Assembly: GCA_944385415.1 (NCBI GenBank) | Contig: CALWXC010000003.1 | Location: 1 to 64,000, forward strand | Length of the DNA: 64,000 nt | Source of the DNA: an uncultured Oscillospiraceae bacterium | GTDB taxonomy: Bacteria > Bacillota > Clostridia > Oscillospirales > Oscillospiraceae | Direction of reading: 5' to 3' | Part shown: positions 1 to 64,000 of the stretch, in pieces | Layout of the letters: every line of letters starts with the position of its first letter | How positions within the stretch are numbered: the first letter of the stretch is position 1 | Position numbers and translations under genes: made by a program | The notes under the pieces: model-generated | Told to the model about the DNA's origin: nothing | The model's input: only the letters and a program-made list of their open reading frames with translations | Databases searched by the model: none

Positions 1-59
1 CTGGGCATATCCGTCACCCCCACTAGTATTTTACCTCATAACTCTATATTTGTCAGGTT

Positions 60-1091
60 TTGTTAGGCACTCTAAATGATATGTTCAAAGTCCTCATGGA
101 TACGAAGATCCAGTTAAAGGCTTCTACACGGGCGAATTACGAATATCTTTGGAGCAACTATGTGAAGGATGAGCCGTTTGCCAACATTCCCCTGCCCAAC
201 ATCCGAAAGAGCGACATCCTGACATTTTACACGAAGCTTTTGAAAAAAGGCTTTGCGATCAATTCCTTGGAAAGCATCAATAACCTGATTCACCCCACGC
301 TTGAATTGGCGGTCGATGATGACTACATCCGAAAAAATCCAAGCAAAGGCGTCTACCGCTCTCTCAAAACAGAGGGAGCCGGGGCGCCCCCGAAGAAAAG
401 AATCGCGCTGACCATGACACAGCAGAAGAACTTCCTTCGGTTCATTTCCAAGTCACCGATGTATAGCCACTGGCTGCCTGTCATGGTCGTGTTGCTCGGT
501 ACGGGAATGCGTGTTGCGGAATGTACTGGCTTAACTAAAAATGATGTGGACCTGGAGAACAACACCATCTCTGTCAATCACAACTTGATCTATCGTGTGA
601 TCGATGGGAAAGCAGGTTTTCATATCACCACCCCTAAAACAGCCAGCGGCACCCGCACCATCCCTATCCTGTATCCGCAGGTTGCTGAACAGCTCCGCAC
701 ATTGATTGAAGTCATGGACACCCTCTATCCAGAAGACCTTGTGATGAATGGGTATCACGGTTTCCTTTTTAGGAATCGGGAAGGTTACTTTCTCAGTGCC
801 CATAATATCAATCGGGCCATCCAGCGTATCTCCATCGCCTACAACGCCGAAGAAATGGATCAGGCTGAACTGGAAGATCGTGAGCCGGAGCTGCTGCCGC
901 ATTTTAGCGTACATAACATGAGACACACATTCTGCACGCGGCTCTGTGAAAGCACGAATGACATCAAGTTTATCCAGCAGGTGATGGGCCACGCTGATTT
1001 TTCCACAACTATGGATATTTATACGCATATTACACAAGAAAACATGAGGGAAAAAGCAGAGGCAATCAAGGGTAATTTGGTGCTAATGTGA
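60..1091 (+). CDS. Tyrosine recombinase/integrase, probably N-terminally truncated
   Basis: Site-specific recombinase of the Tn916/phage integrase type. The SAM-like core-binding domain covers about residues 4-100 and the catalytic domain about 115-340. The full catalytic set is visible: R151 (GTGMRVAE), K193, H285 and R288 (HNMRHT), H311 (MGHADF) and the nucleophile Y321 (DIYTH). Family members usually carry 50-60 more N-terminal residues forming an arm-binding domain. Here the frame is closed by a TAA at 39-41 and opens with TTG at 60, so that domain is absent; an internal ATG at 81 is an alternative start. The catalytic half looks intact. The gene points at the convergent lysS 3' end and marks the right end of an integrated element lying outside the window. 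Recombinase identity is certain; start and activity are not. Confidence 0.9.
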   Translation: MLGTLNDMFKVLMDTKIQLKASTRANYEYLWSNYVKDEPFANIPLPNIRKSDILTFYTKLLKKGFAINSLESINNLIHPTLELAVDDDYIRKNPSKGVYRSLKTEGAGAPPKKRIALTMTQQKNFLRFISKSPMYSHWLPVMVVLLGTGMRVAECTGLTKNDVDLENNTISVNHNLIYRVIDGKAGFHITTPKTASGTRTIPILYPQVAEQLRTLIEVMDTLYPEDLVMNGYHGFLFRNREGYFLSAHNINRAIQRISIAYNAEEMDQAELEDREPELLPHFSVHNMRHTFCTRLCESTNDIKFIQQVMGHADFSTTMDIYTHITQENMREKAEAIKGNLVLM

Positions 1092-1102
1092 AAATTGCAA
1101 AA

Positions 1103-1139
1103 AAGGGCAAATCCGCATAAAAAACACGGATTTGCCCTT
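1103..1139. terminator. Intrinsic terminator after integrase
   Basis: A perfect 13-bp inverted repeat (1103-1115 with 1127-1139) encloses an A-rich loop. It lies 12 bp after the integrase stop and has A/T tracts on both sides, so it could also act on transcripts arriving from lysS. Confidence 0.8.
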
Positions 1140-1148
1140 CATTTTGGC

Positions 1149-1244
1149 CCGTCTGATGCCGTCTGATTTCAAGCAAAAGTTGTAGAAAAGTTGTAGTTGT
1201 AAGCCCTTTTTACTACATCTTGTGCCGTCCTGTTTCGTCAGACG
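1149..1244. repeat. Short direct repeats between integrase and lysS, possible recombinase arm sites
   Basis: Two direct copies of CCGTCTGAT lie at 1149-1157 and 1159-1167, and the motif recurs inverted near 1238-1244. A perfect tandem pair of AAAAGTTGTAG lies at 1175-1185 and 1186-1196. Short direct repeats beside an integrase gene are typical of arm-type recombinase binding sites. The attachment core cannot be named without the other element end. The rest of 1140-1261 holds no gene. Confidence 0.45.
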
Positions 1245-1261
1245 CTATATATTGTGGAATT

Positions 1262-2761
1262 TTAGTCCAAAGGCTTCATCGTGGGGAACAGAATCACATC
1301 ACGGATGGAATCAGCGCCGGTCAGCAACATGACACAGCGGTCAATGCCGATACCCAGGCCGCCCGTGGGAGGCATACCGTATTCCAAGGCCGTCAGGAAA
1401 TCCTCGTCCATCATACCGGCCTCATCGTCGCCCTTATCCCGCAGCTCCACCTGCTTCTGGAAACGGCCACGCTGATCAATGGGGTCATTGAGCTCGGAAA
1501 ACGCATTGCCCATTTCACTGTGGCAGATGAACAGCTCAAAGCGCTCCGTCAGGCGGGGGTCCTTGGGGGACCGCTTGGCCAACGGGGACACATCCACCGG
1601 GTGCATAGTGATAAAGGTCGGCTGAATCAGCTGCTTTTCCACCCGCTGGTCAAAGCACTCGTACAGGGCGTTGCCCCAGGTCTTATCCGCCGTCTCCGGC
1701 AGCTCCACGCCGATGGCAGCAGCAGCGGCCACGGCCTCCTCATCGCTGTCAATGGCCATAAAGTCGATGCCGCAATACTTCTTGACGGCTTCGTGCATGG
1801 GCATACGGGGCCAGCCGGGCACCAGATTGATCTTCTCGCCCTGCCATTCCACCTCATAGGTGCCCAGCAGCTTCTGCGCGGCAGAAGTCAGCAGATCCTC
1901 AAAGAGGTCCATCATATCATTGAAATCCGCATATGCCTGGTAGAGCTCAATGGTGGTAAACTCCGGGTTGTGCTTGGGGTCCATACCCTCATTGCGGAAA
2001 ATACGGCCAATTTCGTACACACGGTCCATGCCACCGACAATCAGCCGCTTCAAGGGCAGCTCGGTGGCAATGCGCATATACATATCAATATCCAGCGTAT
2101 TGTGGTGCGTGATAAAGGGCCGGGCCGTCGCGCCGCCGGAAATGGTGTTCAGAACCGGCGTCTCTACTTCCATGTAGCCGCGGTTATCCATAAAGTCACG
2201 GACATGCTTGATGAACTTGGAACGAATCTCGAAGTTCTTGCGGACCTCGGGATTGACAATCAAATCCACATAGCGCTGGCGATACCGGGTCTCCTTGTCG
2301 GTCAGACCGTGGAACTTCTCAGGCAGCGGCAGCAGAGATTTGCTCAGCAGCGTCACCTTTTCCGCCCGGACGCTCATTTCACCCCGCTGGGTACGGAACA
2401 CTGTACCATCAATGCCGACAATATCACCGATATCATATTTCTTGAAGAGATTATAGCACTCCTCGCCCACTTCGTCCTTTCGGACGTACAGCTGAATCCG
2501 GCCGGTCTTGTCCTGCAAATCGCAGAAGCTAACCTTACCCATGCCGCGCTTGCTCATAAGACGGCCGGCCACGGACACCGGCTGGTTCTCCATGGCGTCA
2601 AAGTTGGCCTTGATGGCAGCGCTGTCACTGGTGACCGTAAATTTTGTCAGCTGGAACGGGTCATTGCCGCTCTCCTGCAGCTGGCTCAGCTTCTCCCGGC
2701 GGATGCGCACCTGATCGCTGTACGACACCTCGGGCTGTTCATTTCTCTTTTCTTCAGACAC
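1262..2761 (-). CDS. lysS: Lysyl-tRNA synthetase, class II
   Basis: Charges tRNA-Lys with lysine in the cytoplasm. The 499-residue protein has an OB-fold anticodon-binding domain (about 62-140) and a class II catalytic core. Motif 2 is at about 254-275 ([15 protein letters not shown]) and motif 3 is at the C-terminus ([10 protein letters not shown]). The GTG start is fixed by AAGGAGG seven bases upstream. It lies 21 bp after greA and is probably cotranscribed with it. Length and motifs are normal for the family. Confidence 0.97.
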
Positions 2762-2782
2762 TGGGTTACCTCCTTTGCCGTA

Positions 2783-3265
2783 TCAGGCCTTCTTCTCCAC
2801 AGAGATGATTTTGAACTTCAGCATGCCCACCGGGGCCTCCACTTCCACCGTGTCGCCCTCGGTCTTGCCCACCATGGCGCGGCCAAAGGGAGAGTCGTCG
2901 GAGATGCAGCCCTCCATGGGGTTGGCCTCCTGAGAGCCGACGATGGTATAGGTCTCCGTCTCGTCCACGTCCAGATCCAGGACGGTGACAACACAGCCCA
3001 GGCCAATGCGGCCGCTGTTTTCCTCGCTGGCGTCGTCGATGATGACGGCATGGGCCAGAATGTTCTCCACCTCGGCAATGCGGCCGTAGAGTTTAGCCTG
3101 TTCGTTCTTGGCCTCGTCATATTCACTGTTCTCAGAGAGGTCACCAAAACTGCGGGCCTCTTTCAGATGCTCTGCCACCTCTTTTTCCCGGGTGGTTTTC
3201 AGATAGTGGAGCTCGTCCTCCAGCTGCTTCAGGCGGGCGCTGCTGATCTTGTATTCCTTAGCCAT
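2783..3265 (-). CDS. greA: Transcription elongation factor GreA
   Basis: Rescues backtracked RNA polymerase by stimulating cleavage of the transcript 3' end. The 160-residue product has the usual N-terminal coiled-coil hairpin (about 1-75) carrying acidic tip residues, followed by an FKBP-like C-terminal domain. The frame is open further upstream. The ATG at 3265, which starts MAKEYKIS, is chosen because GGAAGG lies about nine bases before it and because it gives the normal family length. It precedes lysS and sits behind a clear promoter. Confidence 0.95.
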   Translation of the reverse strand: MAKEYKISSARLKQLEDELHYLKTTREKEVAEHLKEARSFGDLSENSEYDEAKNEQAKLYGRIAEVENILAHAVIIDDASEENSGRIGLGCVVTVLDLDVDETETYTIVGSQEANPMEGCISDDSPFGRAMVGKTEGDTVEVEAPVGMLKFKIISVEKKA

Positions 3266-3334
3266 AGATACGATCCTTCCAAATTTTATCATTTATTGTA
3301 CAGACAAAGATTTGTCTGATGCGTTATCCTGTTG

Positions 3335-3363
3335 ATTATAGAAGATTCCGGTTCCTTCGTCAA
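3335..3363 (-). promoter_or_regulatory. Sigma-A-type promoter for greA-lysS
   Basis: On the minus strand TTGACG (3358-3363) and a perfect TATAAT (3335-3340) are separated by 17 bp. It begins exactly at the stop codon of the upstream protease gene, so greA-lysS has its own start. Confidence 0.75.
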
Positions 3364-4535
3364 GTAGATTCTTGGAACAATGCCAGAGCGGCCTGCATCT
3401 GCGGGTCCTCTTCCATGGGCAGCTGATTGTAATACAGCTTGACGGCCTCTTCGTCGCTGAGCTCCACCACCACATCGGGAGTGATGCCCACGCCGGTGAG
3501 ACTGACACCCTTGGGCGTATAGTATTTGCCGATAGAAATGGCAATGGCCGAACCGTCGGACAGTGGGAACGTGCTCTGGAAATTGCCCTTGCCATACGTC
3601 TGGGTACCGACGATCTCCGCCGCGTCATACTCCTGCAAGGCCGCTGCAAAGAACTCCGCCGCCGAATAGGATTCGTTGTTGACCAGCACCGCCATAGGCA
3701 ATTCTACACAGGCGGCGTCGGATTCGTCAATTTCCTCCTCCCCGGCATAATCCACGCTGCGGAAGAGTACGCCCTCCGGCAGCAGATAGTCCAGCAATTC
3801 CACCAGTTCCGTTTTCATGCCGCCGGGGTTGTTGCGGACATCAAAAACAATGGCCTTCGCGCCTTCGGACTGGGCCTGTTCCACTGCGGCAATGCTCTGA
3901 CGGGCACAATCGGCGTCAAAATTGGCAATGGTAATGACCGCAATTTGATCCTCGGTCATGGTGTAGGTGGCCACTGCCTGTTGGACATTGCCCCGTTTCA
4001 GTGTCACATCGTAGGGTTCCCCGTCACGGGTCAAGGTCAGCTGCACCTCTGTCCCCTCTTCGCCCCGGACCCGGTTCACCGTTTCCTCCTGCCCCAGCTC
4101 CGTCACCGACTCTCCATCCACATGGGTCAGCACGTCGTCCACCTGGACGCCGCCTTGGTCGGCCGGTCCGCCGGCAGTCACTTCCATAATGCGAAACCCA
4201 TCCAGACCGTCTTCGGCTTGAATCGTAACACCGATACCCACGTAGGCGTTATTCATCTGCTCCAAATAGGCATCGTAATCGTCAGCGGAAATATAGTAGC
4301 TCCACTCGTCGCCGGTGGCGGCAATCATGCCGGCGGCAGCACCGTCGGCCAGCTGCTCCGGGTCGTATTCATCAATAAAGTACGCATCCAGATACCGGCT
4401 GATCTCCTCGGTCTTGGCCGTCCACGGCGTGGACAGCAGGGCGCTGCCCAACTCCTGGTACGTGATGCAGAATGTCACCGCCGCACTGGCGGCCATCAAT
4501 CCCAGAACCATGGCCACTTTCCAGAATTTTTTCAA
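3360..4535 (-). CDS. C-terminal processing peptidase, S41 family, PDZ-containing, membrane anchored
   Basis: CtpA/Prc-type serine protease expected to act outside the membrane on envelope or spore-coat substrates. From the chosen start there is an N-terminal membrane segment (about 5-27), a PDZ domain (about 95-185) and an S41 catalytic domain. The dyad is S291 (SYSAAEF) and K316 (YGKGNF), with the family's 25-residue spacing. The TTG at 4535 is preferred because GAAGGGAG lies seven bases before it; a frame starting at 4574 has no such site. The product is 391 aa. It follows the M23 hydrolase gene and could process it or the divisome, which is inference from position only. Confidence 0.9.
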   Translation of the reverse strand: MKKFWKVAMVLGLMAASAAVTFCITYQELGSALLSTPWTAKTEEISRYLDAYFIDEYDPEQLADGAAAGMIAATGDEWSYYISADDYDAYLEQMNNAYVGIGVTIQAEDGLDGFRIMEVTAGGPADQGGVQVDDVLTHVDGESVTELGQEETVNRVRGEEGTEVQLTLTRDGEPYDVTLKRGNVQQAVATYTMTEDQIAVITIANFDADCARQSIAAVEQAQSEGAKAIVFDVRNNPGGMKTELVELLDYLLPEGVLFRSVDYAGEEEIDESDAACVELPMAVLVNNESYSAAEFFAAALQEYDAAEIVGTQTYGKGNFQSTFPLSDGSAIAISIGKYYTPKGVSLTGVGITPDVVVELSDEEAVKLYYNQLPMEEDPQMQAALALFQEST

Positions 4536-4569
4536 GATATGACTCCCTTCTGCCATAAAATCAAGGACA

Positions 4570-4602
4570 CCCACAGTGTGTCCTCTCCGGGCACACTGTG
4601 GG
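4570..4602 (-). other. Hairpin between the M23 hydrolase and protease genes
   Basis: An 11-bp perfect inverted repeat (4570-4580 with 4592-4602) lies in the gap between the two genes. Only a broken T stretch follows it on the minus strand. It may be a weak terminator or a processing/attenuation stem that lowers protease expression. Confidence 0.5.
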
Positions 4603-4619
4603 GCTTTGAACGCTTCGGT

Positions 4620-5891
4620 TTAGATAGAGATGTAGTCCATGGGGTTGACATTGGCGCCGCCGTAGAACACCTCAAAGTGCAGGTGTGCGCCGGTGCTCCA
4701 TCCGGTGCTGCCCACGTAGCCGATGATGTCGCCCTGATTGACATAGTCACCCACAGAGACCACATAGTTGGTCATATGGGCATACAGGCTGCCGAAACCG
4801 TCGTTATGGCTGATGGAAACATAGTAGCCGTTGACGCTGCTATAGGTAGCCGTGGTCACCGTGCCGCTCTTGACGGCATAGATGGGCGTACCGGCGCCGG
4901 CGGCCAGGTCCACGCCGTAGTGCATGGAATAGTAGCCATAGATGGGATGCTCCCGGTAGCCGTAGGCACAGGACACATAGCAGCTGCCGGCCGGCAGCGG
5001 AGACACAAACCCGCTGCTGTTGGCGCCGCCGCTGGGACGGCTGATGTTACCGCTGGCGGCCTCCTGACGGGCCGCTTCAATCTCCCGCTGGGCCTCCTCA
5101 TCGGCCAGAGCGTCCTCATAAGCCTTCTGAGTCTCCAGAATCTGCTGACGGACTTCCTCTTCCATGGCGTCATACGTCTCGCTGGCGGCTTTCAGCTCGT
5201 CCTGCTTGCTCATGAGCTCGGTGATCATGGCATCGGCTTCGGCCCGCTGCTCGGACAGCTGCTGCTCCAGCACGTCCTGCTCGGCCTTGGCGGCCTCCAG
5301 CTCGGCGCGGCCTGCCTCCACTTCCGCCTTGGCGGCGGAAATCTGGTCGGCCACATCCCGCAGCTGCTGCAACATAATCTGGTCGGCTTCGCTGATCTCA
5401 TGGATCATATCAATGCGGTCCAGCAAGTCGGTGAAGCTGCTGGCATTGAACAGAACCGACCAATAGGACACGTTGCCCGTCTCCTCCATGGCCCGCAGAC
5501 GCAGCTTGTACTGCTCGTTGAGCTTCGTCTCGTTCTCCAGAGCCTGGTCCAGCTCCTCCTGTTTGGCGGCAATCAGCAGGTTATACTGCTGAATCTGCTG
5601 GTTCAGGTTCTCCACCTGCTGGCGGGTCAACTCGATCTGCTGGTCGATGTTGGCCTTCTTATCCACGATGGATTGGGTTTCCGATTGGTTGTCGGCAATC
5701 TGCTGCTGCAGGTCCGCCGCCTGTGCGGCAATTTCGTCGGCTTTACTCTGCAAGTCGTTGATCTTGTTTTTCAGCTCCGACGACGAGACCGCCGATACAG
5801 AAACCGGCAGCACACTGAGGAACACGCCGCCCAGCATCAGCACCGACAGAACAATGGCCACAATGGAAACGAGTAATTTGCGTTGTTTCAT
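4620..5891 (-). CDS. M23 murein hydrolase with long coiled coil (EnvC/PcsB/CwlO-like)
   Basis: Secreted peptidoglycan endopeptidase. Residues about 8-32 form a signal/anchor segment. Residues about 35-290 are a heptad-rich coiled coil (many Q/E/L), followed by a Gly/Ser linker and a C-terminal LytM/M23 domain. The zinc ligands H324 and D328 (HYGVD) and H403/H405 (HLHFE) are all present. The enzyme should therefore be active itself, unlike E. coli EnvC, which lacks them. It directly follows ftsE-ftsX. In other bacteria FtsEX controls coiled-coil murein hydrolases or their activators, so a FtsEX-gated hydrolase is the natural reading. An RBS (GGGAGG) precedes the ATG. Confidence 0.93.
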   Translation of the reverse strand: MKQRKLLVSIVAIVLSVLMLGGVFLSVLPVSVSAVSSSELKNKINDLQSKADEIAAQAADLQQQIADNQSETQSIVDKKANIDQQIELTRQQVENLNQQIQQYNLLIAAKQEELDQALENETKLNEQYKLRLRAMEETGNVSYWSVLFNASSFTDLLDRIDMIHEISEADQIMLQQLRDVADQISAAKAEVEAGRAELEAAKAEQDVLEQQLSEQRAEADAMITELMSKQDELKAASETYDAMEEEVRQQILETQKAYEDALADEEAQREIEAARQEAASGNISRPSGGANSSGFVSPLPAGSCYVSCAYGYREHPIYGYYSMHYGVDLAAGAGTPIYAVKSGTVTTATYSSVNGYYVSISHNDGFGSLYAHMTNYVVSVGDYVNQGDIIGYVGSTGWSTGAHLHFEVFYGGANVNPMDYISI

Positions 5892-5909
5892 GGTATGCCT
5901 CCCAGATGA

Positions 5910-6797
5910 TCAGACGTTCAGGAACTTACGGATGGAGAGAAGACTGCCGAAAACACCCACCATAAAGCCGGTGATGGCATAGGCAGCAATCATCAGATAC
6001 AGCACCTCGGAGAAGGGCACCACGGTGAACAGCTGCAGCGTATCCACCGAAGCAATGCGCTCCGCCACCAGCTTGTACAGGCCCCACTCCAGGAAGAACG
6101 CCACGGCAGCGCCGAACATGCCCAATATGAAACCTTCCACCACATAGGGCATCCGGATAAATCCGTTGGTGGCGCCCACCATGCGCATGACGGCAATTTC
6201 ATCCTTGCGGTCATACATGGCCAGCTTGACGGTATTGGAGATGATCAGCAGGGACACCACCAGCAGCACGGCGATGATGGCCACCGAAGCAATCCGCAGC
6301 ACATGCTGCAATGTGGTGAAGCCCTCAGAGATCTCATAGTGGGCCGATACATCGGCCACACCCTGAATCTGCCGCAGCTCGTTTTCCGTCTCCCGCATGA
6401 GGGTGTTGTCCTCCAGGGTGATCACAAACCGATCCCGCAGGGTATCGGATTGCAGGCCCGCAAAGGCTTCGGGATCGTTCTGTTCCTCTATAAAGTTTTG
6501 CAATGCCTCTTCCTTGGAGACAAATTGGGCGTTATGAACGTTTCCAATCATATTGATCTGGGACCCGACGCTTTTGGCCTGATCCTCCGTATAGGTCTCG
6601 TCGATATAGACGATCATTTCATTTTCCTGTTCCAGCTCCGTCACCATCACGCTGAGGTTGTACAGAATCAGACTGAAGCTGCCCATGATGATCAAACAGG
6701 CAACGGTGACGCAGACCGCCGCGAAGGACATAAAGCCGTGGAGGAAAATCCCCCGGACGCCTTCGCGGATCAGATAACCAAATTTATTCCTCTTCAT
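5910..6797 (-). CDS. ftsX: Cell division protein FtsX (permease-like)
   Basis: Membrane half of the FtsEX complex. The 295-residue protein has a first transmembrane segment at about 21-45 and an extracytoplasmic loop to about 165 that would contact the murein hydrolase. Three more segments follow at about 168-190, 220-240 and 262-285. Its start overlaps the ftsE stop by 14 bp, implying translational coupling. The hydrolase gene follows after 18 bp. Confidence 0.95.
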   Translation of the reverse strand: MKRNKFGYLIREGVRGIFLHGFMSFAAVCVTVACLIIMGSFSLILYNLSVMVTELEQENEMIVYIDETYTEDQAKSVGSQINMIGNVHNAQFVSKEEALQNFIEEQNDPEAFAGLQSDTLRDRFVITLEDNTLMRETENELRQIQGVADVSAHYEISEGFTTLQHVLRIASVAIIAVLLVVSLLIISNTVKLAMYDRKDEIAVMRMVGATNGFIRMPYVVEGFILGMFGAAVAFFLEWGLYKLVAERIASVDTLQLFTVVPFSEVLYLMIAAYAITGFMVGVFGSLLSIRKFLNV

Positions 6798-7473
6798 ACG
6801 TATAGTACCCGTCCATTCCGTCGCTGATGATTTTGCCTTCGTCGATGGCCACCACGCGCTTGGTAAAGCGGTTGACCAGATCCCGTTCGTGGGTAACCAC
6901 CAGGACGGTGGTGCCCAGGGCGTTGATGTGCTCCAGCAGCATCATAATCTCCAGAGAGCGGGCCGGGTCCAGATTACCCGTAGGCTCGTCGGCGATGATG
7001 ATGGAGGGATTGTTGACCAGCGCTCTGGCAATGGCCACACGCTGCTGTTCGCCGCCGGACAGTTCATTGGGCAGGCGGTGGCCCTTCTTGTCCAGGCCAA
7101 CCAATCCCAGCACATAGGACACCCGCTTGTGAATGACCTTTTCCCTAGCGCCCACCACACGGATGGCAAACGCCACGTTTTCATAGACCGTCTTGTTCTC
7201 AATGAGCCGGAAGTCCTGGAACACCACGCCCAGGGTACGGCGCATAAATGGGATGGAACTCTGTTTGATGGATTCCACTTTAAAGCCGTTGACCTGTACC
7301 GAGCCGGAGGTTGGACGCAGCTCCGCCGTCATCAGCTTGATGAGGGTGGACTTGCCGGAGCCGGACGGTCCCACCAGAAAGACGAACTCTCCATCGTCGA
7401 TGCGAAGATTCACACCCCGCAGCGCCTTGGTGCCGTTGTCGTAGGTTTTCTTTACGTTCTGAAACTCAATCAT
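6784..7473 (-). CDS. ftsE: Cell division ATP-binding protein FtsE
   Basis: Cytoplasmic ATPase of FtsEX. The 229-aa product shows Walker A GPSGSGKST (35-43), the ABC signature LSGGEQQR (138-145) and Walker B with the catalytic Glu (IIIADEP, 158-164). ATP hydrolysis is expected to be transmitted through FtsX to the extracellular hydrolase. GGAG lies shortly before the ATG. Confidence 0.96.
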   Translation of the reverse strand: MIEFQNVKKTYDNGTKALRGVNLRIDDGEFVFLVGPSGSGKSTLIKLMTAELRPTSGSVQVNGFKVESIKQSSIPFMRRTLGVVFQDFRLIENKTVYENVAFAIRVVGAREKVIHKRVSYVLGLVGLDKKGHRLPNELSGGEQQRVAIARALVNNPSIIIADEPTGNLDPARSLEIMMLLEHINALGTTVLVVTHERDLVNRFTKRVVAIDEGKIISDGMDGYYTYEEE

Positions 7474-7495
7474 GTCATCACTCCAGAAAGTATAC

Positions 7496-8590
7496 TCAGA
7501 TCAGACGGTTTTCCCTGGACACCAGGTACTTCTTGACCATCAGGGCCACCTTGAAGATGATGGCGTGGTCAAACTCCCGCAGATCCAGGCCCGTCAGCTT
7601 CTTGATCTTCTCCAGGCGATACACCAGGGTGTTGCGGTGGACGAAGAGCTTGCGGGATGTCTCCGAAACGTTCAGATTGTTCTCAAAGAACTTGTTGATG
7701 GTGAACAGCGTCTCCTGGTCGAGAGAATCAATGGAGTTTTTCTTGAAGACCTCAGACAGGAAAATCTCACATAGGGTGGTGGGCAGCTGGTAGATCAATC
7801 GCCCGATACCCAGATTCTCATAGCTGAGAATGCTCTTTTCCGTGTCAAAGACCTTCCCCACCTCAATGGCCACCTGGGCCTCCTTATAGGCGTCGGCCAG
7901 TTCCCGCAGGTGGTTGGCGATGGTGCCGATGCCGATGGCCGTCTTGATAAACAGCTCTGCCTTGAGGGTATCCTCCACCGACTGGGCGATCTTAAACAGC
8001 TCCGCGCTCTCCACATTGGCCGGAACCTGCTTGACAATGGCAATATCCGTCTCATTGATGCTGAGCACAAAGTCCTGCTGCTTATCGGTGAACATATTTT
8101 GCAGCACATCCACCGCCGCCACGTCGGCCCGGCCGATCTGGCGAATCAGAAACACGGCCCGCTGCACATCGGTGGCAAAATGCAGCTCTTTGGCCCGGAT
8201 GTAAATATCGCCCGGCAAAATATTGTCGGTGATGATGTTCTTGACAAAGGTGCCCTTGTCGTGCTTTTCCTCATAATAGGTCTTGGCGCCGTTGAGCGCC
8301 ACATAGGCCATAATGCACAGGCTTCTGGCCGCCTCGTCGTCGCCGTCGGTAAAAACGGCGTAATCAAAATAAGAACTCCAGCTGGACAGCGGTTTGAACG
8401 TCTTCTTATCCACAATGACAATGGAGTCCGGCGCACTGTTGAGCTTGATGACTGCGTCCGACCATTTCTCCCCGATCATGGCAGTATCACTGCACGAAAT
8501 CACATTACCATCAGAGTCGATGACGCCGATCATACGATCAGTGGCATCCTTCATCTGGACGATGACGCTCTGAAACACCCGACTGGACAT
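7496..8590 (-). CDS. PucR/CdaR-family helix-turn-helix transcriptional regulator
   Basis: The 364-residue protein has a sensor-like N-terminal region (about 1-180), a middle part resembling the degenerate GGDEF-like domain of the family, and a C-terminal PucR-type HTH (about 305-355, RNTLVYRLEKIKKLTGL). Family members are usually activators of purine, sugar-diacid or amino-acid catabolism genes. It is therefore unexpected directly upstream (22 bp) of ftsE and in the same direction. It may be cotranscribed with the division genes. The ligand is unknown. An RBS AGGGGAGGG precedes the ATG. Confidence 0.85.
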   Translation of the reverse strand: MSSRVFQSVIVQMKDATDRMIGVIDSDGNVISCSDTAMIGEKWSDAVIKLNSAPDSIVIVDKKTFKPLSSWSSYFDYAVFTDGDDEAARSLCIMAYVALNGAKTYYEEKHDKGTFVKNIITDNILPGDIYIRAKELHFATDVQRAVFLIRQIGRADVAAVDVLQNMFTDKQQDFVLSINETDIAIVKQVPANVESAELFKIAQSVEDTLKAELFIKTAIGIGTIANHLRELADAYKEAQVAIEVGKVFDTEKSILSYENLGIGRLIYQLPTTLCEIFLSEVFKKNSIDSLDQETLFTINKFFENNLNVSETSRKLFVHRNTLVYRLEKIKKLTGLDLREFDHAIIFKVALMVKKYLVSRENRLI

Positions 8591-8751
8591 ACGATGCCCT
8601 CCCCTTCAAAATAACGCATAACAACGGAATACACAAATATTCACATAGATTCTACAATGCTTTTGTCCATATTTCAAGAGGTATTTGACATTTTATTTCA
8701 AAATGGTCGCCGATATTTGTTTCTTTTTGCCATATGCCACCGGAAACGTAC

Positions 8752-8791
8752 CGATTTTTCAGGAAAACCGCGGTCTTTTCCCGAAAAATCG
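8752..8791. repeat. Long inverted repeat in the rsuA-regulator gap
   Basis: A 16-bp inverted repeat with one mismatch (8752-8767 with 8776-8791) surrounds an 8-base GC-rich loop. There is no run of T after it on the minus strand, so it does not look like a standard terminator for rsuA. The rest of 8591-8804 holds no gene. Confidence 0.5.
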
Positions 8792-8804
8792 TTGTGCATA
8801 ATGA

Positions 8805-9503
8805 CTAAGCCTGCAGTTGTAAAATTTCTTCCTGCTCCAGAACGCGGCACGCTCCTTTGGGAAGGTCTCCCAATTCCAGCGGTCCTTCCGCCACCCGCTT
8901 GAGATAGCGGACATACCAACCGCGGGAGGCCATCATCCGGCGAACCTGATGATATTTGCCCTCATGGAGCACAATCCGGCTTTTTCCCGGCCCCAGGGGC
9001 GTCAGCTCTGCAGGCAGACAAACGTCTCCGTCCCGCAGCACAATGCCCTGTTGAAAGGCTTCTACATCGGCGGCAGTACTCTCCCCGTCGTGCTCTGCCT
9101 CATAGACCTTGGGCACCCGGTGCTTGGGTGAGATCAGACGGTGCAGCAGGGCGCCGTCATTGGTCAGCAGCAGCAATCCCTCCGTCTCTTTATCCAGCCG
9201 TCCCACCGGCGACAGCTCCATGGAGCGGTACGGCTCCGGAAGCAGTTCCATCACCGTGGGGTCTCTGGGGTCCTCTGTGGATGTCACATAGCCGGCCGGT
9301 TTATGGAGCATCAGCACCACAACGCCGGGGCGGGCAATGGGCTGCCCGTCCACCAATATGGTATCGGCGGCGGCGTCCACCTTCTGCTCCGGCGTGCGAA
9401 CTGCCTGGCCGTTGACGGTGACCCGACCGGCCCGGATGATTCCTTTTAACTCTCGACGGGAGGCCACACCGGCCTCCGACAGCACTTTGTCCAACCGCTG
9501 CAT
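8805..9503 (-). CDS. rsuA: Pseudouridine synthase, RsuA family
   Basis: Modifies a uridine in rRNA; family members of this type act on position 516 of 16S rRNA. The 232-aa protein has an S4 RNA-binding domain (about 1-48). The synthase domain has the catalytic Asp at D104 in GRLDKETEG. Length is normal. AGGAGGG precedes the ATG. It is the first gene of the minus-strand run that continues into the PucR-like regulator, separated from it by the hairpin region. Confidence 0.93.
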   Translation of the reverse strand: MQRLDKVLSEAGVASRRELKGIIRAGRVTVNGQAVRTPEQKVDAAADTILVDGQPIARPGVVVLMLHKPAGYVTSTEDPRDPTVMELLPEPYRSMELSPVGRLDKETEGLLLLTNDGALLHRLISPKHRVPKVYEAEHDGESTAADVEAFQQGIVLRDGDVCLPAELTPLGPGKSRIVLHEGKYHQVRRMMASRGWYVRYLKRVAEGPLELGDLPKGACRVLEQEEILQLQA

Positions 9504-9601
9504 ACGGTCCCTCCTGTTATGGTTTCCGGCTTGTCATATTTGTCCCACAGGACGAATACGCTATAGCACCAATGGTAAATTTCAGATTGGGGGAAAACAA
9601 C

Positions 9602-10078
9602 ATGGTAGTTGTCACCACAAAAGTATCCAAGGGAAAACTGGTCGCCATTCTGCTGATCCTCGCGGTCATCGTGGGTCTGCTGGTCACGCTGGGGTCCAAG
9701 GCCGACCAGGAAGCCGACGCCGCCGCAGAATCGGCCCTGGCAGTCTCCAACAATGAGGAGCGCGTGGCATATCTGCAATCCCTGGGCTGGGAGGTCACCG
9801 AGGAGCCGGTGGAGTCCCAGGAAGTCCGCATCCCGGCGGAACTGCCAGACGTTCTGGTACAATATAATGAATTGCAGAAAAGCCAGAACTTTGATCTGAC
9901 CCGCTACGCCGGAAAGACCGTCTCGCGCTTTGTGTATGAAGTCCTCAACTATCCCAACAGCGCCGAACGGTTTTTCGCCACATTGCTGATCTACGAGGAC
10001 ACGGTCATCGGCGGCGATGTGACCTCGGCCAGTCAGGACGGGCTCATGCAGGGTTTACAGTTTCCGACGGGTCGTTGA
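9602..10078 (+). CDS. DUF4830-containing membrane-anchored protein
   Basis: Small protein of unknown function. An N-terminal hydrophobic segment (about 10-30) is followed by an exported domain resembling DUF4830 (YLQSLGWEV, then LIYEDTVIGGDV near the end). The ATG at 9602 is chosen because GGGGG lies about nine bases upstream; another ATG at 9572 has no RBS. The product is 158 aa. It is a lone plus-strand gene among minus-strand genes, and its 3' end overlaps the convergent SLOG gene by 35 bp. Confidence 0.75.
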   Translation: MVVVTTKVSKGKLVAILLILAVIVGLLVTLGSKADQEADAAAESALAVSNNEERVAYLQSLGWEVTEEPVESQEVRIPAELPDVLVQYNELQKSQNFDLTRYAGKTVSRFVYEVLNYPNSAERFFATLLIYEDTVIGGDVTSASQDGLMQGLQFPTGR

Positions 10079-10565
10079 CGATTTCCCATAGAGAAATCAC
10101 GGGAATCCGGGCCAGCTGGGCTTGACGGACCATCCAGCCGGTGCCGCCCTTGCCGCCGTCGTAAAAGCTGACCACCACATCACACCGCTCCAGCATCCAC
10201 TGGTTGCGCCGCATCATACACTGGGGTGTGTATGCTTCCTGTATCAGGATCACATGGCGGCAGGCGCCGCACAGACGGCGATAGCGCCGCCGGTCCGCCG
10301 CCGTCCATTGATCCGCCTGGCCGCGGCATGGCAAAACCGCCCACAGCTCTGTCTGTGGGCGTTCTTCCTGCAACCGCAGCACCGCTTCGGCAAACAGAGT
10401 GTCGCTGCCTCTGGCCATGCCACAGAGAAACACGTTCACGCCCTTATCGCTGAGATGGCGAACCGTCTCCAGCAGGCAGTCTTTCAGCAGGTCGCAGCGG
10501 GGGTCCTCCTCCTGTTCGCCCCAGGGCAACCGCCCGGGCCGGTGTCCCGTAAATGCACAAATCAA
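10044..10565 (-). CDS. SLOG-family protein (DUF1273/YpsA-like)
   Basis: Rossmann-type nucleotide-binding protein of the SLOG superfamily; the cellular role is unknown, and relatives are proposed to bind nucleotide-derived ligands. The 173-aa product begins with the family's FTGHRPG signature. Further on it has GMARGSD and a C-terminal VVSFYDGGKGGT loop. The start is TTG at 10565, set by AAGGAGG eight bases before it. An upstream in-frame start would put that RBS inside the gene. Confidence 0.8.
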   Translation of the reverse strand: MICAFTGHRPGRLPWGEQEEDPRCDLLKDCLLETVRHLSDKGVNVFLCGMARGSDTLFAEAVLRLQEERPQTELWAVLPCRGQADQWTAADRRRYRRLCGACRHVILIQEAYTPQCMMRRNQWMLERCDVVVSFYDGGKGGTGWMVRQAQLARIPVISLWEIVNDPSETVNPA

Positions 10566-10677
10566 GGGAGTAACCTCCTTCCCGTTTCCCAAAATGATAA
10601 AAAAGTGTGTTGGTTTTCCGCTTCACCGTCTCCATGTCCCCGGCAAAGCCGTGGGCGCTGGGGAGGGCAGCGGTTTT

Positions 10678-11166
10678 TCAACCTTGTAGTTCCTGCAAAA
10701 ACTGCTGCATTCTTTTGGTTACCAGTTCCTGTTGTGTCATCCGGAGCAGCGTATCCCGGCTCACCCATTGATACTCTGTGGTTTCGCCCTCCTGCAAACG
10801 CACACTTTCTTTCTCACAGCTTGTGACGCATAAAAACTCCACATAGATCGATCGGTTGGTCTCCGATACCACGCGTCCCACCTCGGTTAATTGTTCCGCA
10901 GCAATTCCCGTTTCCTCTAAAAGCTCCCGTGCCGCACATTCCGCAGGACGTTCTCCTTGCAGCGCGGACCCTCCTGCCGTCGCTTCCCACATGCCGCCAA
11001 ACCGCTTACGCCCGTCCCGGCGCATTAGCAAATAGGTGCCGTCTGTGTGCTTTACGATGATATCACAAACCAGATGGAACAGTCCGGCCGGGATGGCCAC
11101 TCCACGAATCAGCGTCACGCCCTCCACTCGATTGAACTGTGCATCATAGGCGTCCCATACTTCCAT
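10678..11166 (-). CDS. Nudix hydrolase
   Basis: Hydrolyses a nucleoside-diphosphate-linked substrate; the exact substrate cannot be read from sequence. The 162-aa protein contains a complete Nudix box at about 66-88 (G66, E72, R80-E81, E84-E85, G87). The N-terminal VWDAYDAQFN resembles Nudix enzymes that accept small prenyl or nucleotide diphosphates. It is divergent from the FMN riboswitch/ribU unit and has AGGGAAA upstream. Confidence 0.88.
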   Translation of the reverse strand: MEVWDAYDAQFNRVEGVTLIRGVAIPAGLFHLVCDIIVKHTDGTYLLMRRDGRKRFGGMWEATAGGSALQGERPAECAARELLEETGIAAEQLTEVGRVVSETNRSIYVEFLCVTSCEKESVRLQEGETTEYQWVSRDTLLRMTQQELVTKRMQQFLQELQG

Positions 11167-11252
11167 ATTGTTTCCCTCACAGCAGTTGCTCTACCAGTAT
11201 TTGTTCAGTATTTGTCGAATAGTATACCATACTTCGCGCCGCAAAAAAAGGG

Positions 11253-11280
11253 TTGCAATTCCATCACACCATGGTATAAT
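11253..11280 (+). promoter_or_regulatory. Promoter for the FMN riboswitch-ribU transcript
   Basis: TTGCAA (11253-11258) and a perfect TATAAT (11275-11280) are spaced by 16 bp. Transcription would start about 20 bp before the aptamer. Confidence 0.7.
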
Positions 11281-11307
11281 ACGGGTGTAGCAACTGAATA
11301 GCATGTC

Positions 11308-11411
11308 TTCGGGGCAGGGTGAAATTCCCGATCGGCGGTTACAGTCCGCTAGCGGCAACGCATGAACCGGTGCAATTCCGGTACCGACAGTATAGTCTGG
11401 ATGGAAGAAGA
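11308..11411 (+). ncRNA. FMN riboswitch (RFN element)
   Basis: The conserved RFN landmarks are present in order: TCTTCGGGGCAGGGTGAAAT, TCCCGATCGGCGGT, AGTCCGC, GCAACGC, GAACCGGTGCAATTCCGG, ACCGACAGTATAGTCTGGAT and the closing GGAAGAAGA. It lies directly upstream of the riboflavin transporter gene. By family rule, FMN binding should promote the downstream terminator and shut off uptake. Confidence 0.96.
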
Positions 11412-11442
11412 TATGACGTATTCCCTTAAAAGGGTCCGTCGT

Positions 11443-11480
11443 CACCTGGAAGACAAGTCTTTCAGGTGTTTTCTATTTTT
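11443..11480 (+). terminator. Riboswitch expression platform terminator
   Basis: A 12-bp stem (11443-11454 with 11457-11468) closed by a two-base loop is followed by a T-rich tract. It lies just before the ribU ribosome binding site and fits transcriptional attenuation by the FMN riboswitch. Confidence 0.85.
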
Positions 11481-11497
11481 TAGACGAGGTGATCGCT

Positions 11498-12253
11498 ATG
11501 AAAGAACTCCTGCAAACCGCATCCGAAAACGTCTCTTTTCTGCTGGTGAGCCTGCTGGTCTTCGCCGCTCTGGTGGCCGTGGCCAAGCTCTCCGAGCGGC
11601 TGGTCCACGCCGACCTGCACCGCCCCACCCAGTCCCGTTACATCGCCTTTGTGGCCATGTCCGCTGCTTTGGGCGGCATTCTCATGTACTTTGAGATTCC
11701 CCTGTTCTTCGCTCCCTCCTTCTATCAGCTGGACCTGAGCGAAATCCCCGTCCTGATCTGCTCCTTCTATCTGGGCCCCGTGGCCGGCGTCATTACGGAA
11801 TTCCTGAAAGTGGTTATCAAGCTGTTTATCAAGGGCACTTCCACGGCGTTCGTCGGTGACTTCGCCAATTTCGTTGTGGGCTGCACCTTCATCCTGCCCG
11901 CTACCATCTTCTATCATATCCGCAAGACGAGAAAGATGGCTGTCGTCGGCATGGTGGCCGGTACCATTATCATGGCCATTTGCGGCAGCCTGTTCAACGC
12001 CCTGTATCTGCTGCCCACCTTCTCCGTCCTCTACGGTATGCCCCTGGATGCCATTGTCGGCATGGGTCAGGCCGTCAACCCCGCCATCAACAGTGTGACC
12101 ATGCTGGTACTGCTGGCGGTTGTTCCCTTCAATCTTCTCAAGGGCGCTGTGGTGTCCGTTGTCACCTTCGCTCTCTACAAGCGCACGGAGCGTGCCCTGT
12201 CGAGAGTAATGCTGCCCCAGCAGCGTCCCGCCCGTCACGGCACGGTTTCCTGA
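11498..12253 (+). CDS. ribU: Riboflavin ECF transporter, substrate-binding S component
   Basis: Membrane protein that binds riboflavin and works with the shared EcfAA'T energizing module, which is not in the window. The 251-aa hydrophobic protein has about six membrane segments; the family-like SRYIAFVAMSAALGGI and LSEIPVLICSFYLGP stretches are present. The FMN riboswitch supports riboflavin as substrate. The ATG at 11498 is chosen for GAGGTG six bases upstream; a GTG at 11489 overlaps that RBS. Confidence 0.92.
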   Translation: MKELLQTASENVSFLLVSLLVFAALVAVAKLSERLVHADLHRPTQSRYIAFVAMSAALGGILMYFEIPLFFAPSFYQLDLSEIPVLICSFYLGPVAGVITEFLKVVIKLFIKGTSTAFVGDFANFVVGCTFILPATIFYHIRKTRKMAVVGMVAGTIIMAICGSLFNALYLLPTFSVLYGMPLDAIVGMGQAVNPAINSVTMLVLLAVVPFNLLKGAVVSVVTFALYKRTERALSRVMLPQQRPARHGTVS

Positions 12254-12264
12254 ACGGCACACAA

Positions 12265-12305
12265 AACGCCGCACCGGTCATCTTCCACCGGTGCGGCGTT
12301 TTTTA
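12265..12305. terminator. Bidirectional terminator between ribU and ogt
   Basis: A perfect 14-bp stem (12265-12278 with 12287-12300) has T residues on the plus side and A residues on the other. The two genes are convergent and the ogt stop lies in its tail. Confidence 0.93.
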
Positions 12306-12788
12306 TGTGCGATATGGGATGTGTTCCAGGTCCAGCAAAATACGTTTCCGCTCCAGCCCACCCGCATAGCCGCCCAGGCGGCCATCTGCGGCCAATACCC
12401 GGTGACAGGGGATAGCGATGGAGATGGGATTCCGTCCCACCGCGCCGCCCACCGCCCGTGGGGACGAGTGCAGTATGGCGGCCAGCTGGCCATAGGTCCG
12501 GCTCTCCCCTGCCGGAATTTCCCGCAGCAGCGCCCAAACCTGTTGGTCAAAGGCGCTGCCCTGGGGCCGGACCAGTCCGGGAAACGGTTCCATCTGTCCC
12601 GCAAAGTACCGGGCCAACCAGTCCCGCAGCTGCTCCAACACCGGAGACATCTCCATTTGTACATGGTCCAGGTCGTGCTTCCGGCCAAACTTGCGTTGCC
12701 CTTCCATCCACAGCCCCACCAGAGCCTCATCATCGGACAACGTCGTCAGCATTCCCAAGGGGGATGGAATTTTTGCAAGATACATCAT
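12303..12788 (-). CDS. ogt: Methylated-DNA-[protein]-cysteine S-methyltransferase
   Basis: Suicide repair protein that transfers the alkyl group of O6-alkylguanine to its own cysteine. The 161-aa product has the active site IPCHRV with C128 as acceptor. The preceding SRTYGQLA region is part of the DNA-binding helix-turn-helix. The start at 12788 (a second ATG follows directly) is set by GGAGGT six bases upstream; longer frames run through the terminator. Confidence 0.95.
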   Translation of the reverse strand: MMYLAKIPSPLGMLTTLSDDEALVGLWMEGQRKFGRKHDLDHVQMEMSPVLEQLRDWLARYFAGQMEPFPGLVRPQGSAFDQQVWALLREIPAGESRTYGQLAAILHSSPRAVGGAVGRNPISIAIPCHRVLAADGRLGGYAGGLERKRILLDLEHIPYRT

Positions 12789-12803
12789 ATCCGTACCTCC
12801 AAA

Positions 12804-12833
12804 AACGGTGCTCCGTCTCTCCGGCGCACCGTT
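12804..12833 (-). terminator. Terminator after putP
   Basis: An 8-bp stem (12804-12811 with 12826-12833) is followed on the minus strand by a short T run and then the ogt RBS. It separates the symporter from ogt. Confidence 0.65.
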
Positions 12834-12843
12834 ATCATTTACA

Positions 12844-14373
12844 TTACATAGATTTGACTTGATCAAACTGATCGCAGACCGCCTTGGAAGGCGCGGGCGT
12901 CAACAGGCTCACCACCACAATGGCAGCACAGGCCAGCAGGAACGCCGGCAGCAGCTCGTAGAGATCCCAGGCACCGCCCAGGGGCCGCACGGCGTATTTC
13001 CACACAAAGACCATGACGCCGCCCACTACCATACCGGCCAGAGCGCCATATTGATTGGACCGTTTCCAGAACAGTGCCGCCAGGACCACAGGGCCGAACG
13101 CCGCGCCGAAGCCCGCCCAGGCAAAGGAGACGATGGAAAGCACAGAACTGTCGGGGTCCCTGGCCAGATAGACGCCGATCAGGGCAATGAGAACCACCGT
13201 AGTCCGGGCCACCAGCATGGTGGTCTTTCTGGACATCCTGATTTTCAAAAAGTCCTGCATCAGATTTTGAGAGACGCTGGAGGCCGCCGCCAGCAATTGA
13301 GAATCGGCGGTGGACATGGTGGAGGCCAGAATACCGGCCAGGACCAGACCAGCCACACAGGCCGCCAAGACACCGTGGCTGCTCAGCAGATCGGAAAACC
13401 GGACAATGACCGTCTCGGAATCGCTGCCCACCAGAACGGGAATGGCTCCCGCTTTGGTGGCCGCGTTGCCCACGATGCCGATGGCCAGAGCCACAAACAT
13501 GGCGATGATGACCCAGCCGGTGGCTACACGCCGGGACAGCTTCAACTTTTCCGCGTCCTCGATGGCCATAAACCGCAGAAGAATATGGGGCATTCCGAAG
13601 TACCCCAGGCCCCAGGCCAGTGTGGAAACCACCGTCAGAATGCCGTAGGGCTTGGCAGTACCGGTGGCCACGTCATGGGTGGCGCTCAGTCCCAGGTAGC
13701 CGGGCAGGGACCGGGCATTGTCCAGAACATTGTCAAATCCGCCGGCCACATGGACGCCGAACAGCAGCACGGCAAACAGGGCGATGGTCATAATGATGGA
13801 CTGGATAAAATCGGTGGTGGAAGCCGCCAGGAAGCCGCCCATGGTGCAATACAGGACGATAACGGCGGCGCTGATGAGCATGGCCGTCACATAGTTGACG
13901 CCGAAGATGCTGGAAAACAGCTTACCGCAGGCGGCGAAGCCGGACGCCGTATACGGAATAAAGAAAATCAGAATGAACACGGCGGCGATTCCGCACAGCA
14001 GGTTTTTCTTGTCGCCGTAGCGGTTGGAAAAGAAGTCCAGCAGCGTGATGGAGCCGGTGGCGTGGGTATAGCAGCGGATACGCTTGGCCACGATGAGCCA
14101 GTTGATATAAGTGCCCAGCACCAAGCCGAGAGCCGTCCAGCCCGCATCGGCCACACCAGTTAAGTACGCCACGCCGGGCAGGCCCATCAAAAGTCAACTG
14201 CTCATATCCGAGGCTTCGGCGCTCATGGCCGTCACCAAGGGGCCCAGCTTGCGGCCACCCAAATAAAAGTCGTCGGTGTCGTTGTTTTTCTTGGAGCAGA
14301 CATAGCCCACATAGAGCATACCCAGCAGGTATACGGCAATGGTGACCATGATGCACACATGTGCAGTCGTCAT
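12844..14373 (-). pseudogene. putP: Sodium:solute symporter (PutP type) interrupted by one in-frame TGA
   Basis: SSS-family Na+/proline-type symporter. The two parts are in the same frame and add up to 509 codons, the normal family length. The ATG at 14373 has GAGAGG upstream. The frame reads ...SAEASDMSS, then TGA at 14194-14196 (codon 60), then LLMGLPG. In the family this stretch is normally SDMSGWLLMGLPG, so the stop replaces the conserved Trp; TGG to TGA is a single transition. The Asp just before it matches the Na+-binding Asp55 region of E. coli PutP. The rest (about 12 further membrane segments) is undamaged, which suggests a recent loss or a read error. Restart at the TTG/ATG after the stop would lose two membrane segments. 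Confidence 0.88.
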
Positions 14374-14422
14374 AGGGATTCCTCTCTTCCTTCCGTGGGA
14401 AACGGTATTGCAGAATGGAGGT

Positions 14423-14451
14423 ATCTTACCATAAACAAAATTAGACTGCAA
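14423..14451 (-). promoter_or_regulatory. Promoter for putP
   Basis: TTGCAG (14446-14451) and TAAGAT (14423-14428) are separated by 17 bp on the minus strand, about 50 bp before the putP ATG. Just upstream, at 14526-14552, an AAAACAG/CTGTTTT inverted repeat overlaps the tetR stop. It could be a tetR terminator or an operator. The remainder of 14374-14551 holds no gene. Confidence 0.6.
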
Positions 14452-14551
14452 CACAGAACGCAGTTCAGACTTTTTTCTTGAGTTTCCTAAAAAACGCCCT
14501 GATATCAATGGATTTTAACTGTACAAAAACAGAAATGATTTCAGACTGTTT

Positions 14552-15142
14552 TCAAGAATTTTTTTGGATCTCCCGCAGCAGCATGGGCATCACGGTTTTG
14601 GCATAGGATTTCAGGGAGTAATCACCGTTGCAGATGCACCAGTCGTACATCAGCGCCCGTTCGCACAGGGCATACAGTTTCGTAATCTCGTTGACAGAGA
14701 GATCAGTTCGCAGCTCTCCCCTGCTCTGGCCCTCCTGGACAATCTGCCGCAGCAGTTTATAATAGATGCGGTTGTGATCCAGCAGGTGCTTTTCGCCCTT
14801 GGTGGTCAGCTGGGTGGAGTACAGCCGGGCCAGCAGGTCCAGAGACACAGAGTTCTCAATGAGCTGGAATAGTTCCTGATTGAGATTCAGTAGTTTTTCA
14901 AAGCTGTCCATATCGTCGGTCAGTGTGGGAATCAATTCCTCGTACTTCTCGTCAAACAGCATGGACAAAGAGCTGAGCAGCGCGTCCTTACCCTCAAAAT
15001 AGTGGTAGAAGGAGCCTTTGGAGGTCTCCGACAGTTCGATAATCTCGTCAACAGTGGTATGGTCGTAGCCCTGCTCATAAAAAAGCCGCCAGGCCGCCGT
15101 GACAATTTTCCGCTTGGTGTTCTTGCCCCGTTTGTTCTTCAT
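14552..15142 (-). CDS. TetR/AcrR-family transcriptional regulator
   Basis: The 196-aa repressor-type protein has an N-terminal HTH (about 10-55, with TTVDEIIELSETSKGSFYHYF being the recognition part) and a helical ligand domain. The ATG at 15142 is chosen for GGAGGAAG upstream. It lies directly before putP on the same strand, which may be its target; that is inference from position. It is preceded by the terminator that once ended yebC. Confidence 0.92.
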   Translation of the reverse strand: MKNKRGKNTKRKIVTAAWRLFYEQGYDHTTVDEIIELSETSKGSFYHYFEGKDALLSSLSMLFDEKYEELIPTLTDDMDSFEKLLNLNQELFQLIENSVSLDLLARLYSTQLTTKGEKHLLDHNRIYYKLLRQIVQEGQSRGELRTDLSVNEITKLYALCERALMYDWCICNGDYSLKSYAKTVMPMLLREIQKNS

Positions 15143-15160
15143 GGCTTCCTCCCGCAGCAA

Positions 15161-15188
15161 AAAGCCCGCCAGTGTCCCGGCGGGCTTT
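15161..15188 (-). terminator. Original yebC terminator, now stranded beyond the insertion
   Basis: A perfect 10-bp stem (15161-15170 with 15179-15188) is followed on the minus strand by TTTTT. It lies 10 bp beyond the displaced copy of the yebC 3' end, the position expected for the natural terminator of an uninterrupted yebC. Confidence 0.85.
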
Positions 15189-15198
15189 GGTATTGATT

Positions 15199-15279
15199 TT
15201 ACTCGTTGTCCCAGTTATGCCAGACATTCTGGACGTCGTCATCGTCCTCCATCATGTCCAGCAGCTTCTCCATGTTCTT
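15199..15279 (-). repeat. Displaced copy of the yebC 3' end (81-bp direct repeat, copy 1)
   Basis: Encodes the last 26 codons plus stop of YebC (NMEKLLDMMEDDDD... to the stop), cut off from the gene by the insertion. It matches 16920-17000 at 79 of 81 positions. The two differences (AAT/AAC Asn and CAT/CAC His) are synonymous. It is joined in frame to AT-rich element sequence, giving an open frame of 62 codons from 15387 that is probably not a real gene. Confidence 0.95.
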
Positions 15280-15470
15280 AATAGCGAGAACATAGAGAAA
15301 CCGGTTTAAATACGAACTTTTCAAGCAGTTTATTAACCTTCTATGTGTTGCATAATTCTCTATATATGTCACAATTAAATTAAGCAACTATATCATAGCA
15401 GATTGCTGAACAAAAAACAAGTAGTACAAACCTAGCGACCTAATTTATGTATAGAAAAAAATGTAATTAT

Positions 15471-16526
15471 TTATTCCATATCATTTACATGAGCTTTTCT
15501 AAGTTGTTCTAGTTCAGTTTCTAGTTTCTCAATATATCTTTTTATTAATTCTATCTCTCTTTGTACAGTATTTTTGGTAGCTGCAATATTGTTTAGTCTG
15601 GATTCAAGTGCATCCATTACTTGCTCTCGCTCTGTTTTAATTGAAAATAAGTTCTCTACAGGAACTTCTTTATCATAATCATAGGTAAAGTAATAATATG
15701 TATATTTACTAGGATTATCAACTGGTGGAATGTCGTTTGTATCTCCTTCATAAAAACGTACTTGTCGTCCAGCAGCTGTATTCCCCATGCCACGCAAGCA
15801 CATAAACACAGGCGCAGGTTTAATTCCATAATGGCTTGCAAATGCTGCTACGCTATTCCATGTTCTAATATATTTCCCATAGACATCATATTCGTTTAAT
15901 GGTCTTGCTCTTCGTGATGATATTTTTTCTCCACGCGTACCGTGAACTGCATTTTCCTTTGCTGTAACCCATTCAAGGTTATCAACTGAATTGTGTGTTC
16001 TATTTTCATCTATATGATTTACTATCGGCTTATTCTCTGGATTAGGTATATATTGAGTTGCCACTAATATATGTACCATTCGTCTATACGGTTTTTTATT
16101 TTTATATAGGCTTACTACAAGATAACCATTTTGATTAGGATTTAAGCCAATGAGACGTTTAGTATGTATGTTACGCACATCTCCATTTTTATTTATTTCA
16201 TAATCTGGAAAGTCTAAAATAACTTCCCATTCAACAGTATCATTCGGAGAAGTTATCCATTCCAAATTAGAAACATTGTCATTTTGTTTATTGCCATCTT
16301 TATGAAGAACACTGTTTTTATGATTTGGATTCGGGATAAATGTCTGGGCCACAAGTTCGCATACCTTAATTCTTTTTCTTCCACTTTGGGTAATAATGGT
16401 ATAATACATATAACCATCGTTAAATTGTCGTTTTTGAAGTTCACGTTTTGTATTTATATTTCGCAAAGTTCCATTTTCATTAATTTCATACGCTGATAAA
16501 TCCCCATCAAGCTTCTTCCAACTCAA
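15471..16526 (-). CDS. HNH homing-type endonuclease with two NUMOD4-HNH units, NUMOD1 and coiled coil
   Basis: The 351-residue protein contains a tandem repeat. NUMOD4-like at about 3-50 is followed by an HNH at about 52-95 (LHKDGNKQND...NLEW). A second NUMOD4-like at about 100-147 is followed by an HNH at about 150-192 (VNHIDENRTHNSVDNLEW). A NUMOD1-like DNA-binding segment (about 207-260) comes next, ending in a charged coiled coil (about 295-346). Such proteins nick or cut DNA in homing elements and phages. Most single-unit relatives are about half this size. The start is TTG with GAGGTG seven bases upstream. Codon use is strongly AT-biased against all neighbours, indicating foreign origin. 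The frame is intact. Confidence 0.88.
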   Translation of the reverse strand: MSWKKLDGDLSAYEINENGTLRNINTKRELQKRQFNDGYMYYTIITQSGRKRIKVCELVAQTFIPNPNHKNSVLHKDGNKQNDNVSNLEWITSPNDTVEWEVILDFPDYEINKNGDVRNIHTKRLIGLNPNQNGYLVVSLYKNKKPYRRMVHILVATQYIPNPENKPIVNHIDENRTHNSVDNLEWVTAKENAVHGTRGEKISSRRARPLNEYDVYGKYIRTWNSVAAFASHYGIKPAPVFMCLRGMGNTAAGRQVRFYEGDTNDIPPVDNPSKYTYYYFTYDYDKEVPVENLFSIKTEREQVMDALESRLNNIAATKNTVQREIELIKRYIEKLETELEQLRKAHVNDME

Positions 16527-16588
16527 TCTTATTCACCTCTACTCAAATAAAACCTATTATCCAGATAGTATGAGTGTTTTAAAATAAT

Positions 16589-16837
16589 TTATATCTGCGG
16601 AAAGGTTAAACACTTTACAATGAAGGATATTTGTTTCTTCTTGCAGAAACGTAAAAAGAGATTGAGACCATTGCGGTATCCCCGTATTGTTTTAGGGGTA
16701 TACTTTCTGACCTCAATCTCTACAAGATACTCTTTTACCAATACTTCCAGCTTCGTATTTTTCCCTCCTTTTGTGGCGAATTGTACGTCACAATAGAAGG
16801 AATTGTGTATGTCATAACTCAAATCAGAAAAACGCAA
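16589..16837 (-). pseudogene. Tyrosine recombinase remnant, N-terminal core-binding part only
   Basis: The 82-aa open frame contains the SAM-like N-terminal signature of tyrosine recombinases (LVKEYLVEIEVRKYTPKTIR followed by GYRNGLNLFLRFCKKK). It stops before any catalytic domain. The expected R, HxxR and Y motifs are nowhere else in 15280-16919, so most of the gene has been lost. It lies next to the yebC junction, where an integrase gene is expected. The TTG start at 16837 is only the frame limit. Confidence 0.7.
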
Positions 16838-16919
16838 CTCAATTTCAAATATCAGAAATAAGTTTTAATAAATTCCAATTTTTATATAAATACACTTCAT
16901 TCAGTTAAAAAAAGTTCTA

Positions 16920-17000
16920 TTACTCGTTGTCCCAGTTGTGCCAGACGTTCTGGACGTCGTCATCGTCCTCCATCATGTCCAGCAGCTTCTCCATGTTCTT
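16920..17000 (-). repeat. Functional yebC 3' end supplied by the element (81-bp direct repeat, copy 2)
   Basis: The last 26 codons and stop of the intact yebC. It is identical to the copy at 15199-15279 except for two third-position changes. Homology stops right after the stop codon on one side. On the other side it ends where the displaced copy enters element DNA at 15280. Confidence 0.95.
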
Positions 17001-17654
17001 GATGTCCTCTTCCTTCTCAAGCTTCTGATAATTTTGGGGAACCATCTCCACCTGGGCGGACACAAAGCTGTATCCCTTGGCCGTCAGAGCATCGGCCACG
17101 GCGTTGAAGTCATCGGGATCGGTGGTGATCTCGAAGCACTCACCCTCATTGGAGAAGTCCTCAGCGCCGGCGTCCAGGGCATCCATCATGACGGTGTCCT
17201 CTTCCAGCTCCTCTTCCTCGTTGTCGATGACCAGTACGCCTTTACGGTCAAAGCTCCATGCCACGCAGCCGGAAGCGCCCAGGTTTCCGCCGTACTTGTC
17301 GAAGTAGTGACGCATATTGGCAGCGGTACGGTTGCGGCTGTCGGTCATGGTCTCCACGATGACGGCCACGCCGCTGGGGCCGTAGCCTTCGTAGGTGATG
17401 GACTCATAGTTGTCGGTATTACCGGCGCCGGAAGCCTTATCCAGCACGCGCTTGATGTTATCATTGGGCATGTTGGCGGCCTTGGCCTTGGTGATAACGG
17501 TGGCCAGACGGGAGTTATTGGCAGGATCGGCGCTGCCGCCCTCCTTCACCGCAACAATCATCTCCTTGGAGATTTTGGTGAACATGGAGGCACGCTTGGC
17601 GTCCTGCGCACCCTTGGTCTTCTGAATGTTATGCCATTTGGAATGTCCGGACAT
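16920..17654 (-). CDS. yebC: YebC/PmpR family protein
   Basis: The 244-aa protein has the family N-terminus MSGHSKWHNIQKTKGAQD and the three-domain layout of normal length. Family members were first described as transcription regulators. Related proteins, including mitochondrial TACO1, act in translation of difficult proline-rich stretches, so the role here is open. It is transcribed from its own promoter. Its final 26 codons come from the inserted element, and its old terminator is 1.7 kb downstream. The protein sequence is unchanged by this. Confidence 0.95.
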   Translation of the reverse strand: MSGHSKWHNIQKTKGAQDAKRASMFTKISKEMIVAVKEGGSADPANNSRLATVITKAKAANMPNDNIKRVLDKASGAGNTDNYESITYEGYGPSGVAVIVETMTDSRNRTAANMRHYFDKYGGNLGASGCVAWSFDRKGVLVIDNEEEELEEDTVMMDALDAGAEDFSNEGECFEITTDPDDFNAVADALTAKGYSFVSAQVEMVPQNYQKLEKEEDIKNMEKLLDMMEDDDDVQNVWHNWDNE

Positions 17655-17694
17655 ACAGTATTTCTTCCCTTCGTTTCAGTTGCAATTACATTGA

Positions 17695-17723
17695 ATTATA
17701 CCATAGCTTTCGGCCAAACTCAA
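17695..17723 (-). promoter_or_regulatory. Promoter for yebC
   Basis: TTGAGT (17718-17723) and a perfect TATAAT (17695-17700) are spaced by 17 bp on the minus strand, about 40 bp before the ATG. Confidence 0.75.
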
Positions 17724-17727
17724 GCTG

Positions 17728-18522
17728 TCAGCCGAATTTTACCACATCTTCATGGACAGTGGACCGCAGAATCTCCAAATCCGGGAACTGCGTTTCCAGA
17801 TACCGGGCCATGGTCTCACAGACAAGGTTTTCCGTGGGATAGTGACCGGCATCAATGAGATTCAAGCCCAAATCCCGGGCGTCGGCAAACTGATTGTATT
17901 TCAAATCTGCCGTCACAAAGGTGTCACAGCCCAGGGCCAGCGCCGTTTTGATGAATTCCCCGCAAGCGCCGCCGCCCACTGCCACCTTATGCACCGGCTT
18001 CCCGCCGTCGGCATAGCGGACGCCGTCACAGTGCAGGGCCGTCTTGACGCGCTCCAGGAAGTCCGGCAGCGTGCAATCCGTCTCCAATGTACCATACCGG
18101 CCCAGGCCGTAGGGGCGGCCCTGTTCGTCCTCCCCTGCCGAGGCCAGCACGCCGATATCTGTCAGACCCAATGCCTTGGCCAGCACGTCATTGACGCCGC
18201 CGGGAGCCGAGTCCAGATTGGTGTGCATATTGACCGCCGCCACACCGTGTTCCACCAGGTGCAGGATGGTCTGCCCAACCGAGTCCCGATCGTTGACGGT
18301 CTTGGCCGGGAAAAAGATCAGAGGATGGTGGGTCACCAACAGCTGGGCGCCCTTCTCCGCCGCCTCCTGCGCCACTGGAAGGAAGGGGTCCAGGGCCACC
18401 AAAACGCGGGACACCGCCGCGTCCTCATGGCCGCACAGCAGACCCACGTTATCCCACTCCTCTTTCATGCAGGCCGGGGCCAGTTCAAACAACGCCTGTT
18501 CCAATTCTTTGACGGTTCTCAT
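17728..18522 (-). CDS. Nif3-like dinuclear metal center protein
   Basis: The 264-aa protein of the Nif3/DUF34 family forms hexameric rings with a di-metal site. It is often annotated as GTP cyclohydrolase type 2, but its true substrate is uncertain. Metal-site residues are visible in LLVTHHPLIFF, VNMHTNLDSA and the C-terminal DAGHYPTE. The ATG at 18522 is chosen for GGAGGAAG just upstream. It lies 38 bp inside the end of trmK; this trmK-nif3 pairing is common in Bacillota. Confidence 0.92.
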   Translation of the reverse strand: MRTVKELEQALFELAPACMKEEWDNVGLLCGHEDAAVSRVLVALDPFLPVAQEAAEKGAQLLVTHHPLIFFPAKTVNDRDSVGQTILHLVEHGVAAVNMHTNLDSAPGGVNDVLAKALGLTDIGVLASAGEDEQGRPYGLGRYGTLETDCTLPDFLERVKTALHCDGVRYADGGKPVHKVAVGGGACGEFIKTALALGCDTFVTADLKYNQFADARDLGLNLIDAGHYPTENLVCETMARYLETQFPDLEILRSTVHEDVVKFG

Positions 18523-19213
18523 AGTCTTCCTCCAATTCCCGCACCTGGCGCAGCGCCGTCTCATAGTAGGCACGTCGCTCCGCCAGACTGTCCTCTTTGG
18601 CCCGGCTCAGGCCGTCTACGGCCCGAATCAGGGCATTCTTTACCCGTTCCATATACGCCCGCACCAGGGCCGGATCTTCCTCCAGCAGTTGGGGCGATAC
18701 GTATTGCTGGCCCGGCGTCAGCGGTGCTCCCCCGCCATAGTGGACCTCCATGACGGCATACAGGAATCCGCCGTCCCGGACCAGCTTTTCCCGTTCAATT
18801 CGATAGCCCCGCTCACTGAGCCAGCGCCGCAGATCATTGCCGGAGGACTGAGGCTGCAAAATCCAGGTCACCGCCGGGTCAGCGGCCCAGGAACATTCGG
18901 ACAGAATCTTCACCATGGTATCGCCGCCCATTCCGGCACAGACCACCGTATCCACAACGCCGGGACCCAGAGCCACAAGGCCATCACAGAGAAAAAATTC
19001 CATTCGATCCGCTATCTGAAACCGGGCGGCGTTCCGGCGGGCCGCCTCCAGAGGCTCCGGCCGCAAATCCATGGCGGCAACCGTGGCAGCAATATGTTCC
19101 CGCAGCAGATGGATGCTCAGATAGCCGTGGTCACAGCCCACATCGGCCACTCTGGCCCCCTGGGGTACCAGCGACGCACAGCACAACAGCCGTTTGGAAA
19201 TGGGTAGTTTCAT
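18485..19213 (-). CDS. trmK: tRNA (adenine22-N1)-methyltransferase
   Basis: SAM-dependent enzyme that makes m1A22 in tRNA. The 242-aa product has motif I VADVGCDHGYLS (22-33), the CAGMGGDTM motif near the middle and a helical C-terminal part. The ATG at 19213 follows GGAGGG by five bases. The RBS begins only a few bases after the terminator of the preceding DUF1858 gene. It overlaps nif3. Confidence 0.93.
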   Translation of the reverse strand: MKLPISKRLLCCASLVPQGARVADVGCDHGYLSIHLLREHIAATVAAMDLRPEPLEAARRNAARFQIADRMEFFLCDGLVALGPGVVDTVVCAGMGGDTMVKILSECSWAADPAVTWILQPQSSGNDLRRWLSERGYRIEREKLVRDGGFLYAVMEVHYGGGAPLTPGQQYVSPQLLEEDPALVRAYMERVKNALIRAVDGLSRAKEDSLAERRAYYETALRQVRELEEDYENRQRIGTGVV

Positions 19214-19229
19214 CGTTCCCTCCAAAAGA

Positions 19230-19251
19230 AAAGGGGCCGAATGGCCCCTTT
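19230..19251 (-). terminator. Terminator after the DUF1858 gene, abutting the trmK RBS
   Basis: A 9-bp GC-rich stem (19230-19238 with 19243-19251) is followed on the minus strand by TCTTTT and immediately by GGAGGG of trmK. No clear promoter fits in the gap. trmK must therefore be transcribed by read-through or from a promoter inside the DUF1858 gene. Confidence 0.75.
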
Positions 19252-19263
19252 GGTTCCAGTGGT

Positions 19264-19491
19264 TTACTTGTTGAGACCGGCAGCCTCGCTGGCCTCGATA
19301 AAGCGGTTGACCTGCTCCAGGAAGGGCTCCACCTGGATGCCGTGGACCATGCAGGCCTCCTCAACGGTCTCGCCGCGGGAGGAGGGGCAGCCCAGGCAGT
19401 GCATACCAATGGACAGGAACAGAGGGGCCGTCTGGGGGGCGATGTCCAGGATATCGCCGATGATGGTTTCCTTGGTGATCTGAGTAGCCAT
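19264..19491 (-). CDS. DUF1858 domain protein
   Basis: A 75-aa single-domain protein. It has a CxxC pair (C32, C35 in MHCLGCP) and the family ending in LEQVNRFIEAS. DUF1858 proteins are suggested to be redox-active disulfide proteins linked to hybrid-cluster proteins. No partner is visible here. Confidence 0.88.
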   Translation of the reverse strand: MATQITKETIIGDILDIAPQTAPLFLSIGMHCLGCPSSRGETVEEACMVHGIQVEPFLEQVNRFIEASEAAGLNK

Positions 19492-19529
19492 AATACTACA
19501 CTCCTATCGTATATTTAAAAGAGCAAAAC

Positions 19530-19562
19530 GGACAGGCTCCGGCCATGCCGGAACCTGCCCGA
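19530..19562 (-). terminator. Terminator after tsf
   Basis: A near-perfect GC-rich stem spans 19530-19562, closed by a short ATG loop. A T-rich tract follows on the minus strand. It ends the rpsB-tsf unit. Confidence 0.8.
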
Positions 19563-19568
19563 ACGAAA

Positions 19569-20495
19569 TTACTTGGTCAGGCCGGCAGCGGCAGCGACCT
19601 CGGCAGCGAAGTCATCGACCTTCTTCTCAATGCCCTCGCCCTTCTCAAAGCGGACGAACGCAACCAGCTTGATGGAGCCGCCCAGCTCCTTGGCAACGGC
19701 CTCGATGTGCTTCTCCACGGAGATCTTGTTCTCCTTGACAAAAGCCTGCTGCAGGAGGCAGTTCTCCTCGTAGTACTTGTTCAGCTTGCCCATGACGATG
19801 CCCTCGCGGACCTTCTCGGGCTTGTTGGCCATCTTGGGATCGTTGGCCATCACAGCCAGCTGAATCTCCTTCTCCTTCTCCAGGACCTCGGGAGCCACGT
19901 CGCTCTTGTCGCGGAAGGAGGGGTTCATGGAAGCGATCTGCATGCAGATGTCCTTGCCCAGCTCGGTGACGGCGTCGGCAGCGATGCCCTCAACCTCCAT
20001 GTTGACCAGCACGCCGATACGGCCGCCCATGTGGGTGTAGGCCACGGTCACACCGGTGTCGAAACGGGCGAAGCGGCGGATCTGAATGTTCTCACCGATG
20101 ACCAGGATCTTCTCGGGCAGAGTGGCCTCAACGGTCAGGTCGGAGCCGGGGTACTTGCAGGCCTTCAGAGCGTCCATGTCGGCGGGAGCGTCCTTGAGAA
20201 TGACGGAGGTCACGTCGTTGACGAACTCCATGAACTTGTCGGACTTGGAAGCGAAGTCGGTCTCGGCGTTGATCTCAACGATGGCGCCCACACCGTTCTC
20301 CACGACGGCGTTGACAACGCCCTCAGCGGCGATACGGCCGGACTTCTTGGCAGCAGCGGCCAGGCCCTTCTCACGCAGCCACTCCACGGCCTTGTCCATG
20401 TCGCCGTCGGAAGCGGTCAGAGCCTTCTTGCAGTCCATCATGCCGACGTTGGTCATCTCGCGCAGCTTCTTAACATCCTGAGCAGTAAAAGCCAT
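19569..20495 (-). CDS. tsf: Translation elongation factor Ts
   Basis: Nucleotide exchange factor for EF-Tu. The 308-aa protein starts with a UBA-like domain (about 1-45) containing TNVGMMDCKKAL. Two dimerization-type domains follow. AGGAGG precedes the ATG. It follows rpsB, the universal arrangement. Confidence 0.97.
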   Translation of the reverse strand: MAFTAQDVKKLREMTNVGMMDCKKALTASDGDMDKAVEWLREKGLAAAAKKSGRIAAEGVVNAVVENGVGAIVEINAETDFASKSDKFMEFVNDVTSVILKDAPADMDALKACKYPGSDLTVEATLPEKILVIGENIQIRRFARFDTGVTVAYTHMGGRIGVLVNMEVEGIAADAVTELGKDICMQIASMNPSFRDKSDVAPEVLEKEKEIQLAVMANDPKMANKPEKVREGIVMGKLNKYYEENCLLQQAFVKENKISVEKHIEAVAKELGGSIKLVAFVRFEKGEGIEKKVDDFAAEVAAAAGLTK

Positions 20496-20540
20496 AATAC
20501 AGTTCCTCCTGTAAATTCTAGTGTAAAAGGATATCCCAAA

Positions 20541-20576
20541 AGATGCCCGCCTGGACGGATGAACAAGCGGGCATCT
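20541..20576 (-). terminator. Hairpin/attenuator between rpsB and tsf
   Basis: A perfect 10-bp stem (20541-20550 with 20567-20576) is followed by TTTGGG rather than a full T run. It probably acts as a partial terminator adjusting S2 to EF-Ts output. Confidence 0.65.
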
Positions 20577-20598
20577 GCATTTTCATGCGATATAGAGA

Positions 20599-21324
20599 TT
20601 ACTCGGCAGCGGGGGCCTCGACAGCCTCAGCAGCGGTCTCCTCGCCCTGCTTGCCCTCGGTCACGGCGTTAGCCATGGTGGCGGCAATCAGGCGGATGGC
20701 GCGGATGGCGTCATCATTGCCGGGAATGACGTAATCGACCTCATCGGGATCGCAGTTAGTATCAACGATGGCCACAACGGGGATACCCAGCTTGCGGGCC
20801 TCGGCAATGGCGTTGCGCTCCTTGCGGGGGTCAACGATGAACAGAGCGCCGGGGAGCTTCTTCATCTCCTTGACGCCGCCCAGGTACTTCTCCAGCTTGG
20901 CAATCTCGCCTTGGTGCTTGATGACTTCCTTCTTGGGCAGCATGGCAAAGGTGCCGTCCTCTTCCATCTTGCGCAGCTGAGCCAGACGATCAATACGGGT
21001 ACGCATGGTCTTGAAGTTGGTCAGCATGCCGCCCAGCCAACGGGCGTTGACATAGTACTGGCCGACTCTCTCAGCCTCTTCGCGGATGGCGTCCTGGGCC
21101 TGCTTCTTGGTGCCGACGAACAGGATGGACTGACCGTTGGCGGCCAAGTCGCGGACGAAGTTGTAGGCCTCCTCCAGCTTCTTCACGGTCTTCTGCAGAT
21201 CAATGATATAGATACCATTTCTCTCCGTGTAGATGTAGGTTGCCATCTTGGGGTTCCAGCGGCGGGTCTGGTGACCGAAGTGCACACCGGCCTCCAGCAG
21301 CTGCTTCATGGATACGACTGCCAT
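20599..21324 (-). CDS. rpsB: 30S ribosomal protein S2
   Basis: The 241-aa protein begins [20 protein letters not shown], the standard S2 N-terminus, and has an Ala/Glu-rich tail. The ATG at 21324 is chosen for AGGAGG a few bases upstream; the longer frame is leader. About 130 bases of 5' leader separate it from the promoter. Confidence 0.97.
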
Positions 21325-21457
21325 AGTGTTTTTCCTCCTAAAATTCGTTTTTTGACCGCCACCCCATTCATCTCTCTCCGCTACCCAACCGGGCACGAAG
21401 CGGAAAGATCCCTGGGTGTGTGTGGTTCCATTGCGCTTTTTCGCACAATACTTGCTA

Positions 21458-21486
21458 AGTATAAACGATTATGCCAAAAAGTGCAA
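21458..21486 (-). promoter_or_regulatory. Promoter for rpsB-tsf
   Basis: TTGCAC (21481-21486) and TATACT (21458-21463) are spaced by 17 bp on the minus strand. Confidence 0.7.
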
Positions 21487-21495
21487 GGTCTTTTT

Positions 21496-21795
21496 TCAGG
21501 TTTTTTCAAAAATCTCAAAAAGTTTTTTCCGGTTCTCCAGCGGTGAGCGCACCTGCTCCAGGCATACCTCCACCAAAATGATGTCGTCGCCGATCTGTTT
21601 GACGGCCTGCCAGGGGATACAATAGTCGTATTCCCGGCAGAACAGGCCGAAAAACCGCCGGGGGCCCGGCACAATCATGGCCACCAGACGGCCGCAGGGC
21701 AGCTCCACCACCACATCCGAAACGTAGCCCAACCGGCTGCCGTCGCAGATGTTGACCACCTCTTTGCACCGCAGTTCCGTAAATCGCTGCTGCAT
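21496..21795 (-). CDS. YlmC/YmxH-family sporulation protein (PRC barrel)
   Basis: The 99-aa PRC-barrel protein contains the family's CDGSRLGYVSDVVVEL and CIPWQAVKQIGDDIILV stretches. Relatives sit beside sporulation genes; a biochemical role is not established. It lies 56 bp after sigG on the same strand, so it is likely read in the forespore. Confidence 0.88.
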   Translation of the reverse strand: MQQRFTELRCKEVVNICDGSRLGYVSDVVVELPCGRLVAMIVPGPRRFFGLFCREYDYCIPWQAVKQIGDDIILVEVCLEQVRSPLENRKKLFEIFEKT

Positions 21796-21850
21796 ACTCA
21801 GCCCTCCCCGATTTTGATTCTACGGCCAGTCTATGCGCCGGGGCTGCCGG

Positions 21851-22627
21851 TTATGAGGTGATGGCCCGCCGGATGGTATTAAGGGCGTTTTTCTCCAGCC
21901 GCGACACCTGGGCCTGACTGATGCCCACCTCCCCGGCCACTTCCATCTGGGTTTTGCCGTCGTAGAACCGCAGGGCCAGAATGTGCTTTTCCCGGGGATT
22001 GAGCCGGGCCATGGCCTCCCGCAGGGCGATCCGCTCCACCCACCGCTCATCGGTGTTCTTTTCATCCCGGACCTGGTCCATCACCGTCAGCGGGTCGCCG
22101 CCGTCGGAATACACCGGTTCAAAGAGGGACACCGGCAGCGAGATGGCGTCCATGGCGTAGGTCACTTCTTCCAGCGGCAGCTCCAGCCGTTTGGCGATTT
22201 CCTCCATGGAAGGCTCCCGGTTCTGTTCGGCCATCATCTGTTCCTTGCATTGCAGCACCTTATACGCTGTATCCCGCACGGAACGGCTGACGCGGATGGT
22301 ACTGTTATCCCGCAGGTACCGCCGGATTTCACCGGCAATCATGGGGACGCCGTAGGTGGAAAACCGCACCAGCTTCGTCTCGTCGAAGTTCTTGATGGCC
22401 TTCAACAGTCCGATACACCCCACCTGGAACAAATCGTCCGGGTTTTCTCCCCGTCCAATAAACTTCTGAATCACCGACAGCACCAGCCGGAGATTCCCCT
22501 CCACCAGCCGTTGGCGTGCGTCCTCATCCCCCTGCTTGCTGCGGCGCAGCAGCTCCATCATCTCCTCGTTTTTCAGCGTTTTCAATTTCGACGTATTGAC
22601 GCCGCAGATCTCCACCTTACCCAGCAT
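21851..22627 (-). CDS. sigG: Sporulation sigma factor SigG (late forespore)
   Basis: RNA polymerase sigma factor for the engulfed forespore. The 258-aa product starts with the SigG-type N-terminus LGKVEICGVNTSKLKTL. Region 2 contains DLFQVGCIGLLKAIKNFD, and the region 4 HTH lies near the end (KTQMEVAGEVGISQAQVSRL). The ATG at 22627 is chosen on family alignment, with a weak RBS (AAGGGA). An open stretch of 41 codons before it is non-coding leader. Confidence 0.95.
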   Translation of the reverse strand: MLGKVEICGVNTSKLKTLKNEEMMELLRRSKQGDEDARQRLVEGNLRLVLSVIQKFIGRGENPDDLFQVGCIGLLKAIKNFDETKLVRFSTYGVPMIAGEIRRYLRDNSTIRVSRSVRDTAYKVLQCKEQMMAEQNREPSMEEIAKRLELPLEEVTYAMDAISLPVSLFEPVYSDGGDPLTVMDQVRDEKNTDERWVERIALREAMARLNPREKHILALRFYDGKTQMEVAGEVGISQAQVSRLEKNALNTIRRAITS

Positions 22628-22731
22628 TGTACATCCCTTGTCCTTTCTGCCACTCCATCCGGAATGGCGACAGGCAAAGTATTTCCCACCCTGGGCGGTT
22701 TTATCCGGGATTTCCTCTGTTGTATAAAACT

Positions 22732-22761
22732 GCCGCCGGACAATCTGCACTGTCCGGCGGC
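22732..22761 (-). terminator. Terminator of the arg operon
   Basis: An 11-bp perfect stem (22732-22742 with 22751-22761) with T residues following on the minus strand, 17 bp after argD. Confidence 0.88.
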
Positions 22762-22777
22762 GAAACGCTTCTATCTT

Positions 22778-23956
22778 TTATTGTGCGTTCAGAACGGCTT
22801 CCAGAATGGCAAGGCCCTGATCAATCTCCTCATAGGTGATGGTCAGAGGCGGCAGCAGCCGCACTTTCGTTTTGGCTGTCAAGGGAATCAAGCCCTGTTC
22901 AATGCACTGCTGCACCACCGTCTTGGCCTCCAGGCCGTCGGCCAGTTCAATGCCGATCATCAGGCCCAGACCGCTGACGGATTTTACGTGCTTCATTTTG
23001 GAGAGTTTCTTCCAGATATAATCGGCTTTCTCCGTAATCTGCTCCAGCATCTTGTCGTCCAGCTTCTTGAGCACGACCTGTCCGCCGGCGCAGGCCACAG
23101 GGTTACCGCCGAAGGTGGTGCCGTGCTGGCCGAAACCCAGGACATGCTCCGTCTTCTCTCCGAACAGAACCGCCCCCAGGGGCAGGCCGCCGCCAATGCC
23201 CTTTGCAATGGTGATGACATCCGGTTGAATGCCGTAGTGCTCACAGGCCAGCAGCTTGCCGGTACGGCCAATGCCCGTCTGGACCTCGTCCACCATCAGG
23301 AGAATATCTTTTTCTTTGCAGAGCTTTGCCACGGCCTGGACATAGTCCTGATCCAGGGCAATGACGCCGCCCTCACCCTGCACCAGCTCCATCAGAATGG
23401 CCGTGGTATTGGGGGTAATTGCCGCTTCCAGCTTGGACATGTCGCCAGATTCCACAAACCGGAAAGCGTCCACAAAGGGGAAGAAAAAGTTATGGAACAC
23501 TTCCTGGCCTGTGGCCGACAGCGTCGCCATGGTACGGCCGTGGAAGGAGTTCTTCAGGGTGATGATCTCGTTGTGCTCCTTGCCGTACTTGTCAAAGCCG
23601 TACTTCCGGGCCGTTTTGATGGCGCCCTCGTTGGCCTCGGCGCCGGAGTTGCAGAAGAACACCTTTTTCATGCCGGTGCGCTCACAGAGCATTTTGGCCA
23701 GCACGGCACAGGGTTCCGTATAGAACAGGTTGCTGATGTGCTGCATCTTCCCTGCCTGCTCGCTGACGGCTTGGACCCAATCGGCGTCGCAAAAGCCCAG
23801 AGAATCGGCGCCGATACCGGCGGAAAAGTCAATATACTGCTTGCCCTCAGGCGAATAGCAGGTGGCGCCGTGGCCCCGCTCCACGCACAGGTCGAACCGG
23901 GCATAGGTGCTGCACACATACTGTTGGTCGATGGTTTTCAATTCCTGGCTTGTCAT
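22778..23956 (-). CDS. argD: Acetylornithine aminotransferase
   Basis: Converts N-acetylglutamate semialdehyde to N-acetylornithine with PLP and glutamate. The 392-aa class III aminotransferase has K252 as Schiff-base lysine (TIAKGIGGGLPLG). It also shows FCNSGAEANEGAIK for phosphate binding and VDEVQTGIGRTG. It is the last gene of argC-J-B-D. Confidence 0.95.
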   Translation of the reverse strand: MTSQELKTIDQQYVCSTYARFDLCVERGHGATCYSPEGKQYIDFSAGIGADSLGFCDADWVQAVSEQAGKMQHISNLFYTEPCAVLAKMLCERTGMKKVFFCNSGAEANEGAIKTARKYGFDKYGKEHNEIITLKNSFHGRTMATLSATGQEVFHNFFFPFVDAFRFVESGDMSKLEAAITPNTTAILMELVQGEGGVIALDQDYVQAVAKLCKEKDILLMVDEVQTGIGRTGKLLACEHYGIQPDVITIAKGIGGGLPLGAVLFGEKTEHVLGFGQHGTTFGGNPVACAGGQVVLKKLDDKMLEQITEKADYIWKKLSKMKHVKSVSGLGLMIGIELADGLEAKTVVQQCIEQGLIPLTAKTKVRLLPPLTITYEEIDQGLAILEAVLNAQ

Positions 23957-23974
23957 GGTCTTCGCTTCCTTTAC

Positions 23975-24823
23975 TCAATAGAACAGCGTGCCGTTGCCCA
24001 GATCGGAGAACATCTCCAGCAGGATGGCATGCTCCTTGCGGCCGTCGATGATGACGGCCTCCTTGACGCCCTTGGCGATGGAATCCACACAGCAGGCAAT
24101 CTTCGGCAGCATACCGCCGGAGATGACGCCCTGGGCCACCAGCTTGGGGACGTTGCTGATCTTGACCTCGTGGATGAGTGTGGATTCATCGTCCTTATCC
24201 ATCAGCAGGCCGGGGATATCCGTCAGGGACACCAGTTTGCAGGCCCCCAGGGCAATGGCCAGAGCCGCCGCCGCCGTATCGGCGTTGATGTTATAGGTAC
24301 GGCCCTCGCTGTCGGCACCGATGGTGGCCACCACGGGAATCAGGCCGCTGTTCAGCGCCTGTTCCACAGGGAAGGTATTCACGTCTACAATGTCGCCCAC
24401 CAAGCCCAAATCCTGCTCGGCGTGTTTCTCGCAGCGAATCATACCAGCGTCCACGCCGCACAGGCCGATGGCCTTGCCGTTGCGGGCGCAGAGACGGGCC
24501 ACCAGGTCTTTATTGACCTTGCCGGCCAGAACCATTTGGACCACTTCCATGGTCTCCTCGTCGGTATACCGCAGGCCGTTGACAAACTTGGCCTCCTTGC
24601 CGATCTGCTTGAGCAGCTTATTGATATCGGGGCCGCCGCCGTGGACCAGCACCGTTTTAATGCCCAGCATATTGAGCAGGATGATATCCTCCATGACGGC
24701 GTCCTTGAGCCGCTCGTCGATCATAGCATTGCCGCCGTATTTGACAACAATGGTTTTCCCCGTGTATTTCTTCATATACGGCTGCGCTTCGGTGAGCACA
24801 TCCGCAATGGTCCGTTCTTTCAC
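23975..24823 (-). CDS. argB: Acetylglutamate kinase
   Basis: Phosphorylates N-acetylglutamate, the second step of arginine synthesis. The 282-aa protein has the amino acid kinase fold with IVVKYGGNAM and VLVHGGGPDIN near the N-terminus. The GTG at 24823 is chosen for GAGGGGG about eight bases upstream. The longer frame would run back into argJ. Confidence 0.95.
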   Translation of the reverse strand: MKERTIADVLTEAQPYMKKYTGKTIVVKYGGNAMIDERLKDAVMEDIILLNMLGIKTVLVHGGGPDINKLLKQIGKEAKFVNGLRYTDEETMEVVQMVLAGKVNKDLVARLCARNGKAIGLCGVDAGMIRCEKHAEQDLGLVGDIVDVNTFPVEQALNSGLIPVVATIGADSEGRTYNINADTAAAALAIALGACKLVSLTDIPGLLMDKDDESTLIHEVKISNVPKLVAQGVISGGMLPKIACCVDSIAKGVKEAVIIDGRKEHAILLEMFSDLGNGTLFY

Positions 24824-24840
24824 GTTCTTATCCCCCTCGC

Positions 24841-26055
24841 TCAGGTTCTGTAATCGCCGTTGATCTTCACATAGTCGTAGGTGAGATCGCAGCCCCAAGC
24901 CGTGGCGGAGCCGTTGCCCTGGTGCATTTCCACTTCCACAGTCACCACGTCCTCGGAGAGGATTTCCAGGGCCTTTTCCTCGCTGAATTCGTGGTGGGCT
25001 GCCTTTTCGCAGACCAGCAGACTACCAGCTTTGGAGGACAACGTCACGTCGATGGGCTCAATATCAAACTCGGCGTCGGTGTAGCCGATGGCACAGAGAA
25101 TCCGGCCCCAGTTGGCATCCTTACCGAAGACAGCTGCCTTGAACAGATTGGAGGAAATGACCGACCGGGACACCAGCCGGGCCGTCTCCTTGGTGGGTGC
25201 GCCGTTGACCTGACAGACAATGGTCCGGCTGGCGCCCTCGCCGTCGGCGGCGATGCAGAAGGACAGCTTCCGGGTCACAAAGGCCAGCGCCTCGGTAAAT
25301 GTCTTATAGTCCTCCCCTTCTCCGGTGATCTCGTCATTACCGGCCATGCCGTTGGCCATGATAGTCACTGTATCGTTGGTGGAGGTATCCCGGTCCACGC
25401 TGACCTGGTTGAAGCTGTCGGGCACATCGTCGGACAGGGCCTTTTGCAGCATAGGGGCCGAAATGGCCGCATCGGTGGTGATAAAGCAAAGCATGGTGGC
25501 CATATTGGGGTGAATCATGCCGCTGCCTTTGGCAATTGCGCCCATATGGCACGTCTTGCCGCCCACCGTAAACTCCACGGCCACCTCTTTCAGCTTGGTA
25601 TCGGTGGTCATGATGGCATGGGCCGCCGCCTGGGAGCCCTCATAAGTAATGGCGTCCACCAGTTGGGGAATACCCGTGGCAAAGGGCCCAATTTCCATTT
25701 CCTTGCCGATGACGCCGGTAGAGGCCACAATGATGTCCGTGGGCAGCAGGCCCAGAGCCTTGGCCGTCAGGGCGCAGGTCTCCTCAGCAATCTCCAGGCC
25801 GTTGGGAGCGCAGGTGTTGGCGTTGCCGCTGTTGCAGATGACGGCCTGGGCATGGCCGTCGACCAGATGGTTTTTGGTCACCACAATGGGGGCGCCCTTG
25901 ACCTTGTTCTTGGTGTAGACGCCCGCGGCCGTACACATGGTATCGCTGACAATCATCGCCAGATCGGATTTTGTCTTATTCTTTCGGATGCCGCACCAGA
26001 TGCCGCCGGCCCGGAATCCCTTGGGGGCACAAACGCCGCCGATTACTTCTTTCAT
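24841..26055 (-). CDS. argJ: Glutamate N-acetyltransferase (ArgJ)
   Basis: Recycles the acetyl group from N-acetylornithine to glutamate. The 404-aa precursor is cleaved by itself at the conserved ATML site, where T187 becomes the nucleophile of the beta chain. The sequence does not decide whether it is mono- or bifunctional. No separate argA is in the window. GAAGGAG lies upstream. Confidence 0.95.
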   Translation of the reverse strand: MKEVIGGVCAPKGFRAGGIWCGIRKNKTKSDLAMIVSDTMCTAAGVYTKNKVKGAPIVVTKNHLVDGHAQAVICNSGNANTCAPNGLEIAEETCALTAKALGLLPTDIIVASTGVIGKEMEIGPFATGIPQLVDAITYEGSQAAAHAIMTTDTKLKEVAVEFTVGGKTCHMGAIAKGSGMIHPNMATMLCFITTDAAISAPMLQKALSDDVPDSFNQVSVDRDTSTNDTVTIMANGMAGNDEITGEGEDYKTFTEALAFVTRKLSFCIAADGEGASRTIVCQVNGAPTKETARLVSRSVISSNLFKAAVFGKDANWGRILCAIGYTDAEFDIEPIDVTLSSKAGSLLVCEKAAHHEFSEEKALEILSEDVVTVEVEMHQGNGSATAWGCDLTYDYVKINGDYRT

Positions 26056-26085
26056 AACAGGATCGTCTCCTTCTTCTTATCTCCG

Positions 26086-27018
26086 TTAAAGTCCTGTGTC
26101 CTCCGGCAGGCCCAGCATCAGATTCATGCACTGGACCGCCGCGCCGGAAGCGCCTTTTCCCAAATTGTCGAAGCGGGAGATCAGAACAATTTGCTCCGCT
26201 GTTCCCACAATATAAATCTCCAGATCATTGGTGCCCGCCAAGGAGTTGGCGTCCATGGTGCTGTCCTCCGGCAGCTGGCCGTAAGGCATCACATGGATAA
26301 ACCGCTGACCACCGTAGAAGTCGGCAAAGGCTTTCGTTACATCCTCCGGCGTCATGGGCTTTTGCAGCAACCGCGTATGCAGAGGCACCGTCACCACCAT
26401 ACCGCTGAAATAGTCGGCCACAATGGGGTTGAACACCGGCGGATAGGCAAGCCCGGCAATTTTCTGCATCTCCGGCAGGTGTTTATGCTTCTGACCCAGG
26501 GCGTACTGCCGTGGACTGTCGTATGTATCTGGCCGGTCCTCGGCCTCATAGACGGCAATCATGCTCTTGCCACCGCCGGAATAGCCGGTGACGGAATGGG
26601 CCGTAAAGGGATAGTCCGGCGCAGCGATGCCCATGGACACCAGGGGCGCCGCCAGGGTGATAAAGCCCGTGGCATGGCAGCCCGGCACCGCCACCCGGTT
26701 GGCCGCCGCCACCGCCGCCCGTCGCTCCTTGGACAGCTCCGGCAAACCGTAAACCCAGTCGGGCAGCGTTCGGTGGGCCGTGGAGGTATCCAGCAGCCGC
26801 ACTGTCTGGGGCAGCTGTTCACAAATCTCTCTGGAAGCCGCGTCGGGCAGACACAAAAAGCTGATGTCCGCTTCGCAGACCTTGGCGATCCGGGCATCGA
26901 GGTTTTTCCGGTCCGCCTCGGGAATCGTCAGCAGCTCCAGATCCGCCCGGTTCTGAAACCGTTCAAAGATTTTCAGACCCGTGGTTCCGGCGCTGCCGTC
27001 AATAAACACTTTCTTCAT
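26086..27018 (-). CDS. argC: N-acetyl-gamma-glutamyl-phosphate reductase (short type 2)
   Basis: Reduces the acyl phosphate to the semialdehyde with NADPH. The 310-aa form belongs to the short argC type (about 310 instead of about 345 residues). It shows the IDGSAGTTGLKI nucleotide loop and catalytic C114 (VPGCHATG). It is the first gene of the operon, behind an ARG box. Confidence 0.94.
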   Translation of the reverse strand: MKKVFIDGSAGTTGLKIFERFQNRADLELLTIPEADRKNLDARIAKVCEADISFLCLPDAASREICEQLPQTVRLLDTSTAHRTLPDWVYGLPELSKERRAAVAAANRVAVPGCHATGFITLAAPLVSMGIAAPDYPFTAHSVTGYSGGGKSMIAVYEAEDRPDTYDSPRQYALGQKHKHLPEMQKIAGLAYPPVFNPIVADYFSGMVVTVPLHTRLLQKPMTPEDVTKAFADFYGGQRFIHVMPYGQLPEDSTMDANSLAGTNDLEIYIVGTAEQIVLISRFDNLGKGASGAAVQCMNLMLGLPEDTGL

Positions 27019-27056
27019 GGTGTATACGCGCTCCTACTCGCTGTATTGGTGTTAAT

Positions 27057-27084
27057 ATTATACACCTCGCTTTGAATATTTCAA
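27057..27084 (-). promoter_or_regulatory. Promoter of the arg operon
   Basis: TTGAAA (27079-27084) and a perfect TATAAT (27057-27062) are spaced by 16 bp on the minus strand. The -35 lies inside a TGAA/TTCA palindrome that may be a second, weaker ArgR site. Confidence 0.7.
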
Positions 27085-27092
27085 GAGTTATG

Positions 27093-27106
27093 TGAATATT
27101 TATGCA
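27093..27106. promoter_or_regulatory. ARG box (ArgR/AhrC operator)
   Basis: TGAATATTTATGCA fits the consensus TGNATWWWWATNCA at every defined position. It lies just upstream of the arg promoter, where arginine-loaded ArgR would be expected to repress. Confidence 0.75.
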
Positions 27107-27202
27107 ATGTTTTTTCGAATAGTCCAATTTTTGTGAATATCAGGCAGAAAATTATACGCGTATCCCCTGCACTTTTGTGCATCTTTTCAGCACCGTGCAA
27201 AA

Positions 27203-27235
27203 GTGCGGCCGGACCCGCCGCAGGTCCAGCCGCAC
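27203..27235 (-). terminator. Terminator after pyrG
   Basis: A strong GC-rich 13-bp stem (27203 side with 27235 side) is followed by TTTTG on the minus strand. Confidence 0.85.
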
Positions 27236-27242
27236 CTTGGAT

Positions 27243-28841
27243 TCAAATTTGTTCTTTTGCCGCAGCGATGAAGGCCCGGAACAGCGGGTGCGCCCGGTTG
27301 GGGCGGCTCTTCAATTCCGGGTGGAACTGGGCCCCCAGGAACCAGGGATGGTCCGGCAGTTCCACCATCTCCACCAGATGGCCGTCCGGCGACAGGCCGC
27401 CCAGGCGGAGGCCCGCTCCAGTCAACGCGTCCCGATAGTCGTTGTTCAACTCATAGCGGTGGCGATGCCGCTCGTCAATATGCTCGCTGCCATAGATGGA
27501 CCGGGCCAGCGTATCCGGCTGCAACACACAGGGACAGCTGCCCAGGCGCATGGTGCCGCCTTTGTCGGTGACGCCCACCTGATCTGGCATCAGGTCAATG
27601 ACCGGATGGATGGTGGCCGGATTCAGCTCACTGGAATGGGCATCCTCCATTCCGCAGACATGGCGGGCGTACTCCACCACCATCATCTGCATCCCCAGGC
27701 AGATGCCGAACAGCGGTATCTTGTGCTCTCTGGCATAGCGGATAGCTGCAATCATACCCTCCACGCCCCGGTCACCAAAGCCGCCGGGAACAATGATACC
27801 CTGACAGTGGCCCAGGAGCGCTTCCGCCGTCTCCGGCGTGATCTGTTCCGATTCCACCCAGTCGATTTTGACCCGGACCTCATTTTCGATACCACCGTGG
27901 GTCAGAGCCTCCACCACACTGAGATAGGCATCGTGGAGGGCTGTATATTTACCCACCAATGCAATGGTTACTTCCCCCTTGGGGTGCTTGGCCTGTTCCA
28001 CCATGCGGACCCAATCATCCAGCTCCGGTTTGCCGCAGGACAGGTTCAGATGCTTGATAGCCGCATGGGCCAGCCCCGCCTCTTCCAGCAACAGCGGCAC
28101 TTCATATAGAATGGAAGCCGTCAGATTGGGGATGGCATTTTCCACGGGGATATTGCAGAACAGGGAGATCTTTTGCAGAATCTCCAGGGGCACTTCCTGA
28201 TCGCAGCGGCAGAGAATCACATCCGGTTGGATGCCGATGGACAGCAACTCCTTACAGGAGTGCTGGGTAGGCTTCGATTTCAATTCGCCGGAGCCGGGAA
28301 TGGAAACAATGAGGGACACATGAATAAAGAGGCAGTTTTCCCGCCCCACCTCGCCGGCCACCTGGCGGATGGCTTCCAGGAACGGCTGGGATTCCATATC
28401 GCCCACGGTGCCGCCGATCTCAGTAATGACCACATCCGTTTTGCCGTCGTCCATATCATAGATGCGCCGTTTGATCTCATTGGTAATATGGGGGATGATC
28501 TGCACGGTGCCGCCCAGAAATTCTCCGGCCCGTTCCCGGTTGAGAACACTCCAATAGATTTTACCAGAGGTCACTGAGCTGTGAACCGTCAAATTTTCAT
28601 CGATAAACCGTTCATAGTGGCCCAAATCCAGGTCCGTCTCCGCGCCGTCGTCGGTGACGAAGACTTCGCCGTGCTGATAGGGGCTCATGGTGCCCGGGTC
28701 CACATTGAGATAGGGGTCCAGCTTCTGAATGGTTACCCGCAGGCCCCGTGCCTTCAGCAGCCGTCCCAACGAGGCGGCGGCAATGCCCTTGCCCAATCCC
28801 GATACCACGCCGCCGGTGACAAAAATACGCTTGACAGCCAT
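27243..28841 (-). CDS. pyrG: CTP synthase
   Basis: Amidates UTP to CTP using glutamine. The 532-aa protein has the N-terminal synthetase domain with the P-loop-like [11 protein letters not shown] (10-20). A C-terminal glutamine amidotransferase domain has its nucleophile in FGICLGMQ. Length is standard. A GGAGGAGAG RBS precedes the ATG. The 166 bp upstream to gpr hold no gene. Confidence 0.97.
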
Positions 28842-29007
28842 AGTCTCTCCTCCGTTTTTAAATTAAAAAATAATAGACAGAGAATACGCGTTTCTCCCGC
28901 CGCCGTCAAGCATAAGTTCCCTGTTCCAATTAATTTTGTAGGATTACCCCAGAGCGTCCCGTTTGGCATGTCATTTTTTGGTGGTTTTTCAACCATTTAA
29001 AGCAGCG

Positions 29008-29910
29008 CTATTCCACAAAGAACGCAATGTCTTCCAAATCCATGGACTCCTGCAAGGCCAGATTGATGCCCCAGGCTACCAACTTCGACAACCGCTCCAC
29101 CTGGGCGTCCATGTCCTGGGGGGTGATGACCATGGATTGCCCGCCCGTCAGTTCATCCACACCGGCCTGGTCCAACGTCTCATCGTAGAGCTGGGCCACC
29201 GTGGGCACATGAGCCACCGTGGGGACGCCCACGGCGATGACCGGAATGCCGAACCGGTCCTGATTGAAGGCCGCCCGGCCGTTCTGGACGCCGGAACCCG
29301 GCGTAATGCCCGTGTCGGCCAGCTGCACCGTCCGGCAGACCCGGCGCAAATCGGAGGCTGCCAGGGCGTCCACCACAATCATGCAGTCCGGCCCGGCCCG
29401 GTCCACCACGCCGCCCACCACCTCGGCGCTTTCCAGTCCCGTCAGGCCCAGCACATTGGGCGCAATGGCCGATACAGGCCGGTAAGTTCCAAACAATGTG
29501 GGCATCCGCTCCACCAAATGGCGGGTCACCACCAGCTGTCGGACCACCTTCGGTCCGATGGCGTCCGGCGTCACCGCCTCGTTTCCCAATCCCGCCACCA
29601 ACACCGACTGGCCTTTTTTCAACGGCAGCAGAGACCGCAGCTGTCCGGCCAATACCTGGGCCGCCCGCCGCAGGCTGTCCCGCTCCTTCTTTCCATAGTC
29701 CACCAAATCCAGGGTCACATACGTTCCCACGGGTTTTCCCAGCTGCTGCTCCCCTTCCTCATTGAGAATCTGCACCGTGTTCACAGACACGCCTTTCTGC
29801 TTCGTCTCCCGGGCCAGGACGCCGTGCAGCTCGGTCGTATGGGACGGGTCCTGTTCCCACAGCTCCTTGGCCTCCACGGCCAGATCCGTCCGTATCTGGT
29901 TCCAATTCAT
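29008..29910 (-). CDS. gpr: Spore germination protease GPR
   Basis: Aspartate-type A25 protease that degrades small acid-soluble spore proteins after germination; made as a zymogen in the forespore. The 300-aa form begins at the ATG at 29910 with GGAGG upstream; the frame is open farther but lacks coding character. Family stretches include GLGNEAVTPDAIGPKVV, DCMIVVDALAA and GSGVQNGR. A typical N-terminal propeptide precedes the conserved core. Confidence 0.94.
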   Translation of the reverse strand: MNWNQIRTDLAVEAKELWEQDPSHTTELHGVLARETKQKGVSVNTVQILNEEGEQQLGKPVGTYVTLDLVDYGKKERDSLRRAAQVLAGQLRSLLPLKKGQSVLVAGLGNEAVTPDAIGPKVVRQLVVTRHLVERMPTLFGTYRPVSAIAPNVLGLTGLESAEVVGGVVDRAGPDCMIVVDALAASDLRRVCRTVQLADTGITPGSGVQNGRAAFNQDRFGIPVIAVGVPTVAHVPTVAQLYDETLDQAGVDELTGGQSMVITPQDMDAQVERLSKLVAWGINLALQESMDLEDIAFFVE

Positions 29911-29992
29911 CCGGAAATCCACCTCCACGCCCCTAGTTTTCGGCCCGCAAAAACGGCTTATACAATTTTTCAAAATTTTTCTCATTTTCCTA

Positions 29993-30021
29993 TTGATTTT
30001 TACAAGGACAGCCGCTATAAT
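29993..30021 (+). promoter_or_regulatory. Promoter for rpsT
   Basis: TTGATT (29993-29998) and a perfect TATAAT (30016-30021) are spaced by 17 bp. It is divergent from gpr. Confidence 0.7.
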
Positions 30022-30077
30022 ATGTTTCTGCATGAGACCATTCTTATGAATGAAACGCTATTGGAGGAGGTGTAATC

Positions 30078-30344
30078 GTGCCCAACATTAAATCTGCCAA
30101 GAAGAGAGTTCTGCTTTCCCGCGCTGCGAATGAGAGCAACAAGAAGGCTAAGTCCGTTCTGAAGACTTCTCTGAAGAAGTTTGAAGCTGCCGTCGCCGCC
30201 GGTGACGCCGCCCAGACCGATAGCGCTTACAAGGCAGCCGTGAAGACCATCGACCAGGCTGTCAAGAAGGGTATTCTTCACAAGAACACTGCTGCGCGCA
30301 AGAAGAGCAGCATTGCTCGCAAGATGAATTCCATCGCTTCCTAA
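30078..30344 (+). CDS. rpsT: 30S ribosomal protein S20
   Basis: The 88-aa very basic, Ala/Lys-rich protein with MPNIKSAKKRV at the N-terminus is the family hallmark. The start codon is GTG, set by GGAGGAGG upstream. The gene is monocistronic between its own promoter and terminator and diverges from gpr, an arrangement also known in B. subtilis. Confidence 0.97.
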   Translation: MPNIKSAKKRVLLSRAANESNKKAKSVLKTSLKKFEAAVAAGDAAQTDSAYKAAVKTIDQAVKKGILHKNTAARKKSSIARKMNSIAS

Positions 30345-30362
30345 CGGGAACATCGAGCTTGT

Positions 30363-30392
30363 AAAGTCCTCCGATTTCTTCGGAGGACTTTT
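30363..30392 (+). terminator. Terminator after rpsT
   Basis: An 11-bp stem (30363-30373 with 30381-30391) is followed by a long T-rich tract. Confidence 0.92.
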
Positions 30393-30401
30393 TCTTTTTC
30401 C

Positions 30402-30430
30402 TTGCTTCCCCACGGGAACAGGGATATACT
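30402..30430 (+). promoter_or_regulatory. Promoter for recG
   Basis: TTGCTT (30402-30407) and TATACT (30425-30430) are spaced by 17 bp, right after the rpsT terminator. Confidence 0.6.
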
Positions 30431-30460
30431 GTACCATATTGGTTCTTTTGGAGGTGTTGT

Positions 30461-32503
30461 ATGGCTTCTCTCTTCGACCCTGTCACGATTCTCCCCGGCA
30501 TCGGTCCCACCCGGGCCCAACAGCTGGCCAAACTGAACATCCGCACCCTCTACGATCTCATTGCCTATTTCCCCAGAGGCTACGAGGATCGGACGCGGCT
30601 GCGGGCCATTGCCGACTTGGAAGTAGACCAGCCCGCCTGCTTCGAGGCCATTGTCATCTCTCACCCCCGCACAGCCCACATCCGCCAGGGTCTCGATCTG
30701 ACCAAAGTCACCCTGGCCGATCAGACGGCCCGGCTGTCCGTTACGTTCTTTAATCAGCGGTACATTGCCGATCATCTGCTGTACGGTCAAAGCTATATTT
30801 TTTATGGTAAACTGGAGGGCGACGCCCGCGGCGTCCAGATGACCAACCCTGTTTTTGAGCCTGTGGAATCGTCCGGCGTTCTAACCCGGCGTATTTTGCC
30901 CCTGTACAGTCTCACCGCCGGCATCACCAACAAAATTCTGGTCAAAGCCATCGGAACGGCCCTCCATATCTGCCGGGACAGTCTGCCGGAGGTGCTGCCG
31001 CTCCAGGTGCGGCAGCGGTTCCGTCTGTGTGACGCCGCCTATGCCTATGAGACCATCCACCATCCCGCTGACTTCGATGCCCTTGGTGTGGCGCAGAAGC
31101 GGCTGATTTTTGAGGAATTTTTTATTTTTTCCGTGGGTCTGGCCATGATGCGGGCCCGGCGCACAGAAATCCCCCACACGCCCTACTCTGTAAAGGACCT
31201 CTCCCCGTTTCTGGCCCAGCTGCCCTTCTCGTTGACCGGCGCACAACGGCGGTCCATTGAAGAGATTGCCGCCGACTTTCAGAAGCACAAGCCCATGAAT
31301 CGTCTGGTCCAGGGCGACGTGGGCAGCGGCAAAACCATGGTGGCCGCCGCTGCCGCCTATCTGGCCGCCGTCAACGGCAAACAGACAGTGCTGATGGCCC
31401 CGACGGAAATTCTGGCGGAACAGCACTATCACCATTTGCAAGCACTGTTTGAACCCCTGGGCATCTCCACCGTACTGCTGACCGGTTCCCTGGGCGCCGC
31501 CGCCAAGCGGGCCGCCAAAGCCGCCATTGCAGACGGTTCGGCGCAAGTGGTCATCGGCACTCATGCCCTGCTCACCGGCGACGTGTCGTTCCACAGTCTG
31601 GATTTGGTCATTGCCGACGAGCAGCACCGCTTCGGCGTGGGCCAGCGGGCCGCCCTGTCGGCCAAGGCCGGCAGCCCCCATCTGCTGGTTATGTCGGCAA
31701 CGCCCATTCCCCGGACACTGTCGCTGATCCTCTACGGCGATTTGGACCTGTCCATCATCGACGAACTGCCGCCGGGACGGCAGACCATCGACACCTTTTT
31801 GGTGGGAGAATCCATGCGCCCCCGTCTCAACGCCTTTATCCGCAAGCAGGTGGACCACGGCAATCAGGTCTATATCGTCTGCCCCGCTGTGGAGGAAACT
31901 GAGGAAACGGCCCTCAAATCCGCCGAAAGCTGGGCTGACACCCTCCAGCGGACCGTGTTTCCCGACCTGACGGTGGGACTGCTCCACGGGCGCATGAAAG
32001 GCTCGGAAAAGGAAGCCGTTATGGGGCGGTTCTCTCGTGGAGAAATTCATATTCTGGTATCCACCACCGTCATCGAAGTGGGTGTGGATGTGCCCAATGC
32101 CACGCTTATGCTGGTGGAAAACGCGGAGCGATTCGGTTTGAGCCAGCTGCACCAGCTGCGGGGCCGGGTGGGACGCGGCAAAGAAAAGTCCTTCTGCGTT
32201 CTGATCTCCGACACCCGCAGCACCGAAACGCGGCAGCGTCTCAAGGCCCTCTGTCAAACCAACGACGGTTTTCAGATTGCCCAGCAGGACCTGGATTTAC
32301 GCGGTCCCGGCGACTTTTTCGGCCAGCGGCAGCACGGTCTGCCCACGTTCAAGGTAGCCAGTCTCACCTGTGACCTGGACACCCTGAAACTGGCTCAGGA
32401 GGCCGCCGCGGACTATCTGACGGAGCAAACACCGGAGCCGGACGGCCCGTTAATGGCCCGCATTCGGGCGCTGTTCTCCAATCAGGAGACGGTTTTCAAC
32501 TGA
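30461..32503 (+). CDS. recG: ATP-dependent DNA helicase RecG
   Basis: Branch-migrating helicase that remodels stalled forks and Holliday junctions. The 680-aa protein has an N-terminal wedge/OB domain (about 50-160). The superfamily 2 helicase core has Walker A QGDVGSGKTMV, the DEQHRFG box and the C-terminal LRGRVGRG motif. GGAGG precedes the ATG. Confidence 0.97.
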   Translation: MASLFDPVTILPGIGPTRAQQLAKLNIRTLYDLIAYFPRGYEDRTRLRAIADLEVDQPACFEAIVISHPRTAHIRQGLDLTKVTLADQTARLSVTFFNQRYIADHLLYGQSYIFYGKLEGDARGVQMTNPVFEPVESSGVLTRRILPLYSLTAGITNKILVKAIGTALHICRDSLPEVLPLQVRQRFRLCDAAYAYETIHHPADFDALGVAQKRLIFEEFFIFSVGLAMMRARRTEIPHTPYSVKDLSPFLAQLPFSLTGAQRRSIEEIAADFQKHKPMNRLVQGDVGSGKTMVAAAAAYLAAVNGKQTVLMAPTEILAEQHYHHLQALFEPLGISTVLLTGSLGAAAKRAAKAAIADGSAQVVIGTHALLTGDVSFHSLDLVIADEQHRFGVGQRAALSAKAGSPHLLVMSATPIPRTLSLILYGDLDLSIIDELPPGRQTIDTFLVGESMRPRLNAFIRKQVDHGNQVYIVCPAVEETEETALKSAESWADTLQRTVFPDLTVGLLHGRMKGSEKEAVMGRFSRGEIHILVSTTVIEVGVDVPNATLMLVENAERFGLSQLHQLRGRVGRGKEKSFCVLISDTRSTETRQRLKALCQTNDGFQIAQQDLDLRGPGDFFGQRQHGLPTFKVASLTCDLDTLKLAQEAAADYLTEQTPEPDGPLMARIRALFSNQETVFN

Positions 32504-32528
32504 ATTTCACAAAATTGCAAAGTAGGAA

Positions 32529-32557
32529 TTGTATCTTTCGCCAATTTGTAGTAAAAT
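32529..32557 (+). promoter_or_regulatory. Promoter for gpmI
   Basis: TTGTAT (32529-32534) and TAAAAT (32552-32557) are spaced by 17 bp, 55 bp before the start codon. Confidence 0.6.
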
Positions 32558-32611
32558 GGACCCAGTGTGTGAATCACAGTTGAATCCACTGTTTTTGGAG
32601 GATGTTTGAAC

Positions 32612-34174
32612 ATGAAAAAACCCGTTGTACTTGTGATCATGGACGGTGTGGGCCGCGGCGACGGCGGCCCCGGCGACGCTGTCAAGCAGGCCAACACCCC
32701 CACCCTGGATAAGCTCTTTGCCACCTGCCCCTACACCTGGCTCAAGGCCCACGGCACTGCCGTCGGTCTGCCCAGCGATGACGACATGGGCAACTCCGAA
32801 GTGGGCCACAACGCCCTCGGTTGCGGTCAGGTCTACGCCCAGGGCGCCAAGCTGGTGTCCGAGAGCATCGAGTCCGGTAAGCTGTTCCAGTCCAAGACCT
32901 GGAAGAAGCTGGCCGACAACGCCAAGAACGGCAAGACCCTCCACTTCCTGGGCCTGCTGTCCGACGGCAACGTCCACTCCAACATTTCCCACCTGTTCGC
33001 CCTGCTGCGCCAGGCCAAGGCCGAGGGCATTCACAGCGTGTGCTGCCACATCCTGCTGGACGGCCGCGACGTGCCCGCCACCTCTGCCTTGGAGTATGTC
33101 CAGCAGCTGGAAGATGTCCTCGCTTCCCTGTCCGGCGACGGCTATGACTACCGCATCGCCTCCGGCGGCGGCCGCATGACCATCACCATGGACCGCTACG
33201 AGGCCAACTGGCCCATGGTGGAGCTGGGCTGGAAGACCCACGTCCGCGGTGAGGGCCGTCAGTTTGCCGACGCCAAGACCGCCATTGAGACATACCGCAC
33301 CGAGACCGGCTGCATTGACCAGGACCTGCCTCCCTTCGTCATTGCCAAGGACGGCAAGCCCGTGGGCACCATCGCCAACGGCGACAGCGTCATTCTCTTC
33401 AACTTCCGTGGCGACCGCGCCCAGGAGATTTCCCTGGCCTTCGACCGCAAGGACTTCGACAAGTTTGACCGCGGCGACTACACCGGCGTGGAGTTTGCCG
33501 GCATGCTGGAATACGACGGCGACCTGCACATTCCCACCAACTACCTGGTGGAGCCCCCCGTCATCCAGAACACCCTCACCGAGGTGCTGTGCGCTCACAA
33601 GGTCCGGGAGTATGCCCTGTCCGAGACTCAGAAGTACGGCCATGTGACCTACTTCTGGAACGGCAACCGCTCCGGCAAGGTCTGCGAGGAGCTGGAAACC
33701 TATGAGGAGATTCCCTCCGACGTGATTCCCTTCGATCAGGCTCCGGCCATGAAGTCCGTGGAGATCACCGACCACATGGTGGAGGCCATGGCTTCCGGCA
33801 AGTACGATTTCCTGCGCTGCAACTTCCCCAACGGCGACATGGTGGGCCACACCGGTTCCCTGGAGGCCGCCATCACCGCCATGGAGTATGTGGACAAGGG
33901 CCTCAGCCGCATTCTGGAGGCCGCCGACAAGTATGGCTATGCCGTCTGTGTCACCGCCGACCACGGCAACGCCGACCAGATGACGGAGACCAAGAAGGGC
34001 AAGATTTCTGTCCGTACCGCCCATTCCCTGAATCCCGTTCCCTTTATCATCTATGACCCCGACACTGCCTACACCATCAAGGAAGGCAATTATGGCCTGG
34101 CCAACGTGGCCCCCACGCTGGTGAAGATGATGGACATTCCCGCTCCCGACTGCTGGGAAGCCAGCATGATCTGA
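32612..34174 (+). CDS. gpmI: Phosphoglycerate mutase, 2,3-bisphosphoglycerate-independent
   Basis: Interconverts 3- and 2-phosphoglycerate in glycolysis with two Mn ions. The 520-aa alkaline-phosphatase-fold protein has the phosphorylated serine at S62 (DMGNSEVGHN). Metal motifs include LVIMDGVG at the N-terminus and TADHGNADQM near the end. The ATG at 32612 follows GGAGG. The gene has more GC at third positions than its neighbours, which fits high expression. Confidence 0.97.
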   Translation: MKKPVVLVIMDGVGRGDGGPGDAVKQANTPTLDKLFATCPYTWLKAHGTAVGLPSDDDMGNSEVGHNALGCGQVYAQGAKLVSESIESGKLFQSKTWKKLADNAKNGKTLHFLGLLSDGNVHSNISHLFALLRQAKAEGIHSVCCHILLDGRDVPATSALEYVQQLEDVLASLSGDGYDYRIASGGGRMTITMDRYEANWPMVELGWKTHVRGEGRQFADAKTAIETYRTETGCIDQDLPPFVIAKDGKPVGTIANGDSVILFNFRGDRAQEISLAFDRKDFDKFDRGDYTGVEFAGMLEYDGDLHIPTNYLVEPPVIQNTLTEVLCAHKVREYALSETQKYGHVTYFWNGNRSGKVCEELETYEEIPSDVIPFDQAPAMKSVEITDHMVEAMASGKYDFLRCNFPNGDMVGHTGSLEAAITAMEYVDKGLSRILEAADKYGYAVCVTADHGNADQMTETKKGKISVRTAHSLNPVPFIIYDPDTAYTIKEGNYGLANVAPTLVKMMDIPAPDCWEASMI

Positions 34175-34187
34175 TTCCCGCCCTCTT

Positions 34188-34217
34188 CCGGCTCCGCTGC
34201 TGTGGCAGCGGGGCCGG
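34188..34217 (+). terminator. Terminator after gpmI
   Basis: A 13-bp GC-rich stem with one mismatch (34188-34200 with 34205-34217) is followed by seven T. Confidence 0.93.
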
Positions 34218-34243
34218 TTTTTTTCTCCTGTACAATATTTTTC

Positions 34244-34272
34244 TTGTGCTTTTGTTGGAAATGCGGTACAAT
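34244..34272 (+). promoter_or_regulatory. Promoter for the Asp23-DAK2 pair
   Basis: TTGTGC (34244-34249) and TACAAT (34267-34272) are spaced by 17 bp. Confidence 0.65.
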
Positions 34273-34310
34273 ATCTTCAAGGTATCTTCATTTCTAAAGG
34301 AGGTTGCTTT

Positions 34311-34664
34311 ATGATTCGTCTCAGCACGGATAAGGGCGCAATCGCTGTGGACAGCAGCGTTTATACCAATATTGCCGGCGTGGCCGCATCCAACTGCTTC
34401 GGCGTCAAGGGCATGGCCGTTCGTTCCATGACGGACGGTCTGGTCCATCTGCTCCGCCGGGAAGCCATGCGCAAGGGCGTGCGCGTCACCTTTCACGATG
34501 ACAAGTCCATTTCCATTGATCTGCACATCGTCATCGACAACGGCGTCAATATCAACGCCGTCGGCAACGCCATCATTGACGAAGTCCGCTATGTCGTTAC
34601 GAAATCGACCGGTGCGGAAGTGAAAGCAGTCAACGTCTTTGTAGACTCCATGACTGTCGACTAA
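34311..34664 (+). CDS. Asp23/Gls24 family protein (YloU-like)
   Basis: The 117-aa member of the Asp23/DUF322 family is linked in Bacillota to the cell envelope and alkaline stress. The family-typical VASNCFGVKGMA and the closing KAVNVFVDSM stretch are visible. It sits 34 bp before the DAK2 gene, the same pair as yloU-yloV in B. subtilis. AAAGGAGG precedes the ATG. Confidence 0.93.
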   Translation: MIRLSTDKGAIAVDSSVYTNIAGVAASNCFGVKGMAVRSMTDGLVHLLRREAMRKGVRVTFHDDKSISIDLHIVIDNGVNINAVGNAIIDEVRYVVTKSTGAEVKAVNVFVDSMTVD

Positions 34665-34698
34665 TACGCGGACCATCCGCATACGGAGGTGTACCACA

Positions 34699-36333
34699 TT
34701 GAGGCAGACCATGGACGGAGCGGCTTTTCGTCGAATGATGATCAGCGCCGCCGCCTCGATTGAAATTCACAAACAGCAAATCAACGAACTGAACGTATTC
34801 CCGGTTCCCGACGGCGACACAGGCACCAATATGAGCCTGACCATCAACACAGCCTGCGGTGATCTGCGCAAGCTGGAGGACCCCACCCTGACCAAGGCCG
34901 CCGATGCCACGGCTTCGGCGCTGCTGCGGGGCGCCCGCGGCAACTCCGGCGTCATTCTCTCTCTGTTGTTCCGGGGCTTTGCCAAGGCCCTCAAGGGCAA
35001 GGAGGAAGGCGACGGCACCGATTTCGCTGCCGCCCTCAACGCCGGTGTGGAAGCCGCCTACAAGGCCGTTATGAAGCCTGCCGAGGGCACCATTCTCACC
35101 GTGTCCCGGGTGGCCGGTACGGTGGCGGCTCTGGAGGCCCAGTCCAACCGCAACATGGAACATGTGCTTACCTGCACCATCGCCGCCGCCAAGGATGCTC
35201 TGGCTGAGACGCTGCACCAGAACCCCGTGCTGGAAAAGGCCGGTGTGGTGGATGCCGGCGGCATGGGCTTTGTGGTGATTCTCGAGGGTATGCTGTCCAG
35301 TCTCCAGGGAGACGATATCGTGGCCCCCACGGAGAGCGTTCCCGATATGGGTCAGGAACAAGCCAATTTCTTTGACTTCTCCACCGAGGATATCACCTTC
35401 GGCTACTGCACCGAATTCATTATTTCCCGGGAGAATGACAAGGACCCGGCGGCGCTGCGGGAGTTCCTGTCCCAGATGGGCGACAGTCTGGTACTGGTGG
35501 ACGATGACGAGATCATCAAAGTCCATGTGCATACTAACAATCCCGGCACCGCCATTGAAGAGGCTTTGACCTACGGCAGTCTGGTGACCGTCAAGATTGA
35601 AAATATGCGGCTCCAGCACACGGAAAAGGTCATGAAGGAACAGGATTTGGAGCCTAAAATTGCCCCGCCGGAAAAAAAATACGGCATTGTGGCCGTCTGT
35701 GCCGGTGGCGGCATCGCTTCGGCCTTCCGGGATCTGGGCGTGGACGGCATCATCCAGGGCGGTCAGACCATGAATCCCTCCACCGAGGACATTCTGCGGG
35801 AGATTCAGCGGACGCCGTCGGAGGTTGTCTTCGTCTTCCCCAACAACAAGAACATCATCATGGCCGCCGAGCAGACCGTGGCACTGTGCGGGGAAAAGCA
35901 GGTCATTGTTCTGCCCTCCAAAACCATTCCCCAGGGTATCACCGCCCTGTTGTCCTTTGATCCGGAGGGCGAGGTTTCCGACAATGTGGAAGCCATGACC
36001 GCCGCCATGGAGACGGTGACTACCATGCAGATCACCTATGCCGCCCGGAACTCCGATTTTGACGGTTATGATATCCATGAGGGTGATTATCTGGCATTGT
36101 ACGGCGGTTCCCTCTTCGGCACTGACCGGAACATCGAAAAACTCCTCAACGAGCTAGCCCTGCGGGTTGCCCAGGAGGACAAGGAGTTTATCACCATCTT
36201 CTACGGCGAGGACATCGACGAGAAGAAGGCCCAAAAGGCCGCCGCCATCTTTGAGAAGCGCTGCCCCGGCGCGGAGGTCAATCTCCTCAACGGCGGCCAG
36301 CCCGTTTACTACTATCTCATCGCGGCGGAATAA
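34699..36333 (+). CDS. DAK2 domain protein (YloV/FakA-like fatty acid kinase subunit)
   Basis: The 544-aa protein has an N-terminal DAK2/DhaL nucleotide-binding domain with NVFPVPDGDTGTNM (about 33-46). A middle domain and a C-terminal EDD-like domain follow. The characterized relative FakA phosphorylates exogenous fatty acids bound to a FakB protein. No fakB is in the window, so the role is inferred. The start is TTG at 34699 with GGAGG nine bases upstream; the resulting N-terminus aligns with YloV. ATG at 34711 is the alternative. Confidence 0.92.
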   Translation: MRQTMDGAAFRRMMISAAASIEIHKQQINELNVFPVPDGDTGTNMSLTINTACGDLRKLEDPTLTKAADATASALLRGARGNSGVILSLLFRGFAKALKGKEEGDGTDFAAALNAGVEAAYKAVMKPAEGTILTVSRVAGTVAALEAQSNRNMEHVLTCTIAAAKDALAETLHQNPVLEKAGVVDAGGMGFVVILEGMLSSLQGDDIVAPTESVPDMGQEQANFFDFSTEDITFGYCTEFIISRENDKDPAALREFLSQMGDSLVLVDDDEIIKVHVHTNNPGTAIEEALTYGSLVTVKIENMRLQHTEKVMKEQDLEPKIAPPEKKYGIVAVCAGGGIASAFRDLGVDGIIQGGQTMNPSTEDILREIQRTPSEVVFVFPNNKNIIMAAEQTVALCGEKQVIVLPSKTIPQGITALLSFDPEGEVSDNVEAMTAAMETVTTMQITYAARNSDFDGYDIHEGDYLALYGGSLFGTDRNIEKLLNELALRVAQEDKEFITIFYGEDIDEKKAQKAAAIFEKRCPGAEVNLLNGGQPVYYYLIAAE

Positions 36334-36344
36334 CACCAACAGTA

Positions 36345-36379
36345 AAAAACCAGGACAGCAACTGCTGTCCTGGTTTTTT
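36345..36379. terminator. Bidirectional terminator between the DAK2 gene and htrA
   Basis: A long, nearly loopless palindrome (about 16 bp per arm) is flanked by A and T runs, between two convergent genes. Confidence 0.93.
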
Positions 36380-36394
36380 TATGGTTGATATCGA

Positions 36395-37771
36395 TTAGTT
36401 ACCGCCGAAGAAGTAGTCAAAGGGGTTCAGCTCACCATAGGTGGGTTCATCTTCCTCGGGAGGAACCACTTGGGTATTGGGGCCTGTAGTGGCACTGTCG
36501 GTCTGTTCCGTCTCTTCCGTGGGCTCTGGCTGCTTCTCATCCAGGGTCACGGACAGTTCCACGGTTTGGCCGCCGCGGTAAACGGTCAGAGTTACCGTAT
36601 CGCCGGCCTTATAGTCCTTTAGAGCTGCCGCCAAATCGGAGTAGCTTTCCACAGTCTGATCGCCCAGAGCCGTGATGATGTCGGCCTCGCGGACGCCGGC
36701 CTTATCAGCACAGCTGCCCTCGGTGACATTATCCACATAGACACCGGCGGGAAGACTGTAATACTTGGCGGTGGTGGCGTCCATATTGATAACACCAACG
36801 CCCAGATATGCCTGACCGGTCACATAACCATAGTCAATCAGATCGTTGACAATGCTCATGGCGTCATTGATGGGGATGGCGAAGCCCAGGCCCTCAATGG
36901 TGGTGCCGGAAGAGGTATTGCCGCTGTACTTGGCGGTGGTGATACCGATAACATTACCGTTCATATCGAACAGGGGGCCGCCGGAGTTACCGGAGTTGAT
37001 GGCCACATCGGTTTGAAGCATGGTGATGGGCACATCGCCGGTACCGACGTCACGGTTCAGAGCACTGACATAACCAGCGGTCATACTGAAATTCAGGGTA
37101 CCCAGGGGGTTGCCGATGGCTACCGCCTGATCGCCCACGGAAACCTCATCAGAATTGCCGATGGAAACGGGGTGGAGACCCGTGGCCTCAATTTTCAGCA
37201 CCGCCACGTCGTTGCTGGCATCGCTGCCGATGATGGTTGCGTCGTGGAGCGTGCCGTCATACAGGGCAACCTGGACGGTATTAGCGCCCTCAATAACATG
37301 GTGGTTAGTCACGATGTAACCGTCCTCCGAGATGATGAAGCCGGAACCGCTGGCGGTGAACTCGCTGGTCCAGTAGCCGTTGGAGGTGGTACCGGTAGTG
37401 GTAATGCCCACAGTGGAATCCACATACATGTCATAGACTTCTTTCGGCGTCAGATTCTTGTCGCCTGTATTGGTATGGACCACGCGGTTGACCACCACAT
37501 TTTCATCTTCTGTCGGCGTCTCTGCGGCTACCTGGGCTTGGGTGTTGTTGGTGGTGTGCTGGTCCAGCAGGTACGCCGTCATGGCGCTGCCGCCGGCACC
37601 GCCCACCAGGGCACAGGCCACGGCCACCGCTGCAATTTTCACTCCCTGGCTGCTCTTCTTGGGCTTGGGAGCCTCCGGCGGAGTGAACGAATTTCCACCG
37701 TTCATCTGCATCCGGCTGTCATGGTCCACCGGTTCAAAGCTGTAAGAATAGGGTTCACGATTCTCATTCAT
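36395..37771 (-). CDS. HtrA/DegP-like membrane-anchored serine protease with PDZ domain
   Basis: Envelope quality-control protease. The 458-aa product has a cytosolic N-terminus and a transmembrane segment (about 45-68). The trypsin-like domain has triad H158 (TNHHVI), D188 (SNDVAVL) and S263 (GNSGGPL). It is followed by one PDZ domain (about 310-405) and an acidic Thr/Pro/Glu tail. The ATG at 37771 is chosen because AAGGAG lies nine bases upstream; the TTG at 37780 touches the RBS. Confidence 0.95.
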   Translation of the reverse strand: MNENREPYSYSFEPVDHDSRMQMNGGNSFTPPEAPKPKKSSQGVKIAAVAVACALVGGAGGSAMTAYLLDQHTTNNTQAQVAAETPTEDENVVVNRVVHTNTGDKNLTPKEVYDMYVDSTVGITTTGTTSNGYWTSEFTASGSGFIISEDGYIVTNHHVIEGANTVQVALYDGTLHDATIIGSDASNDVAVLKIEATGLHPVSIGNSDEVSVGDQAVAIGNPLGTLNFSMTAGYVSALNRDVGTGDVPITMLQTDVAINSGNSGGPLFDMNGNVIGITTAKYSGNTSSGTTIEGLGFAIPINDAMSIVNDLIDYGYVTGQAYLGVGVINMDATTAKYYSLPAGVYVDNVTEGSCADKAGVREADIITALGDQTVESYSDLAAALKDYKAGDTVTLTVYRGGQTVELSVTLDEKQPEPTEETEQTDSATTGPNTQVVPPEEDEPTYGELNPFDYFFGGN

Positions 37772-37870
37772 ATTGCTCAACTCCTTGCGTGTTGCTTATC
37801 TTCTATGGCTTTATGATATGCAACAATTATGAAAAAAATATGAAGCAGAATTGAAACAAATTTAAACAAT

Positions 37871-37908
37871 CAAAGCGGTATGCCGACTCTATTCGACATA
37901 CCGCTTTG
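37871..37908 (-). terminator. Terminator after the hydrogenase gene
   Basis: A 12-bp stem (37871-37882 with 37897-37908) with a weak T tract on the minus strand. The remaining gap to htrA holds its leader. Confidence 0.7.
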
Positions 37909-37925
37909 CTGCCGGTTGATCCAGT

Positions 37926-39431
37926 TTAATCCAGCGTCGGGAGCACCGACTCGTATTTGGAATCCAGGGCGTTCTGCTCCGGCGCTTCCTTTTTATAGCG
38001 GGCCACCAGTTCCGCCGACTTGTTGATGGGCCGGATGGTGCCGGCGCCGCCGACGCAGCCGCCGGGGCAGCCCATGCCCTCCAGCAGGTAACCGTTATAC
38101 TTACCGGCCCGGGCCATGGTCAGCAGTTTCCGGCATTCCCGCAAGCCCTCGGCGTGGGCCACCTTGACCTCCATATCCGGATGCCAACGGTGGATGACGT
38201 CGGCCACTGCCTGGGCCACACCGCCGGCCACCGCAAAGCCACGGCCTGCACCGGTGCCCTCCAGCAGAGGTTCGCCATCCTCCAATTCCTCAAACTTGAT
38301 GTCCTTGGCCTCAAACATGCCCTGGAGCTCTTCAAAGGTGATGACAAAATCCACATCACTGCGGATATTGGCGCGGCTGGCCTCCAGCTTTTTGGCGGCA
38401 CAGGGGCCGATAAAAACGATTTTGCTGCCGGGGTACTTCTTTTTCTCCAGGCGGGCTGTCAGCACCATGGGCGTCAGGGCCATGGAGATGCAATGGGCGT
38501 ATTCAGGATACAGCTTGGTTGCCATATCGTACCAAGCGGGACAGCAGGACGTAGCCATAAAGGGCTGCTGCGCCGGCACCTTGTCCAGAAAGTCCTTGGC
38601 TTCCTCGATGGTACACAGGTCCGCGCCCACGGCCACCTCCGTCACATGGTGGAAGCCCAGAGCCTTCATGCCCGCCGTCAGCTTTTCCGGTGTGGAATGG
38701 GGGCCGAACTGGCCCACAAAGGCGGGAGCCACCAGGGCGATGACCTGATCGCCCCGCTTGATGGACTGAATCAGCTGGAACACCTGGCCCTTATCGACAA
38801 TGGCGCCAAAGGGACAGTTGACGAGGCACATGCCGCAGGAAACGCACTTATCCTGGTTGATGACGGCGCGGCCAAATTCGTCGGACTCGATGGCGTCCAT
38901 GCCGCAGGCCTGGACACAGGGCCGGTCCAGCTTAATGATGGAGCCGTAGGAACAGGCGTCGGCGCAGCGTCCACACTTGATGCACTTGTCCTGATTGATG
39001 ACCGCTTTGCCCTTTTGAAACTCAATGGCATCCTTGGGGCAGGCCAGATGACAGTTTTGGGCCAGACAGCTCTGGCAGAACTCCGTAACCCGATACTGCT
39101 TAGTGGGGCAGGCGTTGCAGGCGTAGTTGATAATGTTGATCAGGGGCGGGTCATAATACTTCTCCGCAATGGCGCTCTCCTCCACCCCGTCGGACAACAT
39201 ACTGTGCTCCTGGACGGAACGCAGGGGCAGACCCATGGCCAGACGCACCCGCTCGCCGGCAATGGCCCGCTCCAGGAAAATCGATTCCCGGTGGGCTGCG
39301 ATTTCGCCGGGGGCGATGACATAGGGCAACTTCTCCATTCTTGTGTAGTCGCCGCCCTCATAGGCCAGACGCGCCACCTCTGTAAACACTTTTTTCCGAA
39401 TGCTGGTAACAGTTGAGGGTACTCCCCGCAT
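37926..39431 (-). CDS. [FeFe]-hydrogenase, monomeric, group B-like
   Basis: Iron hydrogenase with an H-cluster. The 501-aa protein has a Cys-rich N-terminal segment (C105, C108, C119, C122 and others), then two 4Fe-4S ferredoxin motifs (about 150-160 and 196-206). The H-cluster motifs are L1 TSCCPAW (294-300), L2 GPCAAKK (C344) and L3 EGMGCPGGCVGG (C455, C459). Motif spelling and single-subunit layout resemble group B enzymes of anaerobic Clostridia, whose physiological direction is poorly known. Electrons would come from ferredoxin. It is monocistronic with its own promoter and terminator. No maturation genes (hydEFG) are in the window. Confidence 0.9.
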   Translation of the reverse strand: MRGVPSTVTSIRKKVFTEVARLAYEGGDYTRMEKLPYVIAPGEIAAHRESIFLERAIAGERVRLAMGLPLRSVQEHSMLSDGVEESAIAEKYYDPPLINIINYACNACPTKQYRVTEFCQSCLAQNCHLACPKDAIEFQKGKAVINQDKCIKCGRCADACSYGSIIKLDRPCVQACGMDAIESDEFGRAVINQDKCVSCGMCLVNCPFGAIVDKGQVFQLIQSIKRGDQVIALVAPAFVGQFGPHSTPEKLTAGMKALGFHHVTEVAVGADLCTIEEAKDFLDKVPAQQPFMATSCCPAWYDMATKLYPEYAHCISMALTPMVLTARLEKKKYPGSKIVFIGPCAAKKLEASRANIRSDVDFVITFEELQGMFEAKDIKFEELEDGEPLLEGTGAGRGFAVAGGVAQAVADVIHRWHPDMEVKVAHAEGLRECRKLLTMARAGKYNGYLLEGMGCPGGCVGGAGTIRPINKSAELVARYKKEAPEQNALDSKYESVLPTLD

Positions 39432-39492
39432 GACAGTCTCCTTCCGGTATCCTTGGTAACCTGTGAAAGTCTACTAATATGATCGGTTATAT

Positions 39493-39521
39493 ATTGTACG
39501 ATATTCTTAAAATAATGTCAA
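39493..39521 (-). promoter_or_regulatory. Promoter for the [FeFe]-hydrogenase
   Basis: A perfect TTGACA (39516-39521) and TACAAT (39493-39498) are spaced by 17 bp on the minus strand. The -35 directly touches the foot of the upstream terminator stem. Confidence 0.8.
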
Positions 39522-39563
39522 TTACCGAATGGATACAGGGAATATCCTGTCTCCATTCGGTAA
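39522..39563 (-). terminator. Terminator after the SPOCS/LysM gene
   Basis: A perfect 12-bp outer stem (39522-39533 with 39552-39563) and a 5-bp inner stem. It ends the long minus-strand array. Confidence 0.8.
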
Positions 39564-39568
39564 GATGG

Positions 39569-41077
39569 TTATTTCATGACCGGAATCAGCAGCATGCCCT
39601 GGACCGTCTCCCCGTCGGTCAGACCGTTGGCCTCCCGGATGGCCTCCGGCGTGGAACAGCACGCCTTGGCCAAAGACCACAAGCTCTCCCCCGTTCCCAT
39701 GGGCCGGAGAATCACCGAAGGCCGGTCCGCCGTATTGAGCCGCTCATCGCTGAGCTGTCCGCCCAACAGCGTCTGGTATGTCTGACGGGCCACAGTGTCC
39801 ACGGTGAATTCCACCGTGCAGCGGACCTCCAGGCCCTCCCCTGCCGGGACGGCGAAGGCCTCGCCCACCAGCCGGGCCATGGGACGCCACTGGCACTGTT
39901 CCGCCCCGGCGGTACGGCAGCTGATCTCCATCCGGGCTGTGGTTCCCCGGATTTCCTCTTCCGGGTCACAATAGAGGATATTGGCCACCGCCGGCAGCGT
40001 CACCACCAGCTGGCCGTCCTCCCAGGTGACCGTGGGATCTCCCAAACAGACCTGGGTATCAATGACCGATTTCACCGGCACCTCCACCGGCGTTCGCACC
40101 GTCTCCTGCATGGTTTGCCGGTCCAGACGGCCCGCCGCCTCCACCTGCTGCCAGTTGGGCGTGAAGGTATGGTGCAGGCTGTAGCCGTCCTCCAGCACCT
40201 CCAGCTGCTCCTGTCCTACCACGGTACACTGGGCCAGGATTTGCAGATCCGCCAGAAGCCGCCGCCCCTGGCCGCTGGTATCCTCCATATGGAGCTCCGC
40301 CAGAGCCAAATCCACTTGGACCTCCTGATCCTCATACTCCCGCTGCAACTCCACATACTGGGAGAACGGCAGCTGACAGGACCAGGTGGCCAGTTCTTCA
40401 TCCTCTGTCAGATACAGCAGCCGCACCAGGGCGTTGCCCTTAAAAATGGCCTTGCTGCCCAGGAGCCGGGACTCTGTCAGCTCCAGATCCACCTGGGAGC
40501 GGCACAGCTCCTTCATGGGGGCCTGCCCCTCCGGTAATTCGATTTCCTCGGCCATAGGGAATTGCCGCTGGGCAAACTCCACCGGCCGGACGATGGGATA
40601 CACCGCCGACCGCAGCTGCAAATCCACCGGCTCCGTCGGGCTGAGGCTAAACGTCTGTTGGGCCGGTTCGTACCCCGTCACATCGCCGCACAGACTGACC
40701 CGGACCAGAATTTTACGGCTGTTGATCACCTTGGCGTCAATATGGCGAATGCGGCAAATCGCGTGAACCTCCGTACTCTCCGTAATGGCCGGATGCTCCA
40801 GCCGCACCGAAAATGGCAAATACGCCTGTAGGGACCGGGGTGCGGAATGGTCCTCCGGCTCGTAGACCACACCGGCCTGGACGCCGCCGCTGAGATGGAT
40901 ACTGCCGCTGCGGCACTCCTTTCCCCGCATCACCACCGTGCCGAAGGTTTGCAGAATCTGGCCCACGTCGGGGTGGCTGTCGGGTACGATGGACTCACCG
41001 CTCTCCTCCTGTGCAATGCCCGATGAAAACACCTCCCGCAGATAGTCGGCGGTCTTCGTTTCAAATATCAGTTCCAT
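39569..41077 (-). CDS. SPOCS (DUF3794) and LysM domain spore protein
   Basis: The 502-aa protein is built from repeated SPOCS/DUF3794 beta-rich domains over most of its length. It ends in a LysM domain (about 452-498, MGTGESLWSLAKAC and ending VQGMLLIPV) that can bind peptidoglycan. Relatives are spore coat or cortex-associated morphogenetic proteins in Clostridia. The ATG at 41077 follows AAGGAG by eight bases; a GTG at 41086 overlaps that RBS. Confidence 0.9.
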   Translation of the reverse strand: MELIFETKTADYLREVFSSGIAQEESGESIVPDSHPDVGQILQTFGTVVMRGKECRSGSIHLSGGVQAGVVYEPEDHSAPRSLQAYLPFSVRLEHPAITESTEVHAICRIRHIDAKVINSRKILVRVSLCGDVTGYEPAQQTFSLSPTEPVDLQLRSAVYPIVRPVEFAQRQFPMAEEIELPEGQAPMKELCRSQVDLELTESRLLGSKAIFKGNALVRLLYLTEDEELATWSCQLPFSQYVELQREYEDQEVQVDLALAELHMEDTSGQGRRLLADLQILAQCTVVGQEQLEVLEDGYSLHHTFTPNWQQVEAAGRLDRQTMQETVRTPVEVPVKSVIDTQVCLGDPTVTWEDGQLVVTLPAVANILYCDPEEEIRGTTARMEISCRTAGAEQCQWRPMARLVGEAFAVPAGEGLEVRCTVEFTVDTVARQTYQTLLGGQLSDERLNTADRPSVILRPMGTGESLWSLAKACCSTPEAIREANGLTDGETVQGMLLIPVMK

Positions 41078-41160
41078 GGTCGTCACTCCTTGTTGTTTCC
41101 TCCTGGGGATTTACACCTATGGAACTATATACGCGGCCTTGGACAGGGTTATGCCACCAT

Positions 41161-41304
41161 TCAGCGGTGGACCAGCCAGCCCAGCAGAATCAGCAGCGCC
41201 GCCACCAGTACGGTAAACCCACATCGGGGCACCAGCATCGATAACAGCAGTCCCGCCCCCAGGGCCATCAAAAAATATCCGATTGTTCCAGCACGTTTGC
41301 ACAT
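41161..41304 (-). CDS. Small 47-residue membrane protein
   Basis: Not a family I can name. It has a basic N-terminus (MCKRAG) followed by two hydrophobic segments (about 7-24 and 28-44) separated by PRCGF. A GGAGG RBS lies eight bases before the ATG, but that RBS is part of a perfect 13-bp hairpin. It sits between thiN and the SPOCS gene, so a sporulation link is possible. Coding status rests on the RBS and the clear membrane pattern. Confidence 0.65.
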   Translation of the reverse strand: MCKRAGTIGYFLMALGAGLLLSMLVPRCGFTVLVAALLILLGWLVHR

Positions 41305-41307
41305 AAA

Positions 41308-41343
41308 AACCGCCTCCTGCAACAGTATACGCAGGAGGCGGTT
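41308..41343 (-). terminator. Terminator-like hairpin containing the RBS of the 47-aa gene
   Basis: A perfect 13-bp stem (41308-41320 with 41331-41343) is followed on the minus strand by TTTTT and then ATG. The 3' arm contains the GCAGGAGGCGG that serves as RBS. It can end the thiN transcript and also hide the RBS on read-through. Confidence 0.85.
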
Positions 41344-41357
41344 CCATCTTTCCAATT

Positions 41358-41990
41358 TTACACAAGGCGTCCCGCCCGGATGATCCAGGCTGCGCCCTGT
41401 GATACGGTGACCGTAGCCGGTTGGCCCACGGTCTCATTGCTGACGGTGCGGGTGTCACCCCGCAGCACAGAGAAATTTTCCACATTGTATTTAGCGCCCC
41501 GGATGGTGACGCCGGACAGCGTCCGGTCCAGGGGAAGCAGTGAGAAGTACCGGAACTGGCCATGTGGAATCTCCACCGTACCGTCCTGTATGTACCGGAT
41601 TTCATTGTCCTCGTCCCAGATGGCCGCATCCACACCGTCCCGCCACGCCTGCTCCAACAGCTGCAAGTTGGCGATATGGTGGTCCTGGCGGCCGCCGGTG
41701 CAAGCCGTGAAAATCATATGGCGAATGCCTCGGTCCCGGGCATACTCATAGGCCGCCTGTAAGTCCGTCAGGTCCTTTTCCGCAGGCAGGAGCACCCGCT
41801 CCGCTCCCTCCGGCGGTACGCCGCCGGAATCGCTGTCGCCGATGTACGCATGCACCGGAAACCTGGCTGCCGCCGCGCAGCGGGTGCCGCCGTCGGCACA
41901 GATCACCCGGACACGGTTTCGGAGCGGCTCCAGAAAGCTCCAGTCGGCGCAATCCCTGGACCCGAAAATCAGCGCTATTTCAGTTCCCAC
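41358..41990 (-). CDS. thiN: Thiamine diphosphokinase
   Basis: Makes thiamine diphosphate from thiamine and ATP. The 210-aa protein has the family's ICADGGTRCAA, YIGDSDSG and TACTGGRQDHHIANLQLL stretches, the latter two with catalytic Asp and substrate contacts. The GTG start at 41990 follows GGAG by eight bases and overlaps the end of rsgA by 16 bp. Confidence 0.94.
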   Translation of the reverse strand: MGTEIALIFGSRDCADWSFLEPLRNRVRVICADGGTRCAAAARFPVHAYIGDSDSGGVPPEGAERVLLPAEKDLTDLQAAYEYARDRGIRHMIFTACTGGRQDHHIANLQLLEQAWRDGVDAAIWDEDNEIRYIQDGTVEIPHGQFRYFSLLPLDRTLSGVTIRGAKYNVENFSVLRGDTRTVSNETVGQPATVTVSQGAAWIIRAGRLV

Positions 41991-42859
41991 AGCTTGATCT
42001 CCTTTGCCTTTTCATACAGCCGCGCATAGCTGGCATGGCGGGTGGGCTCAATCTCTCCAGCTTCCACCGCCGCCAGCACCCGGCAGCCCGGTTCCGTCAG
42101 GTGGGCACAGTCGTTGAACTGGCACTGGCCCAGGTAGGGCGCGAAGTCCGGAAACGCGTATTGCAGGTTCTCTTTGAGGATGATCTCCATCTGTTCCGTA
42201 TCAAAGGAGGAAAAGCCCGGCGTGTCGGCCACATAGGTGCCGTCGGTCATCCGATACAGCTCCACATGGCGGGTCGTATGGCGGCCCCGGCCCAATTTAT
42301 CGGAGACCGCTCCCGTCTCAATGCAAAAATTGGGGTCCAGACAGTTGAGAATGCTGCTTTTGCCCACGCCGGAATTGCCGGTGAACGCCACCACCTTGCC
42401 GGAGATAGCCCGGTGGAGTTCCTCCACCCCCTCACCGGTTTCGGCGCTGGTGCGGATCACCGGGTATCCGGCGTGCTCATAAATCCGCACCAGACGGTCG
42501 CCGTCATCCAGGTCACACTTGTTGACGCAGAGAATCACCGGCACATTCTGATGGCCTGCAATGGCCGTAATCCGGTCGATGAGGAACGGCTCCGTCACCG
42601 GAATGACACAGGAAGCCAGAACCACCAGGACATCCAGGTTGGCCACCGCCGGGCGGACAAAGCGGTTCCGCCGGGGCAGCACCTCCTGGACCGTGCCCTT
42701 TCCGCCTTCCACAGCGATGGTCACCCGGTCGCCCACCAGGGGCGACATCTGGGTTTTCCGCAGCTTTCCCCGGGCCCGGCACTCGATGACGGCGCCCTCC
42801 TCCGTCTGCACATAGTAAAATCCGCTGAGGGCTTTTACAATCAATCCATCCATGGTCAT
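41975..42859 (-). CDS. rsgA: Ribosome small subunit-dependent GTPase A
   Basis: Circularly permuted GTPase that checks late 30S maturation. The 294-aa protein has an OB domain (about 1-70) and a GTPase domain with NKCD, GNSGVGKSSILN and DTPGFSSF in permuted order. A C-terminal zinc motif follows (CQFNDCAH and later Cys). It starts with ATGA overlapping the prkC stop. Confidence 0.96.
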   Translation of the reverse strand: MTMDGLIVKALSGFYYVQTEEGAVIECRARGKLRKTQMSPLVGDRVTIAVEGGKGTVQEVLPRRNRFVRPAVANLDVLVVLASCVIPVTEPFLIDRITAIAGHQNVPVILCVNKCDLDDGDRLVRIYEHAGYPVIRTSAETGEGVEELHRAISGKVVAFTGNSGVGKSSILNCLDPNFCIETGAVSDKLGRGRHTTRHVELYRMTDGTYVADTPGFSSFDTEQMEIILKENLQYAFPDFAPYLGQCQFNDCAHLTEPGCRVLAAVEAGEIEPTRHASYARLYEKAKEIKLWELK

Positions 42860-44955
42860 CCCGCTCCAAAGGTTATGGTCTCGGATTTGCCCAGGACACC
42901 GTCAAAATACACCTCTACCGTCTGGGTTCCGGCCCCGGTCACCTGGAACGAGAATTGACCCTGGGCCGTGTCCAGTTCCATGGGTTCCGCATACGGCTCC
43001 TTGTCCAGATACACCGACATCACCGTTGTGGGACGGTCCTGGGGCAGATCTACTGTAATCATTTTTGTACCAGTGGCAGGTTCCGTCGGCGCATTGGGCT
43101 CCGTGGTGCTGCCGTTATTATCCCCTTCGTCGGGATTCTGGTTCTCGTCAGGCTGGTCGGGATCGGTATCAGGCGCATCGGGGTCTTCCTCCGGTTCCTT
43201 GTCCGGCGCCTTGCAAATGATCAAGTTAATGACCGTCCCTTTGGGAACCTCCTCGTCCTGGTTAATGCTCTGATAAATCACTGTGCCCTCCGGCAGATTA
43301 CGGTCATTTTCACCGATGGTAACGCTGCCCTGCTCCAGTCCCGCTTTCTCCAGCGCCGCCAGAGCGTCATCAATGGGCTGGCCCTCCAGAGCCGGTACTT
43401 TTACCAGTTCTTCCTTGGGGCCGTCGCTGACTGTCAGGATGACCACCTGCCCCTTTTGCAGGGGCTCATCTTTGCCCGGAGACGTGGAGATGACAACATC
43501 TTTCTCCACCGTATCGTCATACTCCCGCGCAACTTGCGGCGTTACACCCAAATCATTCAGCACTTCCTCGGCATACTGAAGCGTTTTGCCGCTGAGGTTC
43601 GGCATGGGCAAACTTTGGTCGGCATCATCGGTACCTTGAGACACCGTCAGGGTGACTGTAGCCCCCTCCTTCACCACAGAATTGGCGTCAGGACTTTGCG
43701 CAATGACGGTACCGTACTCCGCCTCGTCTTCGATCCAAACCGGGGTGGAGAGATTCAGGCCCTCATAGGCATCGGAATTACTGATCACGTCATTATACAT
43801 CTGGCCCAGGAAGCTTGGAACTCTCACATCCTTGGTGGCGATCAGCATGTCCTTTAGGAAAGAGTTGTACAAGAAGAAGAACACACCCACCACCGCCAGA
43901 ATGATGCAGACCGCACCGGCGGCAATGGCCACCCGGTTACCGCTGCGGCGTCTGGGAGGAGCTTCCTCCCATTCCACCACCCGTTCCGCCTGGCGGCGGG
44001 GCGGCTCCGGCCGATGGTAGGCCGCTGGCCGCTGCTGCTGGACTGGCCGGAGGGTCACAACATCCTCGCTGACCGGGTCCAGAATCTGGGTCTTTTGCAG
44101 CGCTGCCGCCGTGAAGTCAAAGATCACATTGGGATTTTTCCGGAATTCCTCCAGGTCGGCCAGCATTTCCGTGGCCGAAGCATACCGCTGCTCCACGGCG
44201 GCGGTCATGGCGTGCATGGTGATCTGTTCCAATCCCTTGGGGATGCCGTCCACCAGTTCCGTTGGCAGTACCGGGGAACCGTTGATATGCTGGATGGCCA
44301 CGGCCACCGGAGAATCGCCGTCAAACGGCGGCCGTCCGGTCAGCATTTCATACATGACGACACCCAGGGAATAGAGGTCGGAGCGCTTGTCCACGCGACT
44401 GCCCCGCGCCTGTTCCGGGGAGATATAATGGACAGAACCCAAGGCTTCCCGGGTCAGGGTGCTCTGGGCTGAGGTGATGCGGGCAATGCCGAAGTCGGCC
44501 ACCTTGACGCTTCCGTCCTTGAGAATCATGATATTGTGGGGCTTGATATCCCGGTGGATGATGCCGCGGCTGTGGGCATGCTCCAGGGCCTTGGCAATCT
44601 GTGTGGCGAAGTGCAGCGTCTCCCGCCAGTTGAGCTGCCCCTTCTGGCTCATATACTGCTTGAGGGTGATACCGTCGATAAGCTCCATAACGATATAGTC
44701 CGTATCGCCGGAGTGGGACACGTCGTACACACTGACAATATTGGGATGGGACAGCATGGCGACAGCCTGGGATTCGGCATGGAACCGGCGGCGGAACTCC
44801 GCGTCCTTGGAAAACTCGTCCTTCAGGATTTTGATGGCCACCAGACGGTTCAGCCGGTGGCAGCGTGCTTTATATACAACCGCCATTCCGCCGATGCCGA
44901 TACTCTCCAGAATCTCATATCGGTTATCCAGCATCTTGCCGATGTAATTATCCAT
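42856..44955 (-). CDS. prkC: PASTA-domain Ser/Thr protein kinase (PrkC/Stk1 type)
   Basis: Membrane kinase that senses muropeptides and regulates cell wall, germination or translation. The 699-aa protein has a kinase domain (about 10-270; K42, HRDIKPHN with D136, DFG with D154). A juxtamembrane part and one transmembrane segment (about 341-363) follow. Three PASTA domains lie at about 376-440, 448-512 and 517-582. An acidic Pro/Asp/Glu/Asn linker (about 585-625) leads to a C-terminal domain of about 75 residues that I cannot assign. It is paired with its phosphatase upstream. AGGAGGAA precedes the ATG. Confidence 0.96.
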   Translation of the reverse strand: MDNYIGKMLDNRYEILESIGIGGMAVVYKARCHRLNRLVAIKILKDEFSKDAEFRRRFHAESQAVAMLSHPNIVSVYDVSHSGDTDYIVMELIDGITLKQYMSQKGQLNWRETLHFATQIAKALEHAHSRGIIHRDIKPHNIMILKDGSVKVADFGIARITSAQSTLTREALGSVHYISPEQARGSRVDKRSDLYSLGVVMYEMLTGRPPFDGDSPVAVAIQHINGSPVLPTELVDGIPKGLEQITMHAMTAAVEQRYASATEMLADLEEFRKNPNVIFDFTAAALQKTQILDPVSEDVVTLRPVQQQRPAAYHRPEPPRRQAERVVEWEEAPPRRRSGNRVAIAAGAVCIILAVVGVFFFLYNSFLKDMLIATKDVRVPSFLGQMYNDVISNSDAYEGLNLSTPVWIEDEAEYGTVIAQSPDANSVVKEGATVTLTVSQGTDDADQSLPMPNLSGKTLQYAEEVLNDLGVTPQVAREYDDTVEKDVVISTSPGKDEPLQKGQVVILTVSDGPKEELVKVPALEGQPIDDALAALEKAGLEQGSVTIGENDRNLPEGTVIYQSINQDEEVPKGTVINLIICKAPDKEPEEDPDAPDTDPDQPDENQNPDEGDNNGSTTEPNAPTEPATGTKMITVDLPQDRPTTVMSVYLDKEPYAEPMELDTAQGQFSFQVTGAGTQTVEVYFDGVLGKSETITFGAG

Positions 44956-44984
44956 TCAATGGTTCCTCCTGTCGTTGGATTGGG

Positions 44985-45716
44985 TCAGACCGTGGCCAGA
45001 ACCACCGTCACATTGTCCGGCGCACCACGTCCCTTGGCGATATCCAGCAGGCGCTGACAGCAGCCGTCCTTCTGTACGCCGTGGACCACTTCAAAGAGAA
45101 TTTCCTGGTCGGCCATCTCATTGGAAAGGCCGTCGGAACAGAGCAGCACCGCGTCGCCTGGGTGCAATTCCTGATTGTACAAATCACAGTCCACATTGGC
45201 CTCGGTACCCACGGCACGGGTGATCAAATTCTTGCTGGGATGGGTCTTGGCCTGCTCCCGGGTGATCTCGCCGCGGCGGACCATCAGCTCCACCAAAGAA
45301 TGGTCCACGGTCATAAACCGGATGCCGTCCTTGTCAAAAATATAGGCCCGGCTGTCGCCTACATTGGCGATGACCGCCCGATCCGGCAGCAGCACCGCCG
45401 CCACCAGCGTTGTGCCCATGCCAGTAAAATCGCTGCTGACCTTGGATTGCTCAAAAACCGCCTGATTGGCCAGAGAAACCGCGTCCCGCAGCATCTGTTC
45501 AATCTGCTCGACGTCCATATCCTCCCGGGCTGTGCGGCGCACCTCGCCCACAAAAACCTCCGTTGCCAGACGGCTGGCCACATTGCCGGACTTGGCTCCG
45601 CCCATGCCGTCGCACACCACCAGCAGCAGTTGATTGGGGTGCAGCGTGACGATATCATAAAAGTCCTGATTCTGTTTGCGGACATTGCCCAAATCTGTCA
45701 ATCCCCATGCGTCCAT
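44985..45716 (-). CDS. prpC: PP2C-type Ser/Thr phosphatase (PrpC/Stp1)
   Basis: Removes phosphates placed by PrkC. The 243-aa protein has metal-binding motifs VCDGMGG and NVGDSRAY and a late DNVTVVL. The start overlaps the rlmN stop by 19 bp, and GGAGGG lies upstream. The phosphatase-kinase order is conserved in Bacillota. Confidence 0.95.
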   Translation of the reverse strand: MDAWGLTDLGNVRKQNQDFYDIVTLHPNQLLLVVCDGMGGAKSGNVASRLATEVFVGEVRRTAREDMDVEQIEQMLRDAVSLANQAVFEQSKVSSDFTGMGTTLVAAVLLPDRAVIANVGDSRAYIFDKDGIRFMTVDHSLVELMVRRGEITREQAKTHPSKNLITRAVGTEANVDCDLYNQELHPGDAVLLCSDGLSNEMADQEILFEVVHGVQKDGCCQRLLDIAKGRGAPDNVTVVLATV

Positions 45717-46765
45717 GCCGTTCCCTCCGTTTTTTCACTCTCTTTGACGTACTTCCTCCGCAGCTGCCCACAGCTGGCGTCGATATCGCCGCCCAGGGAC
45801 CTGCGGACTGTGGCCGGAATGCCGTGGCCCTCCAAAATCTTCTGAAACCGGGCCACCGCCTGCCGGGTACTGGGCCGCAGGGGGCTCTCGGCCACCGGAT
45901 TCAGCGGAATCATATTGACATGGGCCGCCAAACCGTGGAGCTTGGACGCCAGCAGCTCCGCCTGCTCCGGGCTGTCGCTGACGCCGTCGATCATGGTATA
46001 TTCAAAGGACACCCGGCGGCCTGTCTTCTCAAAATATCTTCTACAGGCATCCAACAGCACATCCACCGGGTATTTCCGATTGATGGGCATAATGGCGCTT
46101 CTCGATGCGTCGTCCGGCGAATGCAGGGAAACCGACAGGGTCAGCTGTAATTTCTTTTCCGCCAGTTCGTCAATCCGCGGCACCAGGCCGCAGGTGGACA
46201 GGCTGATATGGCGCATACCGATATTCATGCCCTCGGGGCTGTTGACCAGCTCCAGAAACCGCATAACATGATCGAAATTGTCCAGCGGTTCCCCGATGCC
46301 CATCAGAACAATATTGGAAATGGGCAAGCCGGAATCTAGGGCCGTAAACAACACCTGATCGAGAATTTCCGACGGCTGCAACCGCCGGACCAGTCCGCCC
46401 AGGGTGGAAGCGCAGAACTTGCAGCCCATGGGGCAGCCCACCTCCGACGAAATGCAGACGGTATTGCCGTGGTGATACTGCATCAGCACCGTCTCCACAC
46501 AGTTGCCGTCGCCCAGCTCCCAGAGGTATTTGACCGTTCCATCCTTCTGAGACCGCTGCTTTCTGGCCACCTTGGGCGCCGTAATATAGTAGGTCTCGTC
46601 CAGCTTGGCCCGCAATTCCTTGGAGAGATTGGTCATCTCTGCAAAGTCTGTAACGCCCTTGTGGAGCCAGGTATAGATCTGTTTGGCCCGAAACGCCGGC
46701 TGCCCCATATCGTTCAATGCCTGGGTCATCTCGGCCAGGGTCATGGATTTGATATCTTGCTTCAT
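45698..46765 (-). CDS. rlmN: 23S rRNA (adenine2503-C2)-methyltransferase
   Basis: Radical-SAM enzyme methylating A2503 of 23S rRNA and A37 of some tRNAs. The 355-aa product has the CxxxCxxC cluster motif (GCPMGCKFCAS) and later SLHSPDD and NMIPLNP. The ATG at 46765 is chosen for GAGGAAG upstream. It overlaps the rsmB end by 4 bp. Confidence 0.96.
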   Translation of the reverse strand: MKQDIKSMTLAEMTQALNDMGQPAFRAKQIYTWLHKGVTDFAEMTNLSKELRAKLDETYYITAPKVARKQRSQKDGTVKYLWELGDGNCVETVLMQYHHGNTVCISSEVGCPMGCKFCASTLGGLVRRLQPSEILDQVLFTALDSGLPISNIVLMGIGEPLDNFDHVMRFLELVNSPEGMNIGMRHISLSTCGLVPRIDELAEKKLQLTLSVSLHSPDDASRSAIMPINRKYPVDVLLDACRRYFEKTGRRVSFEYTMIDGVSDSPEQAELLASKLHGLAAHVNMIPLNPVAESPLRPSTRQAVARFQKILEGHGIPATVRRSLGGDIDASCGQLRRKYVKESEKTEGTAWTHGD

Positions 46766-48069
46766 GGTATCTTCCTCAGCTTTGCCACAAAAAATCCGTC
46801 GCACTGGTGCACACAGGGCAGCAGCGTCAACCGGCTGACCGCCCCCGCGCCCAGGCCCTCCGGCAGAGCCATTCTCTCCGCCGCAAAGTCCGGGTGCTCC
46901 CGCAGAAAGGAATCCACAATATCCTCATTTTCCCGGTGCAAAATGGTGCAGGTACTATAGACCAGCACGCCGCCGGGGCGAACATATCGACAGACGTTGT
47001 CAAGAATGCGCCGCTGTACCGCAGGCAATCCCTCCAAGGGCTTCAGGGCCTTGTACCGGATATCCGGCTTTTTACGGATGGTGCCCAAACCGGAGCAGGG
47101 CACATCGGCCAGAACCACATCCATGGCGTTCTCCCACTGGGGGTTGAAGGCAGATGCGTCCTGAACCTGAGCCGTCAGCGTTTCAATGCCCAGCCGCTCC
47201 GCCCCCTTCTCAATCAGCTGGATTTTATGGGGGTGGATATCACAGGAGATCAGTTTGCCCCGGTTTTGCAGGGCCATGGCCGCTGCAAAGCTCTTGCCGC
47301 CCGGCGCGGCACAGCAGTCCAGAATGGACATACCAGGCTCAATATCGGCCACCACCGCCGGCAGCTTGGCTGCCGCATCCTGGACCAGCAGGGAGCCGTC
47401 CCGGAACGTGTCCATCTGTTCCAGGTTGCCGGTGCCGCTGAGTTCATAGCAGCCCGGCATCCAGGGATGGGGCGCATAGGATACGCCCTGCTCGTCCCAC
47501 CGGCGGCACAGGTCCGCTTCGGTGGTTTTCAGGGGATTGTACTGGACCACCGTGGCGGGGGACGTGTTATGGCTTTGCAGCAGGGGTTCCAGCAGGTCCT
47601 CCCCTACATTGTCCCGCAGCAGCTCCACCAGCCCTTCCGGGTGGGAGTAGCGAGTGGACAGGTCCGACGGCTGGGGCAGGTCCTTCCCTGCCCGCAGCAC
47701 CGACCGGAGCACTCCATTGATCAGACCCGCCGCCCGGGGATTGGCATACCGTTTTCCCTGCTCAACGGCCTCATTGACGGCAGCAGACGGCGGAATCCGG
47801 TCCATAAAAACAATCTGATAGACACCCAGGCGCAGAATATCCTGCACCACCGGCTGGAGCTTCCGCAGTCCGCCCTTGACGAACTCCGTCAAATAGAAAT
47901 CCAGCAGCAGCCGGTTCTGCACGACGCCATAGCACAGCCGCGTGGCCAGCGCCGCGTCCCGGCTATCCAGCCGGTCCCGGCGAATATAGTCTTTCAAAAC
48001 GCCATCGGACCAGGCGTCATTTTTCCGACAGGCAATCAGCGCCGCCAATGCTGTGTTTCGTGCAGACAT
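46762..48069 (-). CDS. rsmB: 16S rRNA (cytosine967-C5)-methyltransferase
   Basis: The 435-aa protein has a NusB-like N-terminal RNA-binding domain (about 1-130). The SAM domain has CCAAPGGKSF and the catalytic DVPCSGLGT motif. The second catalytic Cys is in STCTI. GGAGG precedes the ATG. Confidence 0.95.
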   Translation of the reverse strand: MSARNTALAALIACRKNDAWSDGVLKDYIRRDRLDSRDAALATRLCYGVVQNRLLLDFYLTEFVKGGLRKLQPVVQDILRLGVYQIVFMDRIPPSAAVNEAVEQGKRYANPRAAGLINGVLRSVLRAGKDLPQPSDLSTRYSHPEGLVELLRDNVGEDLLEPLLQSHNTSPATVVQYNPLKTTEADLCRRWDEQGVSYAPHPWMPGCYELSGTGNLEQMDTFRDGSLLVQDAAAKLPAVVADIEPGMSILDCCAAPGGKSFAAAMALQNRGKLISCDIHPHKIQLIEKGAERLGIETLTAQVQDASAFNPQWENAMDVVLADVPCSGLGTIRKKPDIRYKALKPLEGLPAVQRRILDNVCRYVRPGGVLVYSTCTILHRENEDIVDSFLREHPDFAAERMALPEGLGAGAVSRLTLLPCVHQCDGFFVAKLRKIP

Positions 48070-48078
48070 AGTGCCTCC

Positions 48079-48996
48079 TTACAGTTGAATGGGATGGCCC
48101 CGGAAATAATCGGGCGCCGCCATGCGTTTGCCGCCTTCGGCCTGGAGCTGGGTAATGGTGACCACTTTTCCATCGCCGCAGGCCACATCCAGGCCTTTCT
48201 TATGGAGCTCCAGCAGGGTGCCGGGGGCCTTGTCGGTGGTTTTCTCGGTGTACTCCACCCGGTAAATCTTAAACCGCTTGCCGTCCAGCTCCGCAGTGGC
48301 CACAGGCCAGGGAATCAGGCCGCGGACATGGTCCACAATCTGCCGGGACGTGCGGCTCCAATCGATGGGCGCCATCTCCTTGGTCAGCATGGGTGCAAAC
48401 GTCACTTGGCTGGGGTCCTGGGCCGTCCGGGTCACAGCGCCGTCGGCCACATGCTTCACCGTATCGGACAGCAGGCCTGCACCAATTTCGGCCAGCCGGG
48501 CCATCAGCTCCTCGGTGGTCTCCATGGGGTCAATGGGGGTCTTGCGGACCTCAATCATATCGCCGGCATCCATTTCCGCCGCCATATACATGGCGGTGAC
48601 GCCGGTTTCGTCCAGGCCGTTGAGGATGGCCCACTGAATGGGACCGGAACCACGCAGGGCCGGCAGGACGCTGGCATGGATATTGATGCAGCCCTGGGGC
48701 GGAATATCCAAAACCCGCTGGGGCAGGATTTTACCGTAGGCCACCACCAGAATCAGGTCCGGCTGCAATGCCTTCAATTCCTCCACCACGGCGTCATCCT
48801 TGAAGGTGGTGGGCTGATACACCGGCAGGCCCACAGACTGGGCGTAGACCTTGACCTCGCTCATGGCCAGTTTCATGCCCCGGTTCTTGGGGGTGTCGGG
48901 CTTGGTATAGACGCCGACAATATTGCAGCCGTCCTCATGGATGCGGCGCAGGCAGGTGGCCGAAATGGCCGGGGTTCCCATAAATACAATTCTCAT
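48079..48996 (-). CDS. fmt: Methionyl-tRNA formyltransferase
   Basis: Formylates initiator Met-tRNA. The 305-aa protein has IVFMGTPA at the N-terminus and the HASVLPALRGSGPIQWAIL catalytic stretch, with a C-terminal tRNA-binding barrel. It overlaps the def stop (ATGA), so the two steps of formyl handling are coupled. Confidence 0.96.
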   Translation of the reverse strand: MRIVFMGTPAISATCLRRIHEDGCNIVGVYTKPDTPKNRGMKLAMSEVKVYAQSVGLPVYQPTTFKDDAVVEELKALQPDLILVVAYGKILPQRVLDIPPQGCINIHASVLPALRGSGPIQWAILNGLDETGVTAMYMAAEMDAGDMIEVRKTPIDPMETTEELMARLAEIGAGLLSDTVKHVADGAVTRTAQDPSQVTFAPMLTKEMAPIDWSRTSRQIVDHVRGLIPWPVATAELDGKRFKIYRVEYTEKTTDKAPGTLLELHKKGLDVACGDGKVVTITQLQAEGGKRMAAPDYFRGHPIQL

Positions 48997-49487
48997 GCTT
49001 CGTCCTCCGCTTCGTTGGCCAATTCCTCCAATTCCTCCTGGGTCAGGAATCGCTCCACTTTATCCACATACAGATGGCCGTCCAGGTGCTCCAGCTCATG
49101 GCAAAACGCCCGGGCAATCAATTCCTCGCCCTCGGCCTCATACCACGCTCCAAATCGGTCCTGGGCACGGACCTTGACCACATTGGGGCGGGTGACAATG
49201 CCATACTTGCCGGGGACACTGAGGCAGCCCTCCAGGCCCGTCTGTTCCCCGCTCTCGGAGATAATTTCCGGGTTGATCAGTTCCAGAATCTCCTCTCCCA
49301 CATCCACCACCACCACGCGGCGGAGAATGCCTACCTGGGGTGCGGCCAGACCGACGCCCCGGGCGTCTTCCAACGTCTCCGCCATATCGTCCAACAGCTC
49401 ATGGAGCCGGTCATCAAACTTGGTTACGGGGCGGGACACCTTGCGCAGTGTCGGGTCCTCTTCCGTCAGAATATTTCTCAATGCCAT
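48993..49487 (-). CDS. def: Peptide deformylase
   Basis: Removes the N-formyl group from new proteins. The 164-aa product has the three metal motifs GVGLAAPQ, EGCLS and HELEHLDG (normally HExDH; here HELEHL with HxxxH ligands). The ATG at 49487 follows GGAGG. Confidence 0.95.
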   Translation of the reverse strand: MALRNILTEEDPTLRKVSRPVTKFDDRLHELLDDMAETLEDARGVGLAAPQVGILRRVVVVDVGEEILELINPEIISESGEQTGLEGCLSVPGKYGIVTRPNVVKVRAQDRFGAWYEAEGEELIARAFCHELEHLDGHLYVDKVERFLTQEELEELANEAEDEA

Positions 49488-49522
49488 GGTAATTCCTCCC
49501 ATTCAAACTTCTGTCCCGCCAA

Positions 49523-51958
49523 TCAACCATAGGGGTTGACATCGGCAAACACCGTGACGCCGCGATTCTGCCGGTCACGGGAAAATGCTTTCATACACTC
49601 CGCCGTCATCCGGCGAATGGCGCGGCTGTTCTCCACACCCAGAGTCAGCCGGTACCGATAGCGGTTATTGACCTTGGCCACCGATGCAGGAGCCGGTCCC
49701 AGCAGTACCGCCGGTACCTGCATTTGCTGCAATCCCTGGTCCATCAAGCCCCGGAATCTTCTGGCCGCTTCCTCCACCTGATCGGCAAAGATGCCGGAAA
49801 AGGTCAGAATCAGCAAATCCCGAAAGGGCGGGCAGCCCCGCAGATGCCGCATGGCAATCTCCATTTCATAAAACCGGTCATAATCCTGGGCTGCTGCCAG
49901 GGTGATGACAGCATTCTGGGGCGTCATGGTCTGAATCACCGCCGTACCGGCCAATGCGCCGCGGCCTGCCCGGCCCACCACCTGCGTAATCATGGAGAAC
50001 GTGGTCTCGGCAGCCCGGAAATTGTCCACATACAGGGACATATCGGCATCCAGGACGCCCACCAGCGTCACATTTTCAAAATTCAGCCCCTTGGCCACCA
50101 TCTGGGTACCGATCAGCACCGGGATTTTCTCCCGCTCAAACCGTTCCAGCAGCTGTTCGTGGCTGTGGACAGCACTGACAGTATCGGCGTCCATGCGGAG
50201 AATCTCCGAATCCGGCAACAGCTGCCGCAGCTCTTCCTCCACCTTTTGGGTGCCGGTGCCCATCTGCTTCAAAGGGCCGCCGCACCGGGGACACCGGGCC
50301 ATCAGGGGTTCTGAATGGCCGCAGTAGTGGCACATCAGCCGTCCGTTGGCTCCGTGGTACGTCAGATGGACGCTGCATCGGGGGCACTGGGGCGCTTCGC
50401 CGCACTCCACGCATGCCACATACCGGCTGGTACCCCGGCGGTTGAGAAACAGGATGGTCTGTTCTCCCCGCTGCAACGTCTCGTGCATCCGTTCTTCCAG
50501 AGGCCAGCTGATGGACGTGCCGTTGCCCCGGCGCAGCTCCTCTTTACAATCGATGATTTCCACCGATGGCAAATTCTTCCCGTTATATCGATTTTTCAGC
50601 CGGTAAAAGCCGATTTTCCCGACTTTTGCCAGATACATGGTTTCGATGGACGGCGTAGCCGACCCCAGCAGGACCATGGCCCCCGTGTGGTGGCCCCGAT
50701 AGGCAGCCACTTCCCGGGCATGGTAACGGGGGCTGTTCTCCGATTTATAGGTGTGCTCCTGCTCCTCATCGAGAATCAGCAAACCCGGCGATTGCAAGGG
50801 GGCAAACACCGCCGAGCGGGTTCCCACCACCACCCGGGCCGAACCGTCCCGGATGCGTTTCCATTCGTCGTACCGCTCCCCCACCCGCAGGCCGCTGTGG
50901 AGGATGGCCACCTGATCGCCAAAGTGACCGGCAAACAAGCTGACCAACTGGGGCGTCAATGCGATTTCCGGCACCAGCAGCATGGCGGTCTTGCCCTGGG
51001 CCAGGCACCGGTGAATCAGCTGCACATAGACCGAGGTCTTACCGCTGCCGGTGACGCCGTAGAGCAGCGCCACGCCGGGGTCCGGGCGGTCCCACTGGGC
51101 GCAGATGCCGTCATAGGCTTGCTGCTGTTCCTCGTTCAGGACCACCGGTTCCACATGGGCCGGGCGAATGTCCACGCGGCGCAGCGCCGGCACTTCCTCC
51201 AGCGTAATCATCCCCATGGATTCCATCCGCCGCAAGGTGGCCGCAGTCGCACCGGTAAAGTAACAGAGGTCCTTGGAACTGCCGCTGCCCACGGTGCACA
51301 GCAGTTCCAGCAGCGCCGCCTGAACTGGCGCCGACTTGCGCCGCCGGTTGGCGTATTCCATGGCCTCCTCGGCGGAAATCGCCAGATATGCCACGCGCTC
51401 CGTCTTGTCCTTGGTACGGCGCAGCAATTCCGAATCATTGCGCAGCAGCTTCTTTTTCAGCAAATATTGCAGTGCACTTTGCAGCGTTTCTTCGTCGGGA
51501 AACTGCCGCCGCAGCCACGGGTAATCGGCCTCACCGCCCAGTGCTTCCAACTGCTCCATAACCGCTTTGGCCAATGGCTGTCGGGAAATAGCTGCTCTCC
51601 AGTCACAGTCCGGACAGATTGCGAACCGGTCCACAGTCTGGAACCACAGTCCCGCCGGAAGAATGGCTTTGACCGCGTCATAAAACGTGCAGAAGTACCG
51701 TTCCCGGAGAAAGGCCGCCAGCCGCAGTCCCGCCGCGTCCAGCACCGGTCCGTCGTCCAGGGTCCGGTTAATCCATTTGAGTTCCGCACCGTCTCCTTCC
51801 TCCAGTGCCACCACCATGCCTTCACTGCGGCGGTTGCCGCTGCCGAAGGGCACTTGAACCCGCATGCCCGGGGTCACGGTACAGCCCTCGGGAATTCCAT
51901 AGGAATAGAGTCGATCTATGGCGTAAACAGCCGCCTGGACGGCCACTTTTGCTACCAA
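49523..51958 (-). CDS. priA: Primosomal protein N' (replication restart helicase)
   Basis: The 811-aa superfamily 2 helicase restarts replication at collapsed forks. It has an N-terminal 3'-DNA-binding domain and Walker A GVTGSGKTSVY, with DEEQEHTYKS as DEAH-type box. Zinc-binding Cys pairs lie at ACVECGEAPQCPRCS and CHYCGH. The C-terminal helicase lobe follows. The start codon is TTG with AGGGGG upstream. A hairpin at 51975-52005 separates it from rpoZ. Confidence 0.96.
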   Translation of the reverse strand: MVAKVAVQAAVYAIDRLYSYGIPEGCTVTPGMRVQVPFGSGNRRSEGMVVALEEGDGAELKWINRTLDDGPVLDAAGLRLAAFLRERYFCTFYDAVKAILPAGLWFQTVDRFAICPDCDWRAAISRQPLAKAVMEQLEALGGEADYPWLRRQFPDEETLQSALQYLLKKKLLRNDSELLRRTKDKTERVAYLAISAEEAMEYANRRRKSAPVQAALLELLCTVGSGSSKDLCYFTGATAATLRRMESMGMITLEEVPALRRVDIRPAHVEPVVLNEEQQQAYDGICAQWDRPDPGVALLYGVTGSGKTSVYVQLIHRCLAQGKTAMLLVPEIALTPQLVSLFAGHFGDQVAILHSGLRVGERYDEWKRIRDGSARVVVGTRSAVFAPLQSPGLLILDEEQEHTYKSENSPRYHAREVAAYRGHHTGAMVLLGSATPSIETMYLAKVGKIGFYRLKNRYNGKNLPSVEIIDCKEELRRGNGTSISWPLEERMHETLQRGEQTILFLNRRGTSRYVACVECGEAPQCPRCSVHLTYHGANGRLMCHYCGHSEPLMARCPRCGGPLKQMGTGTQKVEEELRQLLPDSEILRMDADTVSAVHSHEQLLERFEREKIPVLIGTQMVAKGLNFENVTLVGVLDADMSLYVDNFRAAETTFSMITQVVGRAGRGALAGTAVIQTMTPQNAVITLAAAQDYDRFYEMEIAMRHLRGCPPFRDLLILTFSGIFADQVEEAARRFRGLMDQGLQQMQVPAVLLGPAPASVAKVNNRYRYRLTLGVENSRAIRRMTAECMKAFSRDRQNRGVTVFADVNPYG

Positions 51959-52022
51959 ACGGGAACCCCCTTAAAAGCACATTCAAGGCGTAGGCGGTCA
52001 GCGCCTGCGCCTTGACGGTATC

Positions 52023-52229
52023 TCACTTCATATACTCTTCCTTGACCGTCGCCGTCAGCTTGCCGTCGGCAACCTCCCGGATGGCCAGGGTGACGGGCTT
52101 TTCCGGCAGGGCTTCCTGGTGCAGTTCCGCCTCAATGGAAATCTGGCGGGCCCGGCGGGCCACAACGTTGACCAGCAGATACCGGCTGTCAATGTGTTTG
52201 AGCATTTCACTCATGGGGGGGTAAAGCAT
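52023..52229 (-). CDS. rpoZ: RNA polymerase omega subunit
   Basis: The 68-aa subunit contains SRYLLVNVVARRARQI, the conserved omega core. It lies directly after gmk (1-bp gap), the standard order. GAAGGAGG precedes the ATG. Confidence 0.93.
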   Translation of the reverse strand: MLYPPMSEMLKHIDSRYLLVNVVARRARQISIEAELHQEALPEKPVTLAIREVADGKLTATVKEEYMK

Positions 52230-52230
52230 G

Positions 52231-52830
52231 TTAATTGTCCTCCTTCAAATAGTCCAGCCGCAACTGGGCTCTGCACTTTTCTGCTTCCATAATGGCCTGA
52301 ATCTCATTGGCCGCATGCTGTACATGGTCATTGATGACAATGTAATCGTATTGGGATGCCTGGGCATACTCCCAGCGTGCCCGCTCCAGACGGCCCGCAA
52401 TTTTATCATCGGGCGTATCGCCGCGCCCCCGCAGCCGCCGTTCAATCTCGGCAAAGCTGGGCGCAGCCATAAAGATCAGCACCGCGTCTTCCCGGTTGGA
52501 GCGGACCTGCATGGCGCCGCAGGGCTCCACGTCCAGCAGGATATCAAAGCCCTGCTCCAGCTGCTGCTGGATGGGCCCCTCCGGCGTACCGTAGCAGTTG
52601 CCCACGTATTCCGCATGCTCCAGCAATTCGCCCCGGTCCAGCATCTCTTGAAATTGCTCCCGGGTGACAAAGTAGTAGTTTTCGCCGTCCACCTCGTTGG
52701 GCCGCTTTTCCCGGGTGGTCACCGACACGGAAAACCGCAGGTTGGGGTGACGCCGCATGACCTCCTGCACCACAGTGCTCTTTCCCACGCCCGAGGGGCC
52801 GGACAGTACGAACAACCTGCCGTTTGTCAT
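52231..52830 (-). CDS. gmk: Guanylate kinase
   Basis: Phosphorylates GMP to GDP. The 199-aa protein has the P-loop [10 protein letters not shown] (9-18) and the GMP-binding [18 protein letters not shown] stretch. It starts with ATGA overlapping remA. Confidence 0.97.
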
Positions 52831-53099
52831 GATTCTTCCATCTCCTCTGCTGTCAACTCCGTATGTTTGTCGTTCATGCGTCCCGCCACGGTCTCCGGCA
52901 GGATGGCCGAGAGAATTACATGGTCCGTATCCATGATGATGACGGCACGGGTCCGGCGGCCGTAGGTGGCGTCAATGAGCATGCCGCGGTCCCGAGCCTC
53001 CTGGATCATACGCTTGATGGGCGCCGAATCCGGCGCCACAATGGCAATGAGCCGGCTGGACGAAATCATATTGCCAAATCCGATGTTGATGAGCTTCAT
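52827..53099 (-). CDS. remA: RemA/DUF370 family regulator
   Basis: The 90-aa DNA-binding protein family activates biofilm matrix and osmoprotection genes in B. subtilis. The conserved [17 protein letters not shown] and [13 protein letters not shown] stretches are present. It lies between yicC and gmk as in many Bacillota. The target in this organism is unknown. Confidence 0.94.
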
Positions 53100-53111
53100 G
53101 GATTCCTCCCG

Positions 53112-53990
53112 TCACTCGATGTTCTGGGTCTGTTCCCGTATCTTTTCCAGTTCCGCCTTGATTTCCACCACCGTGCGGGCCTGTTCCAAATCGTTGCCCT
53201 TGGAGCCGATGGTATTGGCTTCCCGGTTCATCTCCTGCAGCAGAAAATCCAGCTTGCGGCCAATGGCCCCGCCGCCGACGAGCATGTTCTCCAGCTGGGA
53301 CAGGTGGCTTCTCAGCCGCACCGTCTCCTCGTCCACGGCAATTTTATCGGCATAGAGGGCGGCTTCGGCCAGAATGCGGCTTTCGTCGATGTTCTGGTTC
53401 TCCAAAACCTCCTGCATTTTCGCCGTCAGCCGTGCCCGGTATTCGGCCAGGGTGACAGGGCTGCGGGCTTCCACCTGTTCCGTCAGGGACAGGATGGTAC
53501 CGGCGCGGCTGCGCAGATCGGCTTCCAGGGCGGCGCCCTCCCGGGTCCTCATGGCGTCGAAGGCCGCCAGGGCCTCCTGGACCACGGCAATCAAATCCTC
53601 GGTCACCTGCTCCTCATCGGTGTCCGCTTTCTCCACCAAAAACAGGTCCGGCAGTTTGGCCAGACTCGAAACAGAAATATCGTCGGTCACGCCGTAGTCT
53701 GTCACAATGGTCCGCATGGCTGCCAGATATCCCTCCAGCACCGGCCGGTTCAGGGAGATTTCCACAGCGCTTGTCCCACAGTTAGTAATGGAAAAAAACA
53801 CATCCACCTTGCCGCGGCTGATGGACGATTTGACCGCCTGCTTCACCGCCTCCTCGGCAAAGGAATAGAGCCGGGGCAGCTTGATATTACAATCCAGATA
53901 CCGGTTGTTTACCGACCGGATTTCCACGGAAATCTCCCGGCCATTCCGGGTTTCCACGGCCCGGCCATAGCCCGTCATACTTTTGATCAA
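53112..53990 (-). CDS. yicC: YicC family endoribonuclease-type protein
   Basis: The 292-aa protein starts IKSMTGYGRA, the family signature, and ends with the DUF1732 part (NREANTIGSKGND). Some family members have RNase activity. The TTG at 53990 is chosen for AAGGAGGG six bases upstream; the ATG three codons later lacks its own RBS. Confidence 0.93.
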   Translation of the reverse strand: MIKSMTGYGRAVETRNGREISVEIRSVNNRYLDCNIKLPRLYSFAEEAVKQAVKSSISRGKVDVFFSITNCGTSAVEISLNRPVLEGYLAAMRTIVTDYGVTDDISVSSLAKLPDLFLVEKADTDEEQVTEDLIAVVQEALAAFDAMRTREGAALEADLRSRAGTILSLTEQVEARSPVTLAEYRARLTAKMQEVLENQNIDESRILAEAALYADKIAVDEETVRLRSHLSQLENMLVGGGAIGRKLDFLLQEMNREANTIGSKGNDLEQARTVVEIKAELEKIREQTQNIE

Positions 53991-54033
53991 CGCGATCCCT
54001 CCTTGGGTCCTCGTTCTAATTTCCATTGGTTTC

Positions 54034-54066
54034 GATCACCACGACGGATGGACCGCCGTGGTGATC
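54034..54066. other. Hairpin between cdaR and yicC
   Basis: A perfect 10-bp arm pair (54034-54043 with 54057-54066) extends inward with one bulge. No T run follows. It could lower read-through from cdaA-cdaR into yicC. Confidence 0.5.
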
Positions 54067-54075
54067 AAATGATTC

Positions 54076-55314
54076 CTATTCCTTTACCAGCGAGACAGCC
54101 GCGCTGTACTGGCCGATGGCCGCCACAGAGCCGTCGCCGCTGACCTCGATGGTCACCGGTACACTCTGGGTACCCTCCCGCAGACTGGACGCGTCAATCA
54201 CTGCCCAAACGTCATCTTCCGTCAACTGGTTGACTTCGTCGATGGGTCCGCGGACCGTCACCGTCAGCTGCATGGTCATGACATTGACCTCGTAGCCCTC
54301 CGGCTCGTTGGCCGTGATGATATCGGTAACCTTCATGGTCTTGCTGGCAATCCGCGACGTATTGACGCTGATATCCACAAAGACGCTCTCCAGCTCCGTC
54401 ACGTTGACCAGTCCATTGGGCAGCGTCACCGGCATATCCTGGGCAATGGGGTCGATCAGCTGTGCCAGGTCCACCTGTGTGATCGTCAGTTGGTTGGTCT
54501 TCTCCAGAACCTCCGGCTCTCCGGCCACAGTGATGGTCTGCGGGTCACAGCTCCAAATCATATCGTTTTTCGTGACGCCGCCGCCGTCCAGGAACTCCAC
54601 CACAACGGGGATTTCCTTCATCTGCAAAATGGGCTGCCGGACTTCGATGGAATTGACCGCCACACCGTTGGCGCTGATGGTGATATTGGAGCTGTCCACC
54701 GCCTCGCCGTTGTCATCAATCAGTGTGACCGGGCAGGACTGGAGCACCGTCTGGGACAGATTATCCTGCTGCAAAATCACTTGGGCATAGCTGACCTGAC
54801 TGATCAGGGACTCTGGGCCCTCCAACAACACTTCGTTGGGGCTGCACTCCATACTGGCGGCGTAATAGCCCTCCTGAACAGTACCGTCCAGAATGCCCCG
54901 CACAGAGACCGTTTTGGACGAGAACCGCTCCACAGTAAATGTGACAGATTGCGGCGTGCCGTTCAACTTCACATCGCTGTTGGATACGCCGCTGGGAAAG
55001 GATACGCTGTAATCCATGGTGTACGTTCCCGGCTCTTTGATGCGGGACACATCCACCGTCAGTACAATATTGGTGGCCGACAGCTTTTGCAGGGTGGACC
55101 GGCTACAGGTCACCCGAAGATTCACGGTGGTATCCGCGCCTTCGGTGATGACCAAATTGGAGTCAGCCCGGATTTGGTCAGCGCCGTAGAACGTGACGGC
55201 CACATCGTTGATGGGCTCGTTGCTGACCTCCTGGTTGACCACCGTCACCACATAGATCCACAGGCAGAGGGACGCCAGCAGGGCCACCGCCATGGATACC
55301 AGTTTGCTCTTCAT
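54076..55314 (-). CDS. cdaR: YbbR-domain protein, regulator of CdaA
   Basis: The 412-aa protein has an N-terminal membrane anchor (about 5-24) and an extracytoplasmic part made of repeated YbbR domains. In other Bacillota CdaR binds the diadenylate cyclase CdaA in the membrane and modulates it. It overlaps the cdaA stop by 4 bp. No glmM follows, unlike in B. subtilis. Confidence 0.92.
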   Translation of the reverse strand: MKSKLVSMAVALLASLCLWIYVVTVVNQEVSNEPINDVAVTFYGADQIRADSNLVITEGADTTVNLRVTCSRSTLQKLSATNIVLTVDVSRIKEPGTYTMDYSVSFPSGVSNSDVKLNGTPQSVTFTVERFSSKTVSVRGILDGTVQEGYYAASMECSPNEVLLEGPESLISQVSYAQVILQQDNLSQTVLQSCPVTLIDDNGEAVDSSNITISANGVAVNSIEVRQPILQMKEIPVVVEFLDGGGVTKNDMIWSCDPQTITVAGEPEVLEKTNQLTITQVDLAQLIDPIAQDMPVTLPNGLVNVTELESVFVDISVNTSRIASKTMKVTDIITANEPEGYEVNVMTMQLTVTVRGPIDEVNQLTEDDVWAVIDASSLREGTQSVPVTIEVSGDGSVAAIGQYSAAVSLVKE

Positions 55315-56174
55315 AGTTTCCCACCTTTTTGGGTCAGTTGACCCAGAATGCGCTGGTAGAAGCGCACGGGCTTGGATTCCTCCTTGACGGTAACCAGCTC
55401 ATTGACCAGCAGACGTTCCAGCGTCTTGGCGGCCAGATGGCGTTTGAGCATACCGCCCACAGCCACAGAGATGGTGCCCGTCTCCTCCGAGACGATGACC
55501 ACCACGGCATCCGACGCCTCACTCATACCGATGCCCGCCCGGTGGCGGGTGCCCAGGTCACTGCTGAGATGGGTATTTTCCGACAGCGGCAGCACGCAGC
55601 CGGCAGCCGCAATGCGGGACTGCCGGATGATCAGTGCGCCGTCATGAAGGGCCGCTTTGGGGAAAAAGATATTGCGCAGCAGTTCATCGGAGACTGCGGC
55701 ATCCAGCACGGTGCCGGTTTTAAAGTATTCATCCAGCAGGATGTTCCGCTCAAATACAATCAGTGCGCCGGTGCGGGTCTTGGACATCTTCTCACAGGCC
55801 GTGACCACGGCGGCAATGGCCGCACTGGCCGGGCGGGCTTCCTGTTTGCCGCCCAATAGCTCCTTGACAGACCGGCTGCCCACCTTCTCCAGAAACAGAC
55901 GCAGTTCCGGCTGGAACATGATCACCAGCGCAATAAAGCCCAGTTCCAGAATGCGGTTCAAAATAAAGTACAGCGCATACATGTGGAACAGGCTGGTAAG
56001 CCAGGTGACCAGCAACAGCAGAACGATGCTCTTGGCGATCCGGGACGCCCGGGTGGAGCGGATCATGGTGATGCCCTTATAGAACAGGAACGCCACCACC
56101 AGGATATCCAGCACATCGGTGAATTTCATTGTAAAGAGTGACGTCAGAATGCTGTTGAACAGCGCACTTGGCAT
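55311..56174 (-). CDS. cdaA: Diadenylate cyclase CdaA
   Basis: Makes c-di-AMP from two ATP at the membrane. The 287-aa protein has three N-terminal membrane segments (about 20-38, 47-62, 66-87), a coiled linker and the DAC domain. The catalytic DGA (178-180) and RHR (210-212) motifs are both intact. The ATG at 56174 is chosen for GAAGGG upstream; a TTG six codons earlier overlaps the RBS. Confidence 0.96.
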   Translation of the reverse strand: MPSALFNSILTSLFTMKFTDVLDILVVAFLFYKGITMIRSTRASRIAKSIVLLLLVTWLTSLFHMYALYFILNRILELGFIALVIMFQPELRLFLEKVGSRSVKELLGGKQEARPASAAIAAVVTACEKMSKTRTGALIVFERNILLDEYFKTGTVLDAAVSDELLRNIFFPKAALHDGALIIRQSRIAAAGCVLPLSENTHLSSDLGTRHRAGIGMSEASDAVVVIVSEETGTISVAVGGMLKRHLAAKTLERLLVNELVTVKEESKPVRFYQRILGQLTQKGGKL

Positions 56175-56219
56175 ACTACACCCTTCTTCCAAAATTGCGA
56201 TACAAGCATTATTTTGTTA

Positions 56220-56248
56220 ATTATACCGTAAACCGCTGCCAATAGCAA
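56220..56248 (-). promoter_or_regulatory. Promoter for cdaA-cdaR
   Basis: TTGCTA (56243-56248) and a perfect TATAAT (56220-56225) are spaced by 17 bp on the minus strand, about 45 bp before the start. Confidence 0.75.
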
Positions 56249-56273
56249 GTGGAATCCGGCAAGATTTTGGGAG

Positions 56274-57386
56274 TTATGCAAAACTTTTCAGCCTTTCCAC
56301 AACTTCCAGCGTCCGAATGATCTCCGTCTCTGTGGTAAACGCCGACAGGCTGAACCGGACGGTTCCGCCCTCCAGCGTCCCGGCACTTTCATGGGCCAGG
56401 GGTGCGCAGTGCAGCCCCGCCCGCACGGCAATGCCCTCCTCGGCCAGATGTTGGGCCGCCGTTTCGCTGTCCAGATTCTGCAGCACCGCGGAGACCACAT
56501 TGGCCTGGGGGCTGCCGGTAAACACCCGCACATGGTCCATGGATGCCAGGCCGCGGCAAAGCTGCCGGGTCAGCTGTTCCTCCCGGCTTCGGCGCGTCCT
56601 GCCGTCCTCCTGCCGCAGATACGTCAGCCCTGCCAGCAGGCCGCAGATACCCGGCATATTGTGGGTGCCCGCCTCAGCCCGTTCCGGCAGCTCCTCCGGC
56701 ATGGTCCACTGACGGGACAGCACGCCGGTGCCCCCTTCCATCAAGGGCTGAGGCACCTGTCCGCAGAGAAGAATGCCGGTGCCCTGGGGGCCGTACAGTC
56801 CCTTGTGGCCGGGCATGGCCACATAGGCCGCCTGCCACCCTTTCAGAGAAACCGGCAGCAGCCCCGCCGACTGGGACGCGTCCACGATCAGCGGTACGCC
56901 CCGCTCCCGGCACAGGGCGGCAATCCGTTCCACCGGCAGCTGATAGCCGAACACATTGGACACATGGGTGCAGACCACCGCCTTGACCTCCGGCGTCAGG
57001 GATGCGGCGAAAGCCGCCACAGTATCCTCCGGGTCGAAAAGCCGCCGTCCGCAGATGCGCAATTTTGCCCCCAGTGCATACAGAGGCCGCAACACGGCGT
57101 TGTGCTCAAAGCCGGACAGCAGCACCACATCGCCGGGGTGTACCAGACTTTTGATGGCAATATTCAGTCCATGGGTGGCGTTCATGGTGAACACCACCTG
57201 TTCCGGTTCCGCGTCAAACAGCTGCGCCGCCGCCGATCTGGCCCGGTACAGCACGTCGGCGGCCTCCATGGCCGCCGGATGGCCGCCGCGGCCCGGTGAC
57301 GCCAGATGCTCCAGCGCATAGGCAACGGCCTCCCGGACCTGGGGCGGCTTTTGCAGCGTTGTGGCCGCGTTGTCGAGATAAATCAC
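56274..57386 (-). CDS. Cysteine desulfurase-like class V aminotransferase
   Basis: PLP enzyme of the NifS/SufS group, expected to release sulfur (or selenium) from cysteine. The 370-aa product starts IYLDNAATT, with PLP lysine K195 (MPGHKGLYG) and a candidate acceptor Cys in GLHCAPL. The GTG at 57386 is chosen because GGGAGG precedes it. The frame is open for 80 more codons, but these are the shadow of the overlapping DUF3343 gene. The start and stop overlap by 4 bp, so translation is coupled to DUF3343. Confidence 0.93.
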   Translation of the reverse strand: MIYLDNAATTLQKPPQVREAVAYALEHLASPGRGGHPAAMEAADVLYRARSAAAQLFDAEPEQVVFTMNATHGLNIAIKSLVHPGDVVLLSGFEHNAVLRPLYALGAKLRICGRRLFDPEDTVAAFAASLTPEVKAVVCTHVSNVFGYQLPVERIAALCRERGVPLIVDASQSAGLLPVSLKGWQAAYVAMPGHKGLYGPQGTGILLCGQVPQPLMEGGTGVLSRQWTMPEELPERAEAGTHNMPGICGLLAGLTYLRQEDGRTRRSREEQLTRQLCRGLASMDHVRVFTGSPQANVVSAVLQNLDSETAAQHLAEEGIAVRAGLHCAPLAHESAGTLEGGTVRFSLSAFTTETEIIRTLEVVERLKSFA

Positions 57387-57634
57387 AGAAACACCTCCCG
57401 ATGGACGCCATTTTCCACGGTGTAGAGCCGCCCGAAGTCCACATGGTTCTGCCGCAGCACCGACACCGCCCCTGCCAGCGACTCCCGCCGCAGGGCCAGC
57501 ATATAGCCGCAGCCCCGGTCTGCCAACGCCGCCGGAAGCCGCTGCAAACGGCACGGAATGCCCGAATAATCCAAAAGCTCCGCCCCCCGCTGGGCCCGCG
57601 TGATGGTGCGGAACGCAATCATACAATCATACAT
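57383..57634 (-). CDS. DUF3343 protein (putative Se/S carrier)
   Basis: An 83-aa single-domain protein. The family is described as a putative selenium/sulfur carrier. It starts MYDCMIAFRT and contains one more Cys pair (CRLQ..., CGYML). Its stop overlaps the desulfurase start, suggesting the two proteins act together. No selD or yedF is within the window. Confidence 0.88.
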   Translation of the reverse strand: MYDCMIAFRTITRAQRGAELLDYSGIPCRLQRLPAALADRGCGYMLALRRESLAGAVSVLRQNHVDFGRLYTVENGVHREVFL

Positions 57635-57730
57635 GGTATTTCCCTCCCCACCAATCTATGCGGCCGTCCGGCGCTTTGTCGAAATTTCCCGTTTGAATTC
57701 ACAGTTTCTTCATATTTTTTTGAAAATCGG

Positions 57731-57758
57731 TTGACAAGGTTCCGGAATTGCTTATAAT
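57731..57758 (+). promoter_or_regulatory. Consensus promoter for the lysine riboswitch transcript
   Basis: Perfect TTGACA (57731-57736) and perfect TATAAT (57753-57758) with a 16-bp spacer, about 17 bp before the aptamer. Confidence 0.88.
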
Positions 57759-57774
57759 AGAGGGCAAATAGCCA

Positions 57775-57947
57775 ATGATAGAGGTGCGAACTGCAAGAGT
57801 ACATCCCATGGCCGCAGGCAAATCCGGCGGGATGGAAAGGGCTGTTCGCCGAAGGGTGCCAGCCGGTCTGCCTGCCGGGTGTTCCCTGGGCCGTCGGAAA
57901 ACATCCGCCGGACTGTCACGAAAGTGGAGCGCTGTCATGCCATAGGA
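57775..57947 (+). ncRNA. Lysine riboswitch (L-box)
   Basis: Conserved L-box blocks occur in order: GATAGAGGTGCGAACTGCAA then GAGTA, GATGGAAAGGGCTGTT then CGCCGAAGG, a GC-rich helix series, and the closing GTCACGAAAGTGGAGCGCT. It is followed by a terminator and a NhaC-family gene. This links that transporter to lysine, as known for the LysW group. Confidence 0.93.
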
Positions 57948-57969
57948 GTTCCGGCTGTCTGGAACCGTC

Positions 57970-58008
57970 TGTCATGGTCCGTCTCCCGAACCATGGCATT
58001 TTTATTTT
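57970..58008 (+). terminator. Terminator of the lysine riboswitch
   Basis: A 9-bp stem with one G-U pair (57970-57978 with 57990-57998) is followed by TTTTTATTTTTT and then the GGAGG of the transporter. It should form when lysine is bound. Confidence 0.85.
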
Positions 58009-58022
58009 TTGGAGGATATCCT

Positions 58023-59759
58023 ATGAATTTGCGAAACCGGAGGCCGCTGGTCTCCCTGCTGATGGTGGTCATGATTCTGGCCGCTCTGACCATTGCCGTC
58101 ATGGCCGCCGGTCAGCCGGCCACCAACCTGATCCAGTGTCCCGACTGCGGCGGCTCCACGGCCTGCATGACCTGTTACGGTCTGGACCCGTCCTGTGCCG
58201 ACTGCGCCGGAACTAATGTCTGCGCCACCTGCGGCGGTATGGGTCAAATTGATTCCCCCAGCAACTACTACAATACCATTTGGGCTCTGCTGCCCCCGAT
58301 CATTGCCATCACCCTGGCGCTGATCACCAAGGAGGTTTATTCCTCCCTGTTCATCGGTATTCTGGCTGGCGGCCTGCTGTACTCCAACTTCGATTTTGAA
58401 GGGACCGTGCTCCATGTCTTTGAAGACGGCATCGTTTCGGTGCTGTCCAGTTCTTCTAATGTAGGTATCCTCGTCTTCCTGGTGATTTTGGGCGCCATGG
58501 TCAGTCTGATGAACAAGGCCGGCGGCAGCGCCGCTTTCGGCCGCTGGGCGCAAAAGCGCATCAAAAGCCGCACCGGCGCTCAACTGGCCACCGTCATACT
58601 CGGCGTGCTGATCTTCATTGATGATTACTTTAACTGCCTGACCGTTGGTTCCGTCATGCGGCCGGTCACCGACAAGCATCAGGTATCCCGGGCCAAGCTG
58701 TCCTATCTGATTGACGCTACCGCCGCCCCCGTCTGTATCATCGCCCCCATCTCCTCCTGGGCTGCCGCCGTATCCGGCTTTGTAGAGGACGGCTCCGGTC
58801 TCTCCCTGTTCATCCAGGCCATTCCCTACAATTTCTATGCGCTGCTGACCATTGTCATGATGGTGGGACTGGTGGTCCTCAAGGCCGATTTCGGTCCCAT
58901 GGCCCGCCATGAACGCAACGCCATCGAACGGGGCGACGTGTTCTCCGGCTCCAATCCCTACGCCACGGAGAAGGAGCTGTATGTGAACCCCAAGGGCCGC
59001 GTTATTGATTTGGTTTTCCCCATCGCTTCCCTCATTGTCTGCTGCGTCATCGGCATGATCTATTCCGGTGGCTTCTTCTCTGGCGAAAGCTTTGTAGACG
59101 CCTTTTCCGGTTCCGACGCCTCTGTGGGTCTGATGCTGGGCTCCGCCTTTGCCATGGTGCTGACCTTCGTCTTCTACCTGTGCCGCCGGGCCATGACCTT
59201 CCGTGACATGATGGACTGCATCCCCGAGGGCTTCAAGGCCATGGTCCCGGCCATTCTGATTCTGACCTTTGCCTGGTCCCTGAAAGCCATGACCGATTCT
59301 CTCGGCGCCGGTGTCTTCGTTGCCACCGCCGTCAAGAGCTCCGCCGCCGGATTCCAGGCGCTGCTCCCCGCCATTGTCTTTGTCATCGGCGCGTTTCTGG
59401 CCTTTGCCACCGGCACCAGCTGGGGTACCTTCGGCATCCTGATTCCCATCACCTTGGACGTCTTTGATCTGTCCACGCCCATGGGCATCATCTGTGTGTC
59501 CGCCTGCATGGCCGGTGCTGTCTGCGGCGACCACTGCTCCCCCATTTCCGACACCACCATTATGGCGTCCGCCGGCGCCCAGTGTGACCATGTAAACCAT
59601 GTGTCCACCCAGCTGCCCTACGCCATCACCGCCGCCGCAGTCTCCTTTGTGACGTATATCCTGGCCGGTTTCATCCAAAACGCCTGGATTTGTCTGCCCA
59701 TCGGCATTGTGCTGATGCTAGGTACACTGCTGGTCATCAAGCGGGTCGCAAAAAAATAA
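58023..59759 (+). CDS. NhaC-family antiporter/lysine transporter with CxxC-rich domain
   Basis: The 578-aa polytopic membrane protein is of the NhaC superfamily (many hydrophobic helices from residue 84 on; TGTSWGTFGI near the end). The lysine riboswitch makes lysine or a cation/lysine exchange the likely substrate. Between the first hydrophobic segment (about 9-30) and the main body lies a segment with four CxxC pairs (C39/C42, C48/C51, C58/C61, C67/C70). They are spaced like the DnaJ-type zinc domain. I do not know this from standard NhaC proteins. The ATG at 58023 follows GGAGG. Confidence 0.88.
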   Translation: MNLRNRRPLVSLLMVVMILAALTIAVMAAGQPATNLIQCPDCGGSTACMTCYGLDPSCADCAGTNVCATCGGMGQIDSPSNYYNTIWALLPPIIAITLALITKEVYSSLFIGILAGGLLYSNFDFEGTVLHVFEDGIVSVLSSSSNVGILVFLVILGAMVSLMNKAGGSAAFGRWAQKRIKSRTGAQLATVILGVLIFIDDYFNCLTVGSVMRPVTDKHQVSRAKLSYLIDATAAPVCIIAPISSWAAAVSGFVEDGSGLSLFIQAIPYNFYALLTIVMMVGLVVLKADFGPMARHERNAIERGDVFSGSNPYATEKELYVNPKGRVIDLVFPIASLIVCCVIGMIYSGGFFSGESFVDAFSGSDASVGLMLGSAFAMVLTFVFYLCRRAMTFRDMMDCIPEGFKAMVPAILILTFAWSLKAMTDSLGAGVFVATAVKSSAAGFQALLPAIVFVIGAFLAFATGTSWGTFGILIPITLDVFDLSTPMGIICVSACMAGAVCGDHCSPISDTTIMASAGAQCDHVNHVSTQLPYAITAAAVSFVTYILAGFIQNAWICLPIGIVLMLGTLLVIKRVAKK

Positions 59760-59771
59760 TACTGCAAAGCC

Positions 59772-59803
59772 AAAAGGACCGATGCGCGGGCATCGGTCCT
59801 TTT
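59772..59803. terminator. Bidirectional terminator between the NhaC gene and ispF
   Basis: A perfect 14-bp stem (59772-59785 with 59790-59803) with A and T runs at its base, between convergent genes. Confidence 0.93.
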
Positions 59804-59812
59804 CCTGTTTCT

Positions 59813-60289
59813 TTATTTGCTCTGTTCCAGCATACAGACGGCGTGGGCGGCGATGCCGTCGCCGGTACCGGTGAAGCCCATGCCCTCTTCCGTGGTGGCC
59901 TTGATATTGACCCGGCCCTCGGGGATATTCAGTATCTGGGCAATATTCTGCACCATCTGCGGAATGTGGGGCGCCAGTTTGGGCTGCTGCGCCACAATGG
60001 TGGCGTCAATGTTGCCCACAGTCCAGCCCCGGCCCAGCAGGTGCTTGCCCACATACTCCAGCAGCGTCAGACTGGAAATTCCCTTGTACTGGGGGTCTGT
60101 GTCGGGGAACAGCTTGCCGATGTCTCCGGCTGCCGCCGCGCCCAACAGAGCGTCCATAATGGCATGGACCACCACGTCGGCGTCGGAGTGGCCATCCAAT
60201 CCCATCTCATAGGGGATTTCCACACCGCCTAAAATCAGTTTTCTTCCCTTCACCAGCCGGTGAACGTCATAACCGTGTCCGATTCTCAT
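59813..60289 (-). CDS. ispF: 2-C-methyl-D-erythritol 2,4-cyclodiphosphate synthase
   Basis: Fifth step of the MEP isoprenoid pathway. The 158-aa protein has the metal-site start RIGHGYDVH and [11 protein letters not shown], with [10 protein letters not shown] near the end. It overlaps ispD by 4 bp. Confidence 0.97.
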
Positions 60290-61011
60290 GGTTGCTCTCT
60301 CCTTTTCAGAACTGCCTGCGCCACCACCAAGTCCATGGGGGTGGTGATTTTCAGATTTTCCTCGCTGCCCTCGGTCAGATGGACCTGCATCCCCAGCCGT
60401 TCCGCGGCGGAACAGTCATCGGTCAAAGGCGCGTCATCTTCCAATGCTTTGTACAGTGCGCCGCGGATAAAATCCAGGTCAAAAATCTGCGGCGTTTGGA
60501 TGGCTACTAGCCGGCTGCGGTCCGGTGTGGCGGCAATGACGCCGTCGCCGGTGACCTTGATGGTGTCTTTGACCGGCACCGCCGGGGCTGCCGCGCCGGT
60601 GCGTTCCGCCTTGGCGATGGTCTCCAACAGAATTTCCTGGGTGACCAGAGGACGGGCGCCATCATGGATAGCCGCCAGGCCCTCCCGCTGCGCCAGGGCA
60701 TCCAGGCCCCGCAGCACCGACCGGGTCCGGTCGCTGCCGCCGCTGAGCACCTGCTGGACCTTGGTCATCTGGTGGTCCCGGCACAGCTGCTCCACCGGTG
60801 CAATCAGATCCTCCCGGGTGACCACCACCACCGTATCCACCCGCTCACACATCTCGAAGGCCTCCAGCGTGTGCAGCAGAACGGGCTTTCCGTTGAGGTC
60901 AGCCAAGACCTTGTCGATGCCCTGCATGCGGGACGCCGACCCTGCTGCCACAATGACGACAGCGCAAGGCATGGGGTCCGTCTTCCGATGTTTTTTCCGT
61001 CCCAGTTCCAT
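60286..61011 (-). CDS. ispD: 2-C-methyl-D-erythritol 4-phosphate cytidylyltransferase
   Basis: Third step of the MEP pathway. The 241-aa product has the CTP-binding [13 protein letters not shown]-type loop after a basic N-terminal extension, and HDGARPLV in the middle. The ATG at 61011 follows GGAG and lies 1 bp after the murD stop; a second ATG at codon 14 would also fit. Confidence 0.95.
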
Positions 61012-61012
61012 A

Positions 61013-62395
61013 TCAAAGCTCCATAACCGTCTGTTTAAACGCGTTGCCCCGGACCATAAAGTTGCGGAAGTGGTCAAAGGACGCGCTGGCCGGGGACAGC
61101 ATCACCACGTCGCCAGGCTGTGCCGCCCGGGCCGCCGTGCGGATGGCGTCGTAAAAATCCGCTTCCTCCAGAATCTCCGGAGAACCGGGGACATAATTGG
61201 CCGCCTGTTCCACTGCGGCCCGGATTTTCGGCGCGGTAGCGCCGGTGAGGACCAGCGTCTTCACATGGTCCACAATCTCCGGTCCCAAATCGTCATAGGG
61301 AATGTGTTTATCATAGCCGCCGGCAATCAGAATGATTTTCTGCTCAAAACTCCGCAGGCCCGCACGGGTCCGGGACGGGCTGGACGCGATGGAATCATTA
61401 TAAAATTTTACGCCGTCCTTGACCCGTACCAGTTCAATGCGATGCTCCACGCCGCCGAAGTTTCGGGCCACATGACGGATATCCTCGTCGGAGGCCAGCC
61501 CCTCCACGGCGCAGATGGCCGCCATATAGTTCTCCACGTTATGAATGCCCGGCAGGAAGATCTCCGACTGCTCCAGAATCTTTTCCGGTGGCTCACCACA
61601 GCGCCAAATGACGCCGTCTTCCAGGTACACGCCCCGCTGGGGACGGGTACGGCGGGAAAATTCCAGCACCGTTCCTTTCGCCTTGGGTGCAAAGCTATGG
61701 GTGATCTCATTATCCCGGTTCAAAACCACCGTATCCCCAGCGGTCTGATGGAGGTAGATATTCTCCTTGGCCGCCACATATTCCGCCATATCCTTATGTA
61801 CATCCAAATGGTTAGGGGCCAGATTGGTCAGAACGGCCACCTTGGGACTGTGCTCCATGTCCATCAGCTGGAAGGAACTGAGCTCCACCACCGCCACGTC
61901 CGCTGGGCTCATCTCCCCTGCTTTGGGCAGCAGCGGTTGGCCGATATTGCCGCCCACCCATACGGTGCGTCCTGCCCGCTTGAGAATCTCTGCAATCAGC
62001 GTCGTGGTGGTGGTTTTTCCGTCAGAACCGGTAACGGCAATAATGGTACAGGGGCAGACCTGGAAGAATGCCTCCATCTCCGAGGTCATGACCATGCCCC
62101 GCCGCCGCATATCCACCAGCTGCGGCCGGTTGGGATGCAGGCCTGGCGTGCGGAACACCACATCAGCCGTGACGTTTTCCAGGTAGTCCGGCCCCAGCTG
62201 TAACTGCAATCCCTGCTGCTCCAGCTCCAACACCTCCGGCTCCAGCTGGTCCCGCTGGGCCATATCGCAGCCCAGGACCTGGGCGCCGTGGGCCAGCAGC
62301 AGCCGCACCAGAGGCCGGTTGCTGACGCCCAAGCCCAGGACGGCCACCCGTTTGCCCCGCAGCGCCTCAAAATAGCGTTCCATTCGCTCGTTCAT
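61013..62395 (-). CDS. murD: UDP-N-acetylmuramoyl-L-alanine-D-glutamate ligase
   Basis: Adds D-glutamate to the peptidoglycan precursor in the cytoplasm. The 460-aa Mur ligase has an N-terminal Rossmann domain (VAVLGLGVSN), the ATP loop VTGSDGKTTTT and later FYNDSIASSP. The ATG at 62395 is set by GGAGAGGAG upstream. It heads murD-ispD-ispF. Confidence 0.96.
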   Translation of the reverse strand: MNERMERYFEALRGKRVAVLGLGVSNRPLVRLLLAHGAQVLGCDMAQRDQLEPEVLELEQQGLQLQLGPDYLENVTADVVFRTPGLHPNRPQLVDMRRRGMVMTSEMEAFFQVCPCTIIAVTGSDGKTTTTTLIAEILKRAGRTVWVGGNIGQPLLPKAGEMSPADVAVVELSSFQLMDMEHSPKVAVLTNLAPNHLDVHKDMAEYVAAKENIYLHQTAGDTVVLNRDNEITHSFAPKAKGTVLEFSRRTRPQRGVYLEDGVIWRCGEPPEKILEQSEIFLPGIHNVENYMAAICAVEGLASDEDIRHVARNFGGVEHRIELVRVKDGVKFYNDSIASSPSRTRAGLRSFEQKIILIAGGYDKHIPYDDLGPEIVDHVKTLVLTGATAPKIRAAVEQAANYVPGSPEILEEADFYDAIRTAARAAQPGDVVMLSPASASFDHFRNFMVRGNAFKQTVMEL

Positions 62396-62503
62396 GGCAG
62401 TTCTCCTCTCCAGGTTCCAAAAAAACCGCGGCCCGCTTCGGCATCGTGGCCGCGGACCCATTCCAAACCATTATATCTATCTTTTCTTTTTTTTGCAACC
62501 GAT

Positions 62504-62532
62504 TTGACATTTCTCTTGAAATCCGTTAGAAT
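62504..62532 (+). promoter_or_regulatory. Promoter for rnpB
   Basis: A perfect TTGACA (62504-62509) and TAGAAT (62527-62532) are spaced by 17 bp, placing the start at the first base pairs of helix P1. It is divergent from murD. Confidence 0.85.
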
Positions 62533-62538
62533 AACTGG

Positions 62539-62897
62539 TGCGACCGGGCCGGACAGCCGCGCGGCCAGTACCGAAAGGTCGGCCGTGAGGAAAGTCCGGG
62601 CTCCACAGGGCAAGGATAACGGGTAACGCCCGCCGAAGGCGACTTCAGGAAAAGTGCAACAGAGATATACCGCCCCGCCGGTACTTGTATCGACGAGGTA
62701 AGGGTGGAAAGGCGAGGTAAGAGCTCACCCATCAACGGGGAACCGCTTGATGCTGTAAACTCTATCCGGAGCAACACCGCAGAGGGGACTCAGGCTTGCC
62801 CGGCCGTCCCCGAGAAGGTGGCTGGAGCGTACCGGCAACGGTACGCCTAGATAGATGGCTGTCGATTACAGAACCCGGCTTACAGGCCCGATCGCAT
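62539..62897 (+). ncRNA. rnpB: RNase P RNA, bacterial type
   Basis: Catalytic RNA that trims tRNA 5' ends. Conserved core blocks are present: GAGGAAAGTCCGGGCT near the 5' end, AGAGATA, and GATAGATGGCTGTC followed by ACAGAACCCGGCTTAC near the 3' end. The ends pair to form P1 (GCGACCGGGCC with GGCCCGATCGC). Length is about 359 nt. Confidence 0.96.
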
Positions 62898-62912
62898 TTT
62901 ATACAGAAGCAA

Positions 62913-62937
62913 ACCCCCGGCCCAGCCGGGGGTTTTT
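62913..62937. terminator. Terminator after rnpB
   Basis: A 9-bp GC stem (62913-62921 with 62925-62933) followed by TTTT. It also lies just past the end of the convergent unknown gene. Confidence 0.9.
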
Positions 62938-62956
62938 CATGAGACACGGAAACCAT

Positions 62957-63496
62957 CTATTGGTTGGACACGCCTTTTCTGAATATCCGTAGATATTCCA
63001 TTAAATACGCTGCGGCTAAATCCGACGTTGAACAATCAGTTTGACTTGTCTGCGAAAGCTGCTGCGGTGGGAAAAGCACCTGCATCCTTTCGTCTTTTCT
63101 TGCCTGGTTCGTATCCTCTTTTTTCGAGGTTTCAATTTGGCTCTGCAATATTAGATTTTCACCCCGGATGCAGTATTTTCCGTCTTCTGTGATAAAAAAT
63201 GACATTTGTACAGCACCCGGGCAGTTATATTGCTGATACCCACGCACATATTCATCAATAGCATTCATGTAATAGGTATAGGCGGCTTGATCTGTCGCCA
63301 TCTTTTCTATGATATTGGGAGGAATCGTAACAGTATTCAGCGGCACGCCTTTTAAATGTGATACAATATCACTTTTTATTTGCAGCTCCTCCATGTAACG
63401 TTGAAAGGACGCAGTTTCTTCCTCATAGGGAACATTGTCTATTCCTTGCGCAACCACAGTGTACATCGCCGCCCGAGAAATTCCACATAATTCCAT
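62957..63496 (-). CDS. Hypothetical protein, possibly DUF6033-like
   Basis: A 179-aa soluble protein that I do not recognise with certainty. It has an N-terminal MELCGISRAAM, a middle IPPNIIEKMATDQAAYTYYM followed by a short beta-like stretch (FFITEDGKYCIRG), and a polar Lys/Glu/Gln-rich tail. The middle pattern resembles DUF6033 proteins of Clostridia. AGGAGG lies before the ATG. Confidence 0.7.
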   Translation of the reverse strand: MELCGISRAAMYTVVAQGIDNVPYEEETASFQRYMEELQIKSDIVSHLKGVPLNTVTIPPNIIEKMATDQAAYTYYMNAIDEYVRGYQQYNCPGAVQMSFFITEDGKYCIRGENLILQSQIETSKKEDTNQARKDERMQVLFPPQQLSQTSQTDCSTSDLAAAYLMEYLRIFRKGVSNQ

Positions 63497-63725
63497 CTCT
63501 ATGTACCTCCTAAAGTTTTCATTTTTTCGTGCGGTTGTTTCGGAATATTATACCATCAGACTGCGAACAAGTCTACAGGTCTGTCGGTGGCGCCGCTCTC
63601 TCTGGTATTCTGCCGCATTCCGGATGTTTTGCCGGCGGCTGCGCATTCGACATTCCTCACAAAGATTTTCCTTGGTTTCGTCATGCGTTGTTTAAGCTGG
63701 CGGTAAGTCCCTGATAAATGGGAAT
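63497..63725. other. Intergenic stretch without a recognised feature
   Basis: No gene, RNA or clear terminator seen on either strand in these 229 bp. Open frames here are short and lack an RBS. Confidence 0.5.
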
Positions 63726-63998
63726 TTATTTTTTATCCTTACAGAAGTGTAAAACCACATTCACTCCCAATAGAGCATATGTAATCCATACCATATTTTT
63801 AAATGCAAGGAAGAACCTATCAAATGACCACAGGCTGTCCCCAAAAATGCCGAATACCGCATGAAGAAGGCTATGCGTCCCGTAGCTTCCATCGTGAATG
63901 CTCGGTTCCATGTTGAAAAGAAGATTCAGCCCTAAATCAACGGTACAGAATAGTGAAATCAAAAATACGATAGCCGCAATGATCTTGAATGTTTTCAA
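63726..63998 (-). CDS. Hypothetical membrane protein at the window edge
   Basis: At least 90 residues. It has hydrophobic segments at about 6-28 and about 68-84, with a polar stretch containing HDGSYGTHSLLH between them and a lysine-rich end (CKDKK). No family recognised. The visible start is a TTG two bases from the window end with no RBS in view, so the true start may lie outside. Confidence 0.6.
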   Translation of the reverse strand: MKTFKIIAAIVFLISLFCTVDLGLNLLFNMEPSIHDGSYGTHSLLHAVFGIFGDSLWSFDRFFLAFKNMVWITYALLGVNVVLHFCKDKK

Positions 63999-64000
63999 TC

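Follow-up and report, generated by a model that had tools for sequence, protein, structure and literature searches.

Within the window, a 64,000-nucleotide stretch of contig CALWXC010000003.1 from an uncultured Oscillospiraceae bacterium, an intact yebC gene is followed by an AT-rich insert, a displaced copy of the yebC end, a strong hairpin terminator that abuts this copy, and a tetR gene (Table 1). The insert measures about 1.7 kb and has a GC content of 33%, against about 55–60% in the neighborhood. The two copies of the gene end form a direct repeat of 84 bp, 1721 bp apart, in which 81 of 84 positions are identical, and all three differences (Ile ATC/ATT, Asn AAC/AAT and His CAC/CAT) are synonymous. 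We found no further copy of the repeat sequence elsewhere in the window's genome. The same arrangement recurs in six other genomes, which excludes chance as its origin. The original prediction, made from the letters of the window, had described an 81-bp repeat with 79 identities; its His and Asn differences were correct but its size was not, and the third difference (Ile ATT/ATC), at the inner edge of the repeat, agrees with its statement that only synonymous changes separate the copies. The length and AT-richness of the insert were also described accurately, and the yebC open reading frame confirms that the intact gene reads through the copy on the insert side.

Table 1. Positions of the features at the yebC locus, numbered from the first letter of the window.
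Feature	Position	Strand	Basis or remark
Original yebC terminator, displaced with the native end	15161–15188		Same hairpin directly after yebC in G004
Displaced copy of the yebC end (attR-like)	15199–15282	-	Repeat alignment; empty site in L001/G004
Matching arm-type-like repeat TTGTGACATAT at the element's right end	15364–15374	-	
NUMOD4/HNH_3 homing-type endonuclease gene (351 aa)	15471–16526	-	Pfam HNH_3 8e-14, NUMOD4 3e-11; phrog_59 4.6e-63
Tyrosine integrase remnant, N-terminal SAM-like domain only	16589–16837	-	Pfam PF13495 E 4e-4; DNA alignment
Terminator-type hairpin in integrase coding sequence (stem-loop 16657–16721, T-run 16653–16656)	16653–16721	-	Proposed replacement yebC terminator
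Hairpin of anti-Shine-Dalgarno (16796–16803) and Shine-Dalgarno (16763–16768)	16763–16803	-	Predicted seal on integrase translation in read-through RNA
Arm-type-like repeats TTATGACATAC (16807–16817) and TTGTGACGTAC (16783–16793)	16783–16817	-	Repeated in relatives
yebC-side repeat copy (attL-like), last 84 bp of intact yebC, adjoining the insert	16920–17003	-	
Intact yebC (244 aa)	16920–17654	-	ORF; Pfam TACO1/YebC E 2.9e-64 and 5.8e-30

A sister genome of the same genus, G004 (locus L001), contains the empty site: the insert is missing, and yebC runs straight on to the terminator and tetR also present in the window. The YebC protein of G004 is 100% identical to that of the window, and its yebC end carries the codons of the window's intact copy. 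Four other congeners also have yebC without an insert, and a fifth gave no yebC match. The empty site in G004 supports an insertion in the window. Empty sites in close relatives had been named in the original prediction as a check, and its suggestion that the displaced copy sits beside yebC's original terminator holds as well, the same hairpin following yebC in G004.

The insert begins directly after the intact yebC with the remnant of a tyrosine integrase, followed by the HNH gene and then the displaced copy. It shares 86% identity with the N-terminus of the integrase (297 aa) that is intact in Intestinimonas butyriciproducens An565 (L148); Pseudoflavonifractor phocaeensis An901 likewise has an element whose integrase is intact. 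The homologous part of the remnant starts at 16756, where ACG replaces the ATG (16754–16756), and the homology ends near 16610–16640, after about 44 residues. Because the integrase is truncated and start-less, the window element is, on sequence grounds, a crippled derivative incapable of moving by itself. The repeat TTGYGACRTAY occurs in one to three copies before the integrase gene in the window and its relatives, and again 150–175 bp before the displaced stop codon in five of seven elements, the window's included. With this motif at both ends, the ends look original and only the interior appears to have been lost or replaced. The window copy would thus be a deletion or replacement derivative that kept its ends and a start-less stub with its terminator hairpin, while an HNH gene took over the interior. 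The original prediction of an evolved targeting system at yebC is supported by a dedicated integrase family (see below), with the correction that the window copy itself is crippled.

The NUMOD4/HNH_3 gene is the sole intact gene of the insert; its product comprises two tandem NUMOD4-HNH units and a C-terminal coiled-coil-like tail. A relative in G054 (L169), 48% identical over residues 91–343, stands alone beside a flavoprotein gene. A second shrunken element with both ends, parallel to that of the window, lies in L158, 1554 bp (1.55 kb) after yebC; here, a broken integrase is joined to a broken serine recombinase.

Relatives of the window integrase evidently occupy the same place at yebC in many gut bacteria. 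An integrase alignment scanned against the genomes of 84,980 species returned 20 matches, and all 17 with 49–100% identity lie about 150 bp downstream of yebC; the remaining three (25–27% identity) lie away from it. Full-length matches to the 297-aa integrase account for seven of the 17, and matches confined to its first 52–107 residues for eight; of the other two, L155 is cut off by the end of its contig and L158, described above, is a deletion derivative. Whole-genome searches added four further yebC-adjacent integrase loci (G074, G050, G310 and G356). These loci are partly kin (L150/L158, L152/L153) and so not all independent, and the survey patterns overlap the hairpin-coding region discussed below, such that integrases or stubs without a hairpin are under-sampled. 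The L148 integrase carries the Phage_integrase domain (Pfam, E 2e-26) and a SAM-like domain, and an integrase sits in the same position in L149–L154. Besides the integrase, full elements carry a serine recombinase and cargo that varies. No relaxase or conjugation gene appeared in the Pfam scan, which covered part of the element ORFs, or could be recognized in the ORF lists, although a divergent relaxase could be missed; nor did the proteins scanned with Pfam include phage structural or packaging functions. In the cargo of L153, 5.7–7.7 kb after yebC, a DUF559 nuclease-like protein adjoins a WYL-domain regulator, and the two together could form a defence module.

How similar two loci are in the DNA of the integrase region says little about how similar their yebC genes are (Spearman 0.11). 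Between the window and L148, similarity is 85% for the integrase region but 67% for yebC; between L150 and L158, the corresponding figures are 98% and 81%. Integrase regions that are more alike than the yebC genes beside them, and uncorrelated with them, point to horizontal spread. Viral contigs gave no match to the stub alone and, searched with the alignment, a single phage relative, L123 (IMGVR_UViG_3300018878_000089, 8001–8897), whose integrase is 56% identical to the yebC family and uses another site: no yebC end lies upstream of it and its coding region contains no hairpin. More distant integrases in L121 (G050), L144 (G356) and L146 (G310) likewise lie directly downstream of yebC, which suggests that yebC is the target of a wider integrase group.

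A displaced yebC end is kept in seven elements, the window's and six relatives, at spacings of 1.55–7.97 kb. All seven have direct repeats at both ends, and the target yebC is complete in every occupied locus. The part common to the seven is the last ~42 bp, encoding DVQNVWHNW and a variable C-terminus. An inverted CCAG-AACGT-CTGG in the window's core was considered as the crossover site and dropped, since it is not kept in all relatives. Pooled over the seven elements and leaving out stop codons, the two copies differ by 11 synonymous codons and 1 nonsynonymous codon, against a neutral expectation of 74–86% nonsynonymous changes depending on transition bias (P about 1e-7 (7e-8), range 6e-9 to 3e-6). 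The shared core alone gives 9:1 (P 1e-6, range 2e-7 to 3e-5). The signal of protein-level selection, proposed in the original prediction from the window, is weak there (3/3 synonymous, P about 0.01) but strong over the seven elements. This excess speaks against a plain duplicate decaying in place. Rather, the two ends resemble a pair of functional alleles, of which one belonged to the recipient and the other arrived with the insertion.

The end that is brought along matches its own host in all seven elements, even at the variable residues (for example, YHNWEQE in L150, WHNWDND in L158 and WHNWENPTEA in L148). This holds although related elements resemble one another far more than their hosts do. 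The carried end is therefore not a fixed sequence, which would be foreign after a jump, and the replacement end of the original prediction has to be amended to this extent: it is not permanently element-borne, since even elements that are nearly identical carry ends fitting their respective hosts. The matching may come about by exchange between the two copies, by a crossover point that shifts, or by selection for ends that match.

Upon examination of the integrase coding sequence, we noticed a second function that the element may restore. In 16 of the 19 tested family loci, the stretch encoding integrase residues about 11–37 folds into a stem of 14 bp that in most cases encloses a second stem, and a T-run follows. 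The stability of this hairpin exceeds that of alternative synonymous codings of the peptide, with z-scores of -3.6 to -6.7 in these 16 loci; the hairpin of the window has -26.1 kcal/mol and z -3.6. By contrast, the hairpin is absent from L123, the relative outside yebC (z +0.6), and other tested integrases not adjacent to yebC average about -0.9, with none below -3.1. In a 17-locus alignment, 81.6% of pair cells are standard pairs, compared with 29–47% for slid partners, and seven pairs changed on both sides. There was no match in Rfam, and a standard terminator scan misses the hairpin because its inner part exceeds the 8-nt loop limit. Loci whose integrase gene lacks it (L151, L163, L165, G356, G050 and G310) have another terminator-type hairpin before the gene; this one contains the integrase Shine-Dalgarno in G356, G050, G310, L151 and L163 and is free-standing in L165. 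L152 and L153 have both a free-standing and an intragenic hairpin. Altogether, a terminator-type hairpin lies within 285 bp of the yebC stop codon in 22 of 22 yebC-linked loci, and 21 of these reach -18 kcal/mol or lower, as do 6% of shuffles. We infer that the element also supplies yebC with a terminator, a function that the original prediction did not mention.

Stubs too short for recombination usually keep the hairpin (the window, L156, L157, L159, L161, L164, L167 and G074), at a rate biased upwards by the overlap of the survey patterns with the hairpin-coding region. G074 has lost the promoter and the start, and its hairpin sets in about 30 bp behind yebC. At the end of this series stands G011 (L168; also L015), where a 33-nt hairpin with the arms of the integrase terminator lies 22 bp after yebC (C37:14188–14220) and no integrase is left beside it. 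This short form was found nowhere else among the 400 family genomes searched; it is possibly a domesticated relic.

Folding predictions point to a possible further layer of control. Where the start of the integrase is clear, its Shine-Dalgarno is in most loci predicted to pair with an upstream segment and to be mostly unpaired only in an RNA that begins just before it. In the window, its predicted unpaired probability is 0.02 in the long RNA and 0.69 in the short RNA. In L121 (G050), L144 (G356) and L146 (G310), the Shine-Dalgarno and the terminator belong to one and the same hairpin. It is plausible that the integrase has its own promoter between the two arms. If so, RNA reading through from yebC would remain untranslated and then be terminated, whereas the integrase's own RNA would be translated, so that the predicted folds would silence the element against read-through. 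In IS10-type elements, a hidden ribosome-binding site protects the transposase from read-through. The yebC elements resemble them in that the recombinase Shine-Dalgarno is predicted to be hidden solely when a transcript comes in from outside; they differ in applying this sealing to an integrase at a fixed site and in combining it with a terminator-type hairpin that would also serve the host gene.

Could simpler events have produced the locus? If the yebC end had been duplicated locally and AT-rich DNA had later entered between the copies, this would account for the 84 duplicated base pairs and the lack of a complete recombinase in the window. Yet the same anatomy with a full-length integrase occurs in other genera, a remnant of that integrase lies at the window's junction, the empty site in G004 is precise, and the 11:1 divergence excludes neutral decay of a dead copy. 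As the sole explanation, duplication is refuted by the integrase family at the same site, and we give it next to no credence. Hardly more probable is that the HNH endonuclease was the mobile agent, cutting the yebC end and homing by repair, with the altered copy blocking re-cutting. Homing endonucleases generally sit at conserved gene segments, and the NUMOD4/HNH gene is the only intact one in the insert, but the six other two-ended elements have an integrase in the same place with no HNH relative apparent in their listed ORFs, and the nearest HNH relative found, that of G054, is not in a yebC element.

The alternative that deserves more weight, while still unlikely, concerns the hairpin within the integrase codons, which might be a regulatory or recombination structure, such as an attenuator of the integrase alone or a folded DNA site, instead of a yebC terminator. 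Its T-run is short in several loci (4–6 T) and its stem is long with an internal loop, features that would fit such a role. It is less easily reconciled with the loci that lack it and have another terminator-type hairpin before the integrase, with its retention in stubs unable to recombine, or with the bare version behind yebC in G011.

We therefore favor, with a probability of roughly 85%, an integrative element of a tyrosine-recombinase family, attaching at the last ~42 bp of yebC, that returns the gene end together with a terminator and silences itself. Site-specific integration at the yebC 3' end is nearly certain, and restoration of the protein end is well supported. The integrase would recombine attP with the conserved DVQNVWHNW segment; yebC would gain a full end from the element, and its native end and terminator would be pushed to the far side. 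With the native terminator lost, the element would supply another, usually the hairpin written into synonymous positions of integrase codons ~11–37. This hairpin probably has two jobs, ending yebC transcripts and keeping read-through RNA from making integrase, and the hairpin that hides the Shine-Dalgarno would help with the latter. We lean slightly towards a more specific form of this model, in which the integrase coding sequence itself is yebC's replacement terminator and so couples gene repair, terminator repair and self-silencing; decayed elements would leave a fragment behind as the yebC terminator, down to the 33-nt hairpin of G011, and exchange between copies would keep the end host-matched.

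Restoration of a protein or tRNA end is known from elements that insert into the ends of genes, and by its sequence organization the window element belongs to this known kind, the integrative elements with a gene-restoring attP. We did not find yebC as an attachment site in the open-access literature searched; it may appear in the target-gene tables of Mageeney 2020, which reportedly list integration target genes. A close parallel is provided by the icd 3'-end elements (prophages such as e14 and phi21), discussed with the HE-PICI/TIGER work, in which a tyrosine integrase likewise uses an internal site near the gene's 3' end, attP carries replacement sequence, and attL and attR share an extended identity block (PMC10111431). 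The yebC elements differ in target gene and hosts, are small, lack recognized phage genes, and contain, within the reading frame of the integrase, a hairpin of terminator type. SGI1 at the trmE 3' end (PMC6531882, PMC2297512) and the IMEs at rpsI (PMC5090054) are, according to the abstracts, also non-phage elements inserted site-specifically in a housekeeping gene, at its conserved 3' end. The trmE core comprises 18 bp, whereas that of yebC spans ~42 bp up to the stop codon, and the yebC elements differ further in that no relaxase or conjugation gene is recognized in them and their second recombinase is of the serine type. GInts (PMC5385486) and dusA islands (PMC4482086) are, according to their abstracts, islands defined by a dedicated integrase, the latter also with a fixed target gene; dusA islands enter the 5' end, yebC elements the 3' end, and GInts are defined by four recombination genes, unlike the yebC elements. 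Neither abstract mentions a replacement terminator.

The feature that would be new is a replacement terminator coded inside the integrase, together with Shine-Dalgarno sealing. The yebC elements appear to return a terminator as well as a protein end, by way of synonymous integrase positions, a dual-coding constraint that can be measured. Their host-matched ends raise the question of how the attP sequence is renewed, and the gradation from an intact integrase down to a hairpin alone suggests a route by which a mobile element can turn into a regulatory part of the host.
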